The notes beneath the pieces were generated by a model that saw only the letters and a list, made by a program, of their open reading frames with translations, searched no databases and was not told the DNA's origin. This document shows, in pieces, positions 1 through 64,000 of a stretch of 64,000 nt of DNA. Every line of letters starts with the position of its first letter. The first letter of the stretch is position 1. Position numbers and translations under genes: made by a program. The DNA comes from Microbacterium terrae (GTDB taxonomy: Bacteria; Actinomycetota; Actinomycetes; Actinomycetales; Microbacteriaceae). Where the stretch lies: the NCBI RefSeq assembly GCF_017831975.1, contig NZ_JAFDSS010000001.1, positions 558,001 through 622,000 on the forward strand, in the 5' to 3' direction.

Positions 1-274
1 CCCCGGCGCCGTCGGCGTCATCGCGTCGGTGACCGCGCCGTTCTGCGGCGACTGCGACAGGCTGCGCCTCACCGCCGACGGACAGCTGCGCAACTGCCTG
101 TTCTCGACGACCGAGTACGACCTGCTGCCGATCCTGCGCGGTGATCCGGGCGACCACGTCACGCTGATCGACCGGATGCTGCGCGCCTGCGTGCACGGTA
201 AGCTCCCCGGTCACGCCATCAACGACCCGTCGTTCCTGCAGCCCGCGCGGGGCATGAACGCCATCGGCGGCTGA
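1..274 (+). CDS. moaA: GTP 3',8-cyclase MoaA, C-terminal end (partial)
   Basis: Only the last 90 or so residues are in the window; the frame is open from base 2 and the start lies upstream. MoaA is the radical-SAM enzyme that begins molybdenum cofactor synthesis by rearranging GTP. The visible part carries the C-terminal iron-sulfur ligands: FCGDCDR gives a CX2C pair, and a third cysteine follows 13 residues later in LRNCLF, the CX2CX13C arrangement of the second [4Fe-4S] cluster. The protein ends in a Gly-Gly, as MoaA usually does. The stop is one base before the fdhD start, so both are cotranscribed, which fits molybdoenzyme maturation. Confidence 0.95.
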
Positions 275-275
275 G

Positions 276-1178
276 GTGGGCAGGCTCACGGTCAACCGCC
301 CGGTCACGCGGATCACGCTGACCGGCGACACCGCCTCGTCGCGGCGCCGCCCCGACACGCTCGTCGTCGAGGAGCCGCTCGAGATCCGCGTCGGCGGCGA
401 GGCGCTCGCCGTGACCATGCGCACGCCCGGGCACGACGTCGAGCTCGCGACCGGCTTCCTCGTCTCCGAGGGTGTCATCGCCGCACCAGAAGACCTGCGT
501 CAGGCGATCCACTGCGCCGGACCGTCGAGCGGACCGCCGGCAGCCGACGACGGCAACAGCTACAACGTGCTCGATGTGACCCTGGCCCCCGGCATCCCGT
601 CGCCGCGGCCCAACCGGTCGTACTCGATGACGAGCGCCTGCGGCATCTGCGGCAAGGACTCGATCGACGAGGTGCGCACCGTGTCGCGCTTCGACCTCGG
701 CGCCGACGCGACGACGGTGCCGGCGCACACGCTCGCCGCACTGCCCGATGTGCTCCGAGCGCAGCAGACGATCTTCGACAAGACCGGCGGGCTGCACGCC
801 GCCGCCCTGTTCGACATCGCGACCGGAGAGCTGCTGGTGCTGCGCGAAGACGTCGGCCGGCACAACGCGGTCGACAAGGTCGTCGGCTGGGCGCTGCAGC
901 AGGGTCGTCTGCCGCTGCGGGCGACGGTGCTCCAGGTGTCGGGCCGGGCGAGCTTCGAACTGGCGCAGAAGGCCGTGATGGCCGGCATCCCGGTCCTCTC
1001 CGCGGTGTCGGCGCCGTCGTCGCTCGCGGTCGAGCTCGCCGCGGCGTCGGGTCTCACGCTCGTCGCGTTCGTGCGTGGGGCGTCGCTGAACGTGTACACC
1101 GGAGCCGAGCGGGTGACGCTGGCGACGGATGCCATGGACGCGGGCGCATCCGCGTCGGGACGAGCCGCCGCGGGCTGA
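276..1178 (+). CDS. fdhD: formate dehydrogenase accessory sulfurtransferase FdhD
   Basis: FdhD passes sulfur from a cysteine desulfurase to the molybdenum/tungsten cofactor of formate dehydrogenases. The 300-residue product has the family signatures: EEPLEIRV near the N-terminus, a catalytic CGICGK loop (CX2C at about residues 122-125), [20 protein letters not shown], and [12 protein letters not shown] for cofactor binding. The GTG start is chosen because it directly follows the moaA stop (one-base gap), implying translational coupling. No formate dehydrogenase gene is in this window, so its client must be encoded elsewhere. Confidence 0.95.
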
Positions 1179-1183
1179 TCCGC

Positions 1184-1783
1184 TCAGCGGCGCTCGAGCA
1201 CGACGACGCACGTCGTCGGATCGCACGCGGGCTCCATGCCGGCCACGGCGAGCGGCCCGCCGGCCTCGGCGAGCACGCCCTGCATCACCCCGAGGTGCAC
1301 ACCGCAGACCACTGCGCGACCCTGATTCTCCGCGTGGGCGCACGGCGAAAGGTCGATCGTGAGCGCATCCGCGTCGACGAGGGGATCGAACCCCTCCTCG
1401 ATGAGGTCCTCCACCAGCGCGTCGAGCTGATGCAGCGCCTCGCCGGTGAGCCCGTCGGGGGCGGTGCCCGGGATCATCCGCCGCAGCAGGTCACCCCGCA
1501 CCGCCGCGTCGCGCGCCTTGCGCTGCGCGACCGGCGATGACGCCTCGGCGCCCGTGGCCGCGCTGTAGAGCACGCGCGGGCGTCCGCGCGTGGTGCGGCG
1601 CTCGGTCTCGCTCACGACGTAGCCCGCGTCGATCAGGCGCTGCAGATGCTCGCGCACCGTGTTGGCGTGCAGCCCCGTCGCCTCGCAGAGCTCGGCCACC
1701 GTCCGCCGCGGCTCGAGCTGCATGAGGTGCAGCATCTCGACGCGTGCGGTGTTGGAGATCGCGCTGTACGGCGGACGGGTCAC
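1184..1783 (-). CDS. HTH transcriptional regulator with a C-terminal four-cysteine cluster
   Basis: A 199-residue regulator. The N-terminal 80 residues form an ArsR/SufR-like winged helix (TVAELCEATGLHANTVREHL is the recognition region). The C-terminal domain holds four cysteines arranged C-x11-C-x26-C-x4-C (SPC, VVCGVHL, PAC, TTC), reminiscent of the Fe-S-sensing SufR/Rv1460 family, although the spacing differs. I infer a metal- or cluster-responsive regulator; its targets are unknown. It converges on fdhD with a five-base gap. The GTG start lies six bases after a GATAAT hexamer, so the message is probably leaderless. There is no suf operon in the window. Confidence 0.8.
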   Translation of the reverse strand: MTRPPYSAISNTARVEMLHLMQLEPRRTVAELCEATGLHANTVREHLQRLIDAGYVVSETERRTTRGRPRVLYSAATGAEASSPVAQRKARDAAVRGDLLRRMIPGTAPDGLTGEALHQLDALVEDLIEEGFDPLVDADALTIDLSPCAHAENQGRAVVCGVHLGVMQGVLAEAGGPLAVAGMEPACDPTTCVVVLERR

Positions 1784-1789
1784 ATACCC

Positions 1790-1795
1790 ATTATC
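1790..1795 (-). promoter_or_regulatory. -10 hexamer of a probable leaderless promoter
   Basis: On the minus strand GATAAT is followed by six bases and then the GTG start of the four-cysteine regulator. Initiation six to seven bases downstream would place the first transcribed base at the start codon. No Shine-Dalgarno sequence is possible in that space. Inference from sequence only. Confidence 0.5.
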
Positions 1796-1829
1796 GCGGC
1801 GGCACCGGGTGCGGGCTCAGCCGTCGACG

Positions 1830-2189
1830 TCAGAAGACGAACGTCTGCCCGAGGATGAGGATGACCACGAAGAACGCCACGACGATGGCGCCGATGATCG
1901 CGAGGGTCTTGCCCGAGAGCTTGGCGACGCCGAAGCCGACGAGGAACGGGATCGCGAACAGCAGCAGCGCGACGACCCACCAGAACGCGACGTAGCCGCC
2001 GCTCGAGGCCTCTTCGAGGCGTCCTCCGAACAGCTGCTGGGTGCGCGGGTGGGTCGCGAACGACACCGCGGCCGACAGCGGGAACGCGATGAACGCGAAC
2101 GTGATGATCCCGATCAGCGAGCCCCACAGCGCCGGGCTGCCGCTGCCGCTGAGGACGCCGCCGCGGAGTTCGTTTTCTTGTTCAGGCAT
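1830..2189 (-). CDS. small three-helix membrane protein, unknown function
   Basis: The 119-residue product has a short charged N-terminus (PEQENELR) and three hydrophobic segments: roughly residues 22-45 (SLIGIITFAFIAFPLSAAVS), 68-88 (VAFWWVVALLLFAIPFLVGF) and 95-117. No catalytic motif is visible. I do not recognise a named family; it resembles the small DUF-type membrane proteins common in Microbacteriaceae. It is transcribed in the same direction as the regulator downstream, 46 bases away, but no functional link is evident. Confidence 0.75.
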   Translation of the reverse strand: MPEQENELRGGVLSGSGSPALWGSLIGIITFAFIAFPLSAAVSFATHPRTQQLFGGRLEEASSGGYVAFWWVVALLLFAIPFLVGFGVAKLSGKTLAIIGAIVVAFFVVILILGQTFVF

Positions 2190-2225
2190 GACGATGACTC
2201 TACTGCGCGCCGGGAGCCCCGCCGA

Positions 2226-3668
2226 TCACCCCGGGAACGGACTGTAGGCGCCGAACGTGCCGAACGTCGTCGGGCCCTCCGGTTCGGTGCTTTCGGCGCC
2301 GTGGCCGCCCACCAGCGAGCGTGAGAGCGACTCCGCGGCATGCAGCATCTCGTCGAGCGCGCGTGCGAGCGCCTCGTCGCCGAGTTCCTCGCCGGCGAGG
2401 GCCGCCCGCAGCGCCGCACGACGAACGAGCTCCTTCGCGAACGATGCGGTGACGCCCTCGGAGCGTCCGGCCGCGGCATCCAGCGCTTCGCTGCTCAGCG
2501 CGGTGTCGCGGGCGTACAGGCCGAGGAGCGCGCGTCGCGCGGCCGTGTCGGGGAGGGGCACCTCGACGGCGAGGTCCACGCGACCGGGGCGCTGGGCGAG
2601 CGCCGGCTCGAGCACGTCGGCCCGGTTGGTGGTGAGGAGGAACGCGATGTCGGCGTCGCCGGCGACGCCGTCGAGCGCATCGAGGATCTCGAACAGGAGC
2701 GGCTGCGGCCCGCCGAACATGCCGCGCTCCATCGCCACGAGGTCGACGTCCTCGAACACGAGAAGCGCGGGGGTCATGGCGCGCGCCAGACGAGCGGCCT
2801 CGGCGACGAAGCGGAGGCTGCCGCCCTGCAGGATGATCGCGGTGCGTTCGGGCGTCTCGGCGAGGAGGTGCGCGACGGTGAGGGTCTTGCCGGTTCCGGG
2901 CGGCCCGTAGACGAGCACGCCGCGCTTGAGATGCTGACCGGCGGCGCGGAGGCGCTCGGCGTGCTCGCCGATGCCGATGACATGCCCGCGGATGCTGTCG
3001 AGCACGCCCTCGGGCAGGATGACGTCGCCGCGGCCGACGTCGGGCCGGGGGAGGAAGGTGAGCTCGCCCATGCCCTGGCCGAACTCGTCGGCGGCGAAGC
3101 CGACGACGTTGCCGCGGATGACACTGCGCTCGGTCATCAGCCGATGAACCCGGGCGATGAGCTGCGTGGCGGTGTCGCGCTCGGCGGTGAACACCTCGAG
3201 GGTGACCGCCTCGCGACCGTGCATGCGCGAGGCGTTGCGCACGAGCACGGTCACGGGCGCGTCGCCGACGCGGAACAGATGGAGCCCGAACGACACCGTC
3301 TGCCGGGTGGAGTCCGGCCCCGTCGCCGTGGAGACGTACTCGACGGGCCCGGGCGCGAACGTGGTGTAGCGGTGGGCGAACAGGTTCTGGGAGTCCTCGT
3401 GGTGGCGCTCCATGCCGCCGCTGACGCCGACGAGTCTGGAATCCGGGTCTTCCGCCGCGATGATCGAGAGCGCGATGTCGACGTCGGCCAGCCGGTGTGC
3501 GCTCACCTGCTCGGTGGTCACCGGGACCGATCGCGGATCCACTCCGAGGTGCGCTCGCACCACGGCTCCGAGCGGCGTCTCGGCGGGCTCGCGGGTGTCG
3601 GGCAGCTCGTTCAGACGCTGGACGAGGCGCTGCAGATCGGTGAGCAGGGCGCGGTCGGTCGGATCCAT
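2226..3668 (-). CDS. AAA+ family ATPase with an uncharacterised N-terminal domain
   Basis: A 480-residue protein. Residues 1-200 are not recognised and probably form a substrate or adaptor domain. Residues 225-430 are a classic AAA module: Walker A GPPGTGKT at about 255-262, Walker B LLVFEDVDL near 305, sensor-1 LLTTNRAD, and an arginine-finger-like QRPGRVDLAVEV. The layout recalls CDC48/FtsH-type AAA domains, but there is no protease motif. The ATG at 3668 is preferred over an upstream in-frame start because the extra 27 residues are Arg/Gly-rich and unlike protein. It diverges from trhO, 74 bases away. Client unknown. Confidence 0.85.
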   Translation of the reverse strand: MDPTDRALLTDLQRLVQRLNELPDTREPAETPLGAVVRAHLGVDPRSVPVTTEQVSAHRLADVDIALSIIAAEDPDSRLVGVSGGMERHHEDSQNLFAHRYTTFAPGPVEYVSTATGPDSTRQTVSFGLHLFRVGDAPVTVLVRNASRMHGREAVTLEVFTAERDTATQLIARVHRLMTERSVIRGNVVGFAADEFGQGMGELTFLPRPDVGRGDVILPEGVLDSIRGHVIGIGEHAERLRAAGQHLKRGVLVYGPPGTGKTLTVAHLLAETPERTAIILQGGSLRFVAEAARLARAMTPALLVFEDVDLVAMERGMFGGPQPLLFEILDALDGVAGDADIAFLLTTNRADVLEPALAQRPGRVDLAVEVPLPDTAARRALLGLYARDTALSSEALDAAAGRSEGVTASFAKELVRRAALRAALAGEELGDEALARALDEMLHAAESLSRSLVGGHGAESTEPEGPTTFGTFGAYSPFPG

Positions 3669-3742
3669 TCCGACACCGTAGCGGGTGGCGGTGGCACGCC
3701 CTCGGCGGGTGTCGCCCAGGCCGCCCCGCGTACCCTTGAGCG

Positions 3743-4477
3743 GTGGCATCCGTTCTCAACATCTCGGCGTATCTGTTCTCGCGCATCGACGACCCCACTG
3801 CTCTGCGCGCGGTGCTCCTCGAACGCGCGACGGCGGCGGGCCTCAGGGGGACGATCATCCTCGCCGAGGAGGGCATCAACATGTTCCTCGCGGGCGACGC
3901 CGACGCCGTGCGCGGGTTCGTCGACACCCTCCGCGCCGAGCCTCGCTTCGCCGGCCTCTCGACGAAGGAGAGCTGGTCGGCCGACCAGCCGTTCCGCAAG
4001 ATGCTCGTGAAGGTCAAGCGCGAGATCATCCGCATGGACCACCCGACGATCCGGCCCGAGGGCGCGCGCGCACCCGCCGTCGCGCCGGCGACCCTGCGGC
4101 GCTGGCTCGATCAGGGCCACGACGACGACGGTCGCGCGGTCGTCATGCTCGACACGCGCAACGCGTTCGAGGTCGACCACGGCACGTTCGCCGGTGCCGT
4201 CGATTGGCGCATCGAGAAGTTCACGCAGTTCCCGGATGCCGCTGCCGCCCACCGCGACGAGCTCGCAGGCAAGACCGTGGTGAGCTTCTGCACCGGCGGA
4301 ATCCGCTGCGAGAAGGCGGCGATCCACCTGCGCGACCTCGGCGTCGAGGCGCTGCAGCTCGACGGCGGCATCCTCGGCTGGTTCGAGCACGTCGGCGGCG
4401 ACCACTACGACGGCGACTGCTTCGTGTTCGACGAGCGTCGCCTGCTCGACGCCGGGCTCAGCCCGCGCCCGGCCTGA
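3743..4477 (+). CDS. trhO: tRNA uridine(34) hydroxylase TrhO (rhodanese family)
   Basis: TrhO (formerly YceA/UPF0176) makes 5-hydroxyuridine at wobble position 34 of tRNAs using oxygen. The 244-residue protein has the N-terminal acylphosphatase-like domain (GTIILAEEGINMFLAG), then a rhodanese domain from about residue 125 (VVMLDTRNAFEVDHGTF) with the active-site loop FCTGGIRCEKAA, whose first cysteine is the conserved catalytic residue. It starts at GTG 3743. It lacks the C-terminal Cys-rich extension of the E. coli enzyme, as the shorter actinobacterial members do. Confidence 0.93.
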   Translation: MASVLNISAYLFSRIDDPTALRAVLLERATAAGLRGTIILAEEGINMFLAGDADAVRGFVDTLRAEPRFAGLSTKESWSADQPFRKMLVKVKREIIRMDHPTIRPEGARAPAVAPATLRRWLDQGHDDDGRAVVMLDTRNAFEVDHGTFAGAVDWRIEKFTQFPDAAAAHRDELAGKTVVSFCTGGIRCEKAAIHLRDLGVEALQLDGGILGWFEHVGGDHYDGDCFVFDERRLLDAGLSPRPA

Positions 4478-4548
4478 ACCCGGCGTGCGAGCGGGCCTGG
4501 ACCCGGGCTGAACGCCGCCGGCGAGCGGCGCTGACGTAGGCTCGACGG

Positions 4549-4929
4549 GTGAGTTCCCGGGCCGTCGTCGTCGGAGCGCTGGCGCTGGATGCCGCGCTCG
4601 TCACCACGTTCGCGGCGATCGGCCGCGCGAGCCACGGTGAGGCGGCGCTCGACGGACTGTGGATCACGGCCTGGCCGTTCCTGGTCGGGATGCTCGTCGG
4701 CTGGGCCGTGACACGGGCATGGCGGATGCCGGCCGCGCCGCTTCGCACCGGCATCGGCGTGTGGGCGGCGGCCGTCGTGATCGGGATGCTGCTCCGCGCC
4801 CTCACCGGCCAGGGCACCGCCGTGGCCTTCATCATCGTCGCGACGATCACCCTCGGCGTCTTCCTCGTGGGATGGCGAGCCATCGCGGCGCTGGTCTCGC
4901 ATCGCCGCGCGTCGCGCGCACCCTCCTGA
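4549..4929 (+). CDS. DUF3054 family membrane protein
   Basis: A 126-residue integral membrane protein with four predicted helices: ALALDAALVTTFAAIGRAS, LWITAWPFLVGMLVGWAV, GIGVWAAAVVIGMLLRAL and AVAFIIVATITLGVFLVGW. The pattern, with the GxAxTFAxIGRxSH-like first helix and the WPFLVG second helix, matches DUF3054, an actinobacterial and archaeal family of unknown function. It starts at GTG 4549, 71 bases after trhO, and may be cotranscribed with it. Confidence 0.85.
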   Translation: MSSRAVVVGALALDAALVTTFAAIGRASHGEAALDGLWITAWPFLVGMLVGWAVTRAWRMPAAPLRTGIGVWAAAVVIGMLLRALTGQGTAVAFIIVATITLGVFLVGWRAIAALVSHRRASRAPS

Positions 4930-4947
4930 CCTTCCGCCCGGTGCGGG

Positions 4948-6027
4948 TCACCACCCGCTGCGGGTGGGTGTGTGGTCGTCTCGCGCGTCGCCCGGCATCG
5001 CCATCTCGGCGCGCATCCCGAGGAGGCGCACCGCGCGCTCGGGGTCGATCTTCGCGATGAGCCCCCGGGCTTCGGCGACCACGGCCTCGCGGTCATGCGT
5101 CTCCTTCACGCGGCGTGTGAACGTCTTCGTCGTGAACGGCGCGTAGCGCACCTTGAGGGCGAGGCCGACGACCGGTCGTGCTTCGGCCTCGACGTCGCCC
5201 AGCACCTGATCGAGCAGGGTCAGAGCGGCGTGCTCGATCTCGCTGCGCGCGGTCAGATCGTGCGCGAAGGTGGTCTCGCGGCTGTGGCCGCGCGCCACCC
5301 ACGGGGTGTCGTCCACCATCGACGAACCGTCGCCGCGGCCGAGCTGCCGGTACCACGGCCCCATCCGCGGGCCGAACTCGGCGACGAGGGGAGCGTCGTC
5401 GGCCGCGGCGAGTTCGGCGACGGTCGCGATGCCGAGCGTCTTGAGTCGGGTCGAGACCTTCGACCCCACGCCCCACAGCTCCCGGGTCGGACGGGCACCC
5501 ATCACCGCGAGCCAATTGTCGGCCGTGAGGCGGAACACGCCCTGCGGCTTGCCGAAGCCGGTCGCGACCTTCGCGCGCACCAGGGTGTCGCCGATGCCCA
5601 CGCTGCAGTGGAGCCGGGTCTGCTGGAGGACGGACTGCTGGATGCCGCGCGCCTCGGCCTCCGGGTCGCTCGCGGTGAGACCGACGAACGCCTCGTCCCA
5701 GCCGAGCACCTGCACGACAGCTCCGGGCCAGGCGCGGAGCGTCGCCATGACGGCCTCAGACGCGGCGGTGTACGCCTCGGCGTCGACGGGGAGCAGCACC
5801 GCGTCGGGCACCTTCCGCAGGGCGACGCTGAGCGGCATGCCCGAGCCCGCGCCGAACGCGCGCGCCTCATACGACGCGGTCGAGACGACGGCGCGCTCGG
5901 TGCGGTCGCCGTGCCCGCCGACGATCAGCGGCAGCCCGGCGAGCTCGGGATGCCGCAGCACCTCGACGGCGGCGATGAACTGGTCGAGATCGACGTGCAG
6001 CACCCACGGATGCCGGTCTTCGCTCAT
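4948..6027 (-). CDS. dinB: DNA polymerase IV-like Y-family polymerase
   Basis: A 359-residue Y-family translesion polymerase. The N-terminal catalytic motif is VLHVDLDQFIAAVE, then STASYEARAFGAGSGMPLSVA for nucleotide binding. The usual S-x-D-E motif reads GWDEAFVGL, keeping the metal-binding Asp-Glu. A helix-hairpin-helix thumb (ELWGVGSKVSTRLKTLGI) and a C-terminal little-finger domain follow. The ATG at 6027 is chosen over an upstream start because the family begins at the VLHVDLD strand. The departures from E. coli DinB (LDQFIAAVE for MDCFFAAVE) suggest a separate actinobacterial subgroup. No LexA box was seen upstream. Confidence 0.88.
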   Translation of the reverse strand: MSEDRHPWVLHVDLDQFIAAVEVLRHPELAGLPLIVGGHGDRTERAVVSTASYEARAFGAGSGMPLSVALRKVPDAVLLPVDAEAYTAASEAVMATLRAWPGAVVQVLGWDEAFVGLTASDPEAEARGIQQSVLQQTRLHCSVGIGDTLVRAKVATGFGKPQGVFRLTADNWLAVMGARPTRELWGVGSKVSTRLKTLGIATVAELAAADDAPLVAEFGPRMGPWYRQLGRGDGSSMVDDTPWVARGHSRETTFAHDLTARSEIEHAALTLLDQVLGDVEAEARPVVGLALKVRYAPFTTKTFTRRVKETHDREAVVAEARGLIAKIDPERAVRLLGMRAEMAMPGDARDDHTPTRSGW

Positions 6028-6091
6028 GCGCCCAGTGTCTCGGATGGCGGCGCGAGCCGGAACCCACCGGGAACCCACCGGATGGGCAGAG

Positions 6092-6133
6092 AACCTGCGC
6101 GTGGGCAGCAGATCGCATGCCCACGCGCAGGTT
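6092..6133 (-). terminator. hairpin terminator after the osmoprotectant operon
   Basis: A perfect 16-bp inverted repeat (6092-6107 with 6118-6133, arm AACCTGCGCGTGGGCA) with a 10-base loop lies 27 bases past the binding-protein stop. It ends the minus-strand operon, between it and the polymerase gene. There is no strong T-run, as is usual for high-GC intrinsic terminators. Confidence 0.75.
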
Positions 6134-6159
6134 TCGTGCTCATCGGAGAGTGGAAGGCG

Positions 6160-7071
6160 TCAGTCGAGACCGTTCGACGCCAGCCAGTCGGCCGCGATGT
6201 CGTCGGAGGACCGCTGGTCGACCGTCGACTCGACGTTCAGGGCGACGAGGCCCTCGGGAGTGAGGGCTGCGCTCACCGCGTTGATCACATCCGCGATCTC
6301 GTCGGCGACGTCGGTGCTCACCAGCGGCACGACGTTCGATGCGAGGAAGAGGCCCTCGGGGTCCTCGAGCGTGACGAGGTTCTGGGTCTCGATCAGGGGA
6401 TCGGCGCTGTACACGTTGGCGATCTGGATGTTGCCCGCGACGAGCTCGTCGACGGTGGTGTCGCCGGTCGCCTCGAAGCCGACGGTGACGCCGTAGACGT
6501 CCTCGAGCCCGGTCGGGCCGTACGGGCGCTCTTCGAGCTCGGGTGCGCCGCCGAGCACGAGACCCTCGATGCCGGCGAGGTCGCCGATCGCGGTGAGGGA
6601 GTTCTCCTCGGCGAAGTCGGCGGTGACGTTGTACGAGTCCTGGTCGGTGGCGGGCGACTGGTCGAGCACCGTCAGACCGTCGGGCAGCGCCTCCTGCAGC
6701 GCGGCGTACACGTCGTCGCTCGTGGTGGCGGTGGTCGCGGGATCGAAGGACTGCAGCAGGTTGCCGGTGTACTCAGGGAAGAGGTCGATCGATCCGTCCT
6801 CGAGCGACGGCAGGTACGCATCGCGCTGGCCGATGTTGAAGTTGCGCTCGACCTCGAACCCGGCGCCCTCGAGAGCCTGGGCGTAGATCTCGGCGATGAT
6901 CTCGTTCGAGTAGTACGCCTGCGAGCCGATGACGATGGTCGACGAGCCGCCGTCGCCGCCGTCGCCGGTGTCGCCGCCGATCGGGTCGCTCGAGGCGCAT
7001 CCGGCGAGGGCGAGGGCCGCGACGCCGAGTGCGGCGATCGCGGTGGTCATGCGCATTCGTGAGATGGACAT
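6160..7071 (-). CDS. osmoprotectant (glycine betaine/choline-type) ABC transporter binding lipoprotein
   Basis: A 303-residue lipoprotein. The N-terminus has a signal peptide ending in the lipobox LAGC (cysteine near residue 24), so it is anchored outside the membrane. The mature part follows the OpuAC/ProX-OsmF pattern: IVIGSQAYYSNEIIAEIYAQ, then DAYLPSLEDGSIDLFPEYTGNLL, which in homologues shapes the quaternary-amine pocket. It is the last gene of a four-gene minus-strand operon (ATPase, permease, permease, binding protein), 31 bases after the second permease. Likely substrates are glycine betaine, choline, carnitine or ectoine; the sequence does not decide which. Confidence 0.9.
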   Translation of the reverse strand: MSISRMRMTTAIAALGVAALALAGCASSDPIGGDTGDGGDGGSSTIVIGSQAYYSNEIIAEIYAQALEGAGFEVERNFNIGQRDAYLPSLEDGSIDLFPEYTGNLLQSFDPATTATTSDDVYAALQEALPDGLTVLDQSPATDQDSYNVTADFAEENSLTAIGDLAGIEGLVLGGAPELEERPYGPTGLEDVYGVTVGFEATGDTTVDELVAGNIQIANVYSADPLIETQNLVTLEDPEGLFLASNVVPLVSTDVADEIADVINAVSAALTPEGLVALNVESTVDQRSSDDIAADWLASNGLD

Positions 7072-7102
7072 GGGGCCTCCTGGTGTGGTGTGGGGTCGAG
7101 GA

Positions 7103-7873
7103 TCAGGCTGGTGCGGGCTCGCGTTCGGCGGCGGGTGCGGCGCTGCCGGAGTGCGCGGGCTCGGTGAGCGTGCGCGGGCTTCCGTCGAAGGGTGACGGGT
7201 CGAAGCGTCGGCTGACGCCCCGCGGCACGACGGCGCGCTGCAGCAGCGCGAACAGGCCGTCGAGGATGAGTGCGAGCGCGACGACGAGGATCGATGCGCC
7301 GAGGATCTGGTCGAAGCGACGCAGCGGGATGCCCTGCAGGATGTAGTAGCCGAGCCCGCCGAGGCCGACGTAGGCGGCGATCGTGACCGTCGCGACGACC
7401 TGGAGCGTCGCCGAGCGCAGGCCGCCGATGAGGAGCGGCAGGCCGAGCGGCACCTCGATGCGCCAGAACACCTGCCATGGGGTCATCCCCATGGCGCGGC
7501 CCGCATCGATCACGTGACGGTCGATCGCCTCCACCCCCGAGTAGGCGCCGGCGAGGATCGAGGGGATCGCGAGCAGCACGAACACGATCACCGCGGCCTC
7601 GGTCTTGTGCACGACGCCGAGGATGAGCACGAGGAGCACGATGAGGCCGAACGACGGGACGGCGCGAGCCGCGCCCGACAGCGCCACGGCGAACTCGCGC
7701 CCGCGGCCGGTGTGGCCGATGGCCCAGCCGGCGGGGATCGCGATCAGCGCGGCGATCGCCACCGAGGCGAAGGTGAACGCGAGGTGCTGGGCGATGGCCT
7801 CCGGGAGGGGAAGCGACCCGGTGAGGCGCTCGGGAGAGAAGATCCACGCGAACGCGTCGATGATCGGGTTCAT
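7103..7873 (-). CDS. osmoprotectant ABC transporter permease (second)
   Basis: A 256-residue binding-protein-dependent permease with about six helices. The EAA coupling loop is visible as IDAGRAMGMTPWQVFWRIEVPLGLPLLIGG, and LGYYILQG near the C-terminus is typical of OpuCB/OpuCD proteins. The ATG at 7873 overlaps the previous permease stop by four bases (ATGA), so translation is coupled. The C-terminal 40 residues are a Pro/Ala-rich cytoplasmic tail. It should pair with the upstream permease as a heterodimer. Confidence 0.9.
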   Translation of the reverse strand: MNPIIDAFAWIFSPERLTGSLPLPEAIAQHLAFTFASVAIAALIAIPAGWAIGHTGRGREFAVALSGAARAVPSFGLIVLLVLILGVVHKTEAAVIVFVLLAIPSILAGAYSGVEAIDRHVIDAGRAMGMTPWQVFWRIEVPLGLPLLIGGLRSATLQVVATVTIAAYVGLGGLGYYILQGIPLRRFDQILGASILVVALALILDGLFALLQRAVVPRGVSRRFDPSPFDGSPRTLTEPAHSGSAAPAAEREPAPA

Positions 7874-8547
7874 GCCGCTGCCCCCACGGTCTTCGCCGCC
7901 GGAGCGGGGCCGGTGGTCGCACGGGTCCACGGCATGAGCACGCGGCCGAGCAGCACGAGGAAGAGATCGATGACGAGTGCGACGACGACCACGGCGACGA
8001 CGCCGGCGAGCACCTCGGGGATGATGCGTCGCTGCGAGCCGTTGGTGAAGAGGTACCCGAGGTTCTCGACGCCGATGAGGATGCCGACGGTCGCGAGCGA
8101 GATCGTCGAGACGGCCGCCACCCGCAGACCCGCGAGGGTGACGGGGCCCGAGAGCGGGAACTCCACGCGCCAGAACCTCTTCCACGCCCCGAAGCCGACC
8201 GCGGCCGCCGCCTGACGGACGGCGGGATCCGTCGACGCGAGGGCGTCGGTGACCGCGCGCGTCATGATCGCGACGGCGTAGATCGTGAGCGCGATGATCA
8301 GGTTGGTCTCCGACAGCAGCGGCACGCCGAAGAGGGTGGTGATGAGCGGGAACAGCCCGAGCGAGGGGATCGTGTAGAGCAGGCCGACCGTGGTGAGCAT
8401 GGGGCCGCGCAGCCCCGTGTACCGGAACGCGAGCCAGCCGAGGGGGATCGCGAGGGCGAAGCCGAGGACGATCGCGATGAGGCTCTGCCGCAGGTGGGCG
8501 ACCGTGAGCGCCCCGATCAGATCGAGGTTGTCGAGCACCCAGGTCAC
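7870..8547 (-). CDS. osmoprotectant ABC transporter permease (first)
   Basis: A 225-residue membrane permease of the OpuCB type. The helix starting LRQSLIAIVLGFALAIPLGWLA, the GLLYTIPSLGLFPL segment and the EAA loop QAAAAVGFGAWKRFWRVEFP are characteristic. The GTG at 8547 is taken as start because it lies 13 bases past the ATPase stop and yields the expected N-terminus (TWVLDNLDLIG); a longer in-frame start would overlap the ATPase gene. It is coupled by a four-base overlap to the next permease. Confidence 0.9.
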   Translation of the reverse strand: MTWVLDNLDLIGALTVAHLRQSLIAIVLGFALAIPLGWLAFRYTGLRGPMLTTVGLLYTIPSLGLFPLITTLFGVPLLSETNLIIALTIYAVAIMTRAVTDALASTDPAVRQAAAAVGFGAWKRFWRVEFPLSGPVTLAGLRVAAVSTISLATVGILIGVENLGYLFTNGSQRRIIPEVLAGVVAVVVVALVIDLFLVLLGRVLMPWTRATTGPAPAAKTVGAAA

Positions 8548-8560
8548 GTGCCGGCCCCTC

Positions 8561-9400
8561 TCACGCTGTGCCCGCCTCGACGGCCTCCCCGACGAGCACA
8601 CCCTGCGTGCGCCCCTGCGCGTCGACGAGGACGGTGCCGCGCGGCGTGTGCTTGAGCGAGAGCGCCCGGGCCCCGCGCTCGGCGCCGATGAAGTCGGCGA
8701 CGAAGTCGTCGGCGGGGTTCTCCATGATCTCGCTCGGGCTGCCGACCTGCGCGATCTGCGCGCCCGGGCGCAGGATCACCACCTGGTCGCCGAGCAGGAA
8801 CGCCTCGTCGATGTCGTGGGTCACGAAGACGACGGTCTTGTCGAGGTCGCGCTGCAGGCGGATCGTCTCGGCCTGCAGTTCGCGGCGCACGATCGGGTCG
8901 ACGGCGCCGAAGGGCTCGTCCATGAGGAGGATCGCCGAGTCGGCGGCGAGGCCGCGGGCGACGCCGACGCGCTGCTGCTGCCCGCCGGAGAGCTGGCTCG
9001 GGTAGCGCGACGCGAGGGAGCGGTCGAGGCCGACGAGGTCGAGCAGCTCCAGCGCCCGCTCGCGGGCGGCAGCCTTCGGCGCGCCTTTCAGGATCGGCAC
9101 CGTCGCGACGTTGTCGATCACGCTGAAGTGCGGCATGAGTCCGGCGCTCTGCAGCACGTAGCCGATGCCGCGGCGCAGCTGCACCGCATCCTTGCTGGCG
9201 ATGTCTTCGCCGTCGATCGTGATGCGCCCGGCGGTGGGTTCGACCAGGCGGTTGATCATGCGCAGGAGGGTGGTCTTGCCGCATCCCGACGATCCGACGA
9301 ACACCGTCGTCTTGCCGGCGGGGATCGTGATCGAGAAGTCGTCGACGGCCACGGTTCCGTCAGGGAACCGCTTGGTCACAGCCTCGAACTCGATCGACAT
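8561..9400 (-). CDS. osmoprotectant ABC transporter ATP-binding protein
   Basis: A 279-residue ATPase, first gene of the operon. Walker A is GSSGCGKTT (about residues 36-44), the signature is LSGGQQQRVGVARGLA, Walker B is ILLMDEPFGAVD, and the switch histidine is in VFVTHDIDEA. The C-terminal 45 residues form a short extension rather than a full CBS pair, so any ionic-strength sensing would be reduced. The ATG at 9400 has a strong GAGGAGG ribosome site six bases upstream. It is divergent from the oxidoreductase gene across 145 bases. Confidence 0.93.
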   Translation of the reverse strand: MSIEFEAVTKRFPDGTVAVDDFSITIPAGKTTVFVGSSGCGKTTLLRMINRLVEPTAGRITIDGEDIASKDAVQLRRGIGYVLQSAGLMPHFSVIDNVATVPILKGAPKAAARERALELLDLVGLDRSLASRYPSQLSGGQQQRVGVARGLAADSAILLMDEPFGAVDPIVRRELQAETIRLQRDLDKTVVFVTHDIDEAFLLGDQVVILRPGAQIAQVGSPSEIMENPADDFVADFIGAERGARALSLKHTPRGTVLVDAQGRTQGVLVGEAVEAGTA

Positions 9401-9545
9401 GGTCGTACCTCCTCGGGGTAACCAGCCAACCACACCCCGCGGACACCGGGGCGGGGCTCGGAGATTCCGTCCGCGCGCGGTAAGGTATGCGGCCGCGGCG
9501 CGCAAGGGCTCGACGCGCCGGACGCCGCACATCTAGCGTTGCCCC

Positions 9546-10976
9546 ATGACCGCACGCGAATACGACCTCATCGTCATCGGCGCCGGCCCCGTGGGCGAGA
9601 ACGTCGCCGACCGGGCTCGGGCGGGAGGCCTCTCGGTCGCGATCGTCGAGAGCGAACTCGTCGGCGGCGAGTGCTCGTTCTGGGCGTGCATCCCGTCGAA
9701 GGCCCTGCTGCGACCGGGGGCCGCGGTGCGCGCAGCCCGCGCCGTCGACGGGGCGAAGCAGGCGGTGACGGGCGATCTCGACGTCGCAGCCGTCCTCCGG
9801 CGGCGCGACACGTTCGTGCACGAGTGGGACGACACGTCGCAGGTCGACTGGCTGATCGACATCGGCGCCGATCTGGTGCGCGGCCACGGCCGCATCACCG
9901 GGGAGCGCGCGGTCGAGGTGACCGGCGCGGACGGGTCCGTCACCAGCCTCGTGGCGCTGCACGCGGTCGCCGTCTGCACCGGCTCGGCGGCGCTCCTCCC
10001 CGACATCCCGGGGCTCGCGGATGCCGCTGCGTGGACGAGCCGCGAGGCGACGGGCGCCCGCGAGATCCCGCCGTCGCTCGCGATCATCGGCGGGGGAGTG
10101 GTCGCCTGCGAGATGGCGACCGCGTTCTCCGACCTCGGAGCATCCGTCACCGTCCTCGCCCGATCCGGTCTGCTCGGCGGCTTGGAGCCGTTCGCCGGCG
10201 ACCTGGTCACCGCAGCCCTCCGCGAGCGCGGCGTGGACGTCCGCACCGGGGTGTCGCCCGCCGAGGTGCGCCGCGACGGAGCCGGCGACGTCGTCCTCAC
10301 CCTCGACGACGGCAGCGAGGTCCGTGCGGCAGAGGTGCTCGTGGCGACCGGGCGCGTTCCGCGCACCGGCGATCTCGGGCTCGACAGCATCGACATCGCG
10401 CCCGGGACCTGGCTCGACGTCGACGACACCCTGCGCGTGCGCGGCACCGACTGGCTCTACGCCGTCGGCGACAGCAACCACCGGGCGCTGCTGACACACC
10501 AGGGCAAGTACCAGGCGCGCGCCGCGGGAGACGTGATCGCCGCGCGCGCGAACGGAACGGCGACGGATGCCGCGCCCTGGGGTGCTCACGCCGCCACGGC
10601 GGACCACGACGCGGTGCCGCAGGTGGTGTTCACCGATCCGGAGGTCGCCGCCGTGGGGCTCACAGCGGATCGCGCGCGGGAGCGTGGGCTCGAGGTGCGG
10701 GTGGTCGACTACGACCTGGGCGCGGTGTCGGGGGCGAGCGAGTACGCCGACGACTACCGAGGCGGCGCGCGGATGGTGGTCGACGAGAGCCGCGGCGTGC
10801 TCGTCGGGGCGACCCTCGTCGGGCCGGATGTGGCCGAGCTGCTTCACGCGGCGACCGTCGCGATCGTCGGCGAGGTGCCGATCGGGCGGCTGTGGCATGC
10901 GGTGCCGGCGTACCCGACGATCAGCGAGGTGTGGCTCCGGCTGCTCGAGGCGTACGGGCGTCCGACCCCGTCGTGA
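9546..10976 (+). CDS. class I pyridine nucleotide-disulfide oxidoreductase, dihydrolipoyl-dehydrogenase-like
   Basis: A 476-residue FAD/NAD(P) enzyme. The N-terminal FAD motif is IVIGAGPVGENVADRA. The redox pair is CSFWAC (CX4C, cysteines near 43 and 48) in GGEC...CIPSK. The NAD motif is IIGGGVVACEMATAF, the second FAD motif is LYAVGD, and a dimerisation domain ends the protein. In the C-terminal motif, where lipoamide dehydrogenases have HPT-x-x-E, this protein has AYPTISEVW, so the catalytic His is Tyr. It is therefore probably not a lipoamide dehydrogenase but a reductase or quinone-type relative. It stands alone, with no dehydrogenase-complex genes nearby. Confidence 0.85.
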   Translation: MTAREYDLIVIGAGPVGENVADRARAGGLSVAIVESELVGGECSFWACIPSKALLRPGAAVRAARAVDGAKQAVTGDLDVAAVLRRRDTFVHEWDDTSQVDWLIDIGADLVRGHGRITGERAVEVTGADGSVTSLVALHAVAVCTGSAALLPDIPGLADAAAWTSREATGAREIPPSLAIIGGGVVACEMATAFSDLGASVTVLARSGLLGGLEPFAGDLVTAALRERGVDVRTGVSPAEVRRDGAGDVVLTLDDGSEVRAAEVLVATGRVPRTGDLGLDSIDIAPGTWLDVDDTLRVRGTDWLYAVGDSNHRALLTHQGKYQARAAGDVIAARANGTATDAAPWGAHAATADHDAVPQVVFTDPEVAAVGLTADRARERGLEVRVVDYDLGAVSGASEYADDYRGGARMVVDESRGVLVGATLVGPDVAELLHAATVAIVGEVPIGRLWHAVPAYPTISEVWLRLLEAYGRPTPS

Positions 10977-11084
10977 ACCTGGGCGGGATCAGCCTCCTGC
11001 CAGGTGGGTCTGCGAGAATGACAGGTCGCCTCGCCGCCGCGCGGCGCGGCATCCGCCCGTCATCCGCCCCACTTCTGGAGGACC

Positions 11085-11750
11085 ATGTCTCCCGCAGCCC
11101 TCGCCCGCACCGTCGACCACACGCTGCTCAAGCCCGAGGCCACCACGGCGGACATCGACGCGGCCATCGCCGAGGCTGCGTCGCTCGGCGCCTACAGCGT
11201 GTGCGTCTCGCCCTCCGCGCTCCCCGTCGAGGTTCCGTCCGGGCTCAAGCTCACGGTCGTGTGCGGGTTCCCCAGCGGCAAGCACCAGCCGGAGGCGAAG
11301 GCTGCCGAGGCGCGCATCGCCGTCGCGCAGGGAGCGGACGAGATCGACATGGTGATCGACCTCGGCGCAGCCCGCGAGGGCCGGTACGACGACGTCGAGG
11401 CCGACATCCGCGCCGTGCGCGAGGCCGCGCCGCAGCCGATCGTGCTCAAGGTCATCATCGAGTCGGCTGCGCTCTCCGACGAGGCGATCGTCGGCGCGTG
11501 CCGGGCGGCCGAGGCTGCCGGGGCCGACTTCGTCAAGACCTCGACCGGATTCCACCCCGCGGGCGGTGCATCCGTCCACGCGGTCGCGCTCATGAAGCAG
11601 ACCGTCGGCGACCGCCTCGAGGTGAAGGCCTCGGGCGGCATCCGCTCGCTCGCCGACGCCGAGGCGATGCTCGGAGCCGGCGCGACCCGCCTCGGCCTGT
11701 CGGCCACCCGCGCCATCCTCGACGATCAGGTGGCGCAGGGCTCGTACTGA
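11085..11750 (+). CDS. deoC: deoxyribose-phosphate aldolase
   Basis: DeoC cleaves 2-deoxyribose 5-phosphate to glyceraldehyde 3-phosphate and acetaldehyde in deoxynucleoside catabolism. The 221-residue TIM barrel starts with [11 protein letters not shown]. It contains [26 protein letters not shown], the Schiff-base lysine in DFVKTSTGF (about residue 150), and the proton-relay lysine in VKASGGIRS. The ATG has a GGAGG site six bases upstream. A strong hairpin follows the stop. Confidence 0.96.
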
Positions 11751-11765
11751 CCCGACGGCGAATGC

Positions 11766-11799
11766 ACGGATGCCGCGGCCCTCGGGTCGCGGCATCCGT
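11766..11799. terminator. bidirectional hairpin terminator between deoC and msrA
   Basis: A perfect 12-bp inverted repeat (11766-11777 with 11788-11799, arm ACGGATGCCGCG) with a 10-base loop sits between two convergent genes and could serve both. Confidence 0.75.
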
Positions 11800-11840
11800 C
11801 GTCTCGTGAGTTCGCGGCGCTGCGTCAGCGCCCCGGCGGG

Positions 11841-12395
11841 TCAGGCCGTCGCGTCGGCCCGCTTGGGCAGCACCCATCCCGCGCGCGGGAAGTGGCAGGT
11901 GTAGCCGTTCGGGATGCGGATCAGGTAGTCCTGATGCTCGGGCTCGGCCTCCCAGAACGGGCCGGCCGGCTCGATCGTGGTGACGGCCCGGCCCGGCCAC
12001 AGGCCTGAGGCGTCGACGTCGGCGATCGTGTCGCGCGCGACCTGCTCCTGCTCCGACGAGAGCGGGAAGATCGTCGAGCGGTAGCTCGAGCCGATGTCGT
12101 TGCCCTGACGGTTCAGGGTCGACGGGTCGTGGATCTGGAAGAAGAACGCGAGGATGTCGCGGTACGTGGTCTTCGCGGGGTCGAAGACGATCTCGACCGC
12201 CTCGGCGTGGCCGGGGTGGTTGCGATAGGTCGCGTGCGCGTTCTCGCCGCCGGTGTAGCCGACGCGCGTGCCGAGCACGCCGGGCTGGCGGCGGATGAGG
12301 TCTTCCATGCCCCAGAAGCAGCCGCCGGCGAGCACTGCCGTCTCGCTGCCGGGGGTCTGGGTGATGCTGCCGGTGTCGGCGGGTCCGCTGGTCAT
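11841..12395 (-). CDS. msrA: peptide-methionine (S)-S-oxide reductase MsrA
   Basis: MsrA reduces methionine-S-sulfoxide in oxidised proteins. The 184-residue protein carries the catalytic GCFWG motif (cysteine near residue 26), [29 protein letters not shown]-like [16 protein letters not shown], and a C-terminal recycling cysteine in GYTCHFPR. The start is ATG 12395. It converges with deoC across a hairpin and diverges from the GyrI-like gene. Confidence 0.96.
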
Positions 12396-12582
12396 GTCGG
12401 TGTCCTTCGCTGTCTCGAGAATTATCCCAGGGTGACGGCTGAGGCGCAGGCCCTACCGTCATCCAGGGTCAACGCCCGGGGAGCCCGATTCGGTCCCGCC
12501 AAACTGGGAGCGGGCCGTGAATCGCGACGGATGCGGCGCCCGACCGTCATCGATAGCGTGGCCCCGGGCGAATGGAGCAGCG

Positions 12583-13206
12583 ATGGACAAGGTCGATCTG
12601 AAGGCGGTCATCCCCGCCTACCGCGCACAGCGGGGTCGGTTCGAGATCGTCCAGGTGCCGCCGCTGCGCTACCTCATGATCGAGGGCGCCGGTGACCCGA
12701 ACACCGCGGCTGCGTACTCGGAGGCGGTCTCGGCGCTCTATTCGGTCGCGTACAAGCTGAAGTTCCGCAGCAAGCGCGAGCTCGGGCGCGACTACGTCGT
12801 GATGCCGCTCGAGGCGCTGTGGTGGGCTGACGACATGGACGCGTTCACGGCGGCACGCGACAAGGGCCGATGGCAGTGGACGCTGCTCAATCTCGTGCCC
12901 GACTGGATCGACGCGGATCTGGTCGCCGAGACGCAGGACGCCGTCGCCCGCGCGAAGGATGCGTCGCCCGCGGTCGTCCGGCTGCGGCTGGAGGAACTCG
13001 CGGAGGGCCGCTGTGTGCAGACCCTCCACGTCGGCTCGTACGACGACGAGGCCCCGGTGCTCGCCGCGATGCACGGCGAATTCATCCCGGCAGCCGGGCT
13101 GCAGATGACGGGCCGGCACCATGAGGTGTACCTGAACGACCCCAGACGCACCGAGCCCGACAGGCTGCGCACGATTCTGCGTCAGCCTGTCGGGCCCGTG
13201 ATGTAG
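12583..13206 (+). CDS. GyrI-like small-molecule-binding domain protein
   Basis: A 207-residue protein of the COG4832 type. VQVPPLRYLMIEGAGDPNT is the first strand and loop of a GyrI/SOUL-like fold, followed by YKLKFRSKRELGRDYVVMPLE and a second half with TLHVGSYDDEAPVLAAMH. Such proteins bind hydrophobic ligands, and some act as cyclopropanoid-type hydrolases. No DNA-binding domain is attached. The ATG at 12583 is chosen because the 22 residues before it look non-coding. A hairpin overlaps its 3' end. Confidence 0.85.
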   Translation: MDKVDLKAVIPAYRAQRGRFEIVQVPPLRYLMIEGAGDPNTAAAYSEAVSALYSVAYKLKFRSKRELGRDYVVMPLEALWWADDMDAFTAARDKGRWQWTLLNLVPDWIDADLVAETQDAVARAKDASPAVVRLRLEELAEGRCVQTLHVGSYDDEAPVLAAMHGEFIPAAGLQMTGRHHEVYLNDPRRTEPDRLRTILRQPVGPVM

Positions 13207-13234
13207 GTGTGGGCACCCGGCCTCGGCCGGGTGC
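13155..13234. terminator. two hairpins at the GyrI/transglycosylase convergence
   Basis: The first is a 13-bp perfect inverted repeat (13155-13167 with 13183-13195, arm GCCCGACAGGCTG) inside the 3' end of the GyrI-like gene. The second (13213-13222 with 13225-13234, arm GCACCCGGCC) lies between the two stops. The second can terminate both convergent genes. Confidence 0.6.
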
Positions 13235-13241
13235 GGCGGGG

Positions 13242-14240
13242 TCAGTACCAGCCGGTCGACTGCGAGTGGCCCCATGCGCCGCACGGCGTGCCGTAGCGAC
13301 CCTGGATGTAGCCGAGGCCCCAGCTGATCTGCGTGGCGGCGTTGGTCTGCCAGTCGGCGCCGGCCGAGCCCATCTTGCTGCCGGGGAGGGCCTGCGGGAT
13401 GCCGTAGGCGCCGCTGCCGGCGTTGTACGCCGACACGTTCCAGCCCGACTCCTTGTTCCACAGCGACACGAGGCAGGAGAACTGGTCGCCGCCCCAGCCG
13501 TAGCTCGCGAGCATGCCCTTGGCGATCGACTGCGCCTCGGCGGCGCTGGTGCCGGCCGCGGCGTACGCGGGGCGCGGTGCACTGGTGGCCGTCGACGACC
13601 CCGAGGAGCTCGATGCGGCGGCGGCTTCCTGCGCGGCCTTCTCAGCGGCGGCCTTCTCAGCGGCCTCGCGTGCGGCCTTCTCGGCGGCGGCCTTCTTGGC
13701 AGCCTCCTCCTCGGCCTTGCGCTTCTTCGCGGCGTCGAGCGCGGTGCGCAGTTCGGCGACCTCGCCGTCGACCGCGGCGACGCCGGCGGTGACCTCGTCG
13801 GTCAGGCTGGGGACGAGCGGGGCGGGCAGGTCGAGCCCGTTGGTCAGGCGTGTCGCCGCGGCGGCGAGGACCGTGGTGTCGACGTCGGTGTCGTCGGTGC
13901 CGATGTCGAGTCCGGCCGATTCGATGTCGGCCTCGATCGCCGCCGCCGCCTCGACCGACGCCGTGGCCGCGTCGAGGGCGTCGTGCGCCGACGTCGAGAT
14001 CGGGTCGGTCGCGTCGTCGGTCACGATGGCGGTCGGTGCGGCCGTGGTGAACGACGCGAGCGCGAAGTCGCCCAGTCCGGTCGACGCCTCGGCAGCCGAC
14101 AGGGGCGACGGCACGGCGGCGCCGGCGGTCGCGAGGACGCCGACGGCGAGTGCCGAGAGGACGACGGTGGTGCGGCGTCCGGCGCGGGCGCGGGCGCGGC
14201 GGGCGCGACGATCAAGGGCAGCAGCAGAGGTGGATCGCAT
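13242..14240 (-). CDS. secreted lytic-transglycosylase-like cell wall protein
   Basis: A 332-residue exported protein. Residues 1-50 are a signal peptide with an Arg-rich n-region followed by TVVLSALAVGVLATAGAA. Residues 145-215 are an Ala/Glu/Lys-rich coiled-coil-like stretch (AAKKAAAEKAAREAAEKAAA), then a Ser-rich linker. Residues 235-332 resemble the actinobacterial lysozyme/transglycosylase domain: CLVSLWNKESGWNVSAYN carries the likely catalytic Glu, then GAYGIPQALPGSKM and WGLGYIQGRYGTPCGAW. It probably cleaves peptidoglycan, with the helical region as a spacer. A pair of GTTAC repeats lies about 115 bases upstream. Confidence 0.88.
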   Translation of the reverse strand: MRSTSAAALDRRARRARARAGRRTTVVLSALAVGVLATAGAAVPSPLSAAEASTGLGDFALASFTTAAPTAIVTDDATDPISTSAHDALDAATASVEAAAAIEADIESAGLDIGTDDTDVDTTVLAAAATRLTNGLDLPAPLVPSLTDEVTAGVAAVDGEVAELRTALDAAKKRKAEEEAAKKAAAEKAAREAAEKAAAEKAAQEAAAASSSSGSSTATSAPRPAYAAAGTSAAEAQSIAKGMLASYGWGGDQFSCLVSLWNKESGWNVSAYNAGSGAYGIPQALPGSKMGSAGADWQTNAATQISWGLGYIQGRYGTPCGAWGHSQSTGWY

Positions 14241-14353
14241 GAAGAGAAAACCGGTTCCGTATCGGGTGTACGCGCCTTCGGGTGGCGCTCGTGCACCCGT
14301 TCGGGCGGCACAAGGCCCCGAGTCTGCCCACCTCGTCTGGACGGTTCCGGTGC

Positions 14354-14369
14354 GTTACCTGAACGTTAC
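14354..14369 (-). promoter_or_regulatory. GTTAC direct repeat, possible MtrA-type site
   Basis: Two GTTAC pentamers sit 11 bases apart (14354-14358 and 14365-14369), upstream of the secreted transglycosylase gene. Spaced GTnAC repeats are reported for the actinobacterial cell-wall regulator MtrA. The match is short and by eye, so it is tentative. Confidence 0.25.
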
Positions 14370-14374
14370 ATGTG

Positions 14375-14412
14375 AGCGGGGCGCGTGAAAATGCCTGATC
14401 ACGCGCCCCGCT
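14375..14412 (-). terminator. hairpin terminator after the MFS gene
   Basis: A perfect 13-bp inverted repeat (14375-14387 with 14400-14412, arm AGCGGGGCGCGTG) with a 12-base loop lies 23 bases past the MFS stop on the minus strand. Confidence 0.7.
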
Positions 14413-14434
14413 GTTCGGTCTCTCCGACCCGTTC

Positions 14435-16761
<2,327 letters not shown>

Positions 16762-16765
16762 TATT

Positions 16766-16786
16766 GCACTATCTGCGCGATAGTGC
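16766..16786. promoter_or_regulatory. TetR operator palindrome
   Basis: GCACTATC-TGCGC-GATAGTGC is a perfect 8-bp inverted repeat with a five-base spacer, five bases upstream of the TetR start. TTGCACT recurs at 16737-16743 with AGTGCA at 16755-16760, a second partial site across the start codon. This is the arrangement expected for an autoregulated TetR operator. Confidence 0.75.
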
Positions 16787-16795
16787 AGAACGCGA

Positions 16796-18307
16796 TCAGG
16801 CTGCCGGGCCGAGCCCGCCGCTCAGGCGGTCGTGGAAGGCAGCGGTGCCCGGGTTCATGCCGACGAAGTCGACGGTCGTTCCGCGTGCGGCGTACTTGGT
16901 GACGATCGCGTCGAGCGCGGCGACGGTCGAGGCATCCCACACGTGCGAACCCGTCATGTCGATGACCACCCGCGCCGGGTCGGCCGCGTAGTCGAACTGC
17001 GTCGTCAGATCGTTGCTCGACGCGAAGAACAGCTCGCCCTGCACCCGGTAGCGCGCGGTGTCGCCGTCGACGGTGCGCGTCACCGACGTGAAGTGCGCGA
17101 CGCGGCGGGCGAAGAGCACCATCGCGGCGAGGACGCCGGCGATCACGCCGACCGCCAGGTTGTGCGTCCACACCGTGACCACGACGGTCAGCACCATCAC
17201 GAGCGTCTCGCTGCGCGGCATCCGCCGGAGCGTCGACGGACGGATGCTGTGCCAGTCGAACGTCGAGAACGACACGAGGACCATCACCGCGACGAGCGCC
17301 GCCATCGGGATGAGTGCGACGACGTCGCCGAGCACGACGACGAGGACAAGCACCCAGACGCCGGCGAGGAACGTGGAGATGCGGGTGCGGGCGCGAGCGG
17401 TCTTCACGTTGATCATCGTCTGGCCGATCATCGCGCAGCCGCCGGTGCCGCCGAAGAAGCCGGAGACGATGTTCGCGACGCCCAGGCCCCAGGCCTCCCG
17501 GGTCTTGCGCGAGTGCGTGTCGGTGATGTCGTCGACGAGCTTGGCGGTCATGAGCGACTCGAGCAGGCCGACGAGGGCCACGGCGAACGCGGTCGGGGCG
17601 ATGATCTGCAGCGTCTCCCACGTGAGAGGCACCGACGGGATGAGCAGCTCCGGCAGGCTCCGCGGCAGCTCGCCCTGGTCGCCGACGTTCGGGGCGTCGA
17701 TGCCGAACAGCACGACCGCCGCCGTGAGCAGCACGATCGCCACGAGCGGCGAGGGGATCGCCCGGGTGATCTTCGGCCAGACGACGAGGATGCCGAGACC
17801 TGCGGCCACGAGCACGTACACCGCCCACGGCACGTCGATGAGCTGCGGCAGCTGCGAGACGAAGATGAGGATGGCGAGGGCGTTGACGAACCCGACCATG
17901 ACGCTGCGCGGGATGAACCGCATGAGCTTCGCGACGCCGAGGACGGCCAGGAGAACCTGGATGAGTCCCGCGAGCACGACGGTGACGATGAGGTACTCGC
18001 TGCCGTGCTCGTGCACGAGCGGGGCGATCACGAGTGCGACCGCGCCGGCTGCGGCGGTGATCATCGCGGGACGGCCGCCGGTGAAGGCGATGACCACCGC
18101 GAGCACGAACGACGAGAAGAGGCCGACGCGCGGATCGACCCCCGCGACCACCGAGAAGGCGATCGCCTCGGGGATGAGGGCAAGTGCGACGACGAGCCCG
18201 GCGAGCACTTCGCGGGTGAGCAGGCGGGGGCTTCGCAGCGCCTGCAGAACGGTCGGCTCGCTGCGGTAGCGCGAAGCGCGATCGGGGGATGGGGCGACGG
18301 CTGTCAT
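16796..18307 (-). CDS. SulP/SLC26-family anion transporter with STAS domain
   Basis: A 503-residue transporter. The transmembrane part (about residues 25-390) contains EVLAGLVVALALIPEAIAFS, GRPAMITAAAGAVALVIAP and GFFGGTGGCAMIGQTMINV, which mark the SulP core. A C-terminal STAS domain (about residues 400-490) has VVIDMTGSHVWDASTVAALD. SulP proteins move sulfate, bicarbonate or other anions. There is no carbonic anhydrase or sulfur gene beside it to narrow the substrate. Its stop lies just behind the TetR operator. Confidence 0.92.
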   Translation of the reverse strand: MTAVAPSPDRASRYRSEPTVLQALRSPRLLTREVLAGLVVALALIPEAIAFSVVAGVDPRVGLFSSFVLAVVIAFTGGRPAMITAAAGAVALVIAPLVHEHGSEYLIVTVVLAGLIQVLLAVLGVAKLMRFIPRSVMVGFVNALAILIFVSQLPQLIDVPWAVYVLVAAGLGILVVWPKITRAIPSPLVAIVLLTAAVVLFGIDAPNVGDQGELPRSLPELLIPSVPLTWETLQIIAPTAFAVALVGLLESLMTAKLVDDITDTHSRKTREAWGLGVANIVSGFFGGTGGCAMIGQTMINVKTARARTRISTFLAGVWVLVLVVVLGDVVALIPMAALVAVMVLVSFSTFDWHSIRPSTLRRMPRSETLVMVLTVVVTVWTHNLAVGVIAGVLAAMVLFARRVAHFTSVTRTVDGDTARYRVQGELFFASSNDLTTQFDYAADPARVVIDMTGSHVWDASTVAALDAIVTKYAARGTTVDFVGMNPGTAAFHDRLSGGLGPAA

Positions 18308-18441
18308 GGCGCTCCTCGATGTCGGCGGGTGGAGCGCGCCGGTGCGCCGCGCGATCGTGCGGATGCCGCTCCTGCGGCCTCGCCGATTCTACCGGCGAGG
18401 AGGCCGCGCCGGTCCGTCGGAGACGCGGCCGCCGGTGCGCC

Positions 18442-19755
18442 TCAGCGGAGCGCCTCGGCCTTCCCCCGCAGCACCTGCTGCTGGGCGGCGTTCGCGGTGA
18501 GGGCGGCGGCCGTGAGGAGTTCGGAGCGCGCCTCGTCGCGGCGCCCGAGCCGTGCCAGCAGCTCGCCCCGCACACTCGGCACGAGGTGCGATCCGCGGAG
18601 CGCCCCCGACGCCTCGAGCGCGTCGACGAGCGGGAGCGCGGCGGCCGGGCCGCTCGCCATCGACACGGCGACCGCATGGTTGAGCTCGACGACCGGGCTC
18701 GGGGCCACCCGGCCGAGCACCTCGTACAGCAGCACGATCTGGTCCCAGTCGGTGTCGGCGACGCTCGGCGCGATCGCGTGGCAGCCTGCGATGGCGGCCT
18801 GCAGGGCGTACGCGCCTCGGCCGGTCCGGCGTGCGGAGGCCGCGGCATCCGCTCTGCCGAGAAGGGCGACCGCACGCGCGATCTGCCCGTGGTCCCACCG
18901 AGACCGGTCCTGATCCGCCAGCAGCACCGGTTCGCCGGAGCGCGTCTCGCGTGCGGCGAAGCGGGAGCGCTGGAACTCCATCAGCGCGACGAGCGCGAGC
19001 GGCTCGGGTTCGCGGGGGAGGAGTCCCGACACGATGCGGCCGAGTCGCAGCGCCTCGTCGGCGAGGTCGGGGCGCACCCACCGGCCCCCGCCGGTCGCGG
19101 CGTACCCCTCCGTGAAGACGAGGTAGACGACGCCGAGCACGGCTCCCAGGCGCGACGGCCACTCCGACGGGTCGGGAGTCTCGAAGGGCACGTGGGCGGC
19201 GGTGAGGGACTTCTTGGCCCGCGTGATCCGCGCCTGCACCGTCGGGACGGTGGTCAGCAGCATCCGTGCGATCTCGTCGGTCGACAGGCCGGCGACGACC
19301 CGCAGCGTGAGGGCCACCTGCGACTCGCGCGACAGCGCCGGGTGGCAGGCGGTGAACACCAGGCGCAGCACGTCGTCGTCGATCGGCTCCCAGTCCTCGT
19401 CGGTCGCCTCGTCGAGGGTGTGGGCGATGGCCGCGTACCGATCGTCGAGGCGCTCGCGCCGGCGCCAGGCGTCGATCACGCGGCGCTTCGCGACCGCCGT
19501 GAGCCACGCACCCGGATTGGCGGGGATGCCGGCATCCGGCCACGACTGCAGCGCTTCGAGCACCGCCTCCTGGGCGACGTCCTCGGCGAGGCCGAGGTCG
19601 CCGGTCATCTTGGCGACGGATGCGGTGATCCGTCGTCCCTCGATGCGCCAGACGGCCTCGACCGTGCGCCGGGTGTCGCGGTCCGATGCGACGACTGCGT
19701 CCTGCTCTGCGTCCATCGCGTCGTCGACCGTGCGCCGGGTGTCGTCGATGCTCAT
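18442..19755 (-). CDS. ECF sigma factor with C-terminal extension (ECF42-like, DUF6596)
   Basis: A 437-residue protein. Sigma region 2 (LGLAEDVAQEAVLEALQSWPD, AWLTAVAKRRVIDAWRR) and region 4 (LTLRVVAGLSTDEIARMLLTTVPTVQARITRAK) occupy the first 190 residues. The long C-terminal part (about 195-437) is the helical, TPR-like DUF6596 region that marks ECF42 sigma factors and replaces an anti-sigma factor. The DGPF/YciI gene 48 bases upstream is the hallmark ECF42 neighbour; in other species that gene is the sigma factor's own target. It probably works as a one-component sigma factor responding to an unknown cue. Confidence 0.92.
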   Translation of the reverse strand: MSIDDTRRTVDDAMDAEQDAVVASDRDTRRTVEAVWRIEGRRITASVAKMTGDLGLAEDVAQEAVLEALQSWPDAGIPANPGAWLTAVAKRRVIDAWRRRERLDDRYAAIAHTLDEATDEDWEPIDDDVLRLVFTACHPALSRESQVALTLRVVAGLSTDEIARMLLTTVPTVQARITRAKKSLTAAHVPFETPDPSEWPSRLGAVLGVVYLVFTEGYAATGGGRWVRPDLADEALRLGRIVSGLLPREPEPLALVALMEFQRSRFAARETRSGEPVLLADQDRSRWDHGQIARAVALLGRADAAASARRTGRGAYALQAAIAGCHAIAPSVADTDWDQIVLLYEVLGRVAPSPVVELNHAVAVSMASGPAAALPLVDALEASGALRGSHLVPSVRGELLARLGRRDEARSELLTAAALTANAAQQQVLRGKAEALR

Positions 19756-19803
19756 TTTCGAAGGGTGCTCATGGTTGGAGACGTGCCCATGATCGGGCGG
19801 TGC

Positions 19804-20223
19804 TCAGGATGCGGCCTCGGCGGCGCGCCACTCCTTCTCCTTCTGGATGTACTCGTTGTCGGCGAAGTCGGCGAAGTCGCTCTCGTCGGTGACGCGGCGC
19901 ACCTCGAGCTTGGCGCCGGGCCCGAGCGGGCAGCGCTTGGCCCACTCGAGGGCCTCCTCCGCGGTCGCGGTCTGCACGATCCAGAAGCCGTTGAACAGCT
20001 CGTGAACCTCGCCGTAGGGGCCGTCGCTGACGATCGGGGCTTCGCCCTCGAAGTCGACGACGTAGCCCGGTTCGGGTGCGAGACCGTCGCCCGCGACCAG
20101 CACGCCGGCGGTGATCATGGCCTCGTTGTACCGGCCCATCGCGTCGATGACGGCCTCGAAGTCCATCTCCTCGTAGCGGGACGCGCCCTCTGCCGTGGCC
20201 CGCATGATCAGCATGTGCTTCAT
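19804..20223 (-). CDS. YciI/DGPF-domain protein, ECF42 partner
   Basis: A 139-residue dimeric alpha-beta barrel protein. The DGPF signature is present as VSDGPYGEVHELFNGFWIV, with an N-terminal KHMLIMRAT strand. The family is named for this motif and is linked to ECF sigma factors; the biochemical role is not known, although YciI relatives can be hydrolases. The gene precedes the sigma factor in the same direction, 48 bases away, and is probably controlled by it. Confidence 0.92.
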   Translation of the reverse strand: MKHMLIMRATAEGASRYEEMDFEAVIDAMGRYNEAMITAGVLVAGDGLAPEPGYVVDFEGEAPIVSDGPYGEVHELFNGFWIVQTATAEEALEWAKRCPLGPGAKLEVRRVTDESDFADFADNEYIQKEKEWRAAEAAS

Positions 20224-20377
20224 CTCTTGCTCCCTGTTCGGCGGGGACTGTTTCGTCCCCTCTCACTATCGCGTCGAACGGCGCCCGACGGAATCGACAT
20301 CGACGTGAAGATTCTTCTTCGGAACCTGGATGCCGGGTGTGAATAGGCGGCGGGGTCTTCCGCGCGACCGTCGTCAG

Positions 20378-20387
20378 CGATATATCG
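20378..20387. promoter_or_regulatory. palindrome in the divergent YciI/PadR promoter region
   Basis: CGATATATCG is a perfect 10-bp palindrome about 50 bases upstream of the PadR start, with another TATCG 7 bases on. It is AT-rich compared with its surroundings. It could be the PadR autoregulatory site or the sigma-factor promoter of the divergent gene. Confidence 0.4.
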
Positions 20388-20435
20388 GTAAGTATCGCCC
20401 GGCGAAGGTCGAGCACCAGAGTGAGGAGTCGGAGC

Positions 20436-21023
20436 ATGAACGGTCAGAACGACGACGGCCGCTTCGGGGCAGGTCACATCCCCGGAGCGAACTGGGGTGG
20501 ACAGGGTCTGTGGGACGCGCTCGATCAGCTGCGGGAAGGATTCGAGCAGCGATTCGGCGGGGCGCCTGGTCCGGGCTTCGGCTCGCGAATGGGACGCGGT
20601 GACGTGCGCGCGGCGGTGCTCGCGCTCCTCGCCGAGCAGCCGATGCACGGCTACCAGATCATCCACGAGATCGAGCAGCGCAGCGGCGGCCTGTGGAAGC
20701 CGAGCCCCGGCTCGGTCTACCCGACGCTGCAGATGCTCTCTGATGAAGGCCTCATCTCCGCCGAGGAGTCGGGGGGCAAGAAGGTGTACTCGCTCACCGA
20801 GTCGGGACGCACCGAGGCCGAGGGGGCCGACCAGTCCGCGCCGTGGGAGTCGGCGGGCATGAAGGATGCCGCGCGCGCGACCGCGCTGCCCAAGGCCGGC
20901 GCCAAGCTGGCGCAGGCGGCCGCCACGGTCGGCCGCACCGGCACGAGCACCCAGGTGGCCGAGGCCGTCGCCGTGCTCGACGACGCGCGGCGCAAGCTGT
21001 ACGCGATCCTCGCGCAGGAGTGA
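20436..21023 (+). CDS. PadR family transcriptional regulator
   Basis: A 195-residue regulator. A Gly-rich N-terminal tail (about 55 residues, phenylalanine- and glycine-containing) precedes the PadR winged helix: VRAAVLALLAEQPMHGYQIIHEIEQR, PSPGSVYPTLQMLSDEGLI and KKVYSLTESGR. The C-terminal helical region probably dimerises. The ATG at 20436 has a GGAG site four to five bases upstream. It is followed 40 bases later by the ABC1 kinase. PadR proteins commonly repress an adjacent transporter or enzyme gene in response to small phenolic or drug ligands. Confidence 0.92.
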   Translation: MNGQNDDGRFGAGHIPGANWGGQGLWDALDQLREGFEQRFGGAPGPGFGSRMGRGDVRAAVLALLAEQPMHGYQIIHEIEQRSGGLWKPSPGSVYPTLQMLSDEGLISAEESGGKKVYSLTESGRTEAEGADQSAPWESAGMKDAARATALPKAGAKLAQAAATVGRTGTSTQVAEAVAVLDDARRKLYAILAQE

Positions 21024-21063
21024 CGGCCCCGGAGCGCCCCGGCGTCGGCATCATGGAGGCATG

Positions 21064-22731
21064 ATGACCGGTGCCCGGGGCTCGCGCGCCCGCTACCGCC
21101 GCATCCTGCGGTTCGCCGGGCGGTACATGGTGCAGGCGTGGTGGTTCGAACTCGTGCTGCCGCGGGTGGGCCTGGCGTCCTTCGCCGCACGCGGTCGGAC
21201 GGCGCGGTTCCAGCGGATCGCCCGCCGGTTCCACGGCCTCGCGATCGACCTCGGCGGGCTCATGATCAAGGTCGGGCAGTTCCTCTCGTCGCGCCTCGAC
21301 GTGCTTCCCCCCGAGATCACCCGCGAGCTCGAAGGGCTTCAGGACGAGGTGCCCCCGGTGGAGTTCGCCGCGATCCGCGCGCTCGCCGAAGCGGAGCTCG
21401 GGATGCCGCTCGATCGGGCGTACGCCGCGTTCGATCCGGTGCCGGTCGCCGCGGCATCCCTCGGTCAGGCGCACCGGGCCCGGCTGGCCGACGCCGAGGC
21501 CGCCGACGCGGGCTTCGCCGACGTCGTCGTCAAGGTGCAGCGCCCGGGGATCGACGAGGTCGTCGCGGTCGACCTCGCGGCACTCCGCAAGGTCGCCGGG
21601 TGGCTCAACCGCGTCGGCGTGGTGCGCCAGCACGTCGACCTCCCCGAGCTCGTCGAGGAGTTCGCCGTCACGAGCGCGGAGGAGATCGACTACCTCCACG
21701 AGGCGGGCAGCGCCGAGCGCTTCCGCGAGACCTTCGCCGACGACGAGCGGGTCGCGGCGCCCGAGGTGGCGTGGGAGCGCACCACGGGGCGCGTGCTCAC
21801 CTTGGAAGACGTCACGGCGATCAAGATCAACGACGTCGAGGGCCTGCGGGCCGCCGGCATCGATCCGTCGGAGGTGGCCGACCGCTTCGCATCCGTCATG
21901 TTCGACCAGCTGTTCGATCGGGGCTGGTTCCACGCCGATCCGCACCCGGGGAACATCTTCGTCACCCCGCACGACGACGGATCGTGGCACCTGACCTTCA
22001 TCGACTTCGGGATGATGGGCGAGGTCCCTGATCGCCTCCGCACCGGGCTGCAGCGGGTCATCATCGCGGTCGCCTCGCGCGACGGCGCCCGGCTCATCGA
22101 GAGCATCCGCGACATCGGCGTGCTGCTGCCGAGCGCCGACACCGCCGAGCTCGAGCGCGCGATGACGGCCCTGTTCGCCCGGTTCGGCGGCATGGGGTTC
22201 GCCGAGTTGCAGAAGGTCGACGAGCGCGAGTTCCGCGACTTCGCGGCGCAGTTCGGCGACACGATGCGGGCGATGCCGTTCCAGCTGCCCGAGAACTTCC
22301 TGCTCATCGTGCGGGCGATCTCGCTCACCTCGGGCATGTGCAGTTCGCTCGATCCGCAGTTCAACGTCTGGGATGCCGTGGAGCCGTACGCGCAGCGCCT
22401 GCTGCGCGCCGAGAGCGGCAACGCCGTGCAGGCGTTCGCCCGTGAGGCGGTGGCCGTCGCCGGCATCACCGCTCGGCTGCCCCGACGTCTCGACGACCTC
22501 GTGACGCGCATCGAGGACGGACGCGTGGCCGTCGAGACACCGAAGCTGGATGCGCGCATGCGCGCGCTCGAGCGGATGGGTCGCCGAGCGGTCGCCGGGG
22601 TCGTGTTCGCCGGGATGCTCGTCGCCGGCGCCGTGCTGCACGTCGACGGCATCGTGTTCGGCGCGGTGCTGATGTGGCTGTCGACGGTGCCGGCGGCGTA
22701 CGCGCTGCTGGCCGGGGTGGGGCGGCGCTGA
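21064..22731 (+). CDS. ABC1/UbiB/AarF family atypical kinase, membrane-anchored
   Basis: A 555-residue ABC1 kinase-like protein. The KxGQ motif is LMIKVGQFLSSRLDVLPPEIT; the Ala-rich loop AAASLGQAHRARL replaces the normal P-loop; the catalytic lysine is in VVVKVQRPG; and metal binding uses HADPHPGNIF and FIDFGMMGEV. Two C-terminal hydrophobic segments (about residues 500-550) anchor it to the membrane. UbiB relatives support isoprenoid-lipid or quinone biosynthesis and act as ATPases. Of two tandem ATGs, the second, at 21064, has the better spacing from GGAGG. Confidence 0.92.
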   Translation: MTGARGSRARYRRILRFAGRYMVQAWWFELVLPRVGLASFAARGRTARFQRIARRFHGLAIDLGGLMIKVGQFLSSRLDVLPPEITRELEGLQDEVPPVEFAAIRALAEAELGMPLDRAYAAFDPVPVAAASLGQAHRARLADAEAADAGFADVVVKVQRPGIDEVVAVDLAALRKVAGWLNRVGVVRQHVDLPELVEEFAVTSAEEIDYLHEAGSAERFRETFADDERVAAPEVAWERTTGRVLTLEDVTAIKINDVEGLRAAGIDPSEVADRFASVMFDQLFDRGWFHADPHPGNIFVTPHDDGSWHLTFIDFGMMGEVPDRLRTGLQRVIIAVASRDGARLIESIRDIGVLLPSADTAELERAMTALFARFGGMGFAELQKVDEREFRDFAAQFGDTMRAMPFQLPENFLLIVRAISLTSGMCSSLDPQFNVWDAVEPYAQRLLRAESGNAVQAFAREAVAVAGITARLPRRLDDLVTRIEDGRVAVETPKLDARMRALERMGRRAVAGVVFAGMLVAGAVLHVDGIVFGAVLMWLSTVPAAYALLAGVGRR

Positions 22732-22774
22732 GCCGGGCGCCGGGTCGCGGCATCCGTCCGTTCGCAGCGGGCGG

Positions 22775-23263
22775 TCAGTCGCCCCGCACATCGCGCACGA
22801 AGGCCTCCACGCTTGCACGCAGGGCGTCGATGCGGCGGTCGCGCGCCGCCTCGCGGTCGAACCCGGTGTAGGCGAGCGGCGGGAGCTTGCGCACGTTCTG
22901 CGAGCACTCGAAGTCCTCGCAGATGAGGGTGCCGACGGTGTCGCCGCGGCGGCCGGCGTCGCCCGCGCGCTTCGTGACGTACATCACGACGTCGTTCGGC
23001 AGGTGGATGTCGCTGCACCACGAGCACTGCGGACGCGTGCGGGGTCGTGCATCGGTGCGGCGCAGCAGCAGCGCGGCCGGTTCGCCGTCGATCGAGGCGA
23101 CGAGGTACGCAACCTGCGGCAGCTTCGGGTCGCGCCAGCCGAGGTAGTCGAGGCGGTCCCAGTCCAGCGAGTCGAAGTCCGCCGGGAGGCTGAGGTTCTT
23201 GCGCTCGCTGCGCGAGGCGTTGATGAAGGAGGCGCGGATCTGGGTGTCGGTGAGAGGCTGCAT
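22775..23263 (-). CDS. FBP-domain treble-clef zinc-finger protein (EF-G-binding type)
   Basis: A 162-residue protein. The N-terminal helical part is followed by a C-terminal treble clef with cysteines in CSWC (about residue 80) and a later pair in LICEDFECSQNVR. This matches the FBP_C family, the zinc-binding half of FusB-type proteins that bind elongation factor G and rescue it from fusidic acid. The N-terminal EF-G-contact helices are shorter than in FusB, so a role in ribosome recycling or drug tolerance is inference. It converges on the ABC1 kinase gene. Confidence 0.85.
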   Translation of the reverse strand: MQPLTDTQIRASFINASRSERKNLSLPADFDSLDWDRLDYLGWRDPKLPQVAYLVASIDGEPAALLLRRTDARPRTRPQCSWCSDIHLPNDVVMYVTKRAGDAGRRGDTVGTLICEDFECSQNVRKLPPLAYTGFDREAARDRRIDALRASVEAFVRDVRGD

Positions 23264-23413
23264 GTCTGTCGGGTCTTCGGATCGGGGGGATGGCGAGTCT
23301 ACGCCCCGTGGGGTGAGCGGGCGCTCTGGGGCGGATGCTGGGGGCGGGTGCCGTCCTCGGCCGGCGGACGCTAGCGTCGACCTCGAGCAGCCCGACTGAT
23401 CGGAGGCATCCCC

Positions 23414-24016
23414 GTGACCCGTGTGATCGCGACCATGTCCATCTCCCTCGACGCCGTCGGCTCGGGGCACAACCAGACCGAGGAGCGCCCATTCGGCGAC
23501 GTGGCGCCGGAAGACCTCCACCGCTGGATGTTCGACACCCCCGACGAGAGCCGGGCCGAGATCGACGCGATCGTGTCGGCGGGTGCGTACATCATGGGCC
23601 GGAACATGTTCGGTCCGGTCCGCGGGGAGTGGACGGGTGACTGGCGCGGCTGGTGGGGGCCGAACCCGCCGTACCACCGGCCGGTTTTCGTGCTGACGCA
23701 CCACCCGCGGGAGTCGCTCGAGGTGGAGGGCGGCACGACGTTCCACTTCGTGACCGACGGCATCCACGCGGCACTCGAGAGGGCGAAGGATGCCGCGGGC
23801 GACGGCACCGTGCACATCGCCGGCGGCCCGACCACCGCCAACGCCTACCTGGCCGCGGGGCTCGTCGACGAACTCATGCTGCAGATCTCGCCGACCGTGA
23901 TCGGGGGCGGACTGCGGCTCTTCGACGGTGTCGGGCCGTTGGAACTCGAGCAGATCTCGGTCCGTCCGGTATCGCTTGCCACCCACGTGCGGTACCGGGT
24001 GGTGCGGCCGGAGTGA
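23414..24016 (+). CDS. dihydrofolate reductase-like (RibD C-terminal) family protein
   Basis: A 200-residue protein with the RibD_C/DHFR-like fold: MSISLDAVGSG at the start, YIMGRNMFGPV for NADP contact, VHIAGGPTTANAYLAAGLVDELMLQISP, and GGGLRLFDG. Such proteins are NADPH reductases of unknown substrate and are common in actinobacteria; they are not true folate reductases. The GTG at 23414 is the best start. No partner gene is evident. Confidence 0.9.
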   Translation: MTRVIATMSISLDAVGSGHNQTEERPFGDVAPEDLHRWMFDTPDESRAEIDAIVSAGAYIMGRNMFGPVRGEWTGDWRGWWGPNPPYHRPVFVLTHHPRESLEVEGGTTFHFVTDGIHAALERAKDAAGDGTVHIAGGPTTANAYLAAGLVDELMLQISPTVIGGGLRLFDGVGPLELEQISVRPVSLATHVRYRVVRPE

Positions 24017-24165
24017 GGGACTCTCGCGCGGTGCGGGCCTGGGGGGTGCGGGTCTCGCTTGCGTGGGGTAGACGAGGTCTGCGCGGTTTGAGTGAGCCGG
24101 GTCGAGCGACCGGGCCGGCCACGGTGTCGCGCCTGTGTGTCGGATGTCGGGCGTAGCCTGAGCGG

Positions 24166-24888
24166 ATGCCGACAGCTGCCGATCCGACGTCCGCACGGGC
24201 ACAGCTCTCGGCTCTGGTCGCGGCGGGTGCGGGGAGCGGCGCCGTCGGTCGCGACTGGCCCCTGCCGCGTGATGCCCGCCCTGCGGCGGTGCTGATGCTG
24301 TTCGGCGTGCTCGACGACCTGCCGAGCGATCGGGTCGGCGCCGCGCCCGTGTCGCGCGACCTCGACGTGCTCCTGCTCGCCCGCGCGTCGACGCTGCGCT
24401 CGCACGCGGGCCAGGTCGCGTTCCCAGGTGGGCGCATCGATCCCGGCGACGAGGATGCCGTCGCCGCGGCACTGCGCGAAGCCCGCGAGGAGACCGGCCT
24501 CGACCCCGCCGGTGTCGACGTGCTCGGAACCCTCGCCGCCGTGCCGTTGGACTACTCGCGGCACCTGGTCACCCCGGTCGTCGGCTGGTGGCGGCATCCG
24601 TCGCCTGTCGATGTCGTCGACGAGGCCGAGTCGTCGGCGGTGTTCCGTGCGCCGGTGGCGGACCTGCTCGATCCTTCGCGGCGCGGCGTGACGGTGCTCC
24701 GGCGGGGCGGCGACGAGTGGCGAGGGCCGGGGTTCCTGGTGCCGCATGCGACCGGCGCCCACCTGGTGTGGGGGTTCACCGCGATGCTGCTCGACGGCGT
24801 GTTCGACCGACTCGGCTGGACCGAGCCGTGGGACCGGGCGCGCGAGCTGCCGCTCGTCGGTCTCGGCGCGGTCGATCCCGAGGTGTGA
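24166..24888 (+). CDS. NUDIX hydrolase, CoA pyrophosphatase-like
   Basis: A 240-residue NUDIX protein of the NudL/PCD1 type. The UPF0035 signature precedes the Nudix box: RASTLRSHAGQVAFPGGRID, then a box reading from GGRIDPGDED to REAREETGL. CoA pyrophosphatases cleave CoA and its oxidised forms to phosphopantetheine and 3',5'-ADP. The C-terminal half contains ATGAHLVWGFTAMLLDGV, typical of the family. It is preceded by about 150 bases with no gene. Confidence 0.9.
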   Translation: MPTAADPTSARAQLSALVAAGAGSGAVGRDWPLPRDARPAAVLMLFGVLDDLPSDRVGAAPVSRDLDVLLLARASTLRSHAGQVAFPGGRIDPGDEDAVAAALREAREETGLDPAGVDVLGTLAAVPLDYSRHLVTPVVGWWRHPSPVDVVDEAESSAVFRAPVADLLDPSRRGVTVLRRGGDEWRGPGFLVPHATGAHLVWGFTAMLLDGVFDRLGWTEPWDRARELPLVGLGAVDPEV

Positions 24889-24957
24889 CGCGGGCCTGTG
24901 CGGGCCGGGCTCGGCGACGGGAGTGTCGAGGCGCGCGCACGCGGTTACGGTGTTCGG

Positions 24958-25413
24958 ATGACGATGACGGTGCGGCCGGTCGAGCCGCGGGATGCCGAGG
25001 CCTGGGCCGAGCTGTACGCGGGGTATCGCCGGTTCTATCGGCTCGCCGAGGATGCGGGTGCTGTCGAGACGACGTGGCGCTGGGTGCGCGACGGCGAGCA
25101 CGGCATGGTCGGACTCATCGCCGTCGATGGAGACGTACCGGTGGCTCTCGCCAACCTGCGCTGGTTCGCGCGCCCGTCGTCGGCGACTATGGCGCTGTAT
25201 CTGGACGACCTGTTCACGGCGCCGGCGGCTCGAGGGAAGGGTGCCGGGGCTCTGCTGCTCGAGGCGGCTGCGGGTCTGGCAGCCGACGGCGGAGCGAGCG
25301 TCGTGCGATGGATCACGGCGGCCGACAATGCGACGGCGCGCTCGCTCTACGACAGCCACGCAGTGGCGACGCAGTGGGTCACCTACGACATGAAACCGAA
25401 GCCGCGGGGCTGA
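24958..25413 (+). CDS. GNAT family N-acetyltransferase
   Basis: A 151-residue GNAT protein. LYLDDLFTAPAARGKGAGALLLEAAA is the strand and acetyl-CoA pyrophosphate loop (R/Q-x-x-G-x-G/A form), and NATARSLYDSHAVATQW ends the fold. The ATG at 24958 gives the expected MTMTVRPVEPRDAEAW start; an earlier in-frame start would add 20 unlikely residues. The acyl acceptor is unknown. Confidence 0.88.
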   Translation: MTMTVRPVEPRDAEAWAELYAGYRRFYRLAEDAGAVETTWRWVRDGEHGMVGLIAVDGDVPVALANLRWFARPSSATMALYLDDLFTAPAARGKGAGALLLEAAAGLAADGGASVVRWITAADNATARSLYDSHAVATQWVTYDMKPKPRG

Positions 25414-25495
25414 GGGCCGCTGAGTCGACGGCGGGGTCGACCAGGGGCGGGACCGGCCGCACCCGGATGAGAGTGAGTGTGGAAGGGTTCTGAGC

Positions 25496-25951
25496 ATGGC
25501 TGATGATGCTGTGCCGCGCATCCCGTTCCGTCCCGTGCCGCGTGATTTCGCAGGCCATGCGATGCCGGCGACGGTGCCGCCCGGGCTGCGCCTCGAGCTG
25601 AGTCGCTCCCGTGTCGTGGACGGCAAGGAGGTCGAGCTCGAGGAGTGGATGTCGATGCTCACCCAGCGCTACGACGAATGCGTCGAGACGCTGCCGGCCG
25701 AGCGTGCGGTGTTCGAAGCGACGTTCAAGCACCGCGAAGCGGATGGTTCGCTCTGGATCTATCACCTGGCGTTGATGGGCGAAGACGGCGGCGGCTTGGA
25801 CGAGTCGAATCCGGTCGACGCCGCGCATGCCGCCTACAGCCGTCGCGTCAAGGAACCCGGTTGGGAAGAGCTCGAGCCGATGTTCATGCTCACTCCGGCG
25901 CATCTGCGCGACGCCATGGAGCGGTGGGGTGGCTCTGGGCGGGTGGAGTAG
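25496..25951 (+). CDS. DUF6176-like hypothetical protein
   Basis: A 151-residue soluble protein. The core, LRLELSRSRVVDGKEVELEEWMSML to WEELEPMFMLTPAHLRDAMERW, resembles the DUF6176 dimeric ferredoxin-like fold. No catalytic residue can be pointed to. The ATG follows the GNAT stop by 82 bases, and the two might be cotranscribed. Function unknown. Confidence 0.75.
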   Translation: MADDAVPRIPFRPVPRDFAGHAMPATVPPGLRLELSRSRVVDGKEVELEEWMSMLTQRYDECVETLPAERAVFEATFKHREADGSLWIYHLALMGEDGGGLDESNPVDAAHAAYSRRVKEPGWEELEPMFMLTPAHLRDAMERWGGSGRVE

Positions 25952-26013
25952 TCGCGGGCTCGCGGGCCTGGCCGTCGGAGGCGGACGTGAGGTATGCACG
26001 ACCGGCAGGGATG

Positions 26014-26029
26014 TCGGAGGTATGTTCTA
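26014..26029 (+). promoter_or_regulatory. degenerate LexA (SOS) box upstream of the HNH gene
   Basis: TCGGAGGTATGTTCTA matches the actinobacterial LexA consensus TCGAACATATGTTCGA at 12 of 16 positions by my count, with an intact right half TATGTTC and a damaged left half. It ends 10 bases before the start codon. Members of the mycobacterial 13E12 (DUF222/HNH) family are known LexA targets, which makes the match more credible. Confidence 0.4.
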
Positions 26030-26039
26030 AAGTCTGGGT

Positions 26040-27527
26040 ATGGCAGACGTCGGCGAACCCACACCGGAACAGCAGGGTTCCGACCCGGGTGGTGACGACT
26101 GGGAGCGGTTCGCCGAGGACTGCCGACCCGACGCGCTCGATCTCGTCCGCGAGGTCGATGTGATGATGGCCGTCTACGCGGCGCAGCGCGCGGTGCGGGT
26201 GAATGCGATGCGACGCGAGGCTCTGGTCGACGCCGCGCACGACGGTCGCCGTCAGACCGACGTGGTCGAGCGGGCCGTGCGGCTCGAGATCGCGATGGCG
26301 CTGCGTGTCACCGAGTACGCAGCCGGGGCGCTGATCACCCGCGCCGAGGCTCTGGTGAATCGGTATCGGCCTGCGCTCGATGCCCTCTCCGAGGGGCGCA
26401 TCACGGAGCGGCACTCCGACCTGCTGGTCGATGCCCTCGACGATGTCGAGCCGCAGTATCGATCGACGATCCTGCCCCGGGCGCTTGCGATCGCCGAGGC
26501 GGAGCCCGTCGGCCGGTTTCGTCGACTGCTCTCGAAGCTGATCGAGGCCGTGCGATACGAGTCGCTCGCGCAACGGCACGAAGCTGCCCTGGTGCAGCGA
26601 CGGCTGGTGGTCGAGCCGGCGCCCGATGGCATGGCCTGGCTGGTGCTTCTCGCACCCGCCGTAGAGGTGCAGGCCGCCCACGGTCGGGTGACGCGCATGG
26701 CGAAGGTTCTCGCAGCTGCGGAGGGGGAGTCGCGGACGCTCGATCAGCTGCGTGCCGACATCGTCGGCGACCTGCTCGTGGACGGCGTGACCGGCGACCA
26801 CCCGCGCGAGGCGTCGGGCGTTCGTGCGACGGTCTCCGTCACCGTTCCGGTGCTCTCGCTGCTCGAGGGCTGCGTGCGGATCGGCGGTGCGGCTGACGGC
26901 GACGGCGCGGCTGCGGCTGAAGCGGGCGCTGGTTCTGGTGCCGGTGCCGGTGCTGGATCGGGTGCTGGTGCCGGTGCTGGTGCTGGATCGGGTGCTGATG
27001 CCGGTGCTCGATCTGGTGCGGGCGCGGGCGATCCGAGCGGAGGCGGGGTGACGCCCGTTCCCACGTGGCACGAGCTGCCGATCGTCGAGGGCGTTGGCCC
27101 GATCCCGCTCGATCGGGCGCGGGAGCTGTGCGGAGGTGCGGAAGGCTGGATGCGGGTGCTCACGCATCCCGAGACGGGGGCTGTGCTGTCGGTCGGGCGA
27201 GAGCTCTATCGTCCGCCGCCCTCGTTGCGACGGCTGGTGCGGTGGCGAGCGGACCGATGCTTGGCTCCCGGGTGCTCGATCCCAGCGTCCCGGTGCGAGA
27301 TCGACCACACGGTGGCCTGGGAGCACGGCGGCACGACATCGATCGACAATCTCGCTCCGCTGTGCCGCGGGCACCACATGGTCAAACATCACGGCGGCTG
27401 GTCGGTGCGCCAGGTCGGCGGTGCCGGCGAGCTCGAATGGACCTCACCTGCGGGGCGGGTGTACCGGGTGCAGCCCGAGCGCGCGATGCCCGTGTTCCGT
27501 CCGTCGGTCGAGCCGGCCCCGTTCTGA
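26040..27527 (+). CDS. DUF222 and HNH-endonuclease domain protein (13E12-like family)
   Basis: A 495-residue protein. The N-terminal 300 residues are DUF222, mostly helical (AQRAVRVNAMRREALVDAAH, LSEGRITERHSDLLVDAL). A Gly/Ala/Ser linker built of tandem repeats follows at about 299-339. The C-terminal HNH nuclease has CLAPGCSIPASRCEIDHTVAWEHGG, DNLAPLCRGHH and KHHGGW, with the metal-binding His and the two zinc CxxC-type pairs. This family is multicopy in actinobacteria and suspected to be mobile or damage-induced. The ATG follows a LexA-like half site. Nuclease activity is inferred. Confidence 0.9.
   Translation: MADVGEPTPEQQGSDPGGDDWERFAEDCRPDALDLVREVDVMMAVYAAQRAVRVNAMRREALVDAAHDGRRQTDVVERAVRLEIAMALRVTEYAAGALITRAEALVNRYRPALDALSEGRITERHSDLLVDALDDVEPQYRSTILPRALAIAEAEPVGRFRRLLSKLIEAVRYESLAQRHEAALVQRRLVVEPAPDGMAWLVLLAPAVEVQAAHGRVTRMAKVLAAAEGESRTLDQLRADIVGDLLVDGVTGDHPREASGVRATVSVTVPVLSLLEGCVRIGGAADGDGAAAAEAGAGSGAGAGAGSGAGAGAGAGSGADAGARSGAGAGDPSGGGVTPVPTWHELPIVEGVGPIPLDRARELCGGAEGWMRVLTHPETGAVLSVGRELYRPPPSLRRLVRWRADRCLAPGCSIPASRCEIDHTVAWEHGGTTSIDNLAPLCRGHHMVKHHGGWSVRQVGGAGELEWTSPAGRVYRVQPERAMPVFRPSVEPAPF
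26928..27030 (+). repeat. tandem repeats encoding a Gly-Ala-Ser linker
   Basis: Short units built from GGTGCTGGTGCC and GGTGCTGGATCGGGT repeat across about 100 bases and encode (GAGS/GAGA)n between the DUF222 and HNH domains. Length variation by slippage is likely among strains. Confidence 0.8.
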
Positions 27528-27638
27528 CGTGCAGATGCGCTGCGCTCTCTGCCGCTGGGTCGCTGAGCGCCGCGCCGCCGTGGCGCCGTGCCGAGTCCGT
27601 GATGCGGCACCACCCTCAGTGCTGTGGCGCCGCCGCGC

Positions 27639-28010
27639 TCAATGCTGCTGCAGCACCGCCCAGGCGAGCAGGCTGTCGAGGCGCCGAACGTCTGCACCCT
27701 TCCCGAGCTTGATCTTGATGTGGCCGGCTTTCGTCCACAGCTCGATCTCGGAGTTCCAGTCGAGCTTGCCGGCGTTCTCCGACGACCACATCTCGATCGA
27801 GCGGTACGGCAGCGAATACACCTCGACCTTCTTCCCGGTGATGCCCTGGGCGTCGCGCACGATCAGCCGCTTGGTCGTGAAGGTGGCGGAGTCGCGGAAC
27901 GTCTTGAACGACGCGACGGGCTGCTCGCCCTCCACGAGCAGCGGCGTCACATCGGTGGGAACGGGGATCTCCTGCTGGAGCGTCCAGGTCATGAGCAGTG
28001 CGGCTTCCAT
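27639..28010 (-). CDS. PH-domain protein (bacterial bPH_1 type)
   Basis: A 123-residue protein of the bacterial pleckstrin-homology family. FKTFRDSATFTTKRLIVRDAQGI is followed by VEVYSLPYRSIEMWSSEN and IELWTKAGHIKIKLGKGADV. These typically assemble into rings and have no assigned activity. The start is uncertain between ATG 28010 and ATG 27992 (TWTLQQEIPVP). It lies 17 bases downstream of the helR stop and is likely cotranscribed with it. Confidence 0.85.
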   Translation of the reverse strand: MEAALLMTWTLQQEIPVPTDVTPLLVEGEQPVASFKTFRDSATFTTKRLIVRDAQGITGKKVEVYSLPYRSIEMWSSENAGKLDWNSEIELWTKAGHIKIKLGKGADVRRLDSLLAWAVLQQH

Positions 28011-28027
28011 TCCGCGATCATGTCACT

Positions 28028-30316
28028 TCACTCGAGAACGACCAGTGTCGACGTCGCGCGCGTCATCGCGACGTATCGATCGACGGCGCCTTCGATCCCG
28101 TCGCCGAACCGTTCGGGCTCGACCAGCACGACGAGGTCGAACTCGAGCCCCTTCGCCGTCTCCGGAGTGAGCACACGCACACGTGACGAGTCGGCGACGT
28201 CGCTCCAGAAGCCGGCATCTGTCTTCGCCTCATCGAGAAGCGCAGCGGCGTCCTCGAGCACCCCGCCATCGACCGCCCCGCCATCGAGCACCCCACCATC
28301 GACCGTCCCGCAATTGAGCACCCCACCATCGACCGTCCCGCAATTGAGCACCCCGCCATCGGCAGCCAGGATCACGCACGCCACACCCTCGGCATGCGCG
28401 GCGAGCCACTCCTCGAGCACGTCCCGAAGCTCGCCGACCGTCCCGCGGCGCACCGCGATGCCGCTCGATCGGATCGAGGTGGGCACGTTCGCGTCGGGGA
28501 TCGCCGCGCGGATGACCGGCTCCGCCTCGGCCATCACCTCCGCCGGCGTGCGGTAGTTCACCCGCAGTTCGGCCCGGCGAACCCGCGTGAATCCGACGCG
28601 GTCGAGGCGCTCCTCCCACGACTCGGTGAAGCCGTGGCGAGCCTGGGCGCGATCACCCACGATGGTGAAGCTCCGCGAGGGGCAGCGGGCGAGCAGCATC
28701 CGCCATTGCGCATCGGTGAGCTCCTGCGCCTCATCGACGATCACATGGGCGAACGGCCCGGCGAGCAGATCGGCATCGCGCGGTGTCAGCACAGCTTCGT
28801 CGACCAGGCTGTTGCGCAGGTCATCGCCGTCCATCCACTGCATCAGCTCGTCGCCGGCCTCCTTCAGCCGGTCGACGACCTGCGCCATGTACTCGCGTTC
28901 GGCGTCGAGCCGGGCCCGGCGCACGCGACGGTCGCGGGATGCCGCGGGGTCGCCCAGTCGCCGCCGCGCGGCATCGAGCAGCGGCAGGTCGGCGAGCGTC
29001 CACGCCGACCCCGCCGGGCGCTGCAGCGCCGCGACCTCGTCGGGGCTCAGCCACGGCGCGCACCGCCGCAGGTACGCCGGCACCGTCCAGAGGTCGGCCA
29101 CGAGAACGGATGCCTCCACCAGCGGCCACGCACGCGTGAACGCGCGGCCGAGCTCCTCGTTCTGCACCAGGGCCCGGCGCAGCAGATGCGGGGCGACTGC
29201 GTCGGGGTCGACCTGATCGGCGAGGATGTCGAGCAGGCTCTCCCACACCTGATCGCGCGCATCGTTGTGGGGGAGCCCGGGCTCGGCCGACGCGAAGGAC
29301 TCCGCCCAGTCCGTCGCGGTCACGAGCAGGTCCATCCACGGCGTCGCCACGACGAGATCGCGGGTCGGCGGCTCCTCGTACAGGCGCACCGCCGGCTCGA
29401 TCGCGTCGACCAGCCGCGCATCCGCCTTCAGCCGCGCGATGCGCGGGTCGCCCTCCGGCGCGGCATCCGCTCCCTCGCGCACCAGGTCGCGCAGCGTGCA
29501 GGTCTGCACGCTGTCCTCGCCGAGCGCGGGCAGCACGTCGGCCACGAAGGCGAGGTACGGCTCGTGCGGCCCGACGACGAGCACGCCGCCGTGCCCTTCA
29601 CCGAGCCGCGCATCGGCGTGGAGGAGATACGCGGCGCGATGCAGCGCGACCACTGTCTTGCCCGTTCCGGGACCCCCGTCGACGACCAGGGCGCCCGCCG
29701 AGTCCGCTCGGATGATCGCATCCTGATCCGCCTGGATCGTGCTCAGCACGTCGCGCATCCGGGGCGAACGGCTCGTGCCGAGGCTCGCGATGAACGCGGA
29801 CTCGTCGTCGAGCGCCGTGCCCGAGGCGGCTGCCTCCGCGGTGAACGCCTCATCCCAGTAATCGCGGACGCGTCCGCCGCCCCACCGGTAGCGCCGGCGT
29901 GAGGCGAGGCCGCGCGGGTCGGCGAACGTCGCGGCGAAGTACGGCTCGGCGGCGGGGGCGCGCCAGTCCACGAGCAGGCGCCGGCCATCGGCATCCGACA
30001 GTCCGAACCGGCCGATGTAGGTCGGGGGCGACCCGTCGGCGGGAACCACGCGGCCGAGGCACGCATCGAGTCCGAACCGGCGCAGCGCCCGGATCCGCGC
30101 CGTGAGACGGTGCACCTCGAGGTCACGATCGAGGGCGAGCTGCCCACCGCGCGCCGGGGCGAGGCGCGTGACCTCCAGGCGTGCAGTCAGGTCGGCGAGC
30201 TGGGTGCGCAGCGCGACGTCGATCGCGGCGAAGTGCTCGACGTCGGCGGCGATCAGGGCGCGGTCGGCCTTCGCCGACAGGTTCGGGGGCAGGTCGAAGA
30301 CGGGGGTCTCGGTCAC
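28028..30316 (-). CDS. helR: RNA polymerase-recycling motor ATPase HelR (HelD class)
   Basis: A 762-residue superfamily-1 protein. The N-terminal coiled-coil region (about 1-95) enters the RNA polymerase channels in HelD homologues. Walker A is GGPGTGKTVVALH near 212 and motif II is VIVDEAQEL near 527; the UvrD-like second RecA domain ends with TPETAKGLEFDLVVL and RYVAMTRA. HelR displaces stalled or rifampicin-bound RNA polymerase and gives rifampicin tolerance in Streptomyces and Mycobacterium. The GTG at 30316 has an AGAAGGA site upstream. A palindrome like the rifamycin-associated element lies 60 bases before the start. Residues 652-687 are an unusual tandem-repeat insert. Confidence 0.92.
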   Translation of the reverse strand: MTETPVFDLPPNLSAKADRALIAADVEHFAAIDVALRTQLADLTARLEVTRLAPARGGQLALDRDLEVHRLTARIRALRRFGLDACLGRVVPADGSPPTYIGRFGLSDADGRRLLVDWRAPAAEPYFAATFADPRGLASRRRYRWGGGRVRDYWDEAFTAEAAASGTALDDESAFIASLGTSRSPRMRDVLSTIQADQDAIIRADSAGALVVDGGPGTGKTVVALHRAAYLLHADARLGEGHGGVLVVGPHEPYLAFVADVLPALGEDSVQTCTLRDLVREGADAAPEGDPRIARLKADARLVDAIEPAVRLYEEPPTRDLVVATPWMDLLVTATDWAESFASAEPGLPHNDARDQVWESLLDILADQVDPDAVAPHLLRRALVQNEELGRAFTRAWPLVEASVLVADLWTVPAYLRRCAPWLSPDEVAALQRPAGSAWTLADLPLLDAARRRLGDPAASRDRRVRRARLDAEREYMAQVVDRLKEAGDELMQWMDGDDLRNSLVDEAVLTPRDADLLAGPFAHVIVDEAQELTDAQWRMLLARCPSRSFTIVGDRAQARHGFTESWEERLDRVGFTRVRRAELRVNYRTPAEVMAEAEPVIRAAIPDANVPTSIRSSGIAVRRGTVGELRDVLEEWLAAHAEGVACVILAADGGVLNCGTVDGGVLNCGTVDGGVLDGGAVDGGVLEDAAALLDEAKTDAGFWSDVADSSRVRVLTPETAKGLEFDLVVLVEPERFGDGIEGAVDRYVAMTRATSTLVVLE
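28256..28360 (-). repeat. 30-bp tandem repeat inside helR
   Basis: About 3.5 units of 30 bp (28256-28285, 28286-28315, 28316-28345, partial to 28360); the middle two are identical. Each encodes ten residues of the form DGGVLNCGTV in frame with HelR, in the second RecA-like domain. Units contain GAGCACCCC and CCATCGACCG blocks. Confidence 0.9.
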
Positions 30317-30360
30317 GTGGTCCTTCTGTTCCGTCGGCCGGATCTTCCGGCCGACCTGCG

Positions 30361-30413
30361 ATTCTGCCCCAGCAGGGGGCCCTTGCGGCAAGCCCCCCTC
30401 CTGCGCGGATAAT
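30361..30413. promoter_or_regulatory. divergent promoter with rifamycin-associated-element-like palindrome
   Basis: At 30376-30398 a G-run, a perfect CTTGC-G-GCAAG core (30382-30392) and a C-run form an inverted repeat. Read towards helR it is GGGGCTTGCCGCAAGG followed by a C-run, very close to the 19-bp rifamycin-associated element remembered from actinobacterial rifamycin-response genes. The core supplies a TTGC-type -35 in both directions: TTGCCG with CAGAAT (30361-30366) for helR and TTGCGG with GATAAT (30408-30413) for the oxidoreductase, each with a 19-base spacer. Confidence 0.75.
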
Positions 30414-30476
30414 GGAAAGGGAAGGAACACCGTCGACACCTACAAGCGCACACCGTTCCGCAGCCGCATCGATCGG

Positions 30477-30869
30477 ATGATGGCCTGGCTCGCCCGCCGG
30501 GGCATCACGCCCGGCGGCGTCGCATCGCTCACCGTCGTGGGTCGCACGAGCGGCGAGCCGCGCACCGTTCCCGTCACGCCCATCGCGGTCGACGGCATCG
30601 ACTACCTCGTCGCGCCGTATGGGCCGGTCGCCTGGGTGCACAACCTCCGGGCAGCACGTGTCGCGACGCTTCAGCAGGGTCGCCGCATGCAGCGCATCGA
30701 GGCGCGAGAGGTGACGGATGCCGCGACCGCGGCACGCGTGCTCCAGCGGTATGTGCAGAAGACGCCGGTCGTCCGTCCGGTCGTCGCCGCGGGGCCGGAG
30801 GAGCCGCTCGAGGCTTTCGAGGCCATCGTGGCGGAGCATCCGGTGTTCGCGTACGACGTCTCCGCCTGA
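30477..30869 (+). CDS. deazaflavin-dependent nitroreductase family protein (Ddn-like)
   Basis: A 130-residue protein from the first usable ATG: MMAWLARRGITP, VASLTVVGRTSGEPRTVPV, YLVAPYGPVAWVHNLRAARVATL. This is the split-barrel F420/FMN-type oxidoreductase family (Ddn/FDOR-A). Homology seems to continue upstream of the ATG: the frame reads VDTYKRTPFRSRIDR from a GTC at 30432, which is preceded by a well-spaced AAGGA site, but no ATG, GTG or TTG lies there. The true start may be a near-cognate codon, a mutated start, or the ATG. It is divergent from helR and shares its palindromic promoter, so it may also respond to rifamycins. Confidence 0.8.
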   Translation: MMAWLARRGITPGGVASLTVVGRTSGEPRTVPVTPIAVDGIDYLVAPYGPVAWVHNLRAARVATLQQGRRMQRIEAREVTDAATAARVLQRYVQKTPVVRPVVAAGPEEPLEAFEAIVAEHPVFAYDVSA

Positions 30870-30978
30870 CGCACGCGTTTCGCGGAAGCCATTCCGTATC
30901 AGCGCGATCCGCGCCATGCTCTGAGGGGGAGGCGGCGCGCGCGCCGCGGGGAAGAGACGACACATCCTGGGGGATGCC

Positions 30979-31905
30979 ATGACGTCACAGCCGAGCCTGC
31001 ACGATTTCGACGACCGAACAGCCCTCGTCACCGGAGCCAGCAGCGGGGTGGGCCTGGAGATCGCGCGCGCCCTCGCGGCGGCGGGCGCCCGCGTCATCAT
31101 GCCGGTCCGCTCCCGCGCTCGCGGTGACGCGGCGATCGCGCGGATCCGGGAGACGGTGCCGGATGCCGCCGTGGAGCTGCGCGATCTCGACCTGACGCGA
31201 CTCGAATCGGTCGCCGCGGTCGCCGAGGAGCTGATCGCCGAAGAGGATCCGATCGACCTGCTCGTGCTCAACGCCGGCATCGTGCTCCTCGGCGATCCGG
31301 TGCGCCACGTCACACCCGACGGGTTCGAGGCCCACTTCCAGACGAACTTCCTCGGGCACTACGCCCTCACCCGCGCGCTCCTGCCTCTGCTGCGGTCGTC
31401 GCGCACGCGGGTGGCCGTGCAGTGCAGCCTCGCCGCAGCCCGCGGGCATGTGCCGTGGCGCGACCTGCAGAGCACCGAGCGGTACGCGCCGCTCCGTGCC
31501 TATGCGTCGTCGAAGATGCTGCTCGGCCTGTTCGCGGTCGAGCTCGCCCGGCGCAGCGCCGCAGATCACTGGGGGCTCGCGGTGAACCTCTGCCACCCCG
31601 GAGTCGTGCCCGACACGGGCATCGCCCCGGCGATCCGTGAGAAGCAGGGCACGGGTGCGGGGGCGCGCCTGGCGGCGCGGCTCGGCCACTCTCCGGCGTC
31701 GGCGGCGCGCACGGCCCTCGCCGCGCTGCGCGCCGAGTACGGCACCGCCGAGATCGTCGGCCCGCGCATGTTCGCCCCAGCCGGGGCATTCGGCATGAGC
31801 GGCCCGCCGCGCGAGCAGCGTCCGTTCCACACCCTCACCGACCGCTCCGATGGCGCTCGCGCGTGGGGCACGGGTGAGGCGCTCGCCGTCGGCGCTGTCG
31901 TGTGA
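30979..31905 (+). CDS. short-chain dehydrogenase/reductase
   Basis: A 308-residue SDR resembling retinol/protochlorophyllide-type oxidoreductases. TALVTGASSGVGLEIARAL is the NAD(P) motif (TGxxxGxG), LVLNAGIV is the NNAG-equivalent, and CSLAAA and YASSKMLLGLFAVEL carry the Ser-Tyr-Lys catalytic residues. The last 40 residues are a variable tail. The substrate is unknown. The ATG follows the oxidoreductase gene by 109 bases. Confidence 0.9.
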   Translation: MTSQPSLHDFDDRTALVTGASSGVGLEIARALAAAGARVIMPVRSRARGDAAIARIRETVPDAAVELRDLDLTRLESVAAVAEELIAEEDPIDLLVLNAGIVLLGDPVRHVTPDGFEAHFQTNFLGHYALTRALLPLLRSSRTRVAVQCSLAAARGHVPWRDLQSTERYAPLRAYASSKMLLGLFAVELARRSAADHWGLAVNLCHPGVVPDTGIAPAIREKQGTGAGARLAARLGHSPASAARTALAALRAEYGTAEIVGPRMFAPAGAFGMSGPPREQRPFHTLTDRSDGARAWGTGEALAVGAVV

Positions 31906-31936
31906 CGGCGAGGCTCCCCGACCGTGATGTGCCCGG

Positions 31937-32022
31937 CACCCGTGACGAGGCGCGCAGTGACACTCGGTCCGGCGGTAGCCTGCACGGGTGACCCCGCACC
32001 GGCTCACCCGTGACGAGGCGCG
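31937..32022 (+). repeat. 18-bp direct repeat around the start of the YcaQ-like gene
   Basis: CACCCGTGACGAGGCGCG occurs at 31937-31954 and again at 32005-32022, the second within the coding start (HRLTRDEAR). The 68-base spacing includes the GTG start. Confidence 0.7.
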
Positions 32023-33079
32023 TCGCATCATCGTGCGCGCGCAGCTGCTCGACGCCGACCGCCCCGGCGACGTCGTCGAGGTCGCCGAGCAGATCGGGTA
32101 CGTCAAGATCGACCCGACAGCGACGATCGCCCCGTGCGAGCACACCGTGCTCTGGTCGCGCATCGGCTGGTCGTACGAGCCGGGACAGCTTCAGAAGGCG
32201 GTCGAACTCGATCGGCTGCTGTTCGAATTCGACGGCGGCTTCCGCCCGATGAGCCTGCTGCCGCTCATGCGTCCGGCGATGCGGCGGTGGCCGACCCGTG
32301 AGAAGACGAAGCAGTGGCTCGAGGCGAACGACCGGTTCCGTCGCGACATCCTCGACCGCCTGAGATCGGACGGCGCGCTCCTCACCTCCGACATCCCCGA
32401 CACGGCCCAGGTCAGTCGCGCGCCCGACGGATGGAGCGGGTCGAACCAGGTGCCGATCATGCTCGACTTCCTGCTGCGACAGGGCGAGGTCGCCGTCGTC
32501 GGCCGGGAGGGGAGGCGCAAGCGCTGGGATCTGGCCGAGCGGGTCTATCCGAACGACCTTCCGGAGTACGGCGACGACGAGGCCGCCCGCCTGCTCGAAG
32601 AGCGGATGCTCCGTGCCGCGGGCCTCGCGAAGCCGCACTGGTGGTGGAACGGCGCCGGCAAGACGTCGGGCGAGCCGGCAGTCGTCGAGGGGAGCACGGG
32701 GAAGTTCCGGGTCGACCCCGAAGCCCTCGCCTCTCTGCGCGAAGACGACGATGCGGGCGGCCGCGTCGCGTTCCTCAACCCGTACGACAGGCTTCTGTTC
32801 GACCGGGGGCGCCTCCGCGACCTCTTCGAGTTCGAGTACGTGCTCGAGCAGTTCAAGCCGAAACCGCAGCGCAGGTACGGCTACTTCGCGCATCCGATCC
32901 TGTCGGGCGATCGATTCGTCGGGATGCTCGAGGCCGAAGTCGACCGCGAGCGTGAGGTGCTGCGCGTCAACGCGGTGCACGAGTTCCTGCCGTTCGAACC
33001 CGAAGAGGCCGAGATGGTCCGCGCGGAGATCGACGAGCTCGCACAGTGGCTCGGGGTGGGCGTGACCGGACTGGCGTGA
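31988..33079 (+). CDS. winged-helix DNA glycosylase-like protein (YcaQ/AlkX family)
   Basis: A 363-residue HTH_42 protein. The N-terminal part LTRDEARRIIVRAQLLD and LLFEFDGGFRPMSLLPLMRP, and the C-terminal YGYFAHPILSGDRFVGMLEAEVDRE, match the AlkZ/AlkX (YcaQ) superfamily of interstrand-crosslink DNA glycosylases. At the catalytic Q-x-D/Q-x-Q position (usually LGxxQID) the sequence reads YVKIDPTATI, so Gln is Lys while the Asp remains. Activity is therefore uncertain. It starts at GTG 31988. Confidence 0.85.
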   Translation: MTPHRLTRDEARRIIVRAQLLDADRPGDVVEVAEQIGYVKIDPTATIAPCEHTVLWSRIGWSYEPGQLQKAVELDRLLFEFDGGFRPMSLLPLMRPAMRRWPTREKTKQWLEANDRFRRDILDRLRSDGALLTSDIPDTAQVSRAPDGWSGSNQVPIMLDFLLRQGEVAVVGREGRRKRWDLAERVYPNDLPEYGDDEAARLLEERMLRAAGLAKPHWWWNGAGKTSGEPAVVEGSTGKFRVDPEALASLREDDDAGGRVAFLNPYDRLLFDRGRLRDLFEFEYVLEQFKPKPQRRYGYFAHPILSGDRFVGMLEAEVDREREVLRVNAVHEFLPFEPEEAEMVRAEIDELAQWLGVGVTGLA

Positions 33080-33126
33080 CCGGCGGGCGTGACCGGCTGG
33101 CGTGAATGACGGGCTGGCGTGACCGG
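33059..33126 (+). repeat. GGCGTGACCGG short repeats at the 3' end of the YcaQ-like gene
   Basis: The 11-mer GGCGTGACCGG occurs four times (33059, 33073, 33086, 33116) with a degenerate copy at 33099. The array spans the stop codon and about 50 bases beyond it. The rest of the 237-base gap up to the next gene shows nothing recognisable. Confidence 0.75.
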
Positions 33127-33316
33127 ACCGGGGTGAACAGTCCACTCGAAATGGACGCCGCACGTATCTGAGTGCGCCGAGGCTGCTCCTCTTCGGGGAT
33201 GGCTCGGCGCTGGACGCCGGCCTCAGGGTTCGGTCGCCGGGTCTTCGCCCCGCCGGGTCCGCTCAGAACCGCTCCCGTCCACTCTGCCTCGGGGCCCGAC
33301 TCACCAAGGAACGCAT

Positions 33317-34699
33317 ATGACCATCGATCTGCTCGCCCTCACCGTCGACCAGCAGCGCGGCATCCTGCGCGACGCCCTGGGCGACCGCATCCTGTTCGCC
33401 GGCGACGCGGGGTACGACGACCAGCGCCGGCCGTGGAACACCGCCTTCGATCAGCGGCCCTTCGCCGTGGCGCGCCCCGAGAACACCGAAGACGTCGTCG
33501 ACGCGGTGCGCGCCGCCGTCGCCGTCGGACTGCGCGTGGCTCCCCAGTCCACGGGGCACGGCGCGGGCGCGCTCGCCGACACCGATCTGAGCGACACGGT
33601 GCTGATGTCGCTCTCGCGGCTGCGCGGTGTGTCGATCGACCCCGCGACCAGCACGGCGACCGTCCTCGGCGGCTCCCACTGGAACGACGTGCTGCTCGTC
33701 GCCGCCCACCACGGGCTGACGGCGCTGCACGGCAGTGCCGGAGACGTGTCGGTCGCCGGATACAGCCTCAACGGCGGACTCTCGTTCTACGCACGCGCCC
33801 ACGGGCTCGCCGTCAACAGCGTCCGCGCCGTGGAGCTCGTGACCGCCGACGGCGTGATCGTCCGGGCGAGCGCGACCGAGAACGCCGACCTCTTCTGGGC
33901 GGTGCGCGGCGGCTCGGGCTCGTTCGGCGTCGTCGTCTCCCTCGAGATCGAGCTGCTGCCCCTGGCCGACGTGTTCGCCGGGATGCTGCTGTGGGATGCC
34001 TCGCACACCGCGGAGGTGACGGAGGCGTGGGCGCAGTTCGCAGCATCCGCGCCCGAGTCCGCCACGACAGCTCTGCGAGTCATGAACTTCCCGCCGATGC
34101 CCGAGCTCCCGCCATTCCTGTCGGGTCGGTCGGTCGTGGTCGTCGACGGTGCGATCCTCGAATCGGATGCTGTCGCCGAGGGCATCCTCGCTCCGCTCCG
34201 CTCGCTGGCGCCCGAGATCGACACCTTCTCCCGGATCCCGGCCGCCGCCCTCGTCGCGGTGCACATGGATCCGCCCGACCCCACACCGTCGGTCAACGCG
34301 CACGTCGTGCTCAGCGGCTTCCCTGCGGATGCGGTCGACACGTTCGTCACGGTCTCGGCGACACCCGGCCTCTTCGTCACCGAGATCCGGCACATCGGCG
34401 GGGCGGCTGCACGTCCCGCGTCGCACGGGGGCGCGGTCTCGGCGATCGCCGGCGAGTTCCTGCTGCACGCCATCACGGTCGTGCCGGTGCCGCAGGCGCG
34501 GCCGGGGGCACTCGCGACCGTGCAGGCGGGAGCTGCAGCCTTCACGCCGTGGCGCACCGACGCGCTCGCCCTCACCTTCATCGACGGGGGTGCCGACCCG
34601 CGCGCCGGATTCGGCGACGCCGCCGAGCGGCTCAGCGAGCTCAAGGAGCAGTTCGATCCGGAGGATGTGTTCGCCGCCGCGCGACCGGTCTCGCGCTGA
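33317..34699 (+). CDS. FAD-binding oxidoreductase (BBE-like, FAD_binding_4)
   Basis: A 460-residue flavoenzyme of the vanillyl-alcohol-oxidase fold. The FAD domain contains PFAVARPENTEDVVDAVRAA, and QSTGHGAGALADTDL, in which the histidine is the usual 8-alpha attachment site. GSAGDVSVAGYSLNGGLSFYARAHGL and AVRGGSGSFGVVVSLEIELLPL follow. The C-terminal berberine-bridge region is short. Such enzymes oxidise alcohols or sugars; the substrate is unknown. The ATG has AAGGA upstream. A terminator hairpin follows. Confidence 0.88.
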   Translation: MTIDLLALTVDQQRGILRDALGDRILFAGDAGYDDQRRPWNTAFDQRPFAVARPENTEDVVDAVRAAVAVGLRVAPQSTGHGAGALADTDLSDTVLMSLSRLRGVSIDPATSTATVLGGSHWNDVLLVAAHHGLTALHGSAGDVSVAGYSLNGGLSFYARAHGLAVNSVRAVELVTADGVIVRASATENADLFWAVRGGSGSFGVVVSLEIELLPLADVFAGMLLWDASHTAEVTEAWAQFAASAPESATTALRVMNFPPMPELPPFLSGRSVVVVDGAILESDAVAEGILAPLRSLAPEIDTFSRIPAAALVAVHMDPPDPTPSVNAHVVLSGFPADAVDTFVTVSATPGLFVTEIRHIGGAAARPASHGGAVSAIAGEFLLHAITVVPVPQARPGALATVQAGAAAFTPWRTDALALTFIDGGADPRAGFGDAAERLSELKEQFDPEDVFAAARPVSR

Positions 34700-34704
34700 C
34701 GGAT

Positions 34705-34737
34705 CAGGCCCCGGACCCGCGACGGGTCCGGGGCCTG
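34705..34737. terminator. hairpin terminator between FAD oxidoreductase and LLM genes
   Basis: A perfect 15-bp inverted repeat (34705-34719 with 34723-34737, arm CAGGCCCCGGACCCG) with a three-base loop lies between convergent genes and can serve both. Confidence 0.85.
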
Positions 34738-34785
34738 CGTCTGTCTACGGGCCGAGAACGGCGGAGGCTCACGCGTTGCGGAGGC

Positions 34786-35823
34786 TCACACGCTCCGCAG
34801 CGTCGACTCCCAGCCCAGTGACGGAGCCACGTGCTTCGCGAAGGATTCGACGACGCGGAGATTGAACTCGACACCGAGCTGGCTCGGGATGGTGAGCATC
34901 AGCGTGTCGGCGGCCGCGATCGCGGCATCCTCCTTCAGCTGCTCGACGAGCACGTCGGGCTCGGCCGCATAGGTCTTGCCGAAGGTCGAGCGCATCCCGT
35001 CGATCACGCCGATCTGATCGCCGTCCTGCCGGCCGCCGAAGTACATGTGGTCCTCCGCGGTCGTGAGCGGGAAGATCGACCTGCTCACCGACACGCGCGG
35101 CTCGCCGGCGTGCCCGGCTTCGCGCCAGGCGGAGCGGAACGCATCGATCTGCTGGGCCTGGAGCAGATCGAACGGCGTGCCGTCGGCCTCGGTGAGCAGG
35201 GTCGACGACATGAGGTTGACGCCCATGCGGCCCGCCCACTCGGCCGAGTCGCGGTTGCCCGCGCCCCACCAGACGCGCGAGCGCAAGCCGGGCGAGTGCG
35301 GCTCGATGCGCTGCAGCCCGCTCGCACCGGTGCCGAACGGGCTCGATCCATCGCGTTCTGCGAGCCCGTCGCCGGCGATCGCGCGCAGGAACAGGTCGAA
35401 GTGCTCACGGGCCAGGTCTGCGCCGCGCGGATCGCTCGACCCGGTGTAGCCGAACGCCTCGTAGCCCCGCACGACGGTCTCGGGTGACCCACGGCTGACG
35501 CCGAGCGCCAGCCTGCCGTCCGAGATGAGGTCGACGGCGGCGGCCTCCTCGGCGAGGTAGAGGGGATTCTCGTACCGCATGTCGATGACGCCGGTGCCCA
35601 TCTCGATGCGCTGCGTCTTCGCCGCGATCGCGGCGAGCAGCGGCATCGGCGAGGACTGCTGGCGCGCGAAGTGGTGCACGCGGAAGTACGCGCCGTTGAC
35701 GCCGAGGTCGTCCATGCCCTGGGCGAGGTCGATCGCCTGGAGCATCGAGTCGCCGGCGGTCAGCTGCCTGCCACCGCCGAGGGGGCCGTAGTGGCCGAAC
35801 GAGAGGGTTCCGAATCTCTGCAT
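34786..35823 (-). CDS. LLM class flavin-dependent oxidoreductase
   Basis: A 345-residue luciferase-like monooxygenase. The barrel contains NGAYFRVHHFARQQSSPMPLLAAIAAKT, IEMGTGVIDMRYENPLYLAEEAAAVDLISDGRLALGVSRGSPE, and VWWGAGNRDSAEWAGRMGVNLMSSTLL. These use FMNH2 or F420 for oxidation. The substrate is unknown, and no flavin reductase is adjacent. The start is ATG 35823; it diverges from the BFN gene. Confidence 0.9.
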   Translation of the reverse strand: MQRFGTLSFGHYGPLGGGRQLTAGDSMLQAIDLAQGMDDLGVNGAYFRVHHFARQQSSPMPLLAAIAAKTQRIEMGTGVIDMRYENPLYLAEEAAAVDLISDGRLALGVSRGSPETVVRGYEAFGYTGSSDPRGADLAREHFDLFLRAIAGDGLAERDGSSPFGTGASGLQRIEPHSPGLRSRVWWGAGNRDSAEWAGRMGVNLMSSTLLTEADGTPFDLLQAQQIDAFRSAWREAGHAGEPRVSVSRSIFPLTTAEDHMYFGGRQDGDQIGVIDGMRSTFGKTYAAEPDVLVEQLKEDAAIAAADTLMLTIPSQLGVEFNLRVVESFAKHVAPSLGWESTLRSV

Positions 35824-35955
35824 GACGGACTCAACGGTACGCGGACGCTATCCATTCCGGTGAATGCATACGACTGAGGGGCAGAGGGTCCGGGGCGATG
35901 CCGCGCGGCGCCGGCCCGGCCTACGATGGCAGGAAGCCTGGTGATGGGAGGCGGA

Positions 35956-36459
35956 ATGGTGCAGGTGCGGGTCGTCGGTATCGCGATGGACGAGAGCGGG
36001 CAGCACGTGGTGCTGCTGGGGCCGATCGACGCCCTTCCGGGGGAGGGGCGCATCCTGCCGATCTGGATCGGCTCACTGGAGGCGACGTCGATCCTCGTCG
36101 CCGTCGAGGGTGCGGACGTGCCTCGACCCATGGCGCACGACCTCATGCGCTCGCTCCTGGAGGCGATGGACGCACAGGTCGACAAGGTCGAGGTGACGCG
36201 CATCGACGATGGCACGTACTACGCCGAGATCACCGTCACGGGCCCGGCGGGGGAGCGGATCGTCGACGCGCGGCCGTCGGATGCGATCGGACTCGCAGCC
36301 CGCACCGGGGCGACGATCTGGGTCGCCGATGCCGTGCTCGCAGAGGCCGGGGTCGCCGACATCACCGTCGGCGCCGACGAGGCCGAGGCGGCGCAGGACT
36401 CCATCGCGGAGTTCCAGGAGTTCCTCAAAGACGTCGACCCCGACGACTTCCGCGGCTGA
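35956..36459 (+). CDS. bifunctional nuclease family protein (BFN, DUF151)
   Basis: A 167-residue DUF151 protein. MVQVRVVGIAMDESGQHVVLL, RILPIWIGSLEATSI, RPMAHDLMRSLLEAM and DARPSDAIGLAARTGATIWVAD are family signatures; DARPSDAIALA is the best-known one. Plant homologues have RNase and DNase activity, while the bacterial role is unsettled. The ATG at 35956 has GGGAGGC upstream. An acidic C-terminal tail ends in DPDDF. Confidence 0.92.
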   Translation: MVQVRVVGIAMDESGQHVVLLGPIDALPGEGRILPIWIGSLEATSILVAVEGADVPRPMAHDLMRSLLEAMDAQVDKVEVTRIDDGTYYAEITVTGPAGERIVDARPSDAIGLAARTGATIWVADAVLAEAGVADITVGADEAEAAQDSIAEFQEFLKDVDPDDFRG

Positions 36460-36484
36460 CCCCCCACACCGATAGCCTCGACGG

Positions 36485-36991
36485 GTGACCCCTCGCACCC
36501 TCGCCCACGGCGCCGTCCTCCGACCGGCGCGACCCGGCGACGAGCCCGGCATCCTCGCCTGCATCCACGCCCTCGCGGTGTACGAACGCGAGCCCGATGC
36601 CGTCGAGAACACCGTCGAGATGATCACCGAGACGCTCTTCTCCGAGATGCCGAAGGCGTTCGGGCACGTCGTCGAGCGCGACGGGACGATCGTCGGGATC
36701 GCCCTGTGGTTCCTGACCTACTCGACCTGGACCGGCCGCCTCGGCATCTGGCTCGAGGATCTCTACGTGAACGAGGACCAGCGGGCGTACGGCTACGGCA
36801 AGGCCCTCATCTCGTCGCTGGCGGAGGTGTGCGTCGAACGCGGGTACTCGCGGCTCGAATGGACGGTGCTCGACTGGAATGCGCCCGCGATCGGGTTCTA
36901 TCGCTCGATCGGCGCCGTGCCCATGGCGGAGTGGACCACGCAGCGCATGACGGGAGCGGAGCTCAACGCGCTCGCAGTGTCTGGGAGGTAG
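36485..36991 (+). CDS. GNAT family N-acetyltransferase, diamine acetyltransferase-like
   Basis: A 168-residue GNAT. LGIWLEDLYVNEDQRAYGYGKALISSLAEV matches the SSAT-like subgroup (LEDLYV followed by RGxGxGxxL), and WTVLDWNAPAIGFYRSIGAVPM ends the fold. These acetylate polyamines or amino acids; the substrate is unproven. It starts at GTG 36485. The stop lies only six bases before an IdeR box that belongs to the next operon. Confidence 0.9.
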   Translation: MTPRTLAHGAVLRPARPGDEPGILACIHALAVYEREPDAVENTVEMITETLFSEMPKAFGHVVERDGTIVGIALWFLTYSTWTGRLGIWLEDLYVNEDQRAYGYGKALISSLAEVCVERGYSRLEWTVLDWNAPAIGFYRSIGAVPMAEWTTQRMTGAELNALAVSGR

Positions 36992-36997
36992 TTCAAG

Positions 36998-37016
36998 TTA
37001 GGTTAGGCTTGCCTAC
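36998..37016 (+). promoter_or_regulatory. IdeR/DtxR iron box of the siderophore operon
   Basis: TTAGGTTAGGCTTGCCTAC matches the IdeR/DtxR consensus at 16 of 19 positions by my count. It directly abuts the ATG of the binding-protein gene at 37017, so iron-loaded IdeR would block the promoter. The message must be leaderless or have only a few leader bases. Confidence 0.9.
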
Positions 37017-38051
37017 ATGCCCACCACCACACGAGCATCCTGGTCCCTTGCCCTCCTCGCCGCCGCCGGCCTCGCAGTCACCGGCTGTGCCACGGCCGCC
37101 CCGGCCGACGAACCCGCCGCCGAGGCTGCACCTCAGACGGTCACCGTCGCCGACGCCCAGCCCACGCTGGTGCTCGTCGAGGAGGACGGCGAGTCCTCTT
37201 ACCAGGAGGACACCGAGGTCGACCGCGGATCGGTCGAGGTGCCGTACCAGCCCGAGGCCGTCGTGACGTTCGACATCGCGACCCTGGACACGCTCGACGC
37301 GATCGGTGCGGGTGACGCGGTCGTCGGCATCCCCGACATCGCCCTCCCCGAGTACCTGTCGGAGTACGCCGACCTCCCCAAGGTCGGAACGCTGTTCGAG
37401 CCCGACTTCGAGGCCGTCGCCGAGCTCGAGCCCGACCTGATCGTCGTCGCGGCGCGCAGCACCGGTCAGTATGACGAGCTGTCGGAGATCGCCACCACGA
37501 TCGACCTCACCGGCGCGTACGCCGGCACCTTCGCCCCGGCCGAGGGCCTCGAGCGTGCTGAGCAGCTCGGCGAGATCTTCGGCGCAGAGGATGCGGTGGC
37601 CGAGCGCGTCGCCGAGATCGACGAGCTCGTCACCACGGTTCAGGACGAGGCCACGGGCACTGCCCTGGTGCTGTCGGTCTCGGGCGGCGAGTACGGAGCA
37701 TTCGGCGAGGGCTCGCGCTTCGGCTACTTCTTCGACGAGCTCGGCTTCGAGCCGGCCGTCGCGGCCGCCGACCTGCCCGGCGCCGAGGGTTCGTCGCACG
37801 GCGACACCGTCACGAACGAGTTCATCCTCACCGCGAACCCCGACTGGATCATCGCCTTCGATCGCGGCGCGGCCACCGGTGACGCGGCGAGCGCCGAGGA
37901 GACGCTCGACAATGAGCTCGTCGCGCAGACGACCGCCGGTGCGGAGGGCCAGATCATCTACCTCCCCGCCAGCGAGCTCTACATCGTGATCAACGGCCTC
38001 ACCGCGATCGAGAACGTGCTGACCGCGGTGCACGACGGCCTGTCCGCCTGA
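37017..38051 (+). CDS. iron-siderophore ABC transporter substrate-binding lipoprotein
   Basis: A 344-residue lipoprotein. The signal peptide ends in VTGCAT (cysteine near residue 24). The mature protein is a class III (FecB/FatB-like) binding protein: EAVVTFDIATLDTLDAIGAGDAVVGI, LFEPDFEAVAELEPDLIVVAAR and NPDWIIAFDRGAAT. It carries ferric siderophore from outside to the two permeases. It is the first gene of the IdeR-controlled operon. A leaderless ATG directly follows the iron box. Confidence 0.93.
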   Translation: MPTTTRASWSLALLAAAGLAVTGCATAAPADEPAAEAAPQTVTVADAQPTLVLVEEDGESSYQEDTEVDRGSVEVPYQPEAVVTFDIATLDTLDAIGAGDAVVGIPDIALPEYLSEYADLPKVGTLFEPDFEAVAELEPDLIVVAARSTGQYDELSEIATTIDLTGAYAGTFAPAEGLERAEQLGEIFGAEDAVAERVAEIDELVTTVQDEATGTALVLSVSGGEYGAFGEGSRFGYFFDELGFEPAVAAADLPGAEGSSHGDTVTNEFILTANPDWIIAFDRGAATGDAASAEETLDNELVAQTTAGAEGQIIYLPASELYIVINGLTAIENVLTAVHDGLSA

Positions 38052-38098
38052 TCGAGCGCAGAGCTCTGAAGCGCTTCTCACCGACCGCGCTGATCGTC

Positions 38099-39061
38099 GT
38101 GGGGGTGGCCGTCGTGGCCGCCCTTGCGGCGATCTCGCTGTTCGTCGGGGTCGCCGACCTCGACGCGTTCATCCTGTTCGCGAGCCGCATCCCGCGGACC
38201 GTCGCGCTCATCCTCGCCGGTGCCGCCTTCGCGATCACCGGCCTCATCATGCAGCTCCTCACGCGCAACCGGTTCGTCGAACCGGGCACGACGGGAGCGA
38301 CGGATGCCGCGAGCTTGGCTCTCCTCGCCGTGCTCATGACGACCCCGGGGCTGCCGATCTGGGCGAAGGCGATCGCGGGCACCATCGGCGCGTTCGTGGG
38401 TGTGTTCGGGTTCCTCGCGCTGGCACGCCGCATCCCGTCCCGCTCGAGCGTGCTCGTGCCGATCGTGGGCATCCTCTACGGCGGGGTCATCGGCGCCGTC
38501 ACGACTTTCATCGCGTACCGCGCCGACGTGCTGCAGGAGCTCCTCAGCTGGAGCGTCGGCGACTTCTCGGGCATCCTCCGCGGGCGCTACGAGATGCTCT
38601 ACCTCGCTGCAGCCGCTGCCCTCATCGCCTGGATCGCCGCCGACCGCTTCACCGTCGCGGGCCTCGGCGACGACGCGGCGCGCGGCCTCGGTCTCGACAC
38701 CCGCGGCGTGATGGGCCTCGGCGTGGGGATCATCGCGATGGTCACCGGCATCATGATGGTCGTCACAGGCGCTCTGCCGTTCCTCGGCCTCATCGCCCCG
38801 AACATCGTCAGTCGGCTCATCGGCGACAACATGCGCCGCGCGGTGCCGCTCGTGGCTCTCCTCGGCGCGGCGCTCGTGCTGCTGTGCGACCTCGTGGGCC
38901 GGGTCGTGCGCTTCCCGTTCGAGATCCCGATCTCGGTGGTCATGGGTGTGGTCGGCGGCATCGTCTTCCTCTGGCTGCTGCTCGGCACGGCGTCGCCGGC
39001 GTCGGCCGCACCGCCCACCCGACGCGCGGCGCGACGAGCGAGGGCGGAGGTGGCGCGATGA
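38099..39061 (+). CDS. ferri-siderophore ABC transporter permease (first, FecCD)
   Basis: A 320-residue FecCD permease by the GTG start. The core is FASRIPRTVALILAGAAFAITGLIMQLLTRNRFVEPGTTGATDAAS, the most conserved FecCD region, with GLIAPNIVSRLIGDNMR near the coupling helix. The first helix is short by this start. Frame reading continues upstream to a CTG at 38048 that overlaps the previous stop (CTGA), adding IERRALKRFSPTALIVV, a natural positively charged N-terminus. That CTG may be the real, coupled start. Confidence 0.88.
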   Translation: MGVAVVAALAAISLFVGVADLDAFILFASRIPRTVALILAGAAFAITGLIMQLLTRNRFVEPGTTGATDAASLALLAVLMTTPGLPIWAKAIAGTIGAFVGVFGFLALARRIPSRSSVLVPIVGILYGGVIGAVTTFIAYRADVLQELLSWSVGDFSGILRGRYEMLYLAAAAALIAWIAADRFTVAGLGDDAARGLGLDTRGVMGLGVGIIAMVTGIMMVVTGALPFLGLIAPNIVSRLIGDNMRRAVPLVALLGAALVLLCDLVGRVVRFPFEIPISVVMGVVGGIVFLWLLLGTASPASAAPPTRRAARRARAEVAR

Positions 39062-40044
39062 CCACCGCCGCATCCACCAGCCGGGTGCGCGGCATCCTGG
39101 CTTCTCCGCGCGTCCGTCTGCTCGCCCTCACCGCCGTCGCGCTGGTCGCCGTCGCCCTCTTCGTCTTCACCGACCTCCCCGGAAAGTGGGAGTACGCGCT
39201 GGGGCTGCGCTGGCGCACCGTCGCCGGCATGGTGATCGCCGCAGCCGCCGTCGGCGTCGCGACCGTGCTGTTCCAGACGATCACCGCGAACCGCATCCTC
39301 ACTCCCGGGATCATGGGCTTCGACGCCGTGTTCCTGGCGATCCAGGTCGTCACCGCATTCGCCATCGGGCCGGCGCTTCTCGTGTCGGCTCCCGCCTTCG
39401 CGTCGTGGCTGGTGGAGCTCGTGCTCATGGCGGGGTCGATCTCGCTGCTGTACTGGTGGCTGTTCCTGCGCCGACGCCTCGATCTGCACGTGATCGTGCT
39501 CGCGGGCCTCGTGCTCGGGGTGCTGTTCCGCTCCGTCACCGCGTTCCTTCAGCGCCTCCTCGACCCCGACACGTTCGCGATCGTGCAGAACCTCGCTTTC
39601 GCGAGCTTCACCTCGGTCGACCGTGAGCTTCTCGTGCCCACTGCCGTGCTGGTCGCCGTCGCGATCGGCTCGCTCTGGCCGATCCGCCGCTCGCTCGACG
39701 TGCTGTCGCTGGGCGAGTCCGCCGCGATCTCGCTGGGCGTAGAGCATCGCCGCGTCGTGATGCACGTGGTGCTCGCCATCGCCGTCATGGTCGCGGCGTC
39801 GACCGCGCTCGTCGGACCCGTCACGTTCTTCGGGCTGCTCGTGGCCAACCTCGCCTACGGCGCGGTGGGGCACCGGCATCTGCGCAGCATCCCCGCCGCC
39901 ATCGCCATCGGCACGATCGCCCTCGTGGGCGGTCAGTTCATCCTCGCCCGGCTCCTCGGCTTCAGCACCGAGCTGCCGGTCGTCATCGAGTTCGCCGGAG
40001 GCCTGTTCTTCATCGCGCTCGTGCTCACCGGAAGGGCCCGCTGA
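39058..40044 (+). CDS. ferri-siderophore ABC transporter permease (second, FecCD)
   Basis: A 328-residue permease with about nine helices. RWRTVAGMVIAAAAVGVATVLFQTITANRILTPGIMGFDAVFL is the family core and PVTFFGLLVANLAYGAVGHRH the coupling region. The ATG overlaps the first permease stop (ATGA). The two permeases form the heterodimeric channel. Confidence 0.93.
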   Translation: MTTAASTSRVRGILASPRVRLLALTAVALVAVALFVFTDLPGKWEYALGLRWRTVAGMVIAAAAVGVATVLFQTITANRILTPGIMGFDAVFLAIQVVTAFAIGPALLVSAPAFASWLVELVLMAGSISLLYWWLFLRRRLDLHVIVLAGLVLGVLFRSVTAFLQRLLDPDTFAIVQNLAFASFTSVDRELLVPTAVLVAVAIGSLWPIRRSLDVLSLGESAAISLGVEHRRVVMHVVLAIAVMVAASTALVGPVTFFGLLVANLAYGAVGHRHLRSIPAAIAIGTIALVGGQFILARLLGFSTELPVVIEFAGGLFFIALVLTGRAR

Positions 40045-40045
40045 C

Positions 40046-40798
40046 ATGATCGAGATCGATCACATCACCAAGCGCCACGGCGCAGTGGTCGCCGTCGACG
40101 ACGTCGAACTGACGATCGGCACGGGGGTGACCGCGATCATCGGTCCGAACGGGGCCGGCAAGTCGACGCTGCTCGCCGCGGTCGGGCGACTCGTCGGTGC
40201 GGATGCCGGCACCGCGCGGGTCGACGGCCTCGACGTCGTCACCACCAAGTCGCGCCTGCTCGCGCAGCGCCTCGCCATCCTCCGGCAGGACAACCACCTC
40301 GCCATCCGGCTCAGCGTGGAGGATCTCGTCGGCTACGGACGCTTCCCGCACGGCGGTTCGGGGCGCACACCCGAAGACCGCACGCACATCGAGGACGCCA
40401 TCGCGCTGCTCGACCTCGAAGCGGTGCGCACCCGGTTCCTCGACGAGCTGTCGGGCGGACAGCGACAGCGGGCGTTCGTCGCGATGGCGATCGCGCAGGA
40501 TGCCGACCATGTTCTGCTCGACGAGCCGCTCAACAACCTCGATCCCCGGCACAGCGTGAGCCTCATGAAGCTGCTGCGCCGCCTCGCCGCCGAGCGCGAC
40601 ATGACCATCGTCGTCGTGCTCCACGACATCAACGTCGCCTCCCAGTTCGCCGACGACATCATCGCGATGCGCGCCGGTCGCGTGGTCCACCACGGACCGG
40701 TCGCCGAGGTCGTGACCGAGGCGAACCTCAGCGCGCTGTACGACACCCCGGCCCGTGTGACCGAGCTCGCCGGGCGCCGGGTCGTGCTGTGGGAGTGA
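40046..40798 (+). CDS. ferri-siderophore ABC transporter ATP-binding protein
   Basis: A 250-residue ATPase of the FecE type. Walker A is GPNGAGKSTL, the signature is LSGGQRQRAFVAMAIAQ, Walker B is HVLLDEPLNNLD, and the switch histidine is VVVLHDINVAS. It begins one base after the second permease stop. It energises uptake through the two permeases. Confidence 0.94.
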   Translation: MIEIDHITKRHGAVVAVDDVELTIGTGVTAIIGPNGAGKSTLLAAVGRLVGADAGTARVDGLDVVTTKSRLLAQRLAILRQDNHLAIRLSVEDLVGYGRFPHGGSGRTPEDRTHIEDAIALLDLEAVRTRFLDELSGGQRQRAFVAMAIAQDADHVLLDEPLNNLDPRHSVSLMKLLRRLAAERDMTIVVVLHDINVASQFADDIIAMRAGRVVHHGPVAEVVTEANLSALYDTPARVTELAGRRVVLWE

Positions 40799-40874
40799 CC
40801 GCATGCATCCTCTCTCGAATCCACGCCACCCGGGGACTCATCCACCCCACCCGACGACACCGTCTGGAGACACC

Positions 40875-41663
40875 GTGACCGACACGACCATCCGCACCTT
40901 CACCCTCACCCGCGCGGGCCTCGACCTGAAGTTCCGCTTCGCGCGGCTGGTCGAGCGCACCTGGCAGACCGACGAGTACGTCCGTGTGCGGCTCCGGGGC
41001 GACGACCTGACCGGCTTCGACTCGCCGGGGGCCGACGACCACTGCCGGCTGTTCTTCCCGGATCGGGCCGTCGACACGGTCGACGAGCTGCGAGCCGCAC
41101 CCAGTCGCGAATACACGCCGTTCGCCTGGGGCGACGACTGGGTCGATATCGAGTTCGCCATCCACGGGGCACCCGGAGACCGGGGGATCGCCGCCGAATG
41201 GGCGGCCACCGCTCCGCTCGGCGCGGTGGCCGGCATCGGCGGCCCGCGCGGATCGATGCTCATCGACGGCCGCCCCGACGCCTGGTTCCTCGCCGGCGAC
41301 GAGACGGCGGTGCCGGCGATCCGCCGGTTCGCTGCGGGAATGGATGCGGATGCCGTCGGCACGATCATTGTCGAGGTTCCGGATTCCGCTCACGAGCTCG
41401 CCGTCGACGCCCCGGCAGGAGTCGACGTCTCGTACGCCCACCGCGGCGAGGCCCTCGGCGGAACGGCGCTCGCCGCCCGGCTCGACGCACTGGGGGAGAG
41501 CGACCGCCCGGCCGGCGATGTCTTCGCGTTCATCGCGACCGAGCAGAGCATCGTCAAGCCGGGGCGTGCCCTCACCATCGACCGGTGGGGTCTCGACGCC
41601 GAGCGGATCGTCGTGAAGGGCTACTGGAAGCGCGGCGACGTGGAGTTCCACGCGCCGCACTGA
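40875..41663 (+). CDS. siderophore-interacting protein (FAD ferric-siderophore reductase)
   Basis: A 262-residue SIP-family reductase. The N-terminal FAD domain has FARLVERTWQTDEYVRVRLRG, HCRLFFPD and YTPFAWGDDWVDIEFAIHG; the C-terminal NAD(P) part has AWFLAGDETAVPAIRRFA and RIVVKGYWKRGDVEFH. It reduces the imported ferric siderophore in the cytoplasm to release iron. The GTG at 40875 follows GGAG and gives the normal N-terminus. It completes the iron uptake operon. Confidence 0.92.
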   Translation: MTDTTIRTFTLTRAGLDLKFRFARLVERTWQTDEYVRVRLRGDDLTGFDSPGADDHCRLFFPDRAVDTVDELRAAPSREYTPFAWGDDWVDIEFAIHGAPGDRGIAAEWAATAPLGAVAGIGGPRGSMLIDGRPDAWFLAGDETAVPAIRRFAAGMDADAVGTIIVEVPDSAHELAVDAPAGVDVSYAHRGEALGGTALAARLDALGESDRPAGDVFAFIATEQSIVKPGRALTIDRWGLDAERIVVKGYWKRGDVEFHAPH

Positions 41664-41807
41664 GATTGACCCGTCCTTCGCGCGACCGTTCGTCGGGCGG
41701 CCGGCCGGGGCGGCTGAGGCGGTTCCGGGGCCGGGTCGGGGCGGGCCGGGTGCGGGCGCAACTACGATCGAAGCATCCCCCTGCCGTGATCCCCGAGGAG
41801 CCGATCC

Positions 41808-43094
41808 GTGCCCGCAGCATCCGAGTCGCTCACCCATGCCGCCGATCTGGCGGACTTCGTCGCCGCGTCGCCGTCGAGCTTCCACGCCGCCGCCGAGGTC
41901 GCGACTCGACTCGAGGCCGCCGGGTTCACCCGGCTCGAGGAGACGGATGCCTGGCCCGACGCACCGGGCGGCCGCTTCCTGGTCGTGCGCGACGGCGCCG
42001 TGATCGCCTGGGTGGTTCCGCGCGGCGCGACGGCGTCGACCGGTGTGCGCATCTTCGGCGCGCACAGCGACTCGCCGGCGTTCAAGCTGAAGCCGCAGCC
42101 CACCACCGGCAAGCTCGGCTGGCTGCAGGCCGGCGTCGAGATCTACGGCGGTCCGCTGCTGAACTCGTGGCTCGATCGCGAGCTGCGCCTCGCCGGACGC
42201 CTCGTGCTCGACGACGGCACGTCGGTGCTCGCCGCGACCGGGCCTCTGCTGCGCCTGCCGCAGCTCGCCATCCACCTCGACCGCGGGGTCAACGACGGAC
42301 TCTCCCTCGACAAGCAGTCGCAGACCCAGCCCGTCTGGGGCCTCGGAGAGTCGGCATCGGCAGACATCCTCGCCGAGCTCGCCCGCGAGGCGGGAGTGGA
42401 TGCCGCGCGCATCCGCGGCTACGACATCGTCACCGCCGACGCGGCGCGCGGCGCGACGTTCGGCCTCGACGACGTGTTCTTCGCCTCCGGCCGTCTCGAC
42501 GACCTCGCCTCGGTGCACGCCGGGGTCGTCGCGCTCGAGCGCGCCGCCGACGGCTTCGATGCCGAGCACATCGCGATGCTCGCAGTGTTCGACCACGAAG
42601 AGGTCGGTTCGGGCACGCGCACCGGTGCGGCTGGCCCCATGCTCGCCGATGTGCTGGAGCGCATCTGGCTGTCGCTCGGCGCCGACCGCGAGCAGCAGCT
42701 GCGCGCCCTCGCGGCGTCGTGGTGCGTCTCGAGCGACGTGGGCCACTCGGTGCACCCGAACTTCGCCGACCGCCACGACCCCAACGTGCAGCCGGTGCTC
42801 GGCTCGGGCCCGATCCTCAAGATCAACGCGAACCAGCGCTACGCCACCGACGGCGCCGGTGCGGCGGCATGGAACGCCTGGTGCTCCGAGGCCGGCGTCG
42901 CCACCCAGGAGTTCGTCTCCAACAACGGCGTGCCCTGTGGGTCGACGATCGGTCCGATCACCGCGACGCGTCTCGGCATCCGCACCGTCGACGTCGGCAT
43001 CCCGATCCTGTCGATGCACTCCGCCCGCGAGCTCGCCGGCGTGAGCGACCTGTGGGACCTCTCCCGTGTCGCCGAGGCGTACTTCCGCGGCTGA
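41808..43094 (+). CDS. apeB: M18 family aspartyl aminopeptidase
   Basis: A 428-residue metallopeptidase of the M18 family. Zinc ligands and catalytic residues sit in FGAHSDSPAFKLK (His-Asp), FFASGRLDDLASV, VFDHEEVGSGTRTGAAGP (Glu-Glu) and DVGIPILSMHSARE (His). It removes N-terminal Asp/Glu or neutral residues from peptides in the cytoplasm. It starts at GTG 41808. The length matches bacterial ApeB. Confidence 0.94.
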   Translation: MPAASESLTHAADLADFVAASPSSFHAAAEVATRLEAAGFTRLEETDAWPDAPGGRFLVVRDGAVIAWVVPRGATASTGVRIFGAHSDSPAFKLKPQPTTGKLGWLQAGVEIYGGPLLNSWLDRELRLAGRLVLDDGTSVLAATGPLLRLPQLAIHLDRGVNDGLSLDKQSQTQPVWGLGESASADILAELAREAGVDAARIRGYDIVTADAARGATFGLDDVFFASGRLDDLASVHAGVVALERAADGFDAEHIAMLAVFDHEEVGSGTRTGAAGPMLADVLERIWLSLGADREQQLRALAASWCVSSDVGHSVHPNFADRHDPNVQPVLGSGPILKINANQRYATDGAGAAAWNAWCSEAGVATQEFVSNNGVPCGSTIGPITATRLGIRTVDVGIPILSMHSARELAGVSDLWDLSRVAEAYFRG

Positions 43095-43111
43095 GTTCAG
43101 CCGGCGGTGGG

Positions 43112-43663
43112 CTACGCCGTTCGGTCCGCGACCAGAGCCTCGAGCGCGGCCAGCCGCCGGCTCCGATCGCCCGTGATCTCCACCACGTCGGCTTCGTCGC
43201 CCACGACGTACGGGTCCTCGATGAGGTCGAGGAGCACGTCGTTCATCGCGTCTCGCAGGGCTGGATGCTCGTCGGCGCCGGCGACGATCCCATCGGCGGC
43301 GGTCAGCGGCAGCACGACGAGGAGATCGACGTGGTTCAGCGCTTCTCGCGTGATGGCGCTTGCGCGCTCCACCAGGTCGCGCGAGCCGGATATTCCGGTC
43401 AAGTCGTCGAGCGCCAGCAGGTAGGCGAGGAAGTCGATCGGGCCGCGCTCGGCGATCAGCCTGCCATCGGACTCCGCGGGGTCGAGCCGTGCAGCCGAGA
43501 TGCGCAACTGCGCGGCGAACAGAGCAGCATCCGGGGCATCCCACGATTCGTCCACGAGCTCGAACGGATCCGGCAGCACCGTGAACTCCGGGTGGCGGAC
43601 GGCGAAGTCGGAGATGAGCGTGCTCTTCCCGCTGGCGTGCGTGCCCGAGACGACGATGCGCAT
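43112..43663 (-). CDS. P-loop nucleoside/nucleotide kinase-like ATPase
   Basis: A 183-residue AAA_28/deoxynucleoside-kinase-like protein. Walker A is IVVSGTHASGKSTLISDF at the N-terminus; ERGPIDFLAYLLALD resembles the DRS/ERGPxDxLAY motif of this group; a C-terminal LLDLIEDPYVVGD follows. The substrate is unknown. It converges on apeB and is 44 bases from the NIPSNAP gene. Confidence 0.85.
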   Translation of the reverse strand: MRIVVSGTHASGKSTLISDFAVRHPEFTVLPDPFELVDESWDAPDAALFAAQLRISAARLDPAESDGRLIAERGPIDFLAYLLALDDLTGISGSRDLVERASAITREALNHVDLLVVLPLTAADGIVAGADEHPALRDAMNDVLLDLIEDPYVVGDEADVVEITGDRSRRLAALEALVADRTA

Positions 43664-43707
43664 GGCGCGACTCTATCCGCGTCCGGGGGTCCGACGGCCC
43701 GTGGCCG

Positions 43708-44013
43708 TTATGCGAACACCGGTGAGAGGAACCGACGTTCGTAGCGGCGGATGCACCCGGTGCGTCGTGCGAGATCGAACGCCTCCTGACACCCCGGGTC
43801 GGTCTTCGAGGCGTTCCGATAGACCTCGTACTCGGCGAGCGACGGGAAGCTGAACAAGGCGAACGCTTCGTCGCTGTCGCCCTCGCTGGGCATGAAGTAG
43901 CCGTGGTGTGTTCCGCCGAGCTTGTTGACGAGGTGGATCCACGCACGGCCGTACTCGGTGAAGTCGTCGAGCTTGTCCGGGTCGATCTCATAGCGAAGAT
44001 GAACGGTGATCAT
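43708..44013 (-). CDS. NIPSNAP family protein
   Basis: A 101-residue dimeric alpha-beta barrel protein. MITVHLRYEIDPDKLDDFTEYGRAWIHLVNKLGGTHHGYFMPSEGD and FALFSFPSLAEYEVYR fit NIPSNAP; C-terminal RYERRFLSPV. No enzyme activity is established for bacterial members. It starts at ATG 44013 with a nearby AAAGGA. Confidence 0.88.
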   Translation of the reverse strand: MITVHLRYEIDPDKLDDFTEYGRAWIHLVNKLGGTHHGYFMPSEGDSDEAFALFSFPSLAEYEVYRNASKTDPGCQEAFDLARRTGCIRRYERRFLSPVFA

Positions 44014-44115
44014 CGAGGGTCCTTTGCTGTCGGGGGGTCTCAGGAGTCTTGCCTATCGGCAGGCCGCTCGATGCCGATCATCGATCCCGTGCGCGAAGTA
44101 TCCGCGCCGCTGCTA

Positions 44116-44814
44116 TCAGTGCGACGCGATGAGCGAGCCGTCGGCGCCGTACCGGCGCCACTGGCCGGAGGAGATGATGATCGGCTCTGCGGTGGGATCG
44201 CGGACGAGAAGCGCCGAGTCGTCGTCGATGAACCACACCTCCTGGCCAGAGAGTCGGGCGCCTCGCGCGAACCGTTCCTCTGCGTTCGCGGGCATCCAGT
44301 CGGCACCCAGGTGACCGGCGAAGAACCAGTCGAGCAGGGGGACTGCGGGGGCCGCGACCTCGAGTCCGAACATGTCGAGCTCGTCTTGATCGTCGAAATC
44401 CCCGGGCCACCGGTCCAGCCGACGGGCGAAGATCATCGAGCCCGCGCTCCATCCGACGTACACCTTCTCGTGGAGCAGTTCCGCGAGCACCGGTGCGAGA
44501 CCGGTCGCCTGCCAGGCGTGTGCCGCCCAGAGATTACTGCCGCCGTATCCGAGGATCACGTCGGCTGAGCGCAGCCGCGACTCCACGAGGGTCGCCGGAC
44601 CGGCGAAGAGCGATGCCACGTCGAACTCCGCCCACCCGAGCGATCGCAGGCTCTCGAGATGCTCGACGAGCGTGGAACTGTCGCCCGGAAAGCCGAGAAT
44701 CGCGTCGATCACCACGACGACGCGGGACTCCGCGAGAGGCTTGCCGAGCAGATCGACGAGCGCGCCGCGGACGATGTCACTGGCTAGGCCGTTCGACGTG
44801 AGGAGCATTCGCAT
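44116..44814 (-). CDS. peptidase E-like S51 family protein
   Basis: A 232-residue class I glutamine-amidotransferase-like peptidase. ADVILGYGGSNLWAAHAWQ and VYVGWSAGSMIFARR give the nucleophile serine (GxSAG) near residue 126, and LDWFFAGHLGADW follows. S51 enzymes cleave N-terminal Asp dipeptides. The ATG at 44814 is chosen from conservation (MRMLLTSNG). It is 61 bases downstream of the flavin reductase gene and could share its transcript. Confidence 0.85.
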   Translation of the reverse strand: MRMLLTSNGLASDIVRGALVDLLGKPLAESRVVVVIDAILGFPGDSSTLVEHLESLRSLGWAEFDVASLFAGPATLVESRLRSADVILGYGGSNLWAAHAWQATGLAPVLAELLHEKVYVGWSAGSMIFARRLDRWPGDFDDQDELDMFGLEVAAPAVPLLDWFFAGHLGADWMPANAEERFARGARLSGQEVWFIDDDSALLVRDPTAEPIIISSGQWRRYGADGSLIASH

Positions 44815-44875
44815 CGGCCCAGGGTAGAGCAACGCGGGGACATAGACCCGGTGGCGGGTGTGAGGCCCCCCGGCG

Positions 44876-45454
44876 TCAGGGCTCGATGCGGGAGTGCGCA
44901 CCCAGTTGGTGCCAGGAGCGGTTGTGGTACACCAGGGCGTCGCCGGCCCCGCCCGGCTGGACGTCGCGCTCGATGTGCGACTGCAGCGCATGAGCGGCGA
45001 TGACCGTGGAGGTCCCGGCATCCATGCGATCGATCACAGCGCAGCGCACCCAGGCACGCACATCGCTGTACACGGGCTCACCGGTGACCAGGCGCGACCA
45101 GCGGTGGGTCTGGGCGAAGCGATCGACCCCGTGGGCCGCACCGAGTTCGGCCACCTCGATGTCGTTCGCGTCCAGAAGGTGCACGACGACGGTCCCGGCG
45201 CGCGAAAGCACGTCGGATGCCGAGGACAGCGCTGAGATCGAGAAGATCAGCAACGGCGGCTCAGCGCTCACCGACGCGACCGACGTCGCCGTCAGCGCAA
45301 CGGGACCGTCGCCCGCATCCGCCGTGATGACGGCGACGCCGCCGGGGTGCCCGCGGAACAGCGCCTTGAAATCCTCGGGTGAGAGCGACGACGAGAACCT
45401 GTGCTCCGGGATCTCGTCATTGGTCTCAGCGCCGGCCGGGGATGGCTGCGACAT
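44876..45454 (-). CDS. flavin reductase family protein, part of the mesD-mesX operon
   Basis: A 192-residue FMN-binding split-barrel reductase of the HpaC type. FRGHPGGVAVITADAGDGPVALTATSVASVSAEPPLLIFSISALSS is the flavin-binding core, and YHNRSWHQLG ends the fold. It would supply reduced flavin to a partner that uses oxygen. The ATG starts two bases after the MesD-like gene stop, so the two are cotranscribed. The association suggests the flavin feeds MesX or MesD; this is inference. Confidence 0.9.
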   Translation of the reverse strand: MSQPSPAGAETNDEIPEHRFSSSLSPEDFKALFRGHPGGVAVITADAGDGPVALTATSVASVSAEPPLLIFSISALSSASDVLSRAGTVVVHLLDANDIEVAELGAAHGVDRFAQTHRWSRLVTGEPVYSDVRAWVRCAVIDRMDAGTSTVIAAHALQSHIERDVQPGGAGDALVYHNRSWHQLGAHSRIEP

Positions 45455-45456
45455 GT

Positions 45457-46506
45457 TCAGGACACCAGGCTGGGCTGCGCGACCGCCAGTTCCTCGCGAA
45501 GGATGTTCGTCCCCGCGCTCAGTGCGCTCAGCTTCTCGAATGCGACGTCCCGGGGGAACGGCGCCATGCCGCAGTTGGTGCTGGGGATGAGCTTGTCGGC
45601 GTCGACGAACTCCAAGGCCTTCCGGAGGGTGTCGGCGACCTCCTCCGGGGTCTCGATCGTCTCGTCGGCCACGTCGATGGCGCCGAGCATGATCTTCTTG
45701 CCGCGGAGGATCTCGATGAGGTCCATCGGCACATGGGAGTGCTGGCACTCCAACGAGACGATGTCGATGCTCGACCGCTGCAGGAGGGGGAACGACTCCT
45801 CGTACTGCCGCCACTGCGAGCCGAGGGTCGCTTTCCAGTCGGTGTTCGCCTTGATCCCGTAGCCGTAGCAGATGTGCACGACGGTCTCGGCTCGCAGCCC
45901 TTCCGCGGCCCTCTCCAGCGCGGCGACTCCCCAGTCCTGCACCTCGTCGAAGAAGACGTTGAACGAGGGCTCGTCGAACTGGATGATGTCGACTCCCGCC
46001 GCCTCGAGCTCCTTCGCCTCCTGATTGAGGATGGTCGCGAACTCCAACGCCAGCTTCTCGCGGCTCTTGTAGTGCGCGTCGTACAGCGTGTCGACCATCG
46101 TCATGGGCCCCGGGAGAGCCCACTTGATCGGACGATCGGTGGACGCGCGGAGGAACTTCGCGTCGTCGACGAACACGGGCCTCTCCCGCGTCACCGACCC
46201 GATGACGGTCGGCACGCTCGCGTCGTACCGATCACGGATGCGCACTGTCTGGCGATTCTCGAAGTCGACCCCGCTGAGATGTTCGATGAAGGTCGTGACG
46301 AAGTGCTGGCGGGTCTGCTCGCCGTCGCTGACGATGTCGATGCCGCGTCTGCTCTGCTCCTGGACAGCGATGCGCAGGGCATCCTGCTTGCCCTCGACCA
46401 GCGCATCACCCTCCAGCTTCCAGGGCGACCACAGGACCTCGGGCTGGGCGAGCCACGACGGCTTCGGCAGACTGCCGACGATCGAGGTCGGCAGGAGCGT
46501 GTTCAT
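45457..46506 (-). CDS. mesD: core methionine synthase MesD (folate-independent)
   Basis: A 349-residue protein with the MetE C-terminal catalytic barrel but no folate-binding N-terminal half. Zinc ligands are visible in VHICYGYG (His-x-Cys, about residue 210), SLECQHSH (Glu, near 250) and PSTNCGMAPFP (Cys, near 310). N-terminal LLPTSIVGSLPKPSW matches the barrel start. MesD enzymes, found in aerobes, make methionine from homocysteine without methylfolate or B12 and need the DUF1852 partner and oxygen. DUF1852 is the adjacent gene here. The ATG at 46506 is chosen from homology. The methyl donor is unknown. Confidence 0.92.
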   Translation of the reverse strand: MNTLLPTSIVGSLPKPSWLAQPEVLWSPWKLEGDALVEGKQDALRIAVQEQSRRGIDIVSDGEQTRQHFVTTFIEHLSGVDFENRQTVRIRDRYDASVPTVIGSVTRERPVFVDDAKFLRASTDRPIKWALPGPMTMVDTLYDAHYKSREKLALEFATILNQEAKELEAAGVDIIQFDEPSFNVFFDEVQDWGVAALERAAEGLRAETVVHICYGYGIKANTDWKATLGSQWRQYEESFPLLQRSSIDIVSLECQHSHVPMDLIEILRGKKIMLGAIDVADETIETPEEVADTLRKALEFVDADKLIPSTNCGMAPFPRDVAFEKLSALSAGTNILREELAVAQPSLVS

Positions 46507-46526
46507 GATGGGCGATCCTCCACTGA

Positions 46527-47519
46527 TCATGCGACGGGAGCGAGGTAGTCGGCGGCCCACCGGGCGAGCGCGTCACCGTGAGGACTGATGAAGTGCTCCT
46601 CGGTGTACTTCCCCTGCGTGATCGCGAGCCGGCTGCGCTCGGCGCGGTCGTAGGCGATGTCGGTGAGCGAGTGGTTCTGCGCTTCCAGGCTCGGCCGGTA
46701 GACGGGTGCGGCGGCGGAGTTGGCGTTGTAGACCTCCGGCCGGTAGATCTTCTGGAACGTCTCCATCGTGCTGATCGTGCCGATCAGCTGGAGGTCGGCG
46801 TAGTCATTGAGCAGGTCGCCGCGGTGGTAGAACGCGAGCGGCGCCACGCCGCCGCGCGGCATGAAGTACCGCACCCTCATCCCCATCTTCGCGAAGTACT
46901 CATCGGTGAGGGAGTACTCCTCCTGCTGATACTCGACGCCGAGCACCGGGTGCTCGTTCGCGGTGCGGTGGTAGGTCTTGCTCGTCGACACGCTGATGCA
47001 GATGACGGGCGACTGAGTGAAGCGCTCCTGGTACGCGGGCGAGTCGAGGAAATGCTGGAACAGCTTGCCGTGGAGATCGCCGAAGTCCTCCGGGACGGTG
47101 GGCTTCGTCGAATCCGCGTTCACCGCCGGAAGGCGCACGCTGAAGTCGTAGTCGCGGACATACGACGAGAAGTTGTTCCCCACGATCCCGTGGCGGCGGA
47201 TGCCGGTCCACGTGTCGACGATCTGCACGTCGAGAACCTCGAGAAGCGGGAACTCCTGATCGGCACCCTCCGTGGTGAACTGGAGCGCAACCGAGACGAT
47301 CTCGAGTTCGAGGGTGTAGCGGTCGCCGTTCGGGTTGTCCCACTGGGCGAGGTCGTTGAAGCGACGGTCGATCATCGTCAGGGCGTTGCGGAGATTCTGC
47401 TGACGGTGCTCGCTTCGGGCCAGGTTCGCGAAGTTCGTCGTGATGCGCGAGTCCTCAGACGGCGTGTAGTCCTCGTCGAAGCGCGTGGTGGTGATGCTGA
47501 ACGTGAACGCGTCCGCCAT
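46527..47519 (-). CDS. mesX: DUF1852 protein MesX, required by MesD
   Basis: A 330-residue protein of DUF1852. MADAFTFSITTTRFDEDYTPSEDSRITTNFANLARSEHRQQNLR opens the family; LEVLDVQIVDTWTGIRRHG, YHRTANEHPVLGVEYQQEEYSLTDEYFAKMGMRVRYFMPRGGVAPLAFYHRGD and a C-terminal EEHFISPHGDAL follow. There is no signal or membrane segment. MesX is needed for MesD function and oxygen use; its chemistry is unknown. It is first in the minus-strand operon, and the stop lies 20 bases before the mesD start. The ATG 47519 is chosen because the upstream 36 residues look non-coding. Confidence 0.92.
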   Translation of the reverse strand: MADAFTFSITTTRFDEDYTPSEDSRITTNFANLARSEHRQQNLRNALTMIDRRFNDLAQWDNPNGDRYTLELEIVSVALQFTTEGADQEFPLLEVLDVQIVDTWTGIRRHGIVGNNFSSYVRDYDFSVRLPAVNADSTKPTVPEDFGDLHGKLFQHFLDSPAYQERFTQSPVICISVSTSKTYHRTANEHPVLGVEYQQEEYSLTDEYFAKMGMRVRYFMPRGGVAPLAFYHRGDLLNDYADLQLIGTISTMETFQKIYRPEVYNANSAAAPVYRPSLEAQNHSLTDIAYDRAERSRLAITQGKYTEEHFISPHGDALARWAADYLAPVA

Positions 47520-47644
47520 GAGTGGCCAATCCGGGTAGGTGTCGATGGCCGGGCTCGGCCGTCGGAAGTGATGCATCCATCGTGCAGATCTCCGCCGGAT
47601 ATCGGGTAACTCGAGATCTCTATGCATTCATATAGGGTGTGCCT

Positions 47645-48586
47645 ATGTCTCGGGTACCGAGCGGCGTGACGCTGCAGCAGCTGCACTACTTCGTCGAAGT
47701 CGCGGCGGAGGGTTCGATCTCTGCCGCTGCCGACCTGCTGTACGTCGCACAGCCGACGGTGTCCGCTGCGATGAAAGACCTCGAGGCCCGGGTCGGCCGC
47801 GCGCTCCTCGTCCGCTCCGCCCGTGGGGTCAGCCTCACCGCCGACGGCGCGGAGTTCCTCGGGTACGCGAGACAGGTCGTCGAGCAGGTGGCGCTGCTCG
47901 AGCAGCGCTACCTCGGCCGGCCGCCGTCGCGACGCCTGCTCGGGGTGTCGGCGCAGCACTACTCGTTCGTGGTGGACGCGTTCGTCCGGATGGTCCGCGC
48001 CACCGGGGCGGCCGAATACGAGTTCTCGCTGCGTGAGACGCGCACCTGGGACATCATCGAGGACGTGCGGACCCTGCGCAGCGAGTTGGGCATCCTCTAC
48101 CGGAACGACTTCAACCGGAAGGTCATCGACAAGCTGCTCCGGGACTCCGGGCTCGCATTCCACCCGCTGTTCCTCGCCGAGCCGCACATCTTCATCTCCC
48201 GGACCAACCCCCTCGCCGCGCAGGACCGTGCGACTCTTGCCGATCTCGCGGACCTTCCGCGGCTCACCTTCGACCAGGGGGCGAACAACTCGTTCTACTT
48301 CGCCGAGGAGATCCTCTCCACCCTCTCGAGCAAGCAGGAGATCCGGGTCTCCGACCGCGCGACGATCTTCAACCTCATGATCGGACTCGACGGCTACACG
48401 ATCTCGACGGGCATCATCAGCGACCAGCTCGACCCGGAGATCGTCGCCATCCCGCTCGACGTCGACGAACGCATCGAGATCGGCTGGATCGGCCACGCCT
48501 CGATTCCGCTCACCGAGCAGGCGCAGCGTTACCTCGATGAGGTGCGGGCCGTCGTCGCAGGCTTCGGCGTGGCGCTTCTCGGCTAG
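47645..48586 (+). CDS. LysR family regulator divergent from mesX
   Basis: A 313-residue LysR. The HTH is LHYFVEVAAEGSISAAADLLYVAQPTVSAAMKDLEARVGRALLVR, with a type 2 periplasmic-binding-like effector domain after it. ATG 47645 is taken as start; a GTG six bases upstream is possible. It is divergent from mesX across 125 bases, so it probably controls the methionine synthase operon, perhaps with homocysteine or methionine as effector, as MetR does. The intergenic region has CTAT-N8-ATAG near its right end. Confidence 0.92.
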   Translation: MSRVPSGVTLQQLHYFVEVAAEGSISAAADLLYVAQPTVSAAMKDLEARVGRALLVRSARGVSLTADGAEFLGYARQVVEQVALLEQRYLGRPPSRRLLGVSAQHYSFVVDAFVRMVRATGAAEYEFSLRETRTWDIIEDVRTLRSELGILYRNDFNRKVIDKLLRDSGLAFHPLFLAEPHIFISRTNPLAAQDRATLADLADLPRLTFDQGANNSFYFAEEILSTLSSKQEIRVSDRATIFNLMIGLDGYTISTGIISDQLDPEIVAIPLDVDERIEIGWIGHASIPLTEQAQRYLDEVRAVVAGFGVALLG

Positions 48587-48671
48587 CAGCGCTTGCGGTG
48601 TCACCGACTGTGCGCGCGGTCTGAGACGGCTCGTGATCCCGCGAGATGCTCCGGCAGCCCTTCCGTTACAA

Positions 48672-48689
48672 TATGACTCAGGAGTCATA
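48672..48689. promoter_or_regulatory. operator palindrome of the XRE regulator
   Basis: TATGACTC-AG-GAGTCATA is a perfect 8-bp inverted repeat. It overlaps a TACAAT -10-like hexamer (48667-48672) just upstream of the XRE start, the usual arrangement for antitoxin autorepression. Confidence 0.75.
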
Positions 48690-48703
48690 ACCGGGAGATG
48701 ATG

Positions 48704-49279
48704 ATGACGGATGCTGCGACCCTGGTGCGCGCGGCTCGAAAGAGCCGTGGCCTGACACAGCAGCGCCTCGCCGAGCGTACGCGCATCGATCAGGCGCGCG
48801 TGTCGCGTTCCGAGCGCGGCCGTGACGCCGAGTTCAGCACAGTCGCGCGCCTCCTCGCCGGGGCGGGTCACCGGCTGTACTCGGCACCGACCCAACGCGA
48901 CGACGCCGCGACGACCGCCGCCGAGACCCGGGCGCATCTCCGCGCGGGCGACAAGGAGCGTGCCCTGCGGGCTCTCCTGCAGTTGAATGACAACCTCGTC
49001 GCCGAGCACGGACTCGTCCGCGGGGTCCTGGGGCTGGCCGAGCCGGAGCTCACACGCGACAGGGTATGGGATGCCGCGATCGCCGGTCTCGTCGCGTGGC
49101 GACTGGGGGAGGAGGGACTTCCCGCTCCCGAATGGGTGAATCACCCTGGGCGGTTCCTCGACGAGCCCCGCGGTCTCGACGTCGATCCCGCCGACCCGGT
49201 GCCGCCCCTGTCGGAGGTGCCCGACGCGTTCGCCGAGCGCGGGGTGCTTGTCTGGCGTGACACATTCGCGAGCGTCTGA
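48704..49279 (+). CDS. XRE family HTH protein (antitoxin-like)
   Basis: A 191-residue protein. LVRAARKSRGLTQQRLAERTRIDQARVSRSERGRDAEFSTVARLLAGAGHRL is a Cro/C1 HTH; the C-terminal 100 residues are unfamiliar. Of three adjacent ATGs the third, at 48704, has the right spacing from GGGAG. It sits two bases before a nucleotidyltransferase gene that is now broken, so the two form a toxin-antitoxin-like pair. A palindrome in the promoter suggests autorepression. Confidence 0.85.
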   Translation: MTDAATLVRAARKSRGLTQQRLAERTRIDQARVSRSERGRDAEFSTVARLLAGAGHRLYSAPTQRDDAATTAAETRAHLRAGDKERALRALLQLNDNLVAEHGLVRGVLGLAEPELTRDRVWDAAIAGLVAWRLGEEGLPAPEWVNHPGRFLDEPRGLDVDPADPVPPLSEVPDAFAERGVLVWRDTFASV

Positions 49280-49281
49280 GC

Positions 49282-49702
49282 ATGGCGACGGTCCTTGACC
49301 GCGACAGCATCATCGACGGTCTCCGCGACCTCATCGCCGAACTGCGAGATGCCGGCGAAGTCGCTGGCATCCGTCTCGTCGGAGGCGCCGCCCTCGCGCT
49401 GCGCTACTTCGACCGCGCGACGACGCAGGAACTCGACCACGACGGCATCGCCATCGACGTCGCCGCGAAGGACGCGATGCTCGCCATGAAGCTTCGCGCC
49501 AATCGAGCCGGGACGCGACACGAACGACATCCGCCAGCTGCTCCGCCTCTGCGAGGTCACCACACTCGAGGACGCTGAGGAACTGTACGAGGACTTCTAT
49601 CCCGGCGACGTGCTCACCGACCGAGCGGTCGGCATGGTCACGAGGATCCTCGAACTCGGTCTGCCGGACGACGTGCCGTCGCCGGGTCCTATCGATCTCT
49701 GA
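49282..49702 (+). pseudogene. frameshifted nucleotidyltransferase (AbiEii/DUF6036-like toxin)
   Basis: The first frame gives GIRLVGGAALALRYFDRATTQ, the nucleotidyltransferase motif, then runs into LAMKLRANRAG. An extra A near 49511 shifts the frame; the other frame continues coherently with RDTNDIRQLLRLCEVTTLEDAEELYEDFYPG to a stop at 49702. The region between the strand motif (residue 52) and LAMKL looks shorter than in family members, hinting at an internal deletion too. Only a 98-residue product remains in the starting frame. The gene is probably inactive, leaving the upstream XRE as an orphan. Confidence 0.8.
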
Positions 49703-49895
49703 TTGAGCGATCGGACAGGAGCGTTTGTCGCCCGCGGCCCGCGCAACGTTCACTTCAACGGGCGAGGTATCTGCGACAGACGTGTGGGTGCGGGTGCGGG
49801 CGCACCAACCACTCCACGACGCTCGTCCCGGTGCGTGACCGGCCGGCGTTCGCTCAAGGACCGGGCTGCGGGCGACCGTAGACCCGCCCGTATTT

Positions 49896-49906
49896 TCGTA
49901 TTACGA
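49896..49906. promoter_or_regulatory. inverted repeat upstream of the RHH antitoxin
   Basis: TCGTA-T-TACGA is an 11-bp inverted repeat seven bases before the start; CGTATT also occurs just upstream. It is AT-rich compared with its surroundings and would suit autorepression by the RHH protein. The rest of the 211-base gap after the pseudogene shows nothing clear. Confidence 0.45.
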
Positions 49907-49913
49907 TGCCGAC

Positions 49914-50177
49914 ATGGGTGGTGAAGAGACGATCGACGGCGTTCCGGTGACGGAGGAACAGATCGCGGCGTGGGCGGCCGAGGCTGAGGCCGGCTACGAC
50001 GTCGAGGTTCTCAAGCGACGCGGACGCGGGCGGCCCGGGCGCGGTGCTGAGCCGGCGCAGGTCGTTGCGCTCCGCCTGACGGCTGATGAGGTCGCGGCTC
50101 TCGACGCTCGCGCCGAGCGTGAGCACAAGACGCGCTCGGAACTCATCCGCGAAGCAATCGCCGCATACGCCGCGTGA
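49914..50177 (+). CDS. ribbon-helix-helix antitoxin
   Basis: An 87-residue CopG-type protein. The N-terminal helical part (VTEEQIAAWAAEAEAGYDVEVL) is followed by a basic linker KRRGRGRPGRG, then the RHH fold AQVVALRLTADEVAALDARAEREHKTRSELIREAIAAYA. It is the likely antitoxin of the downstream gene, which overlaps by four bases. Antitoxin first is the common order for RHH pairs. Confidence 0.85.
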   Translation: MGGEETIDGVPVTEEQIAAWAAEAEAGYDVEVLKRRGRGRPGRGAEPAQVVALRLTADEVAALDARAEREHKTRSELIREAIAAYAA

Positions 50178-50413
50178 AGGTCCACGATTCTGCGCTCAAG
50201 CACGGCGTCGCGCCGGAGGACATCATCCAGGCTGCGTCGTGGCCGCTGTGGATCGACGACCTCGACGAGGACTCGCCGGCTCGCCAACTACGGCTCGGCT
50301 TCGACTCGCAAGGACGACTGCTCGAACTCGTCGTGCTCGTCTTCGACAGCGGCAACGAACTCGTGATCCACGCCATGAAGGCCCGACCCCAGATGCTGGA
50401 CCTCCTCCCGTAG
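50174..50413 (+). CDS. BrnT-like toxin
   Basis: A 79-residue protein starting at GTG 50174, which overlaps the antitoxin stop by four bases. HGVAPEDIIQAASWPLWI, QLRLGFDSQGRLLELVVLVFDSGNELVIHAMKAR resembles the BrnT fold (RNase toxin of the RelE class). Catalytic residues cannot be assigned with certainty. Order and length fit a type II toxin-antitoxin module. Confidence 0.7.
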   Translation: MKVHDSALKHGVAPEDIIQAASWPLWIDDLDEDSPARQLRLGFDSQGRLLELVVLVFDSGNELVIHAMKARPQMLDLLP

Positions 50414-50467
50414 ACGCCAACGAGTCACACCCGACACCTGCAAAATCCACGCCCGGTGGAGGACCGG

Positions 50468-50815
50468 TCAGCGCGCGGTGACGAAGGTCCCCTGGTGGAA
50501 GAGCATCTGGGTTTTGCCGGAAGCCCACGTCCAGATCGACGAGTGTCGGCTGACTCGATCCGACGTGCGGATCACGAAGGTGATCAGAGCAACACCAGGA
50601 GCCAGCTCGAAAATGTCCCATCCGTCCGTGATCACCGCATCGCGGATGCCCTCGTTGGCGAGCGACTCGATGATCTCGTCGCGGGACCACCGCCTCCCTG
50701 ACCGGCCGATCTCGATGAAGTCTGGATGAAGCAGTTCGCTCAGTCGTTCCGGATTCCGCCGCGCGGCCGCCGTGAGCAGCTCTTCCTCGAGCGCTCGGAT
50801 CTCTGCCAGGTCCAC
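50468..50815 (-). CDS. DUF4440/NTF2-like protein
   Basis: A 115-residue NTF2-like protein. IRALEEELLTAAARRNPERLSELLHPDFIEIGRSGRRWSRDEIIESL, then a sheet ending SSIWTWASGKTQMLFHQGTFVTAR, fits DUF4440, a small cone-shaped fold often with unknown ligands. The start is GTG 50815; a longer frame upstream does not look like protein. Confidence 0.85.
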   Translation of the reverse strand: MDLAEIRALEEELLTAAARRNPERLSELLHPDFIEIGRSGRRWSRDEIIESLANEGIRDAVITDGWDIFELAPGVALITFVIRTSDRVSRHSSIWTWASGKTQMLFHQGTFVTAR

Positions 50816-50912
50816 ACTCCAAGACTCGCATGCTCGCCAGCTGTCTCGCTCACGGACCGGCCAACGCACGCTCGCGACCTTGATCCGCCCCGGGCCCGGT
50901 GTTGAGAATGTC

Positions 50913-50953
50913 CCGATGATCGGCGCGTTCGAGCTGCACGCGCCGATCATCGG
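50913..50953 (-). terminator. hairpin after the 59-residue small gene
   Basis: A perfect 15-bp inverted repeat (50913-50927 with 50939-50953, arm CCGATGATCGGCGCG) with an 11-base loop lies six bases past the stop of the minus-strand small gene. Confidence 0.75.
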
Positions 50954-50959
50954 CGGTGC

Positions 50960-51139
50960 TCAGTCGACCCGGCCGCGGATCCAGTTCTGGCAGCACCAGA
51001 TGATGTTGTAGAGGTTCCACGGAGCGACGTCGTAGGTATCCCACGTCTGACCGACGTGGGCGGTCCACTCCGGAATCCGGCCACAGCAGGTGCGATGGCC
51101 GAGCAGGGCGAAGAGGGAACGGCAGAGCAAGCGGTCCAT
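50960..51139 (-). CDS. small Trp/Cys-rich hypothetical protein (59 aa)
   Basis: Too short for most gene callers, but the signals are good. ATG 51139 has a CGGAAGG ribosome site eight bases upstream. The 59-residue product includes CRSLFALLGHRTCCGRIP and ends with LYNIIWCCQNWIRGRVD. It has five tryptophans and two CC pairs. A strong hairpin lies six bases after the stop. Unknown function; the Cys pairs could bind metal. No homologue recognised. Confidence 0.5.
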   Translation of the reverse strand: MDRLLCRSLFALLGHRTCCGRIPEWTAHVGQTWDTYDVAPWNLYNIIWCCQNWIRGRVD

Positions 51140-51263
51140 GTGAATGGCCTTCCGTAAGCGCGGCCCCTGGGTGGGGCTAGCGTTGCCGGTTGCTCATGGG
51201 TTCAGCATAGAGCGCGATCTGGAGCGCCCGGAGAACGACCGAGCTCCGTGCGCCTTGAGAGGA

Positions 51264-51566
51264 TCAATCGCGCAGTGGCGAGCCTGCCACCTCGAACTGA
51301 AAACCGCCGAACACGCCGGATAGGAGTGGGCGCGCTTCCGCGATGGATGCAGCGACTTCCGGCAGAGCGAGCGACGCCTGGTGGGCGGCGGAATCCTTCC
51401 AGAGCTCGATGACGAACACCGTGTCGGGTTCGGCATCGTTCGTGCCCACCTCGTACGCGATGCACCCAACTTCCGACAGACTGCTGCTTCGCCGCGTCAG
51501 ATGAGCGACGAGCTCGTCGCGTTTGCCGGGGACCGCGCCCAGTGTGCCCGCGTTCGCAAAGACCAT
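51264..51566 (-). CDS. antibiotic biosynthesis monooxygenase-domain protein (YgiN-like)
   Basis: A 100-residue ABM-domain protein. GTLGAVPGKRDELVAHL, GCIAYEVGTNDAEPDTVFVIELWKDSAAHQAS and ASIAEARPLL give the dimeric ferredoxin-like fold. It may be a quinol or small-phenol monooxygenase. The sequence shows no partner. Confidence 0.87.
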   Translation of the reverse strand: MVFANAGTLGAVPGKRDELVAHLTRRSSSLSEVGCIAYEVGTNDAEPDTVFVIELWKDSAAHQASLALPEVAASIAEARPLLSGVFGGFQFEVAGSPLRD

Positions 51567-51630
51567 GGCGTCAACCTACAGGTGGCGCCCGACAGGCCAC
51601 CGGGTTGCGGGCGGAAGCCGTTCGCTTGGA

Positions 51631-52365
51631 TCACCACTTGGTCAAGGTTTCGCTCCCGGAGGATTCGTCGGAGAATCCATCCGGGGCCGCGATTGTCCAC
51701 CCATCCGATCGCAGTATCTCTGCTGCTTCGGCAGGTAGATCCCGCACCACCGCGCGGAACTGCATCCGTCGCCAGAGCTCGCGCCCTTCATAGATGTGCT
51801 CCTCCCACCCGCTCACGTGGTCCACGCCACATTGGCGAATGAGGAACTCGACAACATCCTCGACCGATGGACGGAAGCGCTCGCCCCCGACCGGGAAGTG
51901 CAGTTCAGCGAGCGAGTGGGGCTGAGCGGCCTTCGGAAGGTTGTTGGCCATCTGTGCTCGCGCGAGTAGATGCGAGAAGGCACCCCTCTCGCCGTGAAAC
52001 TGCCAGTGAGAGATCGGCACTGACCTCATGTCGGATCGGTATTCCAGCCGAGCAAGCGGTGTCTTCTCCCAGCGTGAGGAGACGACCACCCGGGAGTCGA
52101 CTGTTTTCAGGAACCGTCCTGTCCTATCGAGTCGCATGAGCATGCTCAGCGACCAGGACGCGACTTCTTCTCCCGCGACGTACAACGGAAGCGGATCGGG
52201 CCTTGGCAGGTTCCCAGGGGAGTAGCCAAGGGTCGACATCACCTGGACTCGGTCGTCCATCTTGACCGCAACGACTGTCGGATCCCCAGGCAGCGTCGCG
52301 CAAAGCATCGCAGTCAGACGCCCCGCCAATTCCTCGGCCTGTCCGACTATCGGGTCGTGCGTCAC
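51631..52365 (-). CDS. unknown protein, second gene of a coupled two-gene cassette
   Basis: A 244-residue protein starting at GTG 52365. VAVKMDDRVQVMSTLGY, LPLYVAGEEVASWSLSMLMRLDRTGRFLK and SVDEHIYEGRELWRRMQFRAVVRD-like segments are visible, with an acidic C-terminal tail. No membrane segment, signal or known motif is recognised. The start overlaps the stop of the upstream gene by three to four bases (GTGA), so they are translated together. Confidence 0.7.
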   Translation of the reverse strand: MTHDPIVGQAEELAGRLTAMLCATLPGDPTVVAVKMDDRVQVMSTLGYSPGNLPRPDPLPLYVAGEEVASWSLSMLMRLDRTGRFLKTVDSRVVVSSRWEKTPLARLEYRSDMRSVPISHWQFHGERGAFSHLLARAQMANNLPKAAQPHSLAELHFPVGGERFRPSVEDVVEFLIRQCGVDHVSGWEEHIYEGRELWRRMQFRAVVRDLPAEAAEILRSDGWTIAAPDGFSDESSGSETLTKW

Positions 52366-52553
52366 GCTTCGAGGCCGAGCAGGAACGCGTATCCTCGCAG
52401 CTCGTCGACGTGCGACCACTCGACATCCACTAGTTCGCCCCGGCGCTCCCGCGCGGCGAACTCGCCATAGCTCTCCAGGTCGAGCTGATGCAGAAGATCA
52501 GCCAGACGTTGCTGTACCTCTGCCCGGTTGACTTCGATCACCGTTCCCGACAT
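52362..52553 (-). CDS. small unknown protein, first gene of the coupled cassette
   Basis: A 63-residue protein (MSGTVIEVNRAEVQQRLADLLHQLDLESYGEFAARERRGELVDVEW), mostly helical with a Leu-rich heptad and an acidic bias. It precedes the 244-residue gene and overlaps its start. Small and acidic, it would fit an antitoxin or immunity role, but nothing proves it. Composition is less GC-rich than core genes. Confidence 0.6.
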   Translation of the reverse strand: MSGTVIEVNRAEVQQRLADLLHQLDLESYGEFAARERRGELVDVEWSHVDELRGYAFLLGLEA

Positions 52554-52769
52554 GCGAGTCACCCCATCCGCTTCGGCTTACTCCATACGTACCGCAATCA
52601 CACACTAGGTCGGACTACCGACACGGATCACGACGCAGGGGATGTTCCCCGATCATTCGCTCAGCACAGCCACTGCACAATGGGGTGCGAGGAAGGACCG
52701 GCATCCGCACGCTTGAAGTTCCCCCGCTGGAGGGAGGTGGCAACGGGGCGTATCTTCTAGCCTGGCTGG

Positions 52770-52886
52770 ATGGACATCGCCTCAATGCTGATGGGCGCAT
52801 CCATCGCGTCAATCGTGTGGATCGCATTCGTGCCATGGGCAAAGCTCAAACGCCTCAAGGAGATCGAGAGGCGCGAGACCGAGTAG
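52770..52886 (+). CDS. 38-residue single-helix membrane peptide
   Basis: MDIASMLMGASIASIVWIAF then VPWAKLKRLKEIERRETE: one transmembrane segment followed by a basic/acidic tail. Below usual length cut-offs. A TATCTT -10-like hexamer lies 14 bases upstream, and there is no clear ribosome site. It occupies an otherwise empty 384-base gap. Tentative. Confidence 0.35.
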   Translation: MDIASMLMGASIASIVWIAFVPWAKLKRLKEIERRETE

Positions 52887-52937
52887 GCGCCGTTTGTTCA
52901 GCGACCGGTTGTGCCACGATCACGCTAGCTTCGATCC

Positions 52938-53390
52938 GTGCCCGCTTCCGACTACATCAAGGGACTCCGCTCACATATCGGGACCGAGTTCCTGCTCCTG
53001 CCCGGTGTCACTGCCGTCATCGCAGACGCGGACCGATTCCTGCTCGCACGGCAACGCGACTCACGCCGCTGGAGCCTCATCGGTGGAGGCATCGAACCTG
53101 GAGAGCAGCCGGAGACCGCAGTGCGGCGGGAGGTCCGTGAAGAGCTGGGGGTCGAAGCGATAACGCACGGCATCGTCGGCGTGTACGGCGGCGCGGCGTT
53201 GGAGACGGTCTACCCGAACGGGGATCGCGTCGGCTATGTCACGGTCGCCTACCGCTGCTCATTGTTCGCGGCCGACCTGACCCTGGATAGCAGCGAGCTT
53301 CTGGAAGTGCGCTGGGTCACCACCAACGAGATCCGCACGATGGACCGGCACGGTTGGATCGACGAGGTGATTGCGGACGCGACGCGGTGA
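52938..53390 (+). CDS. NUDIX hydrolase (MutT-like)
   Basis: A 150-residue NUDIX protein. The box is intact: GGGIEPGEQPETAVRREVREELGVEA-like (GX5EX7REUXEEXGU), with VTAVIADADRFLLARQRDSRRWSLI upstream. It starts at GTG 52938. The substrate is unknown. It is the last confident gene before the repeat-rich tail by the tRNA. Confidence 0.9.
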   Translation: MPASDYIKGLRSHIGTEFLLLPGVTAVIADADRFLLARQRDSRRWSLIGGGIEPGEQPETAVRREVREELGVEAITHGIVGVYGGAALETVYPNGDRVGYVTVAYRCSLFAADLTLDSSELLEVRWVTTNEIRTMDRHGWIDEVIADATR

Positions 53391-53516
53391 AGGTCCGCGC
53401 TGCGGGCAGAGGTGCGCCGAATACCTCTCAGCCATCGAGGATTGGTACACAGCGCGGAGTCGCGTGGAGGCCAGCGAGTATCGCACGTGCGCGGGTTCCG
53501 CACCGATCCCCGACGC

Positions 53517-53789
53517 TTACCGTACCCATTGATGCGCGTTGAGATCGGGTGTCGCGAGCAGCCTGCTCACGAGAGCGTCGGGACCTTGGACGGAGGTGGC
53601 AGCCGTGTTTGGCGGGGAGGCAACGAGCACGGAGTGGTCCTCGGTCCAAAGGTAGCTGCGCTCCACGATCGGACGCCGGGCGCCGACGACGTACGTTCGC
53701 CCTGATCCCCATCGCTGGTCTACTCCCGTGTAGGCGCTCTCTGCCAGGTCGCCGGTAACAGGGCAAAGCTCAGATCCCCGAACCACCAC
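53517..53789 (-). CDS. orphan hypothetical ORF (90 aa)
   Basis: A GTG-started frame (GVDQRWGSGRTYVVGARRPI, YLWTEDHSVLVASPPNTAAT) with moderate GC at third positions. No domain is recognised and the ribosome site is poor. It could be a real small gene or a chance frame. Confidence 0.25.
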   Translation of the reverse strand: MVVRGSELCPVTGDLAESAYTGVDQRWGSGRTYVVGARRPIVERSYLWTEDHSVLVASPPNTAATSVQGPDALVSRLLATPDLNAHQWVR

Positions 53790-53868
53790 GACGCGGCAGC
53801 CTCATGGAAGCAGCAACGATAAGATCACCATCGACCCCGACAAGACCTACTGGCGAAACAACGAAAAA

Positions 53869-53891
53869 GAGCCCGGCCGATGGCCGGGCTC
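53869..53891 (+). terminator. stem-loop near the tRNA
   Basis: GAGCCCGGCC-GAT-GGCCGGGCTC is a perfect 10-bp stem with a three-base loop, preceded by AAAAA and followed by CCCTTCTT, a factor-independent terminator shape. Confidence 0.7.
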
Positions 53892-53901
53892 CCCTTCTTG
53901 A

Positions 53902-53946
53902 ATGTCTCCTATGTCGCGACTCAGATGTCTCCTATGTCGCGACTCA
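53902..53946. repeat. 23-bp direct repeat by tRNA-Ser
   Basis: ATGTCTCCTATGTCGCGACTCA and its copy run back to back (53902-53924 and 53925-53946, spelled with one extra G between). It resembles the short repeats seen at ends of some actinobacterial IS481-type elements, but no transposase is here; an IS origin is inference. Confidence 0.7.
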
Positions 53947-53955
53947 TCACAATGG

Positions 53956-54040
53956 CGGAGGATAGGGGATTCGAACCCCTGAGAGCTTTCACTCAACACG
54001 CTTTCCAAGCGTGCGCCATAGGCCACTAGGCGAATCCTCC
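53956..54040 (-). tRNA. tRNA-Ser (anticodon GGA)
   Basis: On the minus strand the acceptor stem GGAGGAT pairs with ATCCTCC and discriminator G. The anticodon stem-loop has CTTGGAAAG with anticodon GGA (complement at 54004-54006). A long variable arm and the GGTTCGAATCC T-arm are present. The class II shape and GGA anticodon identify serine. The 3' end faces the accessory region at 48.7-53.9 kb. Confidence 0.97.
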
Positions 54041-54113
54041 ATGGTCCCGGAGGACCGCAGGACAGTCTACCCGAGCGCGCGCACCGTTCCCGACCGCCGA
54101 GGCCGCGGTCGCA

Positions 54114-56390
54114 TCAGCGGCTGCGGGCCGCCGTCGCCGCGTACGTGCTTCCGGGTCGGACCAGCAGCGAGCGCGGCGCGATGAAGGCGAGGATGCGGCG
54201 CGCCGGCGGCACCGCGCCCAGCAGCTCGGTGCGCACCTCGGCCGCGGCCTCGGCGGCGCTCTCGCCGAGCCAGAAGTCGAGGCCGTGGGTGCCGGGGGCG
54301 TAGGAGGCCCGCTCGATCGCGCTCACCAGGTACCCCATCGCGGCGGCCGGGGCGCCGTGCTGCTCGACGAGCCGCGCGGCGAACGCGCGGGGCGACTCGC
54401 TCGCGGGCACGGCGATGCCCACATCGATCGCGGCATCCTGCACCAGCATCCAGGCCGCCGCGGCATCGCCGCCCGCCGCCTGCGCCGTCATCTGGCGACG
54501 CCGCACCTCGCGGATCACACCGGGCAGCGCCAGCAGCGCGAGGATCCCGACCATGACGCTCGCGAACGGGAGCGGGTTGGTCTCGGTCACGGTCGGGCCC
54601 GACACCGCCTCGTCGCGGGGGTTGAGCGGGGAGGTCGTCGGCGAACCGGCCGACGCGGACGGGGTGGGCGTCGCCCCGGACTGCGGGTCGGTCGGATCGT
54701 TCGGCTGCCCGGGCAGCGATGCGGCGGGGGAGAAGGATGTCGGCACGCCGAGACCTGCGGTCGGCTCGAACGCGACCCAGCCGACGCCGTCGAAGTACAC
54801 CTCGGGCCAGGCGTGCAGGAGCGAGCTCGACACGGTGTACACGGGCTCGTCGTCGACGAGATCGCCGGTCGCGGTGCCTGGGAGGTAACCCACGACGATG
54901 CGCGAGGGCATCTCGAGGGTTCGCGCCATGAGGGCGAATGCCGAAGCGAAGTGCACGCAGTACCCCTCGCGCTGCTCGAGGAACTGCGCCACGGCCTCGG
55001 CTCCCGAGCCGTCGAAGCCGTCTTCGACGGGAGCCTGCAGCGAGTAGCGGAACTCGCCGCCGCGGAACCAGCGCTGCAGCGCGACCAGCGCGTCGTAGTC
55101 GTTCGCCGCGCCCGCGGTCACCTCGAGCGCCAGGTCGTGCACGATCGGCGGCAGGTCCGAGGGCAGCTCGGTCGTCTCGTCGCGCGCATCCGGCGTTCTC
55201 GCCTCCATGGCGCGGATCTGCTCGAGAGTCGGCCGGGGCTGCGTCGACGAGACCTCGTAGCTCTGCCCCTGCGTCGTGATCGACTGCGAGATGACTGTGC
55301 GGTTGTACGGCACGGCGGCCCAGCGCCCATCGAGTCCGGTCACCTCGACGGCGGGATACGGGATCGGCAGCCAGGTGGTCGCGAGGTTCATCACCTGCAC
55401 CTTGGTGAGGTACTCGCTCGAGCGGATCTCCTCGCCGAAGGGCAGGGGGCCGAGTCCGAACTCGGCGTCGAGCGGTACGGTGCGCACCCGGTCGGGCTCC
55501 CACACACCGCCCTCGAACCGCGACAGCGTCGTCGCGCGCAGGTACGGCGGCGACGGCGCATCCGTCCGCACCTGGATCACCTCGATCTCCTGCGGACGAC
55601 GCAGGTCGTCGCCGAGCTGCAGGGTGGCGTCGATGCCCGGGCCCGGTCCGCCCACCCCGCCGCGGATGGCGGGCTGCGGCAGCAGCGGCACCGCGACCAC
55701 TGCGAGGATCACGGCGATCGCGCCGATCCCCACGGCCGTGGCCGGCACCCCGGCCGAGCGCTCGTCCTCGCGCTGCAGCGGCTTCTCGCGCGACCGGGTC
55801 TCGGCGCGGATGAGGAAGAGCACCGCGGTCGCGAGCAGCACGAAAGCCATCACGTCGACCTCGCCGGGAACGGCGATCGTCGGGATCAGCGACACGGCCA
55901 CGATGCCGATCGATGCGAGCAGCGGCATCCGCGCGGTGACGGCGACGTGGTCGACGATGATCGCGAGCAGCCCCATGGCGCCCGTGATGAGCAGCCCGAG
56001 CTCGGCGCTCGTCTCGAGGGGCGCCGCGCCCAGCACGATCTCGCGCATCGCGTCGTCGAACATGTCGACCGCCGTGCGGACCGTCGCCGGAGTCGGGATG
56101 ACCCACAGGAGCGCCGTGTCGCGGAGGAAGATGAACGTGAGGAAGCCTGCCCACACCGCCGCCTCGATGAGGCTGACGGCGACGGCAGGCAGCCGGAAGA
56201 GGCGGGCGACGAAGCCCGCCCCGATCACGAGCACCGCGATGACGATCGACCCGAGCAGCCAGCTGCCGGGGTCGACGACTCCGAGCACGGGCATGAGCGC
56301 CGTCACGAGCGCGACGAGCACCGCGACGGGCAGCACCCACTCGCCGCGGGCGGCGGCGCGTGCTGTCGCGACGCGGTCAGCCGACGACAT
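54114..56390 (-). CDS. TgpA-type transglutaminase-like membrane protein
   Basis: A 758-residue protein. About six N-terminal helices (VLPVAVLVALVTALMPVL onwards) carry an external transglutaminase-like domain. The catalytic region has QREGYCVHFASAFALMARTLEMPSRIVVGYLPG (Cys near 477) and SSLLHAWPEVYFDGVGWVAFEPTAG (His near 525, then Asp/Glu). A Pro/Ser/Thr-rich stretch, another helix and a cytoplasmic tail follow. It forms an operon with DUF58 and MoxR genes and overlaps DUF58 by 14 bases; the trio occurs widely and probably acts on envelope or cell wall proteins. Confidence 0.92.
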   Translation of the reverse strand: MSSADRVATARAAARGEWVLPVAVLVALVTALMPVLGVVDPGSWLLGSIVIAVLVIGAGFVARLFRLPAVAVSLIEAAVWAGFLTFIFLRDTALLWVIPTPATVRTAVDMFDDAMREIVLGAAPLETSAELGLLITGAMGLLAIIVDHVAVTARMPLLASIGIVAVSLIPTIAVPGEVDVMAFVLLATAVLFLIRAETRSREKPLQREDERSAGVPATAVGIGAIAVILAVVAVPLLPQPAIRGGVGGPGPGIDATLQLGDDLRRPQEIEVIQVRTDAPSPPYLRATTLSRFEGGVWEPDRVRTVPLDAEFGLGPLPFGEEIRSSEYLTKVQVMNLATTWLPIPYPAVEVTGLDGRWAAVPYNRTVISQSITTQGQSYEVSSTQPRPTLEQIRAMEARTPDARDETTELPSDLPPIVHDLALEVTAGAANDYDALVALQRWFRGGEFRYSLQAPVEDGFDGSGAEAVAQFLEQREGYCVHFASAFALMARTLEMPSRIVVGYLPGTATGDLVDDEPVYTVSSSLLHAWPEVYFDGVGWVAFEPTAGLGVPTSFSPAASLPGQPNDPTDPQSGATPTPSASAGSPTTSPLNPRDEAVSGPTVTETNPLPFASVMVGILALLALPGVIREVRRRQMTAQAAGGDAAAAWMLVQDAAIDVGIAVPASESPRAFAARLVEQHGAPAAAMGYLVSAIERASYAPGTHGLDFWLGESAAEAAAEVRTELLGAVPPARRILAFIAPRSLLVRPGSTYAATAARSR

Positions 56391-57624
56391 GTCGCACCCC
56401 GCGTCCGGCGGCGCCCGACCAGGCGCGCGAGAAGTCCCCGTCGACGTCGATCGCCCCGATCCGCCATCCGGCGTCGGCCGCGCGCTCGAGTGCGTCGCCG
56501 ACGGGCATCACGCTGAACAGCATGGGCAGGGTGCTGTGGTGGGCGACCGGGCCGATGGTCACGGCATCCGCGGCGTCGAATCGCCCGACCACGACGATCA
56601 CCGGGCCGGTCATCACGCCGGCGAACACCCGCGGCAGCTTGCCCAGGGTGTCGTCGCGCCGAGCGGTGAGGGTCGCCACGTGAGTGAGGAAGATCTCGAC
56701 CTCGTCCATGTCGCCGCCGTCGATGCGCTCGGCGAGGACCGTGCCGTCGGAGTCGAGCACCTCGACGGCGTAGCCGTCCCGCACCAGACGCGCCACCGCG
56801 GACACCGCCGCCGACACCCCGGCTTCGAAGCCCGGATCGGCGCCGGGCGCCCGCATCGCGTCCATCGACCAGCGCAGCACCCCGCGGTCGAGCACGACGC
56901 TCGCCTCGGGGGTGGACTCCTGCTCCTCCTGGCGCACCATCAGCTGGTCGCGGTGAGCCGTCGCCCGCCAATGGATGCGCCGCATCGAGTCGCCCGGCTC
57001 GTACGGGCGCGCGACGAGGTTGTCGGCGCCCTGACCGAGCTGGTTCGTGGTGGTGTGCAGCGAGCCGCCGGTCTCGCCGGCGAAGTCCGCCAGCGGCGGC
57101 AGGTCGGTGGTCGACGGCACAACCGTGACGGGCGTGCGCTCGCCGAACACGGTGGTGCGGCGGGCGAGTCCGAACGGGTCGGTCGCGCGGACGGTCAGCG
57201 GGCCCAGCGCGTGCACGCCGCGCGCGGCGCCCTGCACGGTGTAGCTGAGATCGATGATCCGCTCGTTTCGGCTGAGCCCTGAACCGAGCGCCGGGAAGAC
57301 GCCCTCGGCCGACCCGCTGAGGCCTCGGGGGAGGACGTCGCGCCAGGTGCCCGGGGGAGTGGGCACCGCCGTGCGCACGCCGGCACGCACCGAGACCTGT
57401 GCCTCGCGGCCGACCGTGGCCACGTCGGGGTAGAGCGTGCGTGTCACCGTCTCGGCGTGCCGGGTGAGATAGAGCGACCCGAGGCTCGCGGCGACGGCGA
57501 TCAGCAGCAGCGCGCCGAAGTAGACGAGCTCGACGAGGCCGGCCTCGTTCGCCGCGATGAAGCACGCGACCGCCAGCAGCACGGCTCCGGTGCCCCGTGC
57601 GGTGAGCGGCCACGCGCGCCTCAT
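56377..57624 (-). CDS. DUF58 (vWA-like) domain protein
   Basis: A 415-residue protein. Two N-terminal helices, then a C-terminal DUF58 region with NLVARPYEPGDSMRRIHWRATAHRDQLMVRQEEQE, the family signature. DUF58 proteins work with MoxR ATPases. ATG 57624 is chosen; the upstream frame is not protein-like. It is 11 bases after moxR and overlaps the TgpA gene. Confidence 0.93.
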   Translation of the reverse strand: MRRAWPLTARGTGAVLLAVACFIAANEAGLVELVYFGALLLIAVAASLGSLYLTRHAETVTRTLYPDVATVGREAQVSVRAGVRTAVPTPPGTWRDVLPRGLSGSAEGVFPALGSGLSRNERIIDLSYTVQGAARGVHALGPLTVRATDPFGLARRTTVFGERTPVTVVPSTTDLPPLADFAGETGGSLHTTTNQLGQGADNLVARPYEPGDSMRRIHWRATAHRDQLMVRQEEQESTPEASVVLDRGVLRWSMDAMRAPGADPGFEAGVSAAVSAVARLVRDGYAVEVLDSDGTVLAERIDGGDMDEVEIFLTHVATLTARRDDTLGKLPRVFAGVMTGPVIVVVGRFDAADAVTIGPVAHHSTLPMLFSVMPVGDALERAADAGWRIGAIDVDGDFSRAWSGAAGRGVRHVVG

Positions 57625-57635
57625 GGTGATCCGCC

Positions 57636-58649
<1,014 letters not shown>

Positions 58650-58835
58650 TGCAGCCTCCTGCGTCCCCGTGCGCAACCGGCCCGCATGGGTCGGCTGATG
58701 AGGCATCCTCGCCCCGGGACCGATCCTAATCGCGGTGATATCGGTTGGGTATCGGGATGCCTGCGAGAACGCTGGACATGCCCGGGCAGCCGCCGACCGG
58801 TCGAGGGGAGCCGCGAGCCGGGTTAGACTGGTGTC

Positions 58836-58923
58836 AGCTCTCCGCGAGGCGGCATCCAGGCCAATTCCCCCAGGACGGAAACGTAGCAAGGGTAACCGGG
58901 CTCTGCCGGGTTCGCGGAGAGTC
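58836..58923 (+). ncRNA. ffs: signal recognition particle RNA (small bacterial type)
   Basis: The 5' CTCTCCGCGA pairs with 3' TCGCGGAGAG to form the outer stem. The apical loop region AGGACGGAAACGTAGCAAGGG resembles the SRP54-binding hairpin (GGAA-type tetraloop and AGCA). Length near 90 nt fits the short bacterial 4.5S RNA. A T-rich tail follows (58921-58932), overlapping the opposite-strand NUDIX stop. Confidence 0.85.
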
Positions 58924-59592
58924 TTACTTTTTCCCGAACGGCCCGTCCAGGACCGACCACTGCAGCAGCATGATGGTCTTCGCATCCTGGATCCGCCCGT
59001 CGCGGATCATCGCGAGCGACTCCTCGATGCCGAGTTCGACGAGCTCGATGTGCTCACCCTCCTCGGCCAGGCCGCCGCGCTCGCCGGAGCGCGCCGCCCC
59101 GTCGTAGGCGGCGGCGAAGAAGTGGAGCCGCTCGGTCACCGATCCGGGGCTCATGTACACGTCCCACACGTGCTCGAGCTCGCCCACCTCCACCCCGGTC
59201 TCCTCCATCGCCTCGCGGCGGATGGCGGTCGCCGGGTCGTCGTCGTCGAGGAGGCCGGCCGCGGTCTCGAGCAGCATCCCGTCGGGGTGCTCGTTGACGT
59301 ACACCGGGTAGCGGAACTGGCGCGTGAGGAGCACGGTGCGCCGCGCCGGGTCGTAGAGGAGCACGGTCGCTCCGTTGCCGCGGTCGTACGTCTCGCGCTG
59401 CTGGGTCTCCCAGGCTCCCGACGGCCCGCGGTACTCGAGGGTGGTGCGACGCAGCACGTGCCAGGGCGCGGCGATCAGCTCCACATCCGTCACGCGGACA
59501 TCGGGATTGCGGTCGAGATCGAGCCCGGTGCGGTCGAGGCCGACACGGCCCCGATGGTCGGGAACATCGACGCCCGGGCGCGGTTCGCTCAT
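58924..59592 (-). CDS. NUDIX hydrolase, ADP-sugar/GDP-mannose pyrophosphatase type
   Basis: A 222-residue protein of the NudK/NudF type. ETYDRGNGATVLLYDPARRTVLLTRQFRYPVYVN, then a Nudix box in ETAAGLLDDDDPATAIRREAMEETGV and EVYMSPGSVTERLHFFAA. Such enzymes cleave ADP-ribose or GDP-mannose. The last codons are AAAAAG TAA next to the SRP RNA. Confidence 0.92.
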   Translation of the reverse strand: MSEPRPGVDVPDHRGRVGLDRTGLDLDRNPDVRVTDVELIAAPWHVLRRTTLEYRGPSGAWETQQRETYDRGNGATVLLYDPARRTVLLTRQFRYPVYVNEHPDGMLLETAAGLLDDDDPATAIRREAMEETGVEVGELEHVWDVYMSPGSVTERLHFFAAAYDGAARSGERGGLAEEGEHIELVELGIEESLAMIRDGRIQDAKTIMLLQWSVLDGPFGKK

Positions 59593-59670
59593 GCCTCCGA
59601 CAGTAGTCCTCACCATTCTCACGGGTGCCCGCCCTGGTCCCGCCGCCCGTCGCGACCCTAGGCTGGGACC

Positions 59671-61806
59671 GTGGCTCACAGCATCTTCATCACGTCCGCA
59701 GAAGGCCACTCGGGTAAGTCGACGGTCGCGCTCGGGGTGCTCGACGCACTGAGCCACGCGACCGCACGGGTCGGGGTGTTCCGGGCGATCGCCCGCTCCA
59801 CAGCGGAGCGCGACTACGTGCTCGAGATGCTGCTCGACCACGACGGCGTCGACCTCGAGTACGAGGAATGCGTCGGAGTCACCTACGACGACGTGCGCGC
59901 CGATCCGGATGCCGCGCTCTCGGTGATCGTCGAGCGCTACAAGGCGGTCGAGGCCCGCTGCGACGCCGTCGTCATCGTCGGAAGCGATTACACCGACGTC
60001 GGCAGCCCGGCCGAGCTCGCCTACAACGCCCGCATCGCGGCCAACCTCGGCGCACCGGTGCTGCTGGTCCTGGGCGGACGCTCGGCCGCGGCCCAGACGC
60101 TCCCCGAGCAGCTGGGGTCGTCGCTCGCCCGCACCCCCGCCGAGGTCGGCCAGATCGCCGACCTCGCCCTCGCCGAGCTCGCCCACGGGCGCGCCGAGCT
60201 GTTCGCTGTCATCGCGAACCGCACCGACCCGGAGCGCTCCGACGAGACGATCGCCGCCGTGCGGCGGGCGGTCGTGGCGGCAGGCTCCTCCGCCGAGGTG
60301 CCCGTATGGGCGATTCCGGAGGACCGCTACCTCGTTGCCCCGTCGATCCGCGGCATCATGCGCTCCGTCGACGGCGAGCTGCTCTCGGGCGACGCCGACC
60401 GGCTCACGCGCGAGGCGCTCGCCGTCGTGGTGGCCGGCATGTCGATGGTGAACGTGCTGCCGCGACTGCTCGAAGGAGCGGTGGTCGTGGTTCCCGCCGA
60501 CCGCTCCGAGGTGCTCCTCGCCACGCTCCTCGCGAATGCGTCGGGCACCTTCCCGTCGATCTCGGGCATCGTGCTCAACGGCGGGTTCGACCTGCCGGAG
60601 CCGGTCACGCGCCTCCTCGACGGGCTCGGATCGAACGTGCCGATCATCACGACCGATCTCGGCACGTACGAGACCGCCGTGCGCATCATGAACACGCGCG
60701 GGCGCCTCGCGGCCGACTCGCAGCGGCGGTACGACACCGCGCTGTCGCTGTTCGAGCAGAACGTCGACACCGGCGAGCTGCTGCGCGCCTTCGGCGTCGC
60801 CCGGGCGACCGTGGTCACCCCGCTCATGTTCGAGTACCAGCTCATCGAGCGGGCGCGCGGCGACCGCAAGCGCATCGTGCTCCCCGAGGGCGACGACGAC
60901 CGCGTGCTGCGGGCCGCCGCGACTGTGCTCAAGCGCGGCATCGCCGACCTCACGATCCTCGGCGAGCCGTTCGAGGTGCGGGCCCGGGCGATCGAGCTCG
61001 GCATCGACATCTCGGCGGCCGCGGTCATCTCGCCGTTCGACGCCGTGCACGTCCACCGGTTCGCAGACGAATACGCCCGCCTCCGCGCACACAAGGGGGT
61101 GACGTTCGAGAAGGCGTCCGACACGGTCACAGACGTCTCGTACTTCGGCACCCTCATGGTGCACCTGGGGCTCGCCGACGGCATGGTCTCGGGCGCTGCG
61201 CACACCACGGCGCACACGATCCGCCCGGCGTTCGAGATCATCAAGACGCGTCCCGACGTGTCGGTGGTCTCGAGCGTCTTCCTCATGGCGCTCGCCGACC
61301 GTGTGCTCGTCTACGGCGACTGCGCCGTCATCCCCGACCCGACCAGCCCGCAGCTCGCCGACATCGCGATCTCGTCTGCGGCGACCGCCGAGCAGTTCGG
61401 CATCGACCCGCGGGTGGCGATGCTCTCGTACTCGACGGGGGAGTCGGGCTCCGGCGCCGATGTCGAGAAGGTGCGGGATGCCACGGCGCTGGTGCGCGAA
61501 CGCGCCCCCGAGCTGCTCGTGGAGGGCCCCATCCAGTACGACGCCGCCGCCGACGCCGCGGTCGCCGCGGCGAAGATGCCGGGATCGCAGGTCGCCGGCC
61601 GCGCGACGGTGTTCATCTTCCCTGACCTCAACACCGGCAACAACACCTACAAGGCCGTGCAGCGCTCGGCCGGCGCGGTCGCGATCGGTCCGGTGCTGCA
61701 GGGGCTGAACAAGCCGATCAACGACCTCTCGCGAGGAGCCCTGGTGGAAGACATCGTGAACACGATCGCGATCACCGCGATCCAGGCGCAGGGGATCACC
61801 GCGTGA
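59671..61806 (+). CDS. pta: phosphate acetyltransferase
   Basis: A 711-residue long-form Pta. The N-terminal P-loop-like SAEGHSGKSTVALGVL domain, a DRTGG region and a C-terminal acetyltransferase domain (RIVLPEGDDDRVLRAA, SYSTGESGSGADVEKVRDAT, VFIFPDLNTGNNTYKAVQRSAGAVAIGPVLQGLNKPINDLSRGA) are present. Pta converts acetyl-CoA and phosphate to acetyl phosphate. GTG 59671 is the start. It precedes ackA by 67 bases. Confidence 0.97.
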   Translation: MAHSIFITSAEGHSGKSTVALGVLDALSHATARVGVFRAIARSTAERDYVLEMLLDHDGVDLEYEECVGVTYDDVRADPDAALSVIVERYKAVEARCDAVVIVGSDYTDVGSPAELAYNARIAANLGAPVLLVLGGRSAAAQTLPEQLGSSLARTPAEVGQIADLALAELAHGRAELFAVIANRTDPERSDETIAAVRRAVVAAGSSAEVPVWAIPEDRYLVAPSIRGIMRSVDGELLSGDADRLTREALAVVVAGMSMVNVLPRLLEGAVVVVPADRSEVLLATLLANASGTFPSISGIVLNGGFDLPEPVTRLLDGLGSNVPIITTDLGTYETAVRIMNTRGRLAADSQRRYDTALSLFEQNVDTGELLRAFGVARATVVTPLMFEYQLIERARGDRKRIVLPEGDDDRVLRAAATVLKRGIADLTILGEPFEVRARAIELGIDISAAAVISPFDAVHVHRFADEYARLRAHKGVTFEKASDTVTDVSYFGTLMVHLGLADGMVSGAAHTTAHTIRPAFEIIKTRPDVSVVSSVFLMALADRVLVYGDCAVIPDPTSPQLADIAISSAATAEQFGIDPRVAMLSYSTGESGSGADVEKVRDATALVRERAPELLVEGPIQYDAAADAAVAAAKMPGSQVAGRATVFIFPDLNTGNNTYKAVQRSAGAVAIGPVLQGLNKPINDLSRGALVEDIVNTIAITAIQAQGITA

Positions 61807-61873
61807 GCATGGGCGCGAGGATCGGCTCTCGCTCGGTCGCCTGTCACACAAGCAGTGGGGAGAGGTTCACGGC

Positions 61874-63127
61874 ATGAGCACCGTCCTGGTCGTCAACAGC
61901 GGGTCGTCGTCGTTCAAGTACCAGCTGATCGAGATGGACGGTGAGACCACGCTCGCATCGGGCCTCGTCGAGCGCATCGGCGACGCCGAGGGCCGTGCGA
62001 AGCACACGGTCTTCGCGCCGGCCGCGACCGCGGGCGAGGGGGCTGCCACCTTCACCGAGGCGACGTACAAGCGGCGTCTGCCGATCCCCGATCACACGGC
62101 GGGATTCCGCGTGATGCTCGAGGCGTTCGCCGAGAACGGCCCTGCGCTCGATGCCCATCCACCCGTCGCGGTCGGGCATCGCGTCGTGCACGGCGGCGCG
62201 CGCTTCTTCGAGCCGACCCTCGTCACCCCGCTCGTCGAGATCAACATCGACGAGCTGTCGGTGCTCGCGCCGCTGCACAACCCGGCGAACCTTGCCGGCA
62301 TCGTGGCGGCGAAGAAGGCGTTCCCCGCCGTGCCGCACGTCGCGGTCTTCGACACAGCGTTCCACCAGACCCTGTCGCCTGCCGCCTACACCTACGCGAT
62401 CGACGCGAAGCTCGCGGCCGACCACCGCATCCGTCGCTACGGCTTCCACGGCACCTCGCACAAGTTCGTGAGCGAGGCGGCCGCGGCCTTCGTGGGTCGT
62501 CCGGTCGCCGAGCTCAAGCAGCTCGTCTTCCACCTCGGCAACGGCGCATCGGTGACCGCGATCGACGGCGGCCGGTCGGTCGAGACGTCGATGGGGTTCA
62601 CCCCGCTCGAGGGCCTCGTCATGGGCACCCGCTCCGGAGACCTCGACCCGGCGATCCTCTTCCATCTCGCCCGCCGGGAGGGCATGTCGATCGCCGATCT
62701 GGATGCGCTCCTCAACAAGCGCAGCGGACTGCTCGGCATGGCCGGCTCCAACGACCTGCGCGACATCCGCGCGGCGATCGAGAAGGGGGATGCGAGCGCC
62801 GTGCTCGCGTACGAGGTGTACGTCCACCGTCTGCGGCAGTACGCCGGCGCGTACCTCGCCCACCTCGGCGGCGCCGACGTGATCTCGTTCACCGCGGGTG
62901 TCGGCGAGAACGCCCCGCACGTGCGTGCGGCGGCGCTCGAGACCCTGGCGTTCGCGGGCGTCGAGATCGACGCCGAGCGCAACCACGCGGTCGGCCGCGG
63001 CGCGCCCGGGGCGGATGGCGGCATCCACGTCATCTCCACCGACGAGTCCCGCGTCATCGTGCTGGTGGTGCCCACCGACGAGGAGCTCGAGATCGCCCGT
63101 CAGACGCTGAGCGTCGCCTCCGCGTAA
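61874..63127 (+). CDS. ackA: acetate kinase
   Basis: A 417-residue acetate kinase. MSTVLVVNSGSSSFKYQLIEM, VGHRVVHGGARF, FDTAFHQTL, RRYGFHGTSHKFV, FHLGNGASVTAIDGGRSVETSMGFTPLEGLVMGTRSGDLDPAI and SFTAGVGENAPHVR are all present. It makes ATP and acetate from acetyl phosphate supplied by Pta. GGGGAGAGG precedes the ATG. Confidence 0.97.
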   Translation: MSTVLVVNSGSSSFKYQLIEMDGETTLASGLVERIGDAEGRAKHTVFAPAATAGEGAATFTEATYKRRLPIPDHTAGFRVMLEAFAENGPALDAHPPVAVGHRVVHGGARFFEPTLVTPLVEINIDELSVLAPLHNPANLAGIVAAKKAFPAVPHVAVFDTAFHQTLSPAAYTYAIDAKLAADHRIRRYGFHGTSHKFVSEAAAAFVGRPVAELKQLVFHLGNGASVTAIDGGRSVETSMGFTPLEGLVMGTRSGDLDPAILFHLARREGMSIADLDALLNKRSGLLGMAGSNDLRDIRAAIEKGDASAVLAYEVYVHRLRQYAGAYLAHLGGADVISFTAGVGENAPHVRAAALETLAFAGVEIDAERNHAVGRGAPGADGGIHVISTDESRVIVLVVPTDEELEIARQTLSVASA

Positions 63128-63150
63128 CATCTCGTCGCTAGCCTGAGGGA

Positions 63151-63882
63151 GTGACCATGGACGCACTGCCAGACCTCGCCGCCTACGACGCCGTCCTGTT
63201 CGACCTGGACGGTGTGCTGACGCCCACCGCCGACGTGCACATGCACGCGTGGCAGTCGATGTTCGACGAACTCTTCGCCGAGTGGGAGATCACTCCGGCG
63301 TACACCGAGCGCGACTATTTCGAGCATCTCGACGGCAAGAAGCGGTACGACGGCGTGGCGAGCCTGCTGCGCTCCCGCGACGTCGAGGTGCCGTGGGGGG
63401 AGCCGTCGGATCCCGTCACCGCCGATACGGTGTGCGGCATCGGCAACCGCAAGAACGCGTACTTCGAGAAGTCGCTCCGTGAGGACGGCATCGCCGCGTA
63501 TCCGGGATCGCTCGCGCTCCTCGACGTCCTCGCGGCGAAGGGCACCCCCGTCGCCGTGGTGTCGAGTTCCAAGAACGCGGAGGAGGTGCTCGGCGTCGCC
63601 GGCATCCGCGACCGCTTCCCGGTGGTGATGGACGGTGTGATCGCCGAGCGCGACCACCTCGCCTCGAAACCCGCACCCGATGTGTTCGTCGAGGCGGCGC
63701 GGATGCTGGGCGTCGACCCTGCACGCTGCGCGGCGGTCGAAGACGCGCTGAGTGGCGTGCAGTCGGCGGCGGCGGGCGGGTTCGCCCTCGTCGTCGGAGT
63801 GGACCGGGGGGCAGGGCGCGACGTGCTCACCGCCGCCGGTGCTCATGTGGTGGTGGAAGACCTGGAGGAGTTCGTCCGATGA
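63151..63882 (+). CDS. beta-phosphoglucomutase family HAD hydrolase
   Basis: A 243-residue HAD protein. DAVLFDLDGVLTPTADVHMHAWQSMF holds the nucleophile Asp and second Asp, DYFEHLDGKKRYDGVASLLRSR and VSSSKNAEEVL and ASKPAPDVFVEAARMLGVDPARCAAVEDALSGVQSAAAGG carry motifs II-IV. It is likely beta-phosphoglucomutase, making glucose 6-phosphate from the GH65 enzyme's product. GTG 63151 or ATG 63157 starts it. It overlaps the next gene by four bases. Confidence 0.9.
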   Translation: MTMDALPDLAAYDAVLFDLDGVLTPTADVHMHAWQSMFDELFAEWEITPAYTERDYFEHLDGKKRYDGVASLLRSRDVEVPWGEPSDPVTADTVCGIGNRKNAYFEKSLREDGIAAYPGSLALLDVLAAKGTPVAVVSSSKNAEEVLGVAGIRDRFPVVMDGVIAERDHLASKPAPDVFVEAARMLGVDPARCAAVEDALSGVQSAAAGGFALVVGVDRGAGRDVLTAAGAHVVVEDLEEFVR

Positions 63883-64000
63883 CCGATGCCGCAATGGACC
63901 GCGACCGCTTTCCGATCGATCCCTGGCGACTGGTCGAGACCTCGTTCGACATCGCCGACACCGGCGTCACCGAGACTCTGTTCGCCATCGGCAACGGCTA
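63879..64000 (+). CDS. GH65-family disaccharide phosphorylase, N-terminal start (partial)
   Basis: Only about 40 residues are in the window. RFPIDPWRLVETSFDIADTGVTETLFAIGNG matches the opening of family 65 glycoside phosphorylases (maltose, trehalose or kojibiose phosphorylase). Coupled by ATGA to the phosphoglucomutase gene, so the pair breaks down a glucose disaccharide with phosphate to beta-glucose 1-phosphate. The gene runs off the window. Confidence 0.85.
   Translation, partial: MTDAAMDRDRFPIDPWRLVETSFDIADTGVTETLFAIGNG

Follow-up and report, generated by a model that had tools for sequence, protein, structure and literature searches.

We analysed a stretch of DNA of 64,000 nucleotides from Microbacterium terrae (the window; G000:C1:558001-622000 of a complete 3.9-Mb genome) and found that it carries the gene of a winged-helix protein which, on balance, is probably an iron-sulfur regulator of the ArnR/SufR type. 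This regulator would activate cydABDC and an oxygenase-like gene through the 11-bp site TTATTCACGGC, and its own message would start at, or next to, its GTG start codon. Gene linkage and promoter comparisons suggest that cytochrome bd, rather than moaA-fdhD, is the target that is switched on. Actinobacterial control of low-oxygen respiration, above all of cytochrome bd, is only partly known, and cytochrome bd is a drug target in mycobacteria. The present analysis supplies a family of proteins, the DNA site and promoter layout that go with it, and a short list of predicted target genes. Should the reading hold, a scaffold otherwise associated with repression has been turned into an activator, and proteins of the ArnR/SufR type are capable of both. 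In the open-licence literature searched, no title or abstract opening describes a cytochrome bd activator of the ArnR kind.

The regulator gene and its place upstream of cydABDC

The features around the regulator gene, in window coordinates, are the following:
2..274, plus strand: 3' part of moaA (whole gene G000:C1:557198-558274), divergent from cydA
276..1178, plus strand: fdhD, convergent with the regulator gene; a clade-specific neighbour
1184..1783, minus strand: regulator gene, 199 amino acids, GTG start; winged helix (residues ~8-61) and C-terminal cysteine domain
1208..1210, minus strand: codon of Cys192, third invariant cysteine of the alignment
1223..1225, minus strand: codon of Cys187, lineage-specific (35/62 genus rows, 1/39 others)
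1295..1297, minus strand: codon of His163, invariant in the alignment, three residues past Cys160; candidate fourth ligand
1304..1306, minus strand: codon of Cys160, second invariant cysteine of the alignment
1340..1342, minus strand: codon of Cys148, first invariant cysteine (62/62 genus rows, 39/39 others)
1790..1795, minus strand: GATAAT, the -10 of the regulator's own, probably leaderless, promoter, as judged from the sequence and the orthologues

The earlier note had described an open reading frame with a GTG start and a C-x11-C-x26-C-x4-C arrangement, and the sequence and its translation agree with this description. The cysteines are located at residues 33, 148, 160, 187 and 192, and the last four form the pattern. 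A profile search matched residues ~8-61 to winged-helix families, including HTH_5 (ArsR/MarR-type winged helix), which scored 34.6 bits, above its curated cut-off of 22. Among the matches listed (25 of 28 for Pfam and 20 for NCBIfam), no family covered the C-terminal half, and a CRP-type fold, that of FNR, was not matched. The AlphaFold model (pLDDT 69, pTM 0.40) was too weak for placing the cysteines or a metal site; a Foldseek search with this model gave query-normalised TM values of at most 0.35 among the 50 matches listed, which were mostly winged-helix chains.

Gene starts, gene calls and -10 hexamers were obtained with custom scripts. As the earlier note had stated, GATAAT lies six bases upstream of the start codon, with positions 1784-1789 between the hexamer and the GTG at 1781-1783 (minus strand). 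A -10-like hexamer (A at position 2, T at position 6, at least 4/6 identities to TATAAT, 4-10 nt before the start codon) was found in 53 of the 61 orthologues other than that of the window, and 45 of these hexamers were located at exactly 6 nt. Additionally, matches to a ribosome-binding sequence were weaker at the regulator than at cydA (3.5 vs 4.5 of 6, with approximate starts). The regulator message is compatible with being leaderless, as the earlier note had supposed, and this fits the 6-nt gap between the -10 and the start codon that is kept across orthologues.

Profile matches identified moaA (its 3' part in the window) and fdhD as neighbours of the regulator, in agreement with the earlier note. 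The cyd genes lie just outside the window, and the order in this genome is cydC, cydD, cydB and cydA (minus strand), moaA and fdhD (plus strand) and the regulator gene (minus strand). In particular, cydA starts ~1 kb outside the window and is divergent from moaA; cydC and cydD are two ABC-transporter genes that were assigned by position. When 99 genomes of the genus were compared, 63 matched the regulator at 1e-15, and one of them (G032) held only an hmp-type paralogue, which left 62. We found 52 of the 62 orthologues within 5 kb of cydA (cydABDC), all of them upstream and codirectional, and in 30 of them the matched regulator and cydA stretches were separated by less than 400 bp. The conserved partner across the 62 orthologues is cydABDC, not moaA-fdhD. 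A cydA gene is also present in 35 of the 37 genus genomes without the regulator.

Three genomes with the regulator (G090, which is 68% complete, G093 and G097; loci L096, L097 and L102) had no cydA match; their regulator genes lie near moaA- and narK-like genes, in G097 also near a narG-like gene, and no TTATTCACGGC with up to one mismatch was found beside the regulator at these loci. At seven other loci (L111, L119, L121, L123, L125, L131 and L132), the genome has an orthologue and a divergent-type cydA elsewhere. The upstream site is kept in six of the seven, and several of them neighbour mogA/moaE-type or oxygenase-like genes.

The 11-bp site and the geometry of its promoters

The upstream regions of cydA have the 11-bp site TTATTCACGGC in common. 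Exact copies were found in 49 of the 62 genomes with the regulator and in 1 of the 37 without it (Fisher p 6e-15). The 99 genomes contain 71 exact copies, of which 47 lie within 5 kb of the regulator, 23 lie elsewhere in 21 regulator genomes and 1 lies in the genomes without the regulator, whereas a reversed control pattern was equally frequent in the two groups, with 15 matches in each. This co-occurrence, together with the reversed control, ruled out a chance word or a general element. With up to two mismatches, the site was present upstream of cydA in 34 of 52 genomes with the regulator (36 of 54 rows, two genomes being counted twice, L090/L279 and L094/L280, here as in the cydA spacing set), whereas the comparison set had it in 2 of 37 rows, in one case on the wrong strand; this set consists of 33 loci without the regulator and L281-L284, which have the regulator but a divergent cydA elsewhere. 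The window genome contains one exact site (557103-557113, minus strand), located in the cydA-moaA gap 149 bp before cydA and oriented towards it. It also contains 11 one-mismatch matches, vs 4 for the reversed control, one of which is tied to a target; the window itself has no more than five matches with two mismatches, the number expected by chance.

The site was also observed at the promoter of the regulator gene itself. In one subclade (23 loci, up to one mismatch), it lies 59-61 bp before the regulator; at 17 of these loci cydA follows the regulator within 47-281 bp, and at the other six cydA is elsewhere. In another subclade, the -10 of the regulator gene is overlain by an inverted site (at -21 to -28 in 12 loci; one more has it at -113), and such an inverted copy would repress the regulator gene. 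The same place in the window reads GCCGCGATAAT, a degenerate form of the inverted site. The GATAAT of the earlier note is thus the -10 at a position that in relatives bears an inverted TTATTCACGGC-type site.

Of the 23 sites away from the regulator, 20 were fetched, and 11 of them are flanked by a GmrSD-type gene on one side and, on the other, by a gene whose protein product has 257-268 residues (Pfam was run on one such pair, and the others were assigned by BLAST). This protein had no Pfam, NCBIfam or PDB match. Inspection by eye showed that it has H-x-D and, further on, a histidine, a pattern shared with 2-oxoglutarate/Fe(II) oxygenases, and its homologue at L111 (~61% identical) gave a sub-threshold match to Asp_Arg_Hydrox (E 0.22); the protein may be oxygenase-like. 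The gene occurs in 70 of the 99 genomes, 57 with the regulator (one of which has only a second copy) and 13 without. Among the 44 of these 57 genomes that were examined for a promoter site, 25 had the site with up to one mismatch, compared with 0 of the 13 without the regulator (Fisher p 2e-4), and 18/37 vs 0/13 (p 0.002) remained after removal of seven genomes included only for an exact site. With up to two mismatches the numbers were 31/44 and 2/13, so that 13 of the 44 promoters in regulator genomes had no site; three more had one only at an odd distance. In the window genome, the oxygenase-like gene is located at 1390317-1391087 and has ATATTCACGGC (one mismatch) 103 bp before it. Oxygenase-like promoters with and without the site carry TAGGCTTGCCTAAG or a similar sequence, which we take to resemble a DtxR/IdeR iron box. 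The oxygenase-like gene (G000:C1:1390317-1391087 and its relatives, L327-L376) has a second copy in some genomes, located near the cyd operon or adjacent to the regulator.

The three kinds of promoter revealed a common geometry. A NANNNT hexamer stands 31 bp after the site in 61% of the 36 cydA rows (another 36% have it at 32 bp), in 83% of the 23 regulator promoters and in 80% of the 25 oxygenase promoters, against a mean over all offsets of ~4%; the promoters within each set are related, and the percentages are not independent trials. The -10 of the oxygenase set coincides with the conserved iron-box-like sequence. The spacer between the site and the -10 showed little base conservation, and TTGACA matches at the normal -35 distance did not exceed the shuffled level in the cydA, regulator or oxygenase promoter sets. 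A fixed site upstream of promoters without a -35 is activator behaviour. It is mainly for this reason that we call the regulator an activator, which we consider likely. The protein would bind TTATTCACGGC just upstream of the would-be -35, 31-32 bp before the -10, and would thereby activate cydABDC (cytochrome bd) and the unlinked, iron-box-bearing oxygenase-like gene.

The best-surviving alternative is a repressor of cydABDC that acts like ArnR, the holo protein blocking transcription until NO or oxygen damages its cluster. ArnR represses with its cluster bound (as described in an excerpt of PMC12343034), and the inverted site over the regulator's own -10 in one subclade would suit a repressor. 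However, in three promoter sets the site keeps a distance of 31-32 bp to the -10, outside the core promoter and with no -35, and a repressor has no need of such spacing; we therefore regard repression of cydABDC as unlikely.

Activation from this site would extend to relatives in other genera, where homologues of the regulator adjoin narG-like genes and the same site and spacing would serve those genes. At the nar-linked loci, the site (up to two mismatches) with a spaced -10 was found in 8 of 9 cases, compared with 0.22 per shuffled locus, and it was located at the 3' end of the regulator gene or between the regulator and the narG-like gene. Within the genus, paralogues of the regulator lie beside a flavohaemoglobin-like gene (that of L139 has globin and NAD-binding domains and scores 354 bits against the Hmp model, whose cut-off is 432). 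The paralogues and homologues that adjoin such a gene (L139, L140, L142-L148 and L163) are 33-41% identical to the regulator. A variant site, TTATTTCCGG, occurs with the same 31-bp spacing at 4 of the 10 hmp-linked loci; it was picked by eye from these same loci, post hoc, and one locus is counted twice.

The signal would be O2, NO or the state of the cluster, and is somewhat more probably O2 or NO than not. If the holo protein is the binding form, as in ArnR, activation of cyd and nar with an intact cluster would resemble FNR; in that case NO could induce hmp only with a different sign of control or through a differently used site.

Pyruvate formate-lyase (L397-L414) occurs in 18 of the 99 genomes, and all but one of these also carry the regulator (17 of 18; Fisher p 0.002). 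It is a doubtful candidate target: an exact site lies upstream in only 2 of the 14 loci with a readable start, and neither of these two sites has a -10 at 30-32 bp, one having it at 33. In Corynebacterium, a one-mismatch site word beside arnR at L243 is no more than suggestive; by our own estimate ~0.3 such words are expected in 18.7 kb, and a site before narK in Corynebacterium is not established. The site with a spaced -10 was also observed before the gene of a 164-residue membrane protein that follows a trpD-like gene (L342 and L343; two genomes) and before a VKOR-family gene (L333; one genome).

Whether or not a genome has the regulator, palindromes, TGTGGTCTGACCACA, can be found upstream of its cydA (e.g. 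at L158, L251 and L263, outside the window), and they are often paired around a second -10-like sequence. TGTGGTCTGACCACA looks like a GntR-type operator, and cyd may thus have a second input.

Putative metal ligands and the distribution of the site

Residue conservation was analysed in an alignment of 101 rows, comprising 62 rows from the genus, the window protein among them, plus 39 other distinct rows. C148, C160, C192 and H163 were invariant in 62/62 genus rows and 39/39 others. C187 was found in 35/62 genus rows and 1/39 others and is lineage-specific; C33 was found in 25/62 and 0/39, and 21 of the 27 genus rows without C187 carry another cysteine between C160 and C192. As evident from these counts, the family is marked by three cysteines together with one histidine. 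The term "four-cysteine" used in the earlier note is thus correct for the window's lineage but not for the family, given that C148, C160 and C192 are kept in all 101 homologues and C187 is not.

The same four residues (C148, C160, H163 and C192) were invariant when the window protein was aligned with 13 of the 17 Corynebacterium ArnR-type proteins. In ArnR, these residues hold a [4Fe-4S] cluster, which is lost in Cys-to-Ala variants (excerpt of PMC12343034). The proposal of an Fe-S or metal sensor fits this result, as the invariant three cysteines and histidine are common to the regulator and to ArnR, a [4Fe-4S] regulator according to the same excerpt (PMC12343034), and we think it quite likely that the metal centre of the regulator is of the Fe-S type. 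The C-terminal domain would hold this centre, most likely [4Fe-4S], through C148, C160, C192 and a fourth ligand, which would be H163 or, in the window's lineage, C187.

Three cysteines and one histidine also make a zinc ligand set, and the cysteines might bind zinc, in a structural or sensory role, instead of a cluster. ArnR preparations do contain some zinc, but the same residues of ArnR bind the [4Fe-4S] cluster that the Cys-to-Ala variants lose (excerpt of PMC12343034), and we regard zinc in place of a cluster as improbable.

The distribution of the site was compared with a tree of CydA N-termini, which contained 78 rows, 51 with the regulator and 27 without (two repeats, one short row and ten rows with less than 66% N-terminal identity were left out). 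By parsimony, presence of the regulator changes 12 times on this tree, at least 3 of them on well-supported branches; the tree was built from a short alignment, and support is poor for 25 of its 72 inner forks. The 27 rows that lack the regulator all lack a right-strand site as well. G019, drawn beside the window genome (85/0), and G073, beside G017 and G094 (90/80), both lack the regulator, and both still have cydA and fdhD within 1.5 kb of each other.

These data bear on a further alternative, in which the site belongs to another regulator and is kept by chance with the gene, while the protein controls itself or something else. Binding of the site by this protein is what we infer, and the site shows no clear dyad symmetry, which is odd for a dimeric winged-helix protein; in addition, an exact site is missing from the 5 kb on either side of the gene in 19 of the 62 genomes with the regulator. 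Nevertheless, the site tracks the gene across cyd linkage and, in other genera, narG-like linkage, it is missing on several branches where the gene is missing, and no other recurrent gene cluster was seen across these neighbourhoods. We judge this alternative to be even less probable than zinc.

Least probable of all, and very unlikely, is the view of the earlier note, a SufR-like sensor of sulfur or cluster state that controls moaA-fdhD: the window's clade has these genes next to the regulator, the moaA ORF starts 85 bp after the exact site that the cydA-moaA gap contains, and some orthologues adjoin other molybdenum-cofactor genes (mogA- and moaE-type), but fdhD is within 10 kb of the regulator in only 19/62 and absent from 33/62 genomes, the site points to cydA and the SufR scores are poor. 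With 52 of 62 orthologues linked to cydA and 33 of 62 genomes without any fdhD, the role conserved in the family is not to control the maturation of molybdoenzymes, and the linkage counts rule out moaA-fdhD as the main target. As the site of the window genome stands in the gap that cydA shares with moaA, it may nonetheless have some effect on moaA-fdhD.

Comparison with ArnR, SufR, FNR and the known regulators of cydABDC

We compared the Fe-S activator proposed here with known regulators. Among its relatives, 17 loci carry named Corynebacterium homologues. The C. gallinarum homologue (L243) contains C-x13-C-x29-C and sits after narK-, narG- and narH-like genes (MFS; molybdopterin oxidoreductase of 1255 residues; ferredoxin-type). 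Its cysteine spacing and nar neighbours fit the description of C. glutamicum ArnR, which has Cys179, 193 and 223 and whose gene adjoins narKGHJI; that protein is an NO-responsive repressor of narKGHJI and hmp that represses with its cluster bound (excerpt of PMC12343034).

The profile of the ArnR set matched the window protein with 50.2 bits (1.6e-15) and an hhalign probability of 99.1% over most of its length, whereas the profile of the SufR set gave 20.7 bits and 96.6%. The SufR_cyano model TIGR02702 reached 19.4 bits against a cut-off of 178.8, over residues 15-77 (the winged helix) only; this model is cyanobacterial, and a SufR from Corynebacterium, encoded next to a SufB-type gene, likewise stays below its cut-off with 77 bits. 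In a homologue tree of 68 rows, which included 23/62 genus, 6/17 ArnR and 5/13 SufR rows, the genus rows formed one group (100/97); its neighbour was a group made up largely of hmp-linked paralogues (95/85), followed by homologues linked to nar genes (100/98). ArnR rows and genus rows were kept apart in two well-supported groups. The SufR rows were placed on the window's side of the branch that splits off ArnR (87/89, unstarred), contrary to the profile scores, and ArnR and SufR are both on very long branches. As judged from profiles and tree, the regulator is of the ArnR/SufR kind and lies within neither clade: the tree gives no support for an ArnR orthologue, and a plain SufR is ruled out by the profile scores and a missing cysteine. 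The designation "SufR-like" in the earlier note applies loosely at most; the winged helix matches, but the score is far below the cut-off and the ArnR profile fits better.

The regulator and ArnR are alike in having a winged helix and a C-terminal domain with an invariant cysteine triad and histidine (C148, C160, H163 and C192), and homologues of the regulator are linked to nar- and hmp-like genes. Some differences were present. The regulator contains C-x11-C-x31-C, compared with C-x13-C-x29-C in ArnR, is 23-31% identical to ArnR-type proteins and belongs to a separate clade. It adjoins fdhD, moaA and cydA rather than narKGHJI, although some homologues in other genera are nar-linked. In addition, its site geometry argues for activation, whereas ArnR represses.

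SufR, a [4Fe-4S] repressor of suf operons, shares the winged-helix type and spaced C-terminal cysteines with the regulator, and according to the tree its kinship may be as near as that of ArnR. In contrast to the regulator, which lacks the first cysteine, all 13 of 13 SufR rows contain C-x3-C-x12-C-x27-C. There are no suf genes beside the regulator; its neighbours are AAA and membrane-protein genes, fdhD, moaA and cydABDC.

Control of the same operon in an actinobacterium has been described for C. glutamicum, where cydABDC is controlled by SigC, HrrA and OxyR (excerpt of PMC7337898). These are a sigma factor, a two-component response regulator and a peroxide regulator, respectively, and none belongs to the regulator's family. 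According to an excerpt of PMC12343034, C. glutamicum has no direct FNR homologue.

FNR, a [4Fe-4S] activator of anaerobic respiration from the CRP family, belongs to a protein family unrelated to the regulator. The DNA site of FNR also differs from the predicted site of the regulator. If our reading is right, the two are alike in being cluster-bearing activators that act from a fixed upstream site on respiratory operons. We tentatively propose, as a serious possibility rather than a firm conclusion, that this ArnR/SufR-like branch is the FNR of these actinobacteria, which from its own site, TTATTCACGGC or a near variant placed 31-32 bp ahead of the -10, would turn on cytochrome bd, nitrate reductase, the oxygenase-like gene and, through a changed site, flavohaemoglobin.

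Follow-up and report, generated by a model that had tools for sequence, protein, structure and literature searches.

The rifamycin-associated element (RAE) of helR is probably a bidirectional sigma-A-type promoter, the antisense half of which would act as a built-in competitor until rifamycin-bound RNA polymerase shifts the balance to the sense side. The gene helR protects bacteria against rifamycin antibiotics, and the site analyzed here lies in a window of 64,000 nucleotides (the whole stretch of Microbacterium terrae DNA under study). At the level of sequence the result is a pair of mirror sigma-A-type halves on one palindrome, recurring at five resistance gene families and frequently accompanied by a predicted antisense terminator. 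The features concerned, with "sense" denoting the direction of the resistance gene, are as follows.

28028–30316, minus strand: helR, an RNA polymerase-protecting ATPase (HelD class II; NF041254), GTG start at 30316
30333–30355, minus strand: perfect 10-bp stem-loop at the predicted 5' end of the helR mRNA (ViennaRNA)
30361–30366, minus strand: sense -10 CAGAAT (helR), with -35 TTGCCG and a 19-bp spacer
30376–30399, no strand: RAE palindrome, with TTGCSG -35s on both strands; an element conserved upstream of helR/rox/rph/arr/rgt
30382–30392, centre 30387: RAE core CTTGCGGCAAG, between helR and the Ddn-type frame
30408–30413, plus strand: mirror (antisense) -10 GATAAT, with -35 TTGCGG at 30383–30388 and a 19-bp spacer
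30420–30427, plus strand: predicted antisense +1 (a conserved G at offset 33) and purine-rich leader GGAAGGAA
30432–30869, plus strand: Ddn-type F420/quinone reductase-like frame, conserved N-terminus at about GTC 30432, first ATG at 30477

The first-pass annotation had described a palindrome core between two divergent genes, taken it for an RAE in front of helR and assigned it a -35 on each side, with identical 19-base spacers to CAGAAT and GATAAT; each of these points was borne out, the RAE assignment by the core, its uniqueness, the RAE profile match and NF041254. Read on the minus strand towards helR, the core is GGGGGGCTTGCCGCAAGGGCCCCC, and CTTGCSGCAAG occurs only once in the 3.9 Mb genome. 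HelR scored 1145.5 bits against NF041254 (cut-off 750). A profile built from 84 RAEs outside the genus and scanned over the window matched only the helR RAE, in the helR orientation (36.4 bits), with the other strand of that site at -20 and the next best site at -36. The palindrome is GC-rich, carries the CTTGCNGCAAG core, lies just 5' of a rifamycin-resistance gene and, judged by sequence only, overlaps the -35 of the proximal promoter. In these respects the helR-associated palindrome is a genuine RAE, sharing with those already described the palindrome, the overlap with the proximal -35 and the linkage to helR and rifamycin-inactivating genes. In the literature the RAE is a 19-bp palindrome for which no regulator has been identified (PMC10719064, PMC12802891), and its sensing of rifamycin was called unresolved in papers of 2022 and 2026 (including PMC12802891).

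The palindrome TTGCNGCAA comprises two overlapping -35 elements facing outwards in opposite directions, 19 bp from each -10, and both -10 hexamers are placed exactly at ±21 to 26 from the core centre. Overlapping promoter elements on both strands, as in bidirectional promoters, are thus present both in the sequence and in its conservation. A generic promoter scan picked up neither half because it allowed only 16–18-bp spacers as against the 19 bp found here. An Rfam search gave no match.

HelR was above the NF041254 cut-off in 101 of 247 congeners, and the upstream regions of 101 Microbacterium-like helR loci (100 congeners and the window's own) were compared. At 92 of the 101 the RAE core was present with no more than one change; nine congeners with helR above the cut-off (L128, L132, L166, L173–L176, L179 and L182) had no RAE within 400 bp upstream. 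A weighted profile over the 91 RAE-bearing congener loci showed a near-invariant core with both -10s mirrored at ±21 to 26, the frequencies of A2 and T6 being.99 and.99 for the sense hexamer and 1.00 and.99 for the antisense one. The antisense hexamer in the genus was TATCCT or GATAAT at the same position, an alternation as expected of different -10 sequences, and the antisense +1 G at offset 33 reached.97 in the relatives. The GGGG/CCCC arms of the palindrome, which lie outside the -35s, were also conserved, and conservation fell to background beyond about -46/+40. At 30 Microbacterium-like loci the upstream gene is co-directional and ends near the RAE; the antisense -10 was kept at 29 of them. 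By comparison, all 11 CTTGCSGCAAG cores located in the genus away from resistance genes lacked both -10s. One congener has two CTTGCSGCAAG cores 41 bp apart (G093:C1:2709251 and 2709292). The window's own genome also encodes an arr-type rifampin ADP-ribosyltransferase (L292, C1:2400217–2400597, 157.5 bits); no RAE was found at this gene, and it was rejected as a second RAE target.

Beyond the genus, sampling across the phylum gave RAE patterns in 36 of 396 genomes and sampling across the class in 162 of 395, with almost no matches to a reversed control pattern in the same genome sets. The 84 non-genus RAEs, oriented solely by homology of the downstream gene, preceded HelR (37), Rox (25), Rph (12), Arr (5) and Rgt (5) genes. 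When exemplars were checked against NCBIfam, Rox and Arr exceeded their cut-offs; the Rgt exemplar did not, and Rph was represented by a fragment, though for both the assigned family was still the best. At offset 21, a -10 with A2 and T6 was present in 97% of cases in the sense direction and likewise in 97% in the antisense direction; at most other offsets it was near zero, apart from weaker secondary overlaps at sense 23–24 and antisense 27. The sense hexamer followed CANAAT (first base C.90) and the antisense hexamer TANNTT (T 1.00, A 1.00), and the mirrored arrangement held for HelR, Rox, Rph, Arr and Rgt RAEs. Where the upstream gene is co-directional, the antisense -10 was kept at 46 of 47 non-genus loci, although neighbor genes were called simply from open frames and composition, so that individual calls may be wrong. 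From this pattern of retention, the antisense half at RAEs is not there for a divergent gene. Since the divergent half is kept in relatives, it is not due to chance, and on conservation the symmetric divergent promoter at the helR RAE is real.

In many species the predicted antisense leader, with +1 at offset 33, takes the form GGCAAGGAG-loop-CTCCTTGCC. A hairpin beginning at the antisense +1 was found at 43 of the 84 non-genus RAEs versus 4.0 in control windows; at 22 of 84 a T-run (four or more T within eight bases) came next, versus none in the controls. Counted through the last base of the stem, the RNA had a median length of 25 nt, and the predicted antisense product is a self-terminating RNA of about 25–35 nt. 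The hairpin arms comprised 33 distinct pairs in 40 sites with compensatory changes (stem position 36, for example, being G-C in 12 and A-T in 23); the sites were picked for having a hairpin, so this pairing is not independent evidence, which comes instead from the excess over control and the T-runs. The antisense hairpin was present at 11 of 90 sites in Microbacterium-like genomes versus 5.5 in controls, having mostly been lost there; it was found at none of the five Arr-linked RAEs and is absent from the antisense leader in the window. A role of the leader as the Shine-Dalgarno sequence of a conserved small protein was rejected, as neither start codons nor frame lengths behind it clearly exceeded control, and was further disfavored by conservation ending at about offset 46; the purine run appears to fit better as the 5' arm of the hairpin. 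The hairpin was also rejected as a terminator of the upstream gene, the T-run being on the antisense strand.

On the sense side, the 42-nt leader of helR folds with -22.0 kcal/mol (ViennaRNA). Sense-leader hairpins were somewhat enriched in the genus (28/92 versus 8.5 in controls). Outside it they showed no enrichment (6/84 versus 8.7), and a conserved sense-side hairpin was rejected for RAEs outside the genus. Within the coding region, positions 28254–28361 hold a 30-bp tandem repeat of 3.6 copies, which inserts a repeated 10-aa unit (GGVLNCGTVD) into the protein at about position 649 of the HelR profile.

The mirrored -10s in 91 congeners and 97% of the 84 non-genus RAEs, absent from all 11 control cores, support a mechanism in which the two halves compete. 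With two overlapping outward -35s, each 19 bp from its -10, RNA polymerase could, judging by its footprint size, occupy the site in only one orientation at a time, so that the halves would be mutually exclusive. At the first base of the -10 the antisense half conforms to the consensus (T), and the sense half retains a weakening C (CANAAT). In many species the antisense transcript would be a tiny hairpin RNA that terminates itself. We infer that both halves are active, that the antisense one is the stronger and that, as a built-in competitor, it holds the resistance gene low until rifamycin-bound polymerase, possibly together with an RAE-binding protein, tips the balance to the sense side. The arrangement recalls helD of B. 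subtilis, where rifampicin inducibility comes from an antisense promoter that is the stronger of the two, has a 19-bp spacer and gives rise to a short terminated RNA; it represses the weak sense promoter up to the point at which polymerase is arrested on it by rifampicin (PMC12802891). Both systems would combine a weak sense promoter with a stronger antisense one at a helD-type gene; the B. subtilis promoters, however, are convergent and separate, whereas those of the RAE are divergent, share a -35 palindrome and have predicted strengths. Of the antisense features of the B. subtilis alarm, the 19-bp spacer is matched here, while the terminator occurs at about half of the other RAEs and is absent in the window. 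Promoter interference relieved by rifampicin has also been reported for M. smegmatis rpoBC (PMC10719064). In bidirectional promoters one bound polymerase excludes the other, and in E. coli these likewise consist of pseudo-symmetric DNA that takes polymerase in two exclusive orientations; the E. coli examples share their -10s, whereas the RAE shares its -35s and is a conserved feature of one particular regulon. Five E. coli bidirectional promoters had basal activities too low for their two directions to compete, exclusive binding mattering only where one direction is strong (PMC12825309). A further step, that the RAE itself senses rifamycin with no dedicated regulator, through exclusive mirror promoters, a stronger self-terminating antisense unit and re-allocation of polymerase under inhibition, is put forward tentatively, as a possibility rather than an expectation. 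If true, the RAE would be a divergent version, in actinobacteria, of the Bacillus alarm; this would explain the form of the palindrome and place intrinsic rifamycin resistance in actinobacteria and in Firmicutes on a common principle. The RAE is usually seen as the operator of a missing transcription factor, to which the mirror promoter and terminator offer a concrete and testable alternative. Later open papers summarizing the founding RAE and HelR work mention neither the mirror promoter nor the self-terminating antisense RNA.

The main rival to competition is an RAE-binding regulator: a dedicated rifamycin- or stress-responsive dimer that switches both halves together, with the antisense half arising as a side effect of the operator's symmetry. 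Published work assumes such a regulator (PMC10719064, PMC12802891) and, although we consider it less likely than competition, several observations speak for it. The conserved GGGG/CCCC arms extend beyond the -35s and are not promoter elements, which suggests contact with some protein partner, and 19-bp spacers are suboptimal without help. Deletion of half the RAE, as cited in PMC10719064, abolished helD induction (Hurst-Hess et al. 2022), but such a deletion removes a -35 as well. Symmetry alone, moreover, would require neither a -10 of its own hexamer type nor a +1 G nor an antisense terminator, and the RAE papers considered here report no protein that binds it. Competition has its own difficulties: in its simple form it does not readily account for induction, because a rifamycin-arrested antisense polymerase would still cover the shared -35, and the predicted terminator is confined to about half of the RAEs outside the genus and is uncommon in Microbacterium-like genomes. 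The literature also describes a second, upstream sense promoter (P1) in M. smegmatis, which the competition model leaves out. A reading in which only the sense promoter matters and the antisense -10 is non-functional, a relic or the product of chance, is very improbable, since this -10 stays invariant across five gene families and numerous genera whether or not a divergent gene is present.

The first-pass annotation had further proposed that the symmetry signals a new RAE-linked gene, a Ddn-type reductase sharing the element with helR. The divergent promoter stands by its conservation, but it was not made for this gene: mirror promoters are generic to RAEs, the mirror half is kept without a divergent gene (29/30 in the genus, 46/47 in other genera), and the helR–Ddn pair, sought in the other genomes examined, was seen only in the window's genome, so that Ddn was rejected as a conserved partner of helR. 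Orthologues are present in 6 of 366 other congeners (58–64% identity), none with an RAE within about 1.5 kb, and a scan of genome contigs gave further relatives only in Cellulomonas (49–50%). The protein resembles the known deazaflavin-dependent reductases in scoring above the family cut-off (TIGR00026, 53.9 bits versus 46.35; PF04075 also above cut-off) and differs in lacking a canonical start at its conserved N-terminus and in having no PDB relative detected by single-sequence search. Between the mirror -10 and the ATG at 30477 there is no ATG, GTG or TTG. The conserved N-terminus reads ACC-GTC-GAC-ACC-TAC, most orthologues beginning ATG-GCG/GCC-GGC-ACC/ACG/AGC-TAC and L290 beginning ATG-TCG-TCG-TAC; within 30429–30480, GTC (in GTCGAC) stands at the expected GTG start, and loss of the start codon or a non-canonical start is possible. 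It is improbable that the gene is a true member of the RAE regulon, induced with helR and acting, for example, by redox chemistry on the rifamycin naphthoquinone/hydroquinone core, even though the frame lies directly 3' of the mirror promoter (at +12 from the antisense start), is intact with normal codon-position composition (GC3 0.88) and resides in a host that would make F420, judged by cofD, the one pathway gene examined (304.5 bits, cut-off 257). The redox state of rifamycin is relevant to resistance (PMC8370238), and other redox genes (FMN reductase, Zn-dehydrogenase) lie divergently at the RAE in some congeners. The weight of a unique pair, a generic promoter and a frame with no canonical start codon is against it, and the Ddn-type oxidoreductase looks like a chance neighbor of the helR RAE, its accidental placement behind the antisense promoter in one lineage only being the simplest reading. 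Because the window lacks the antisense terminator, the mirror promoter would read into the frame, probably constitutively or reciprocally to helR. The competition model would have this promoter active without rifamycin, and it need not be rifamycin-induced; the arrangement, seen once, also counts among the model's counterpoints.

Downstream of the mirror promoter, the Ddn-type, SDR, AlkZ-like glycosylase and FAD oxidase genes (30432–34699) are co-directional, lie 109, 82 and 237 nt apart and may be transcribed from it as a single unit. At one congener locus (L120, genome G013) an AlkZ-like gene 77% identical to that of the window (31988–33079) ends 36 bp before the RAE; there it is co-directional with helR, whereas in the window it lies on the other side and points away. 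At seven further loci (L145, L150, L151, L158, L169, L170 and L171) an NADPH-dependent FMN reductase stands directly behind the RAE antisense promoter, a second redox family on that side in congeners.
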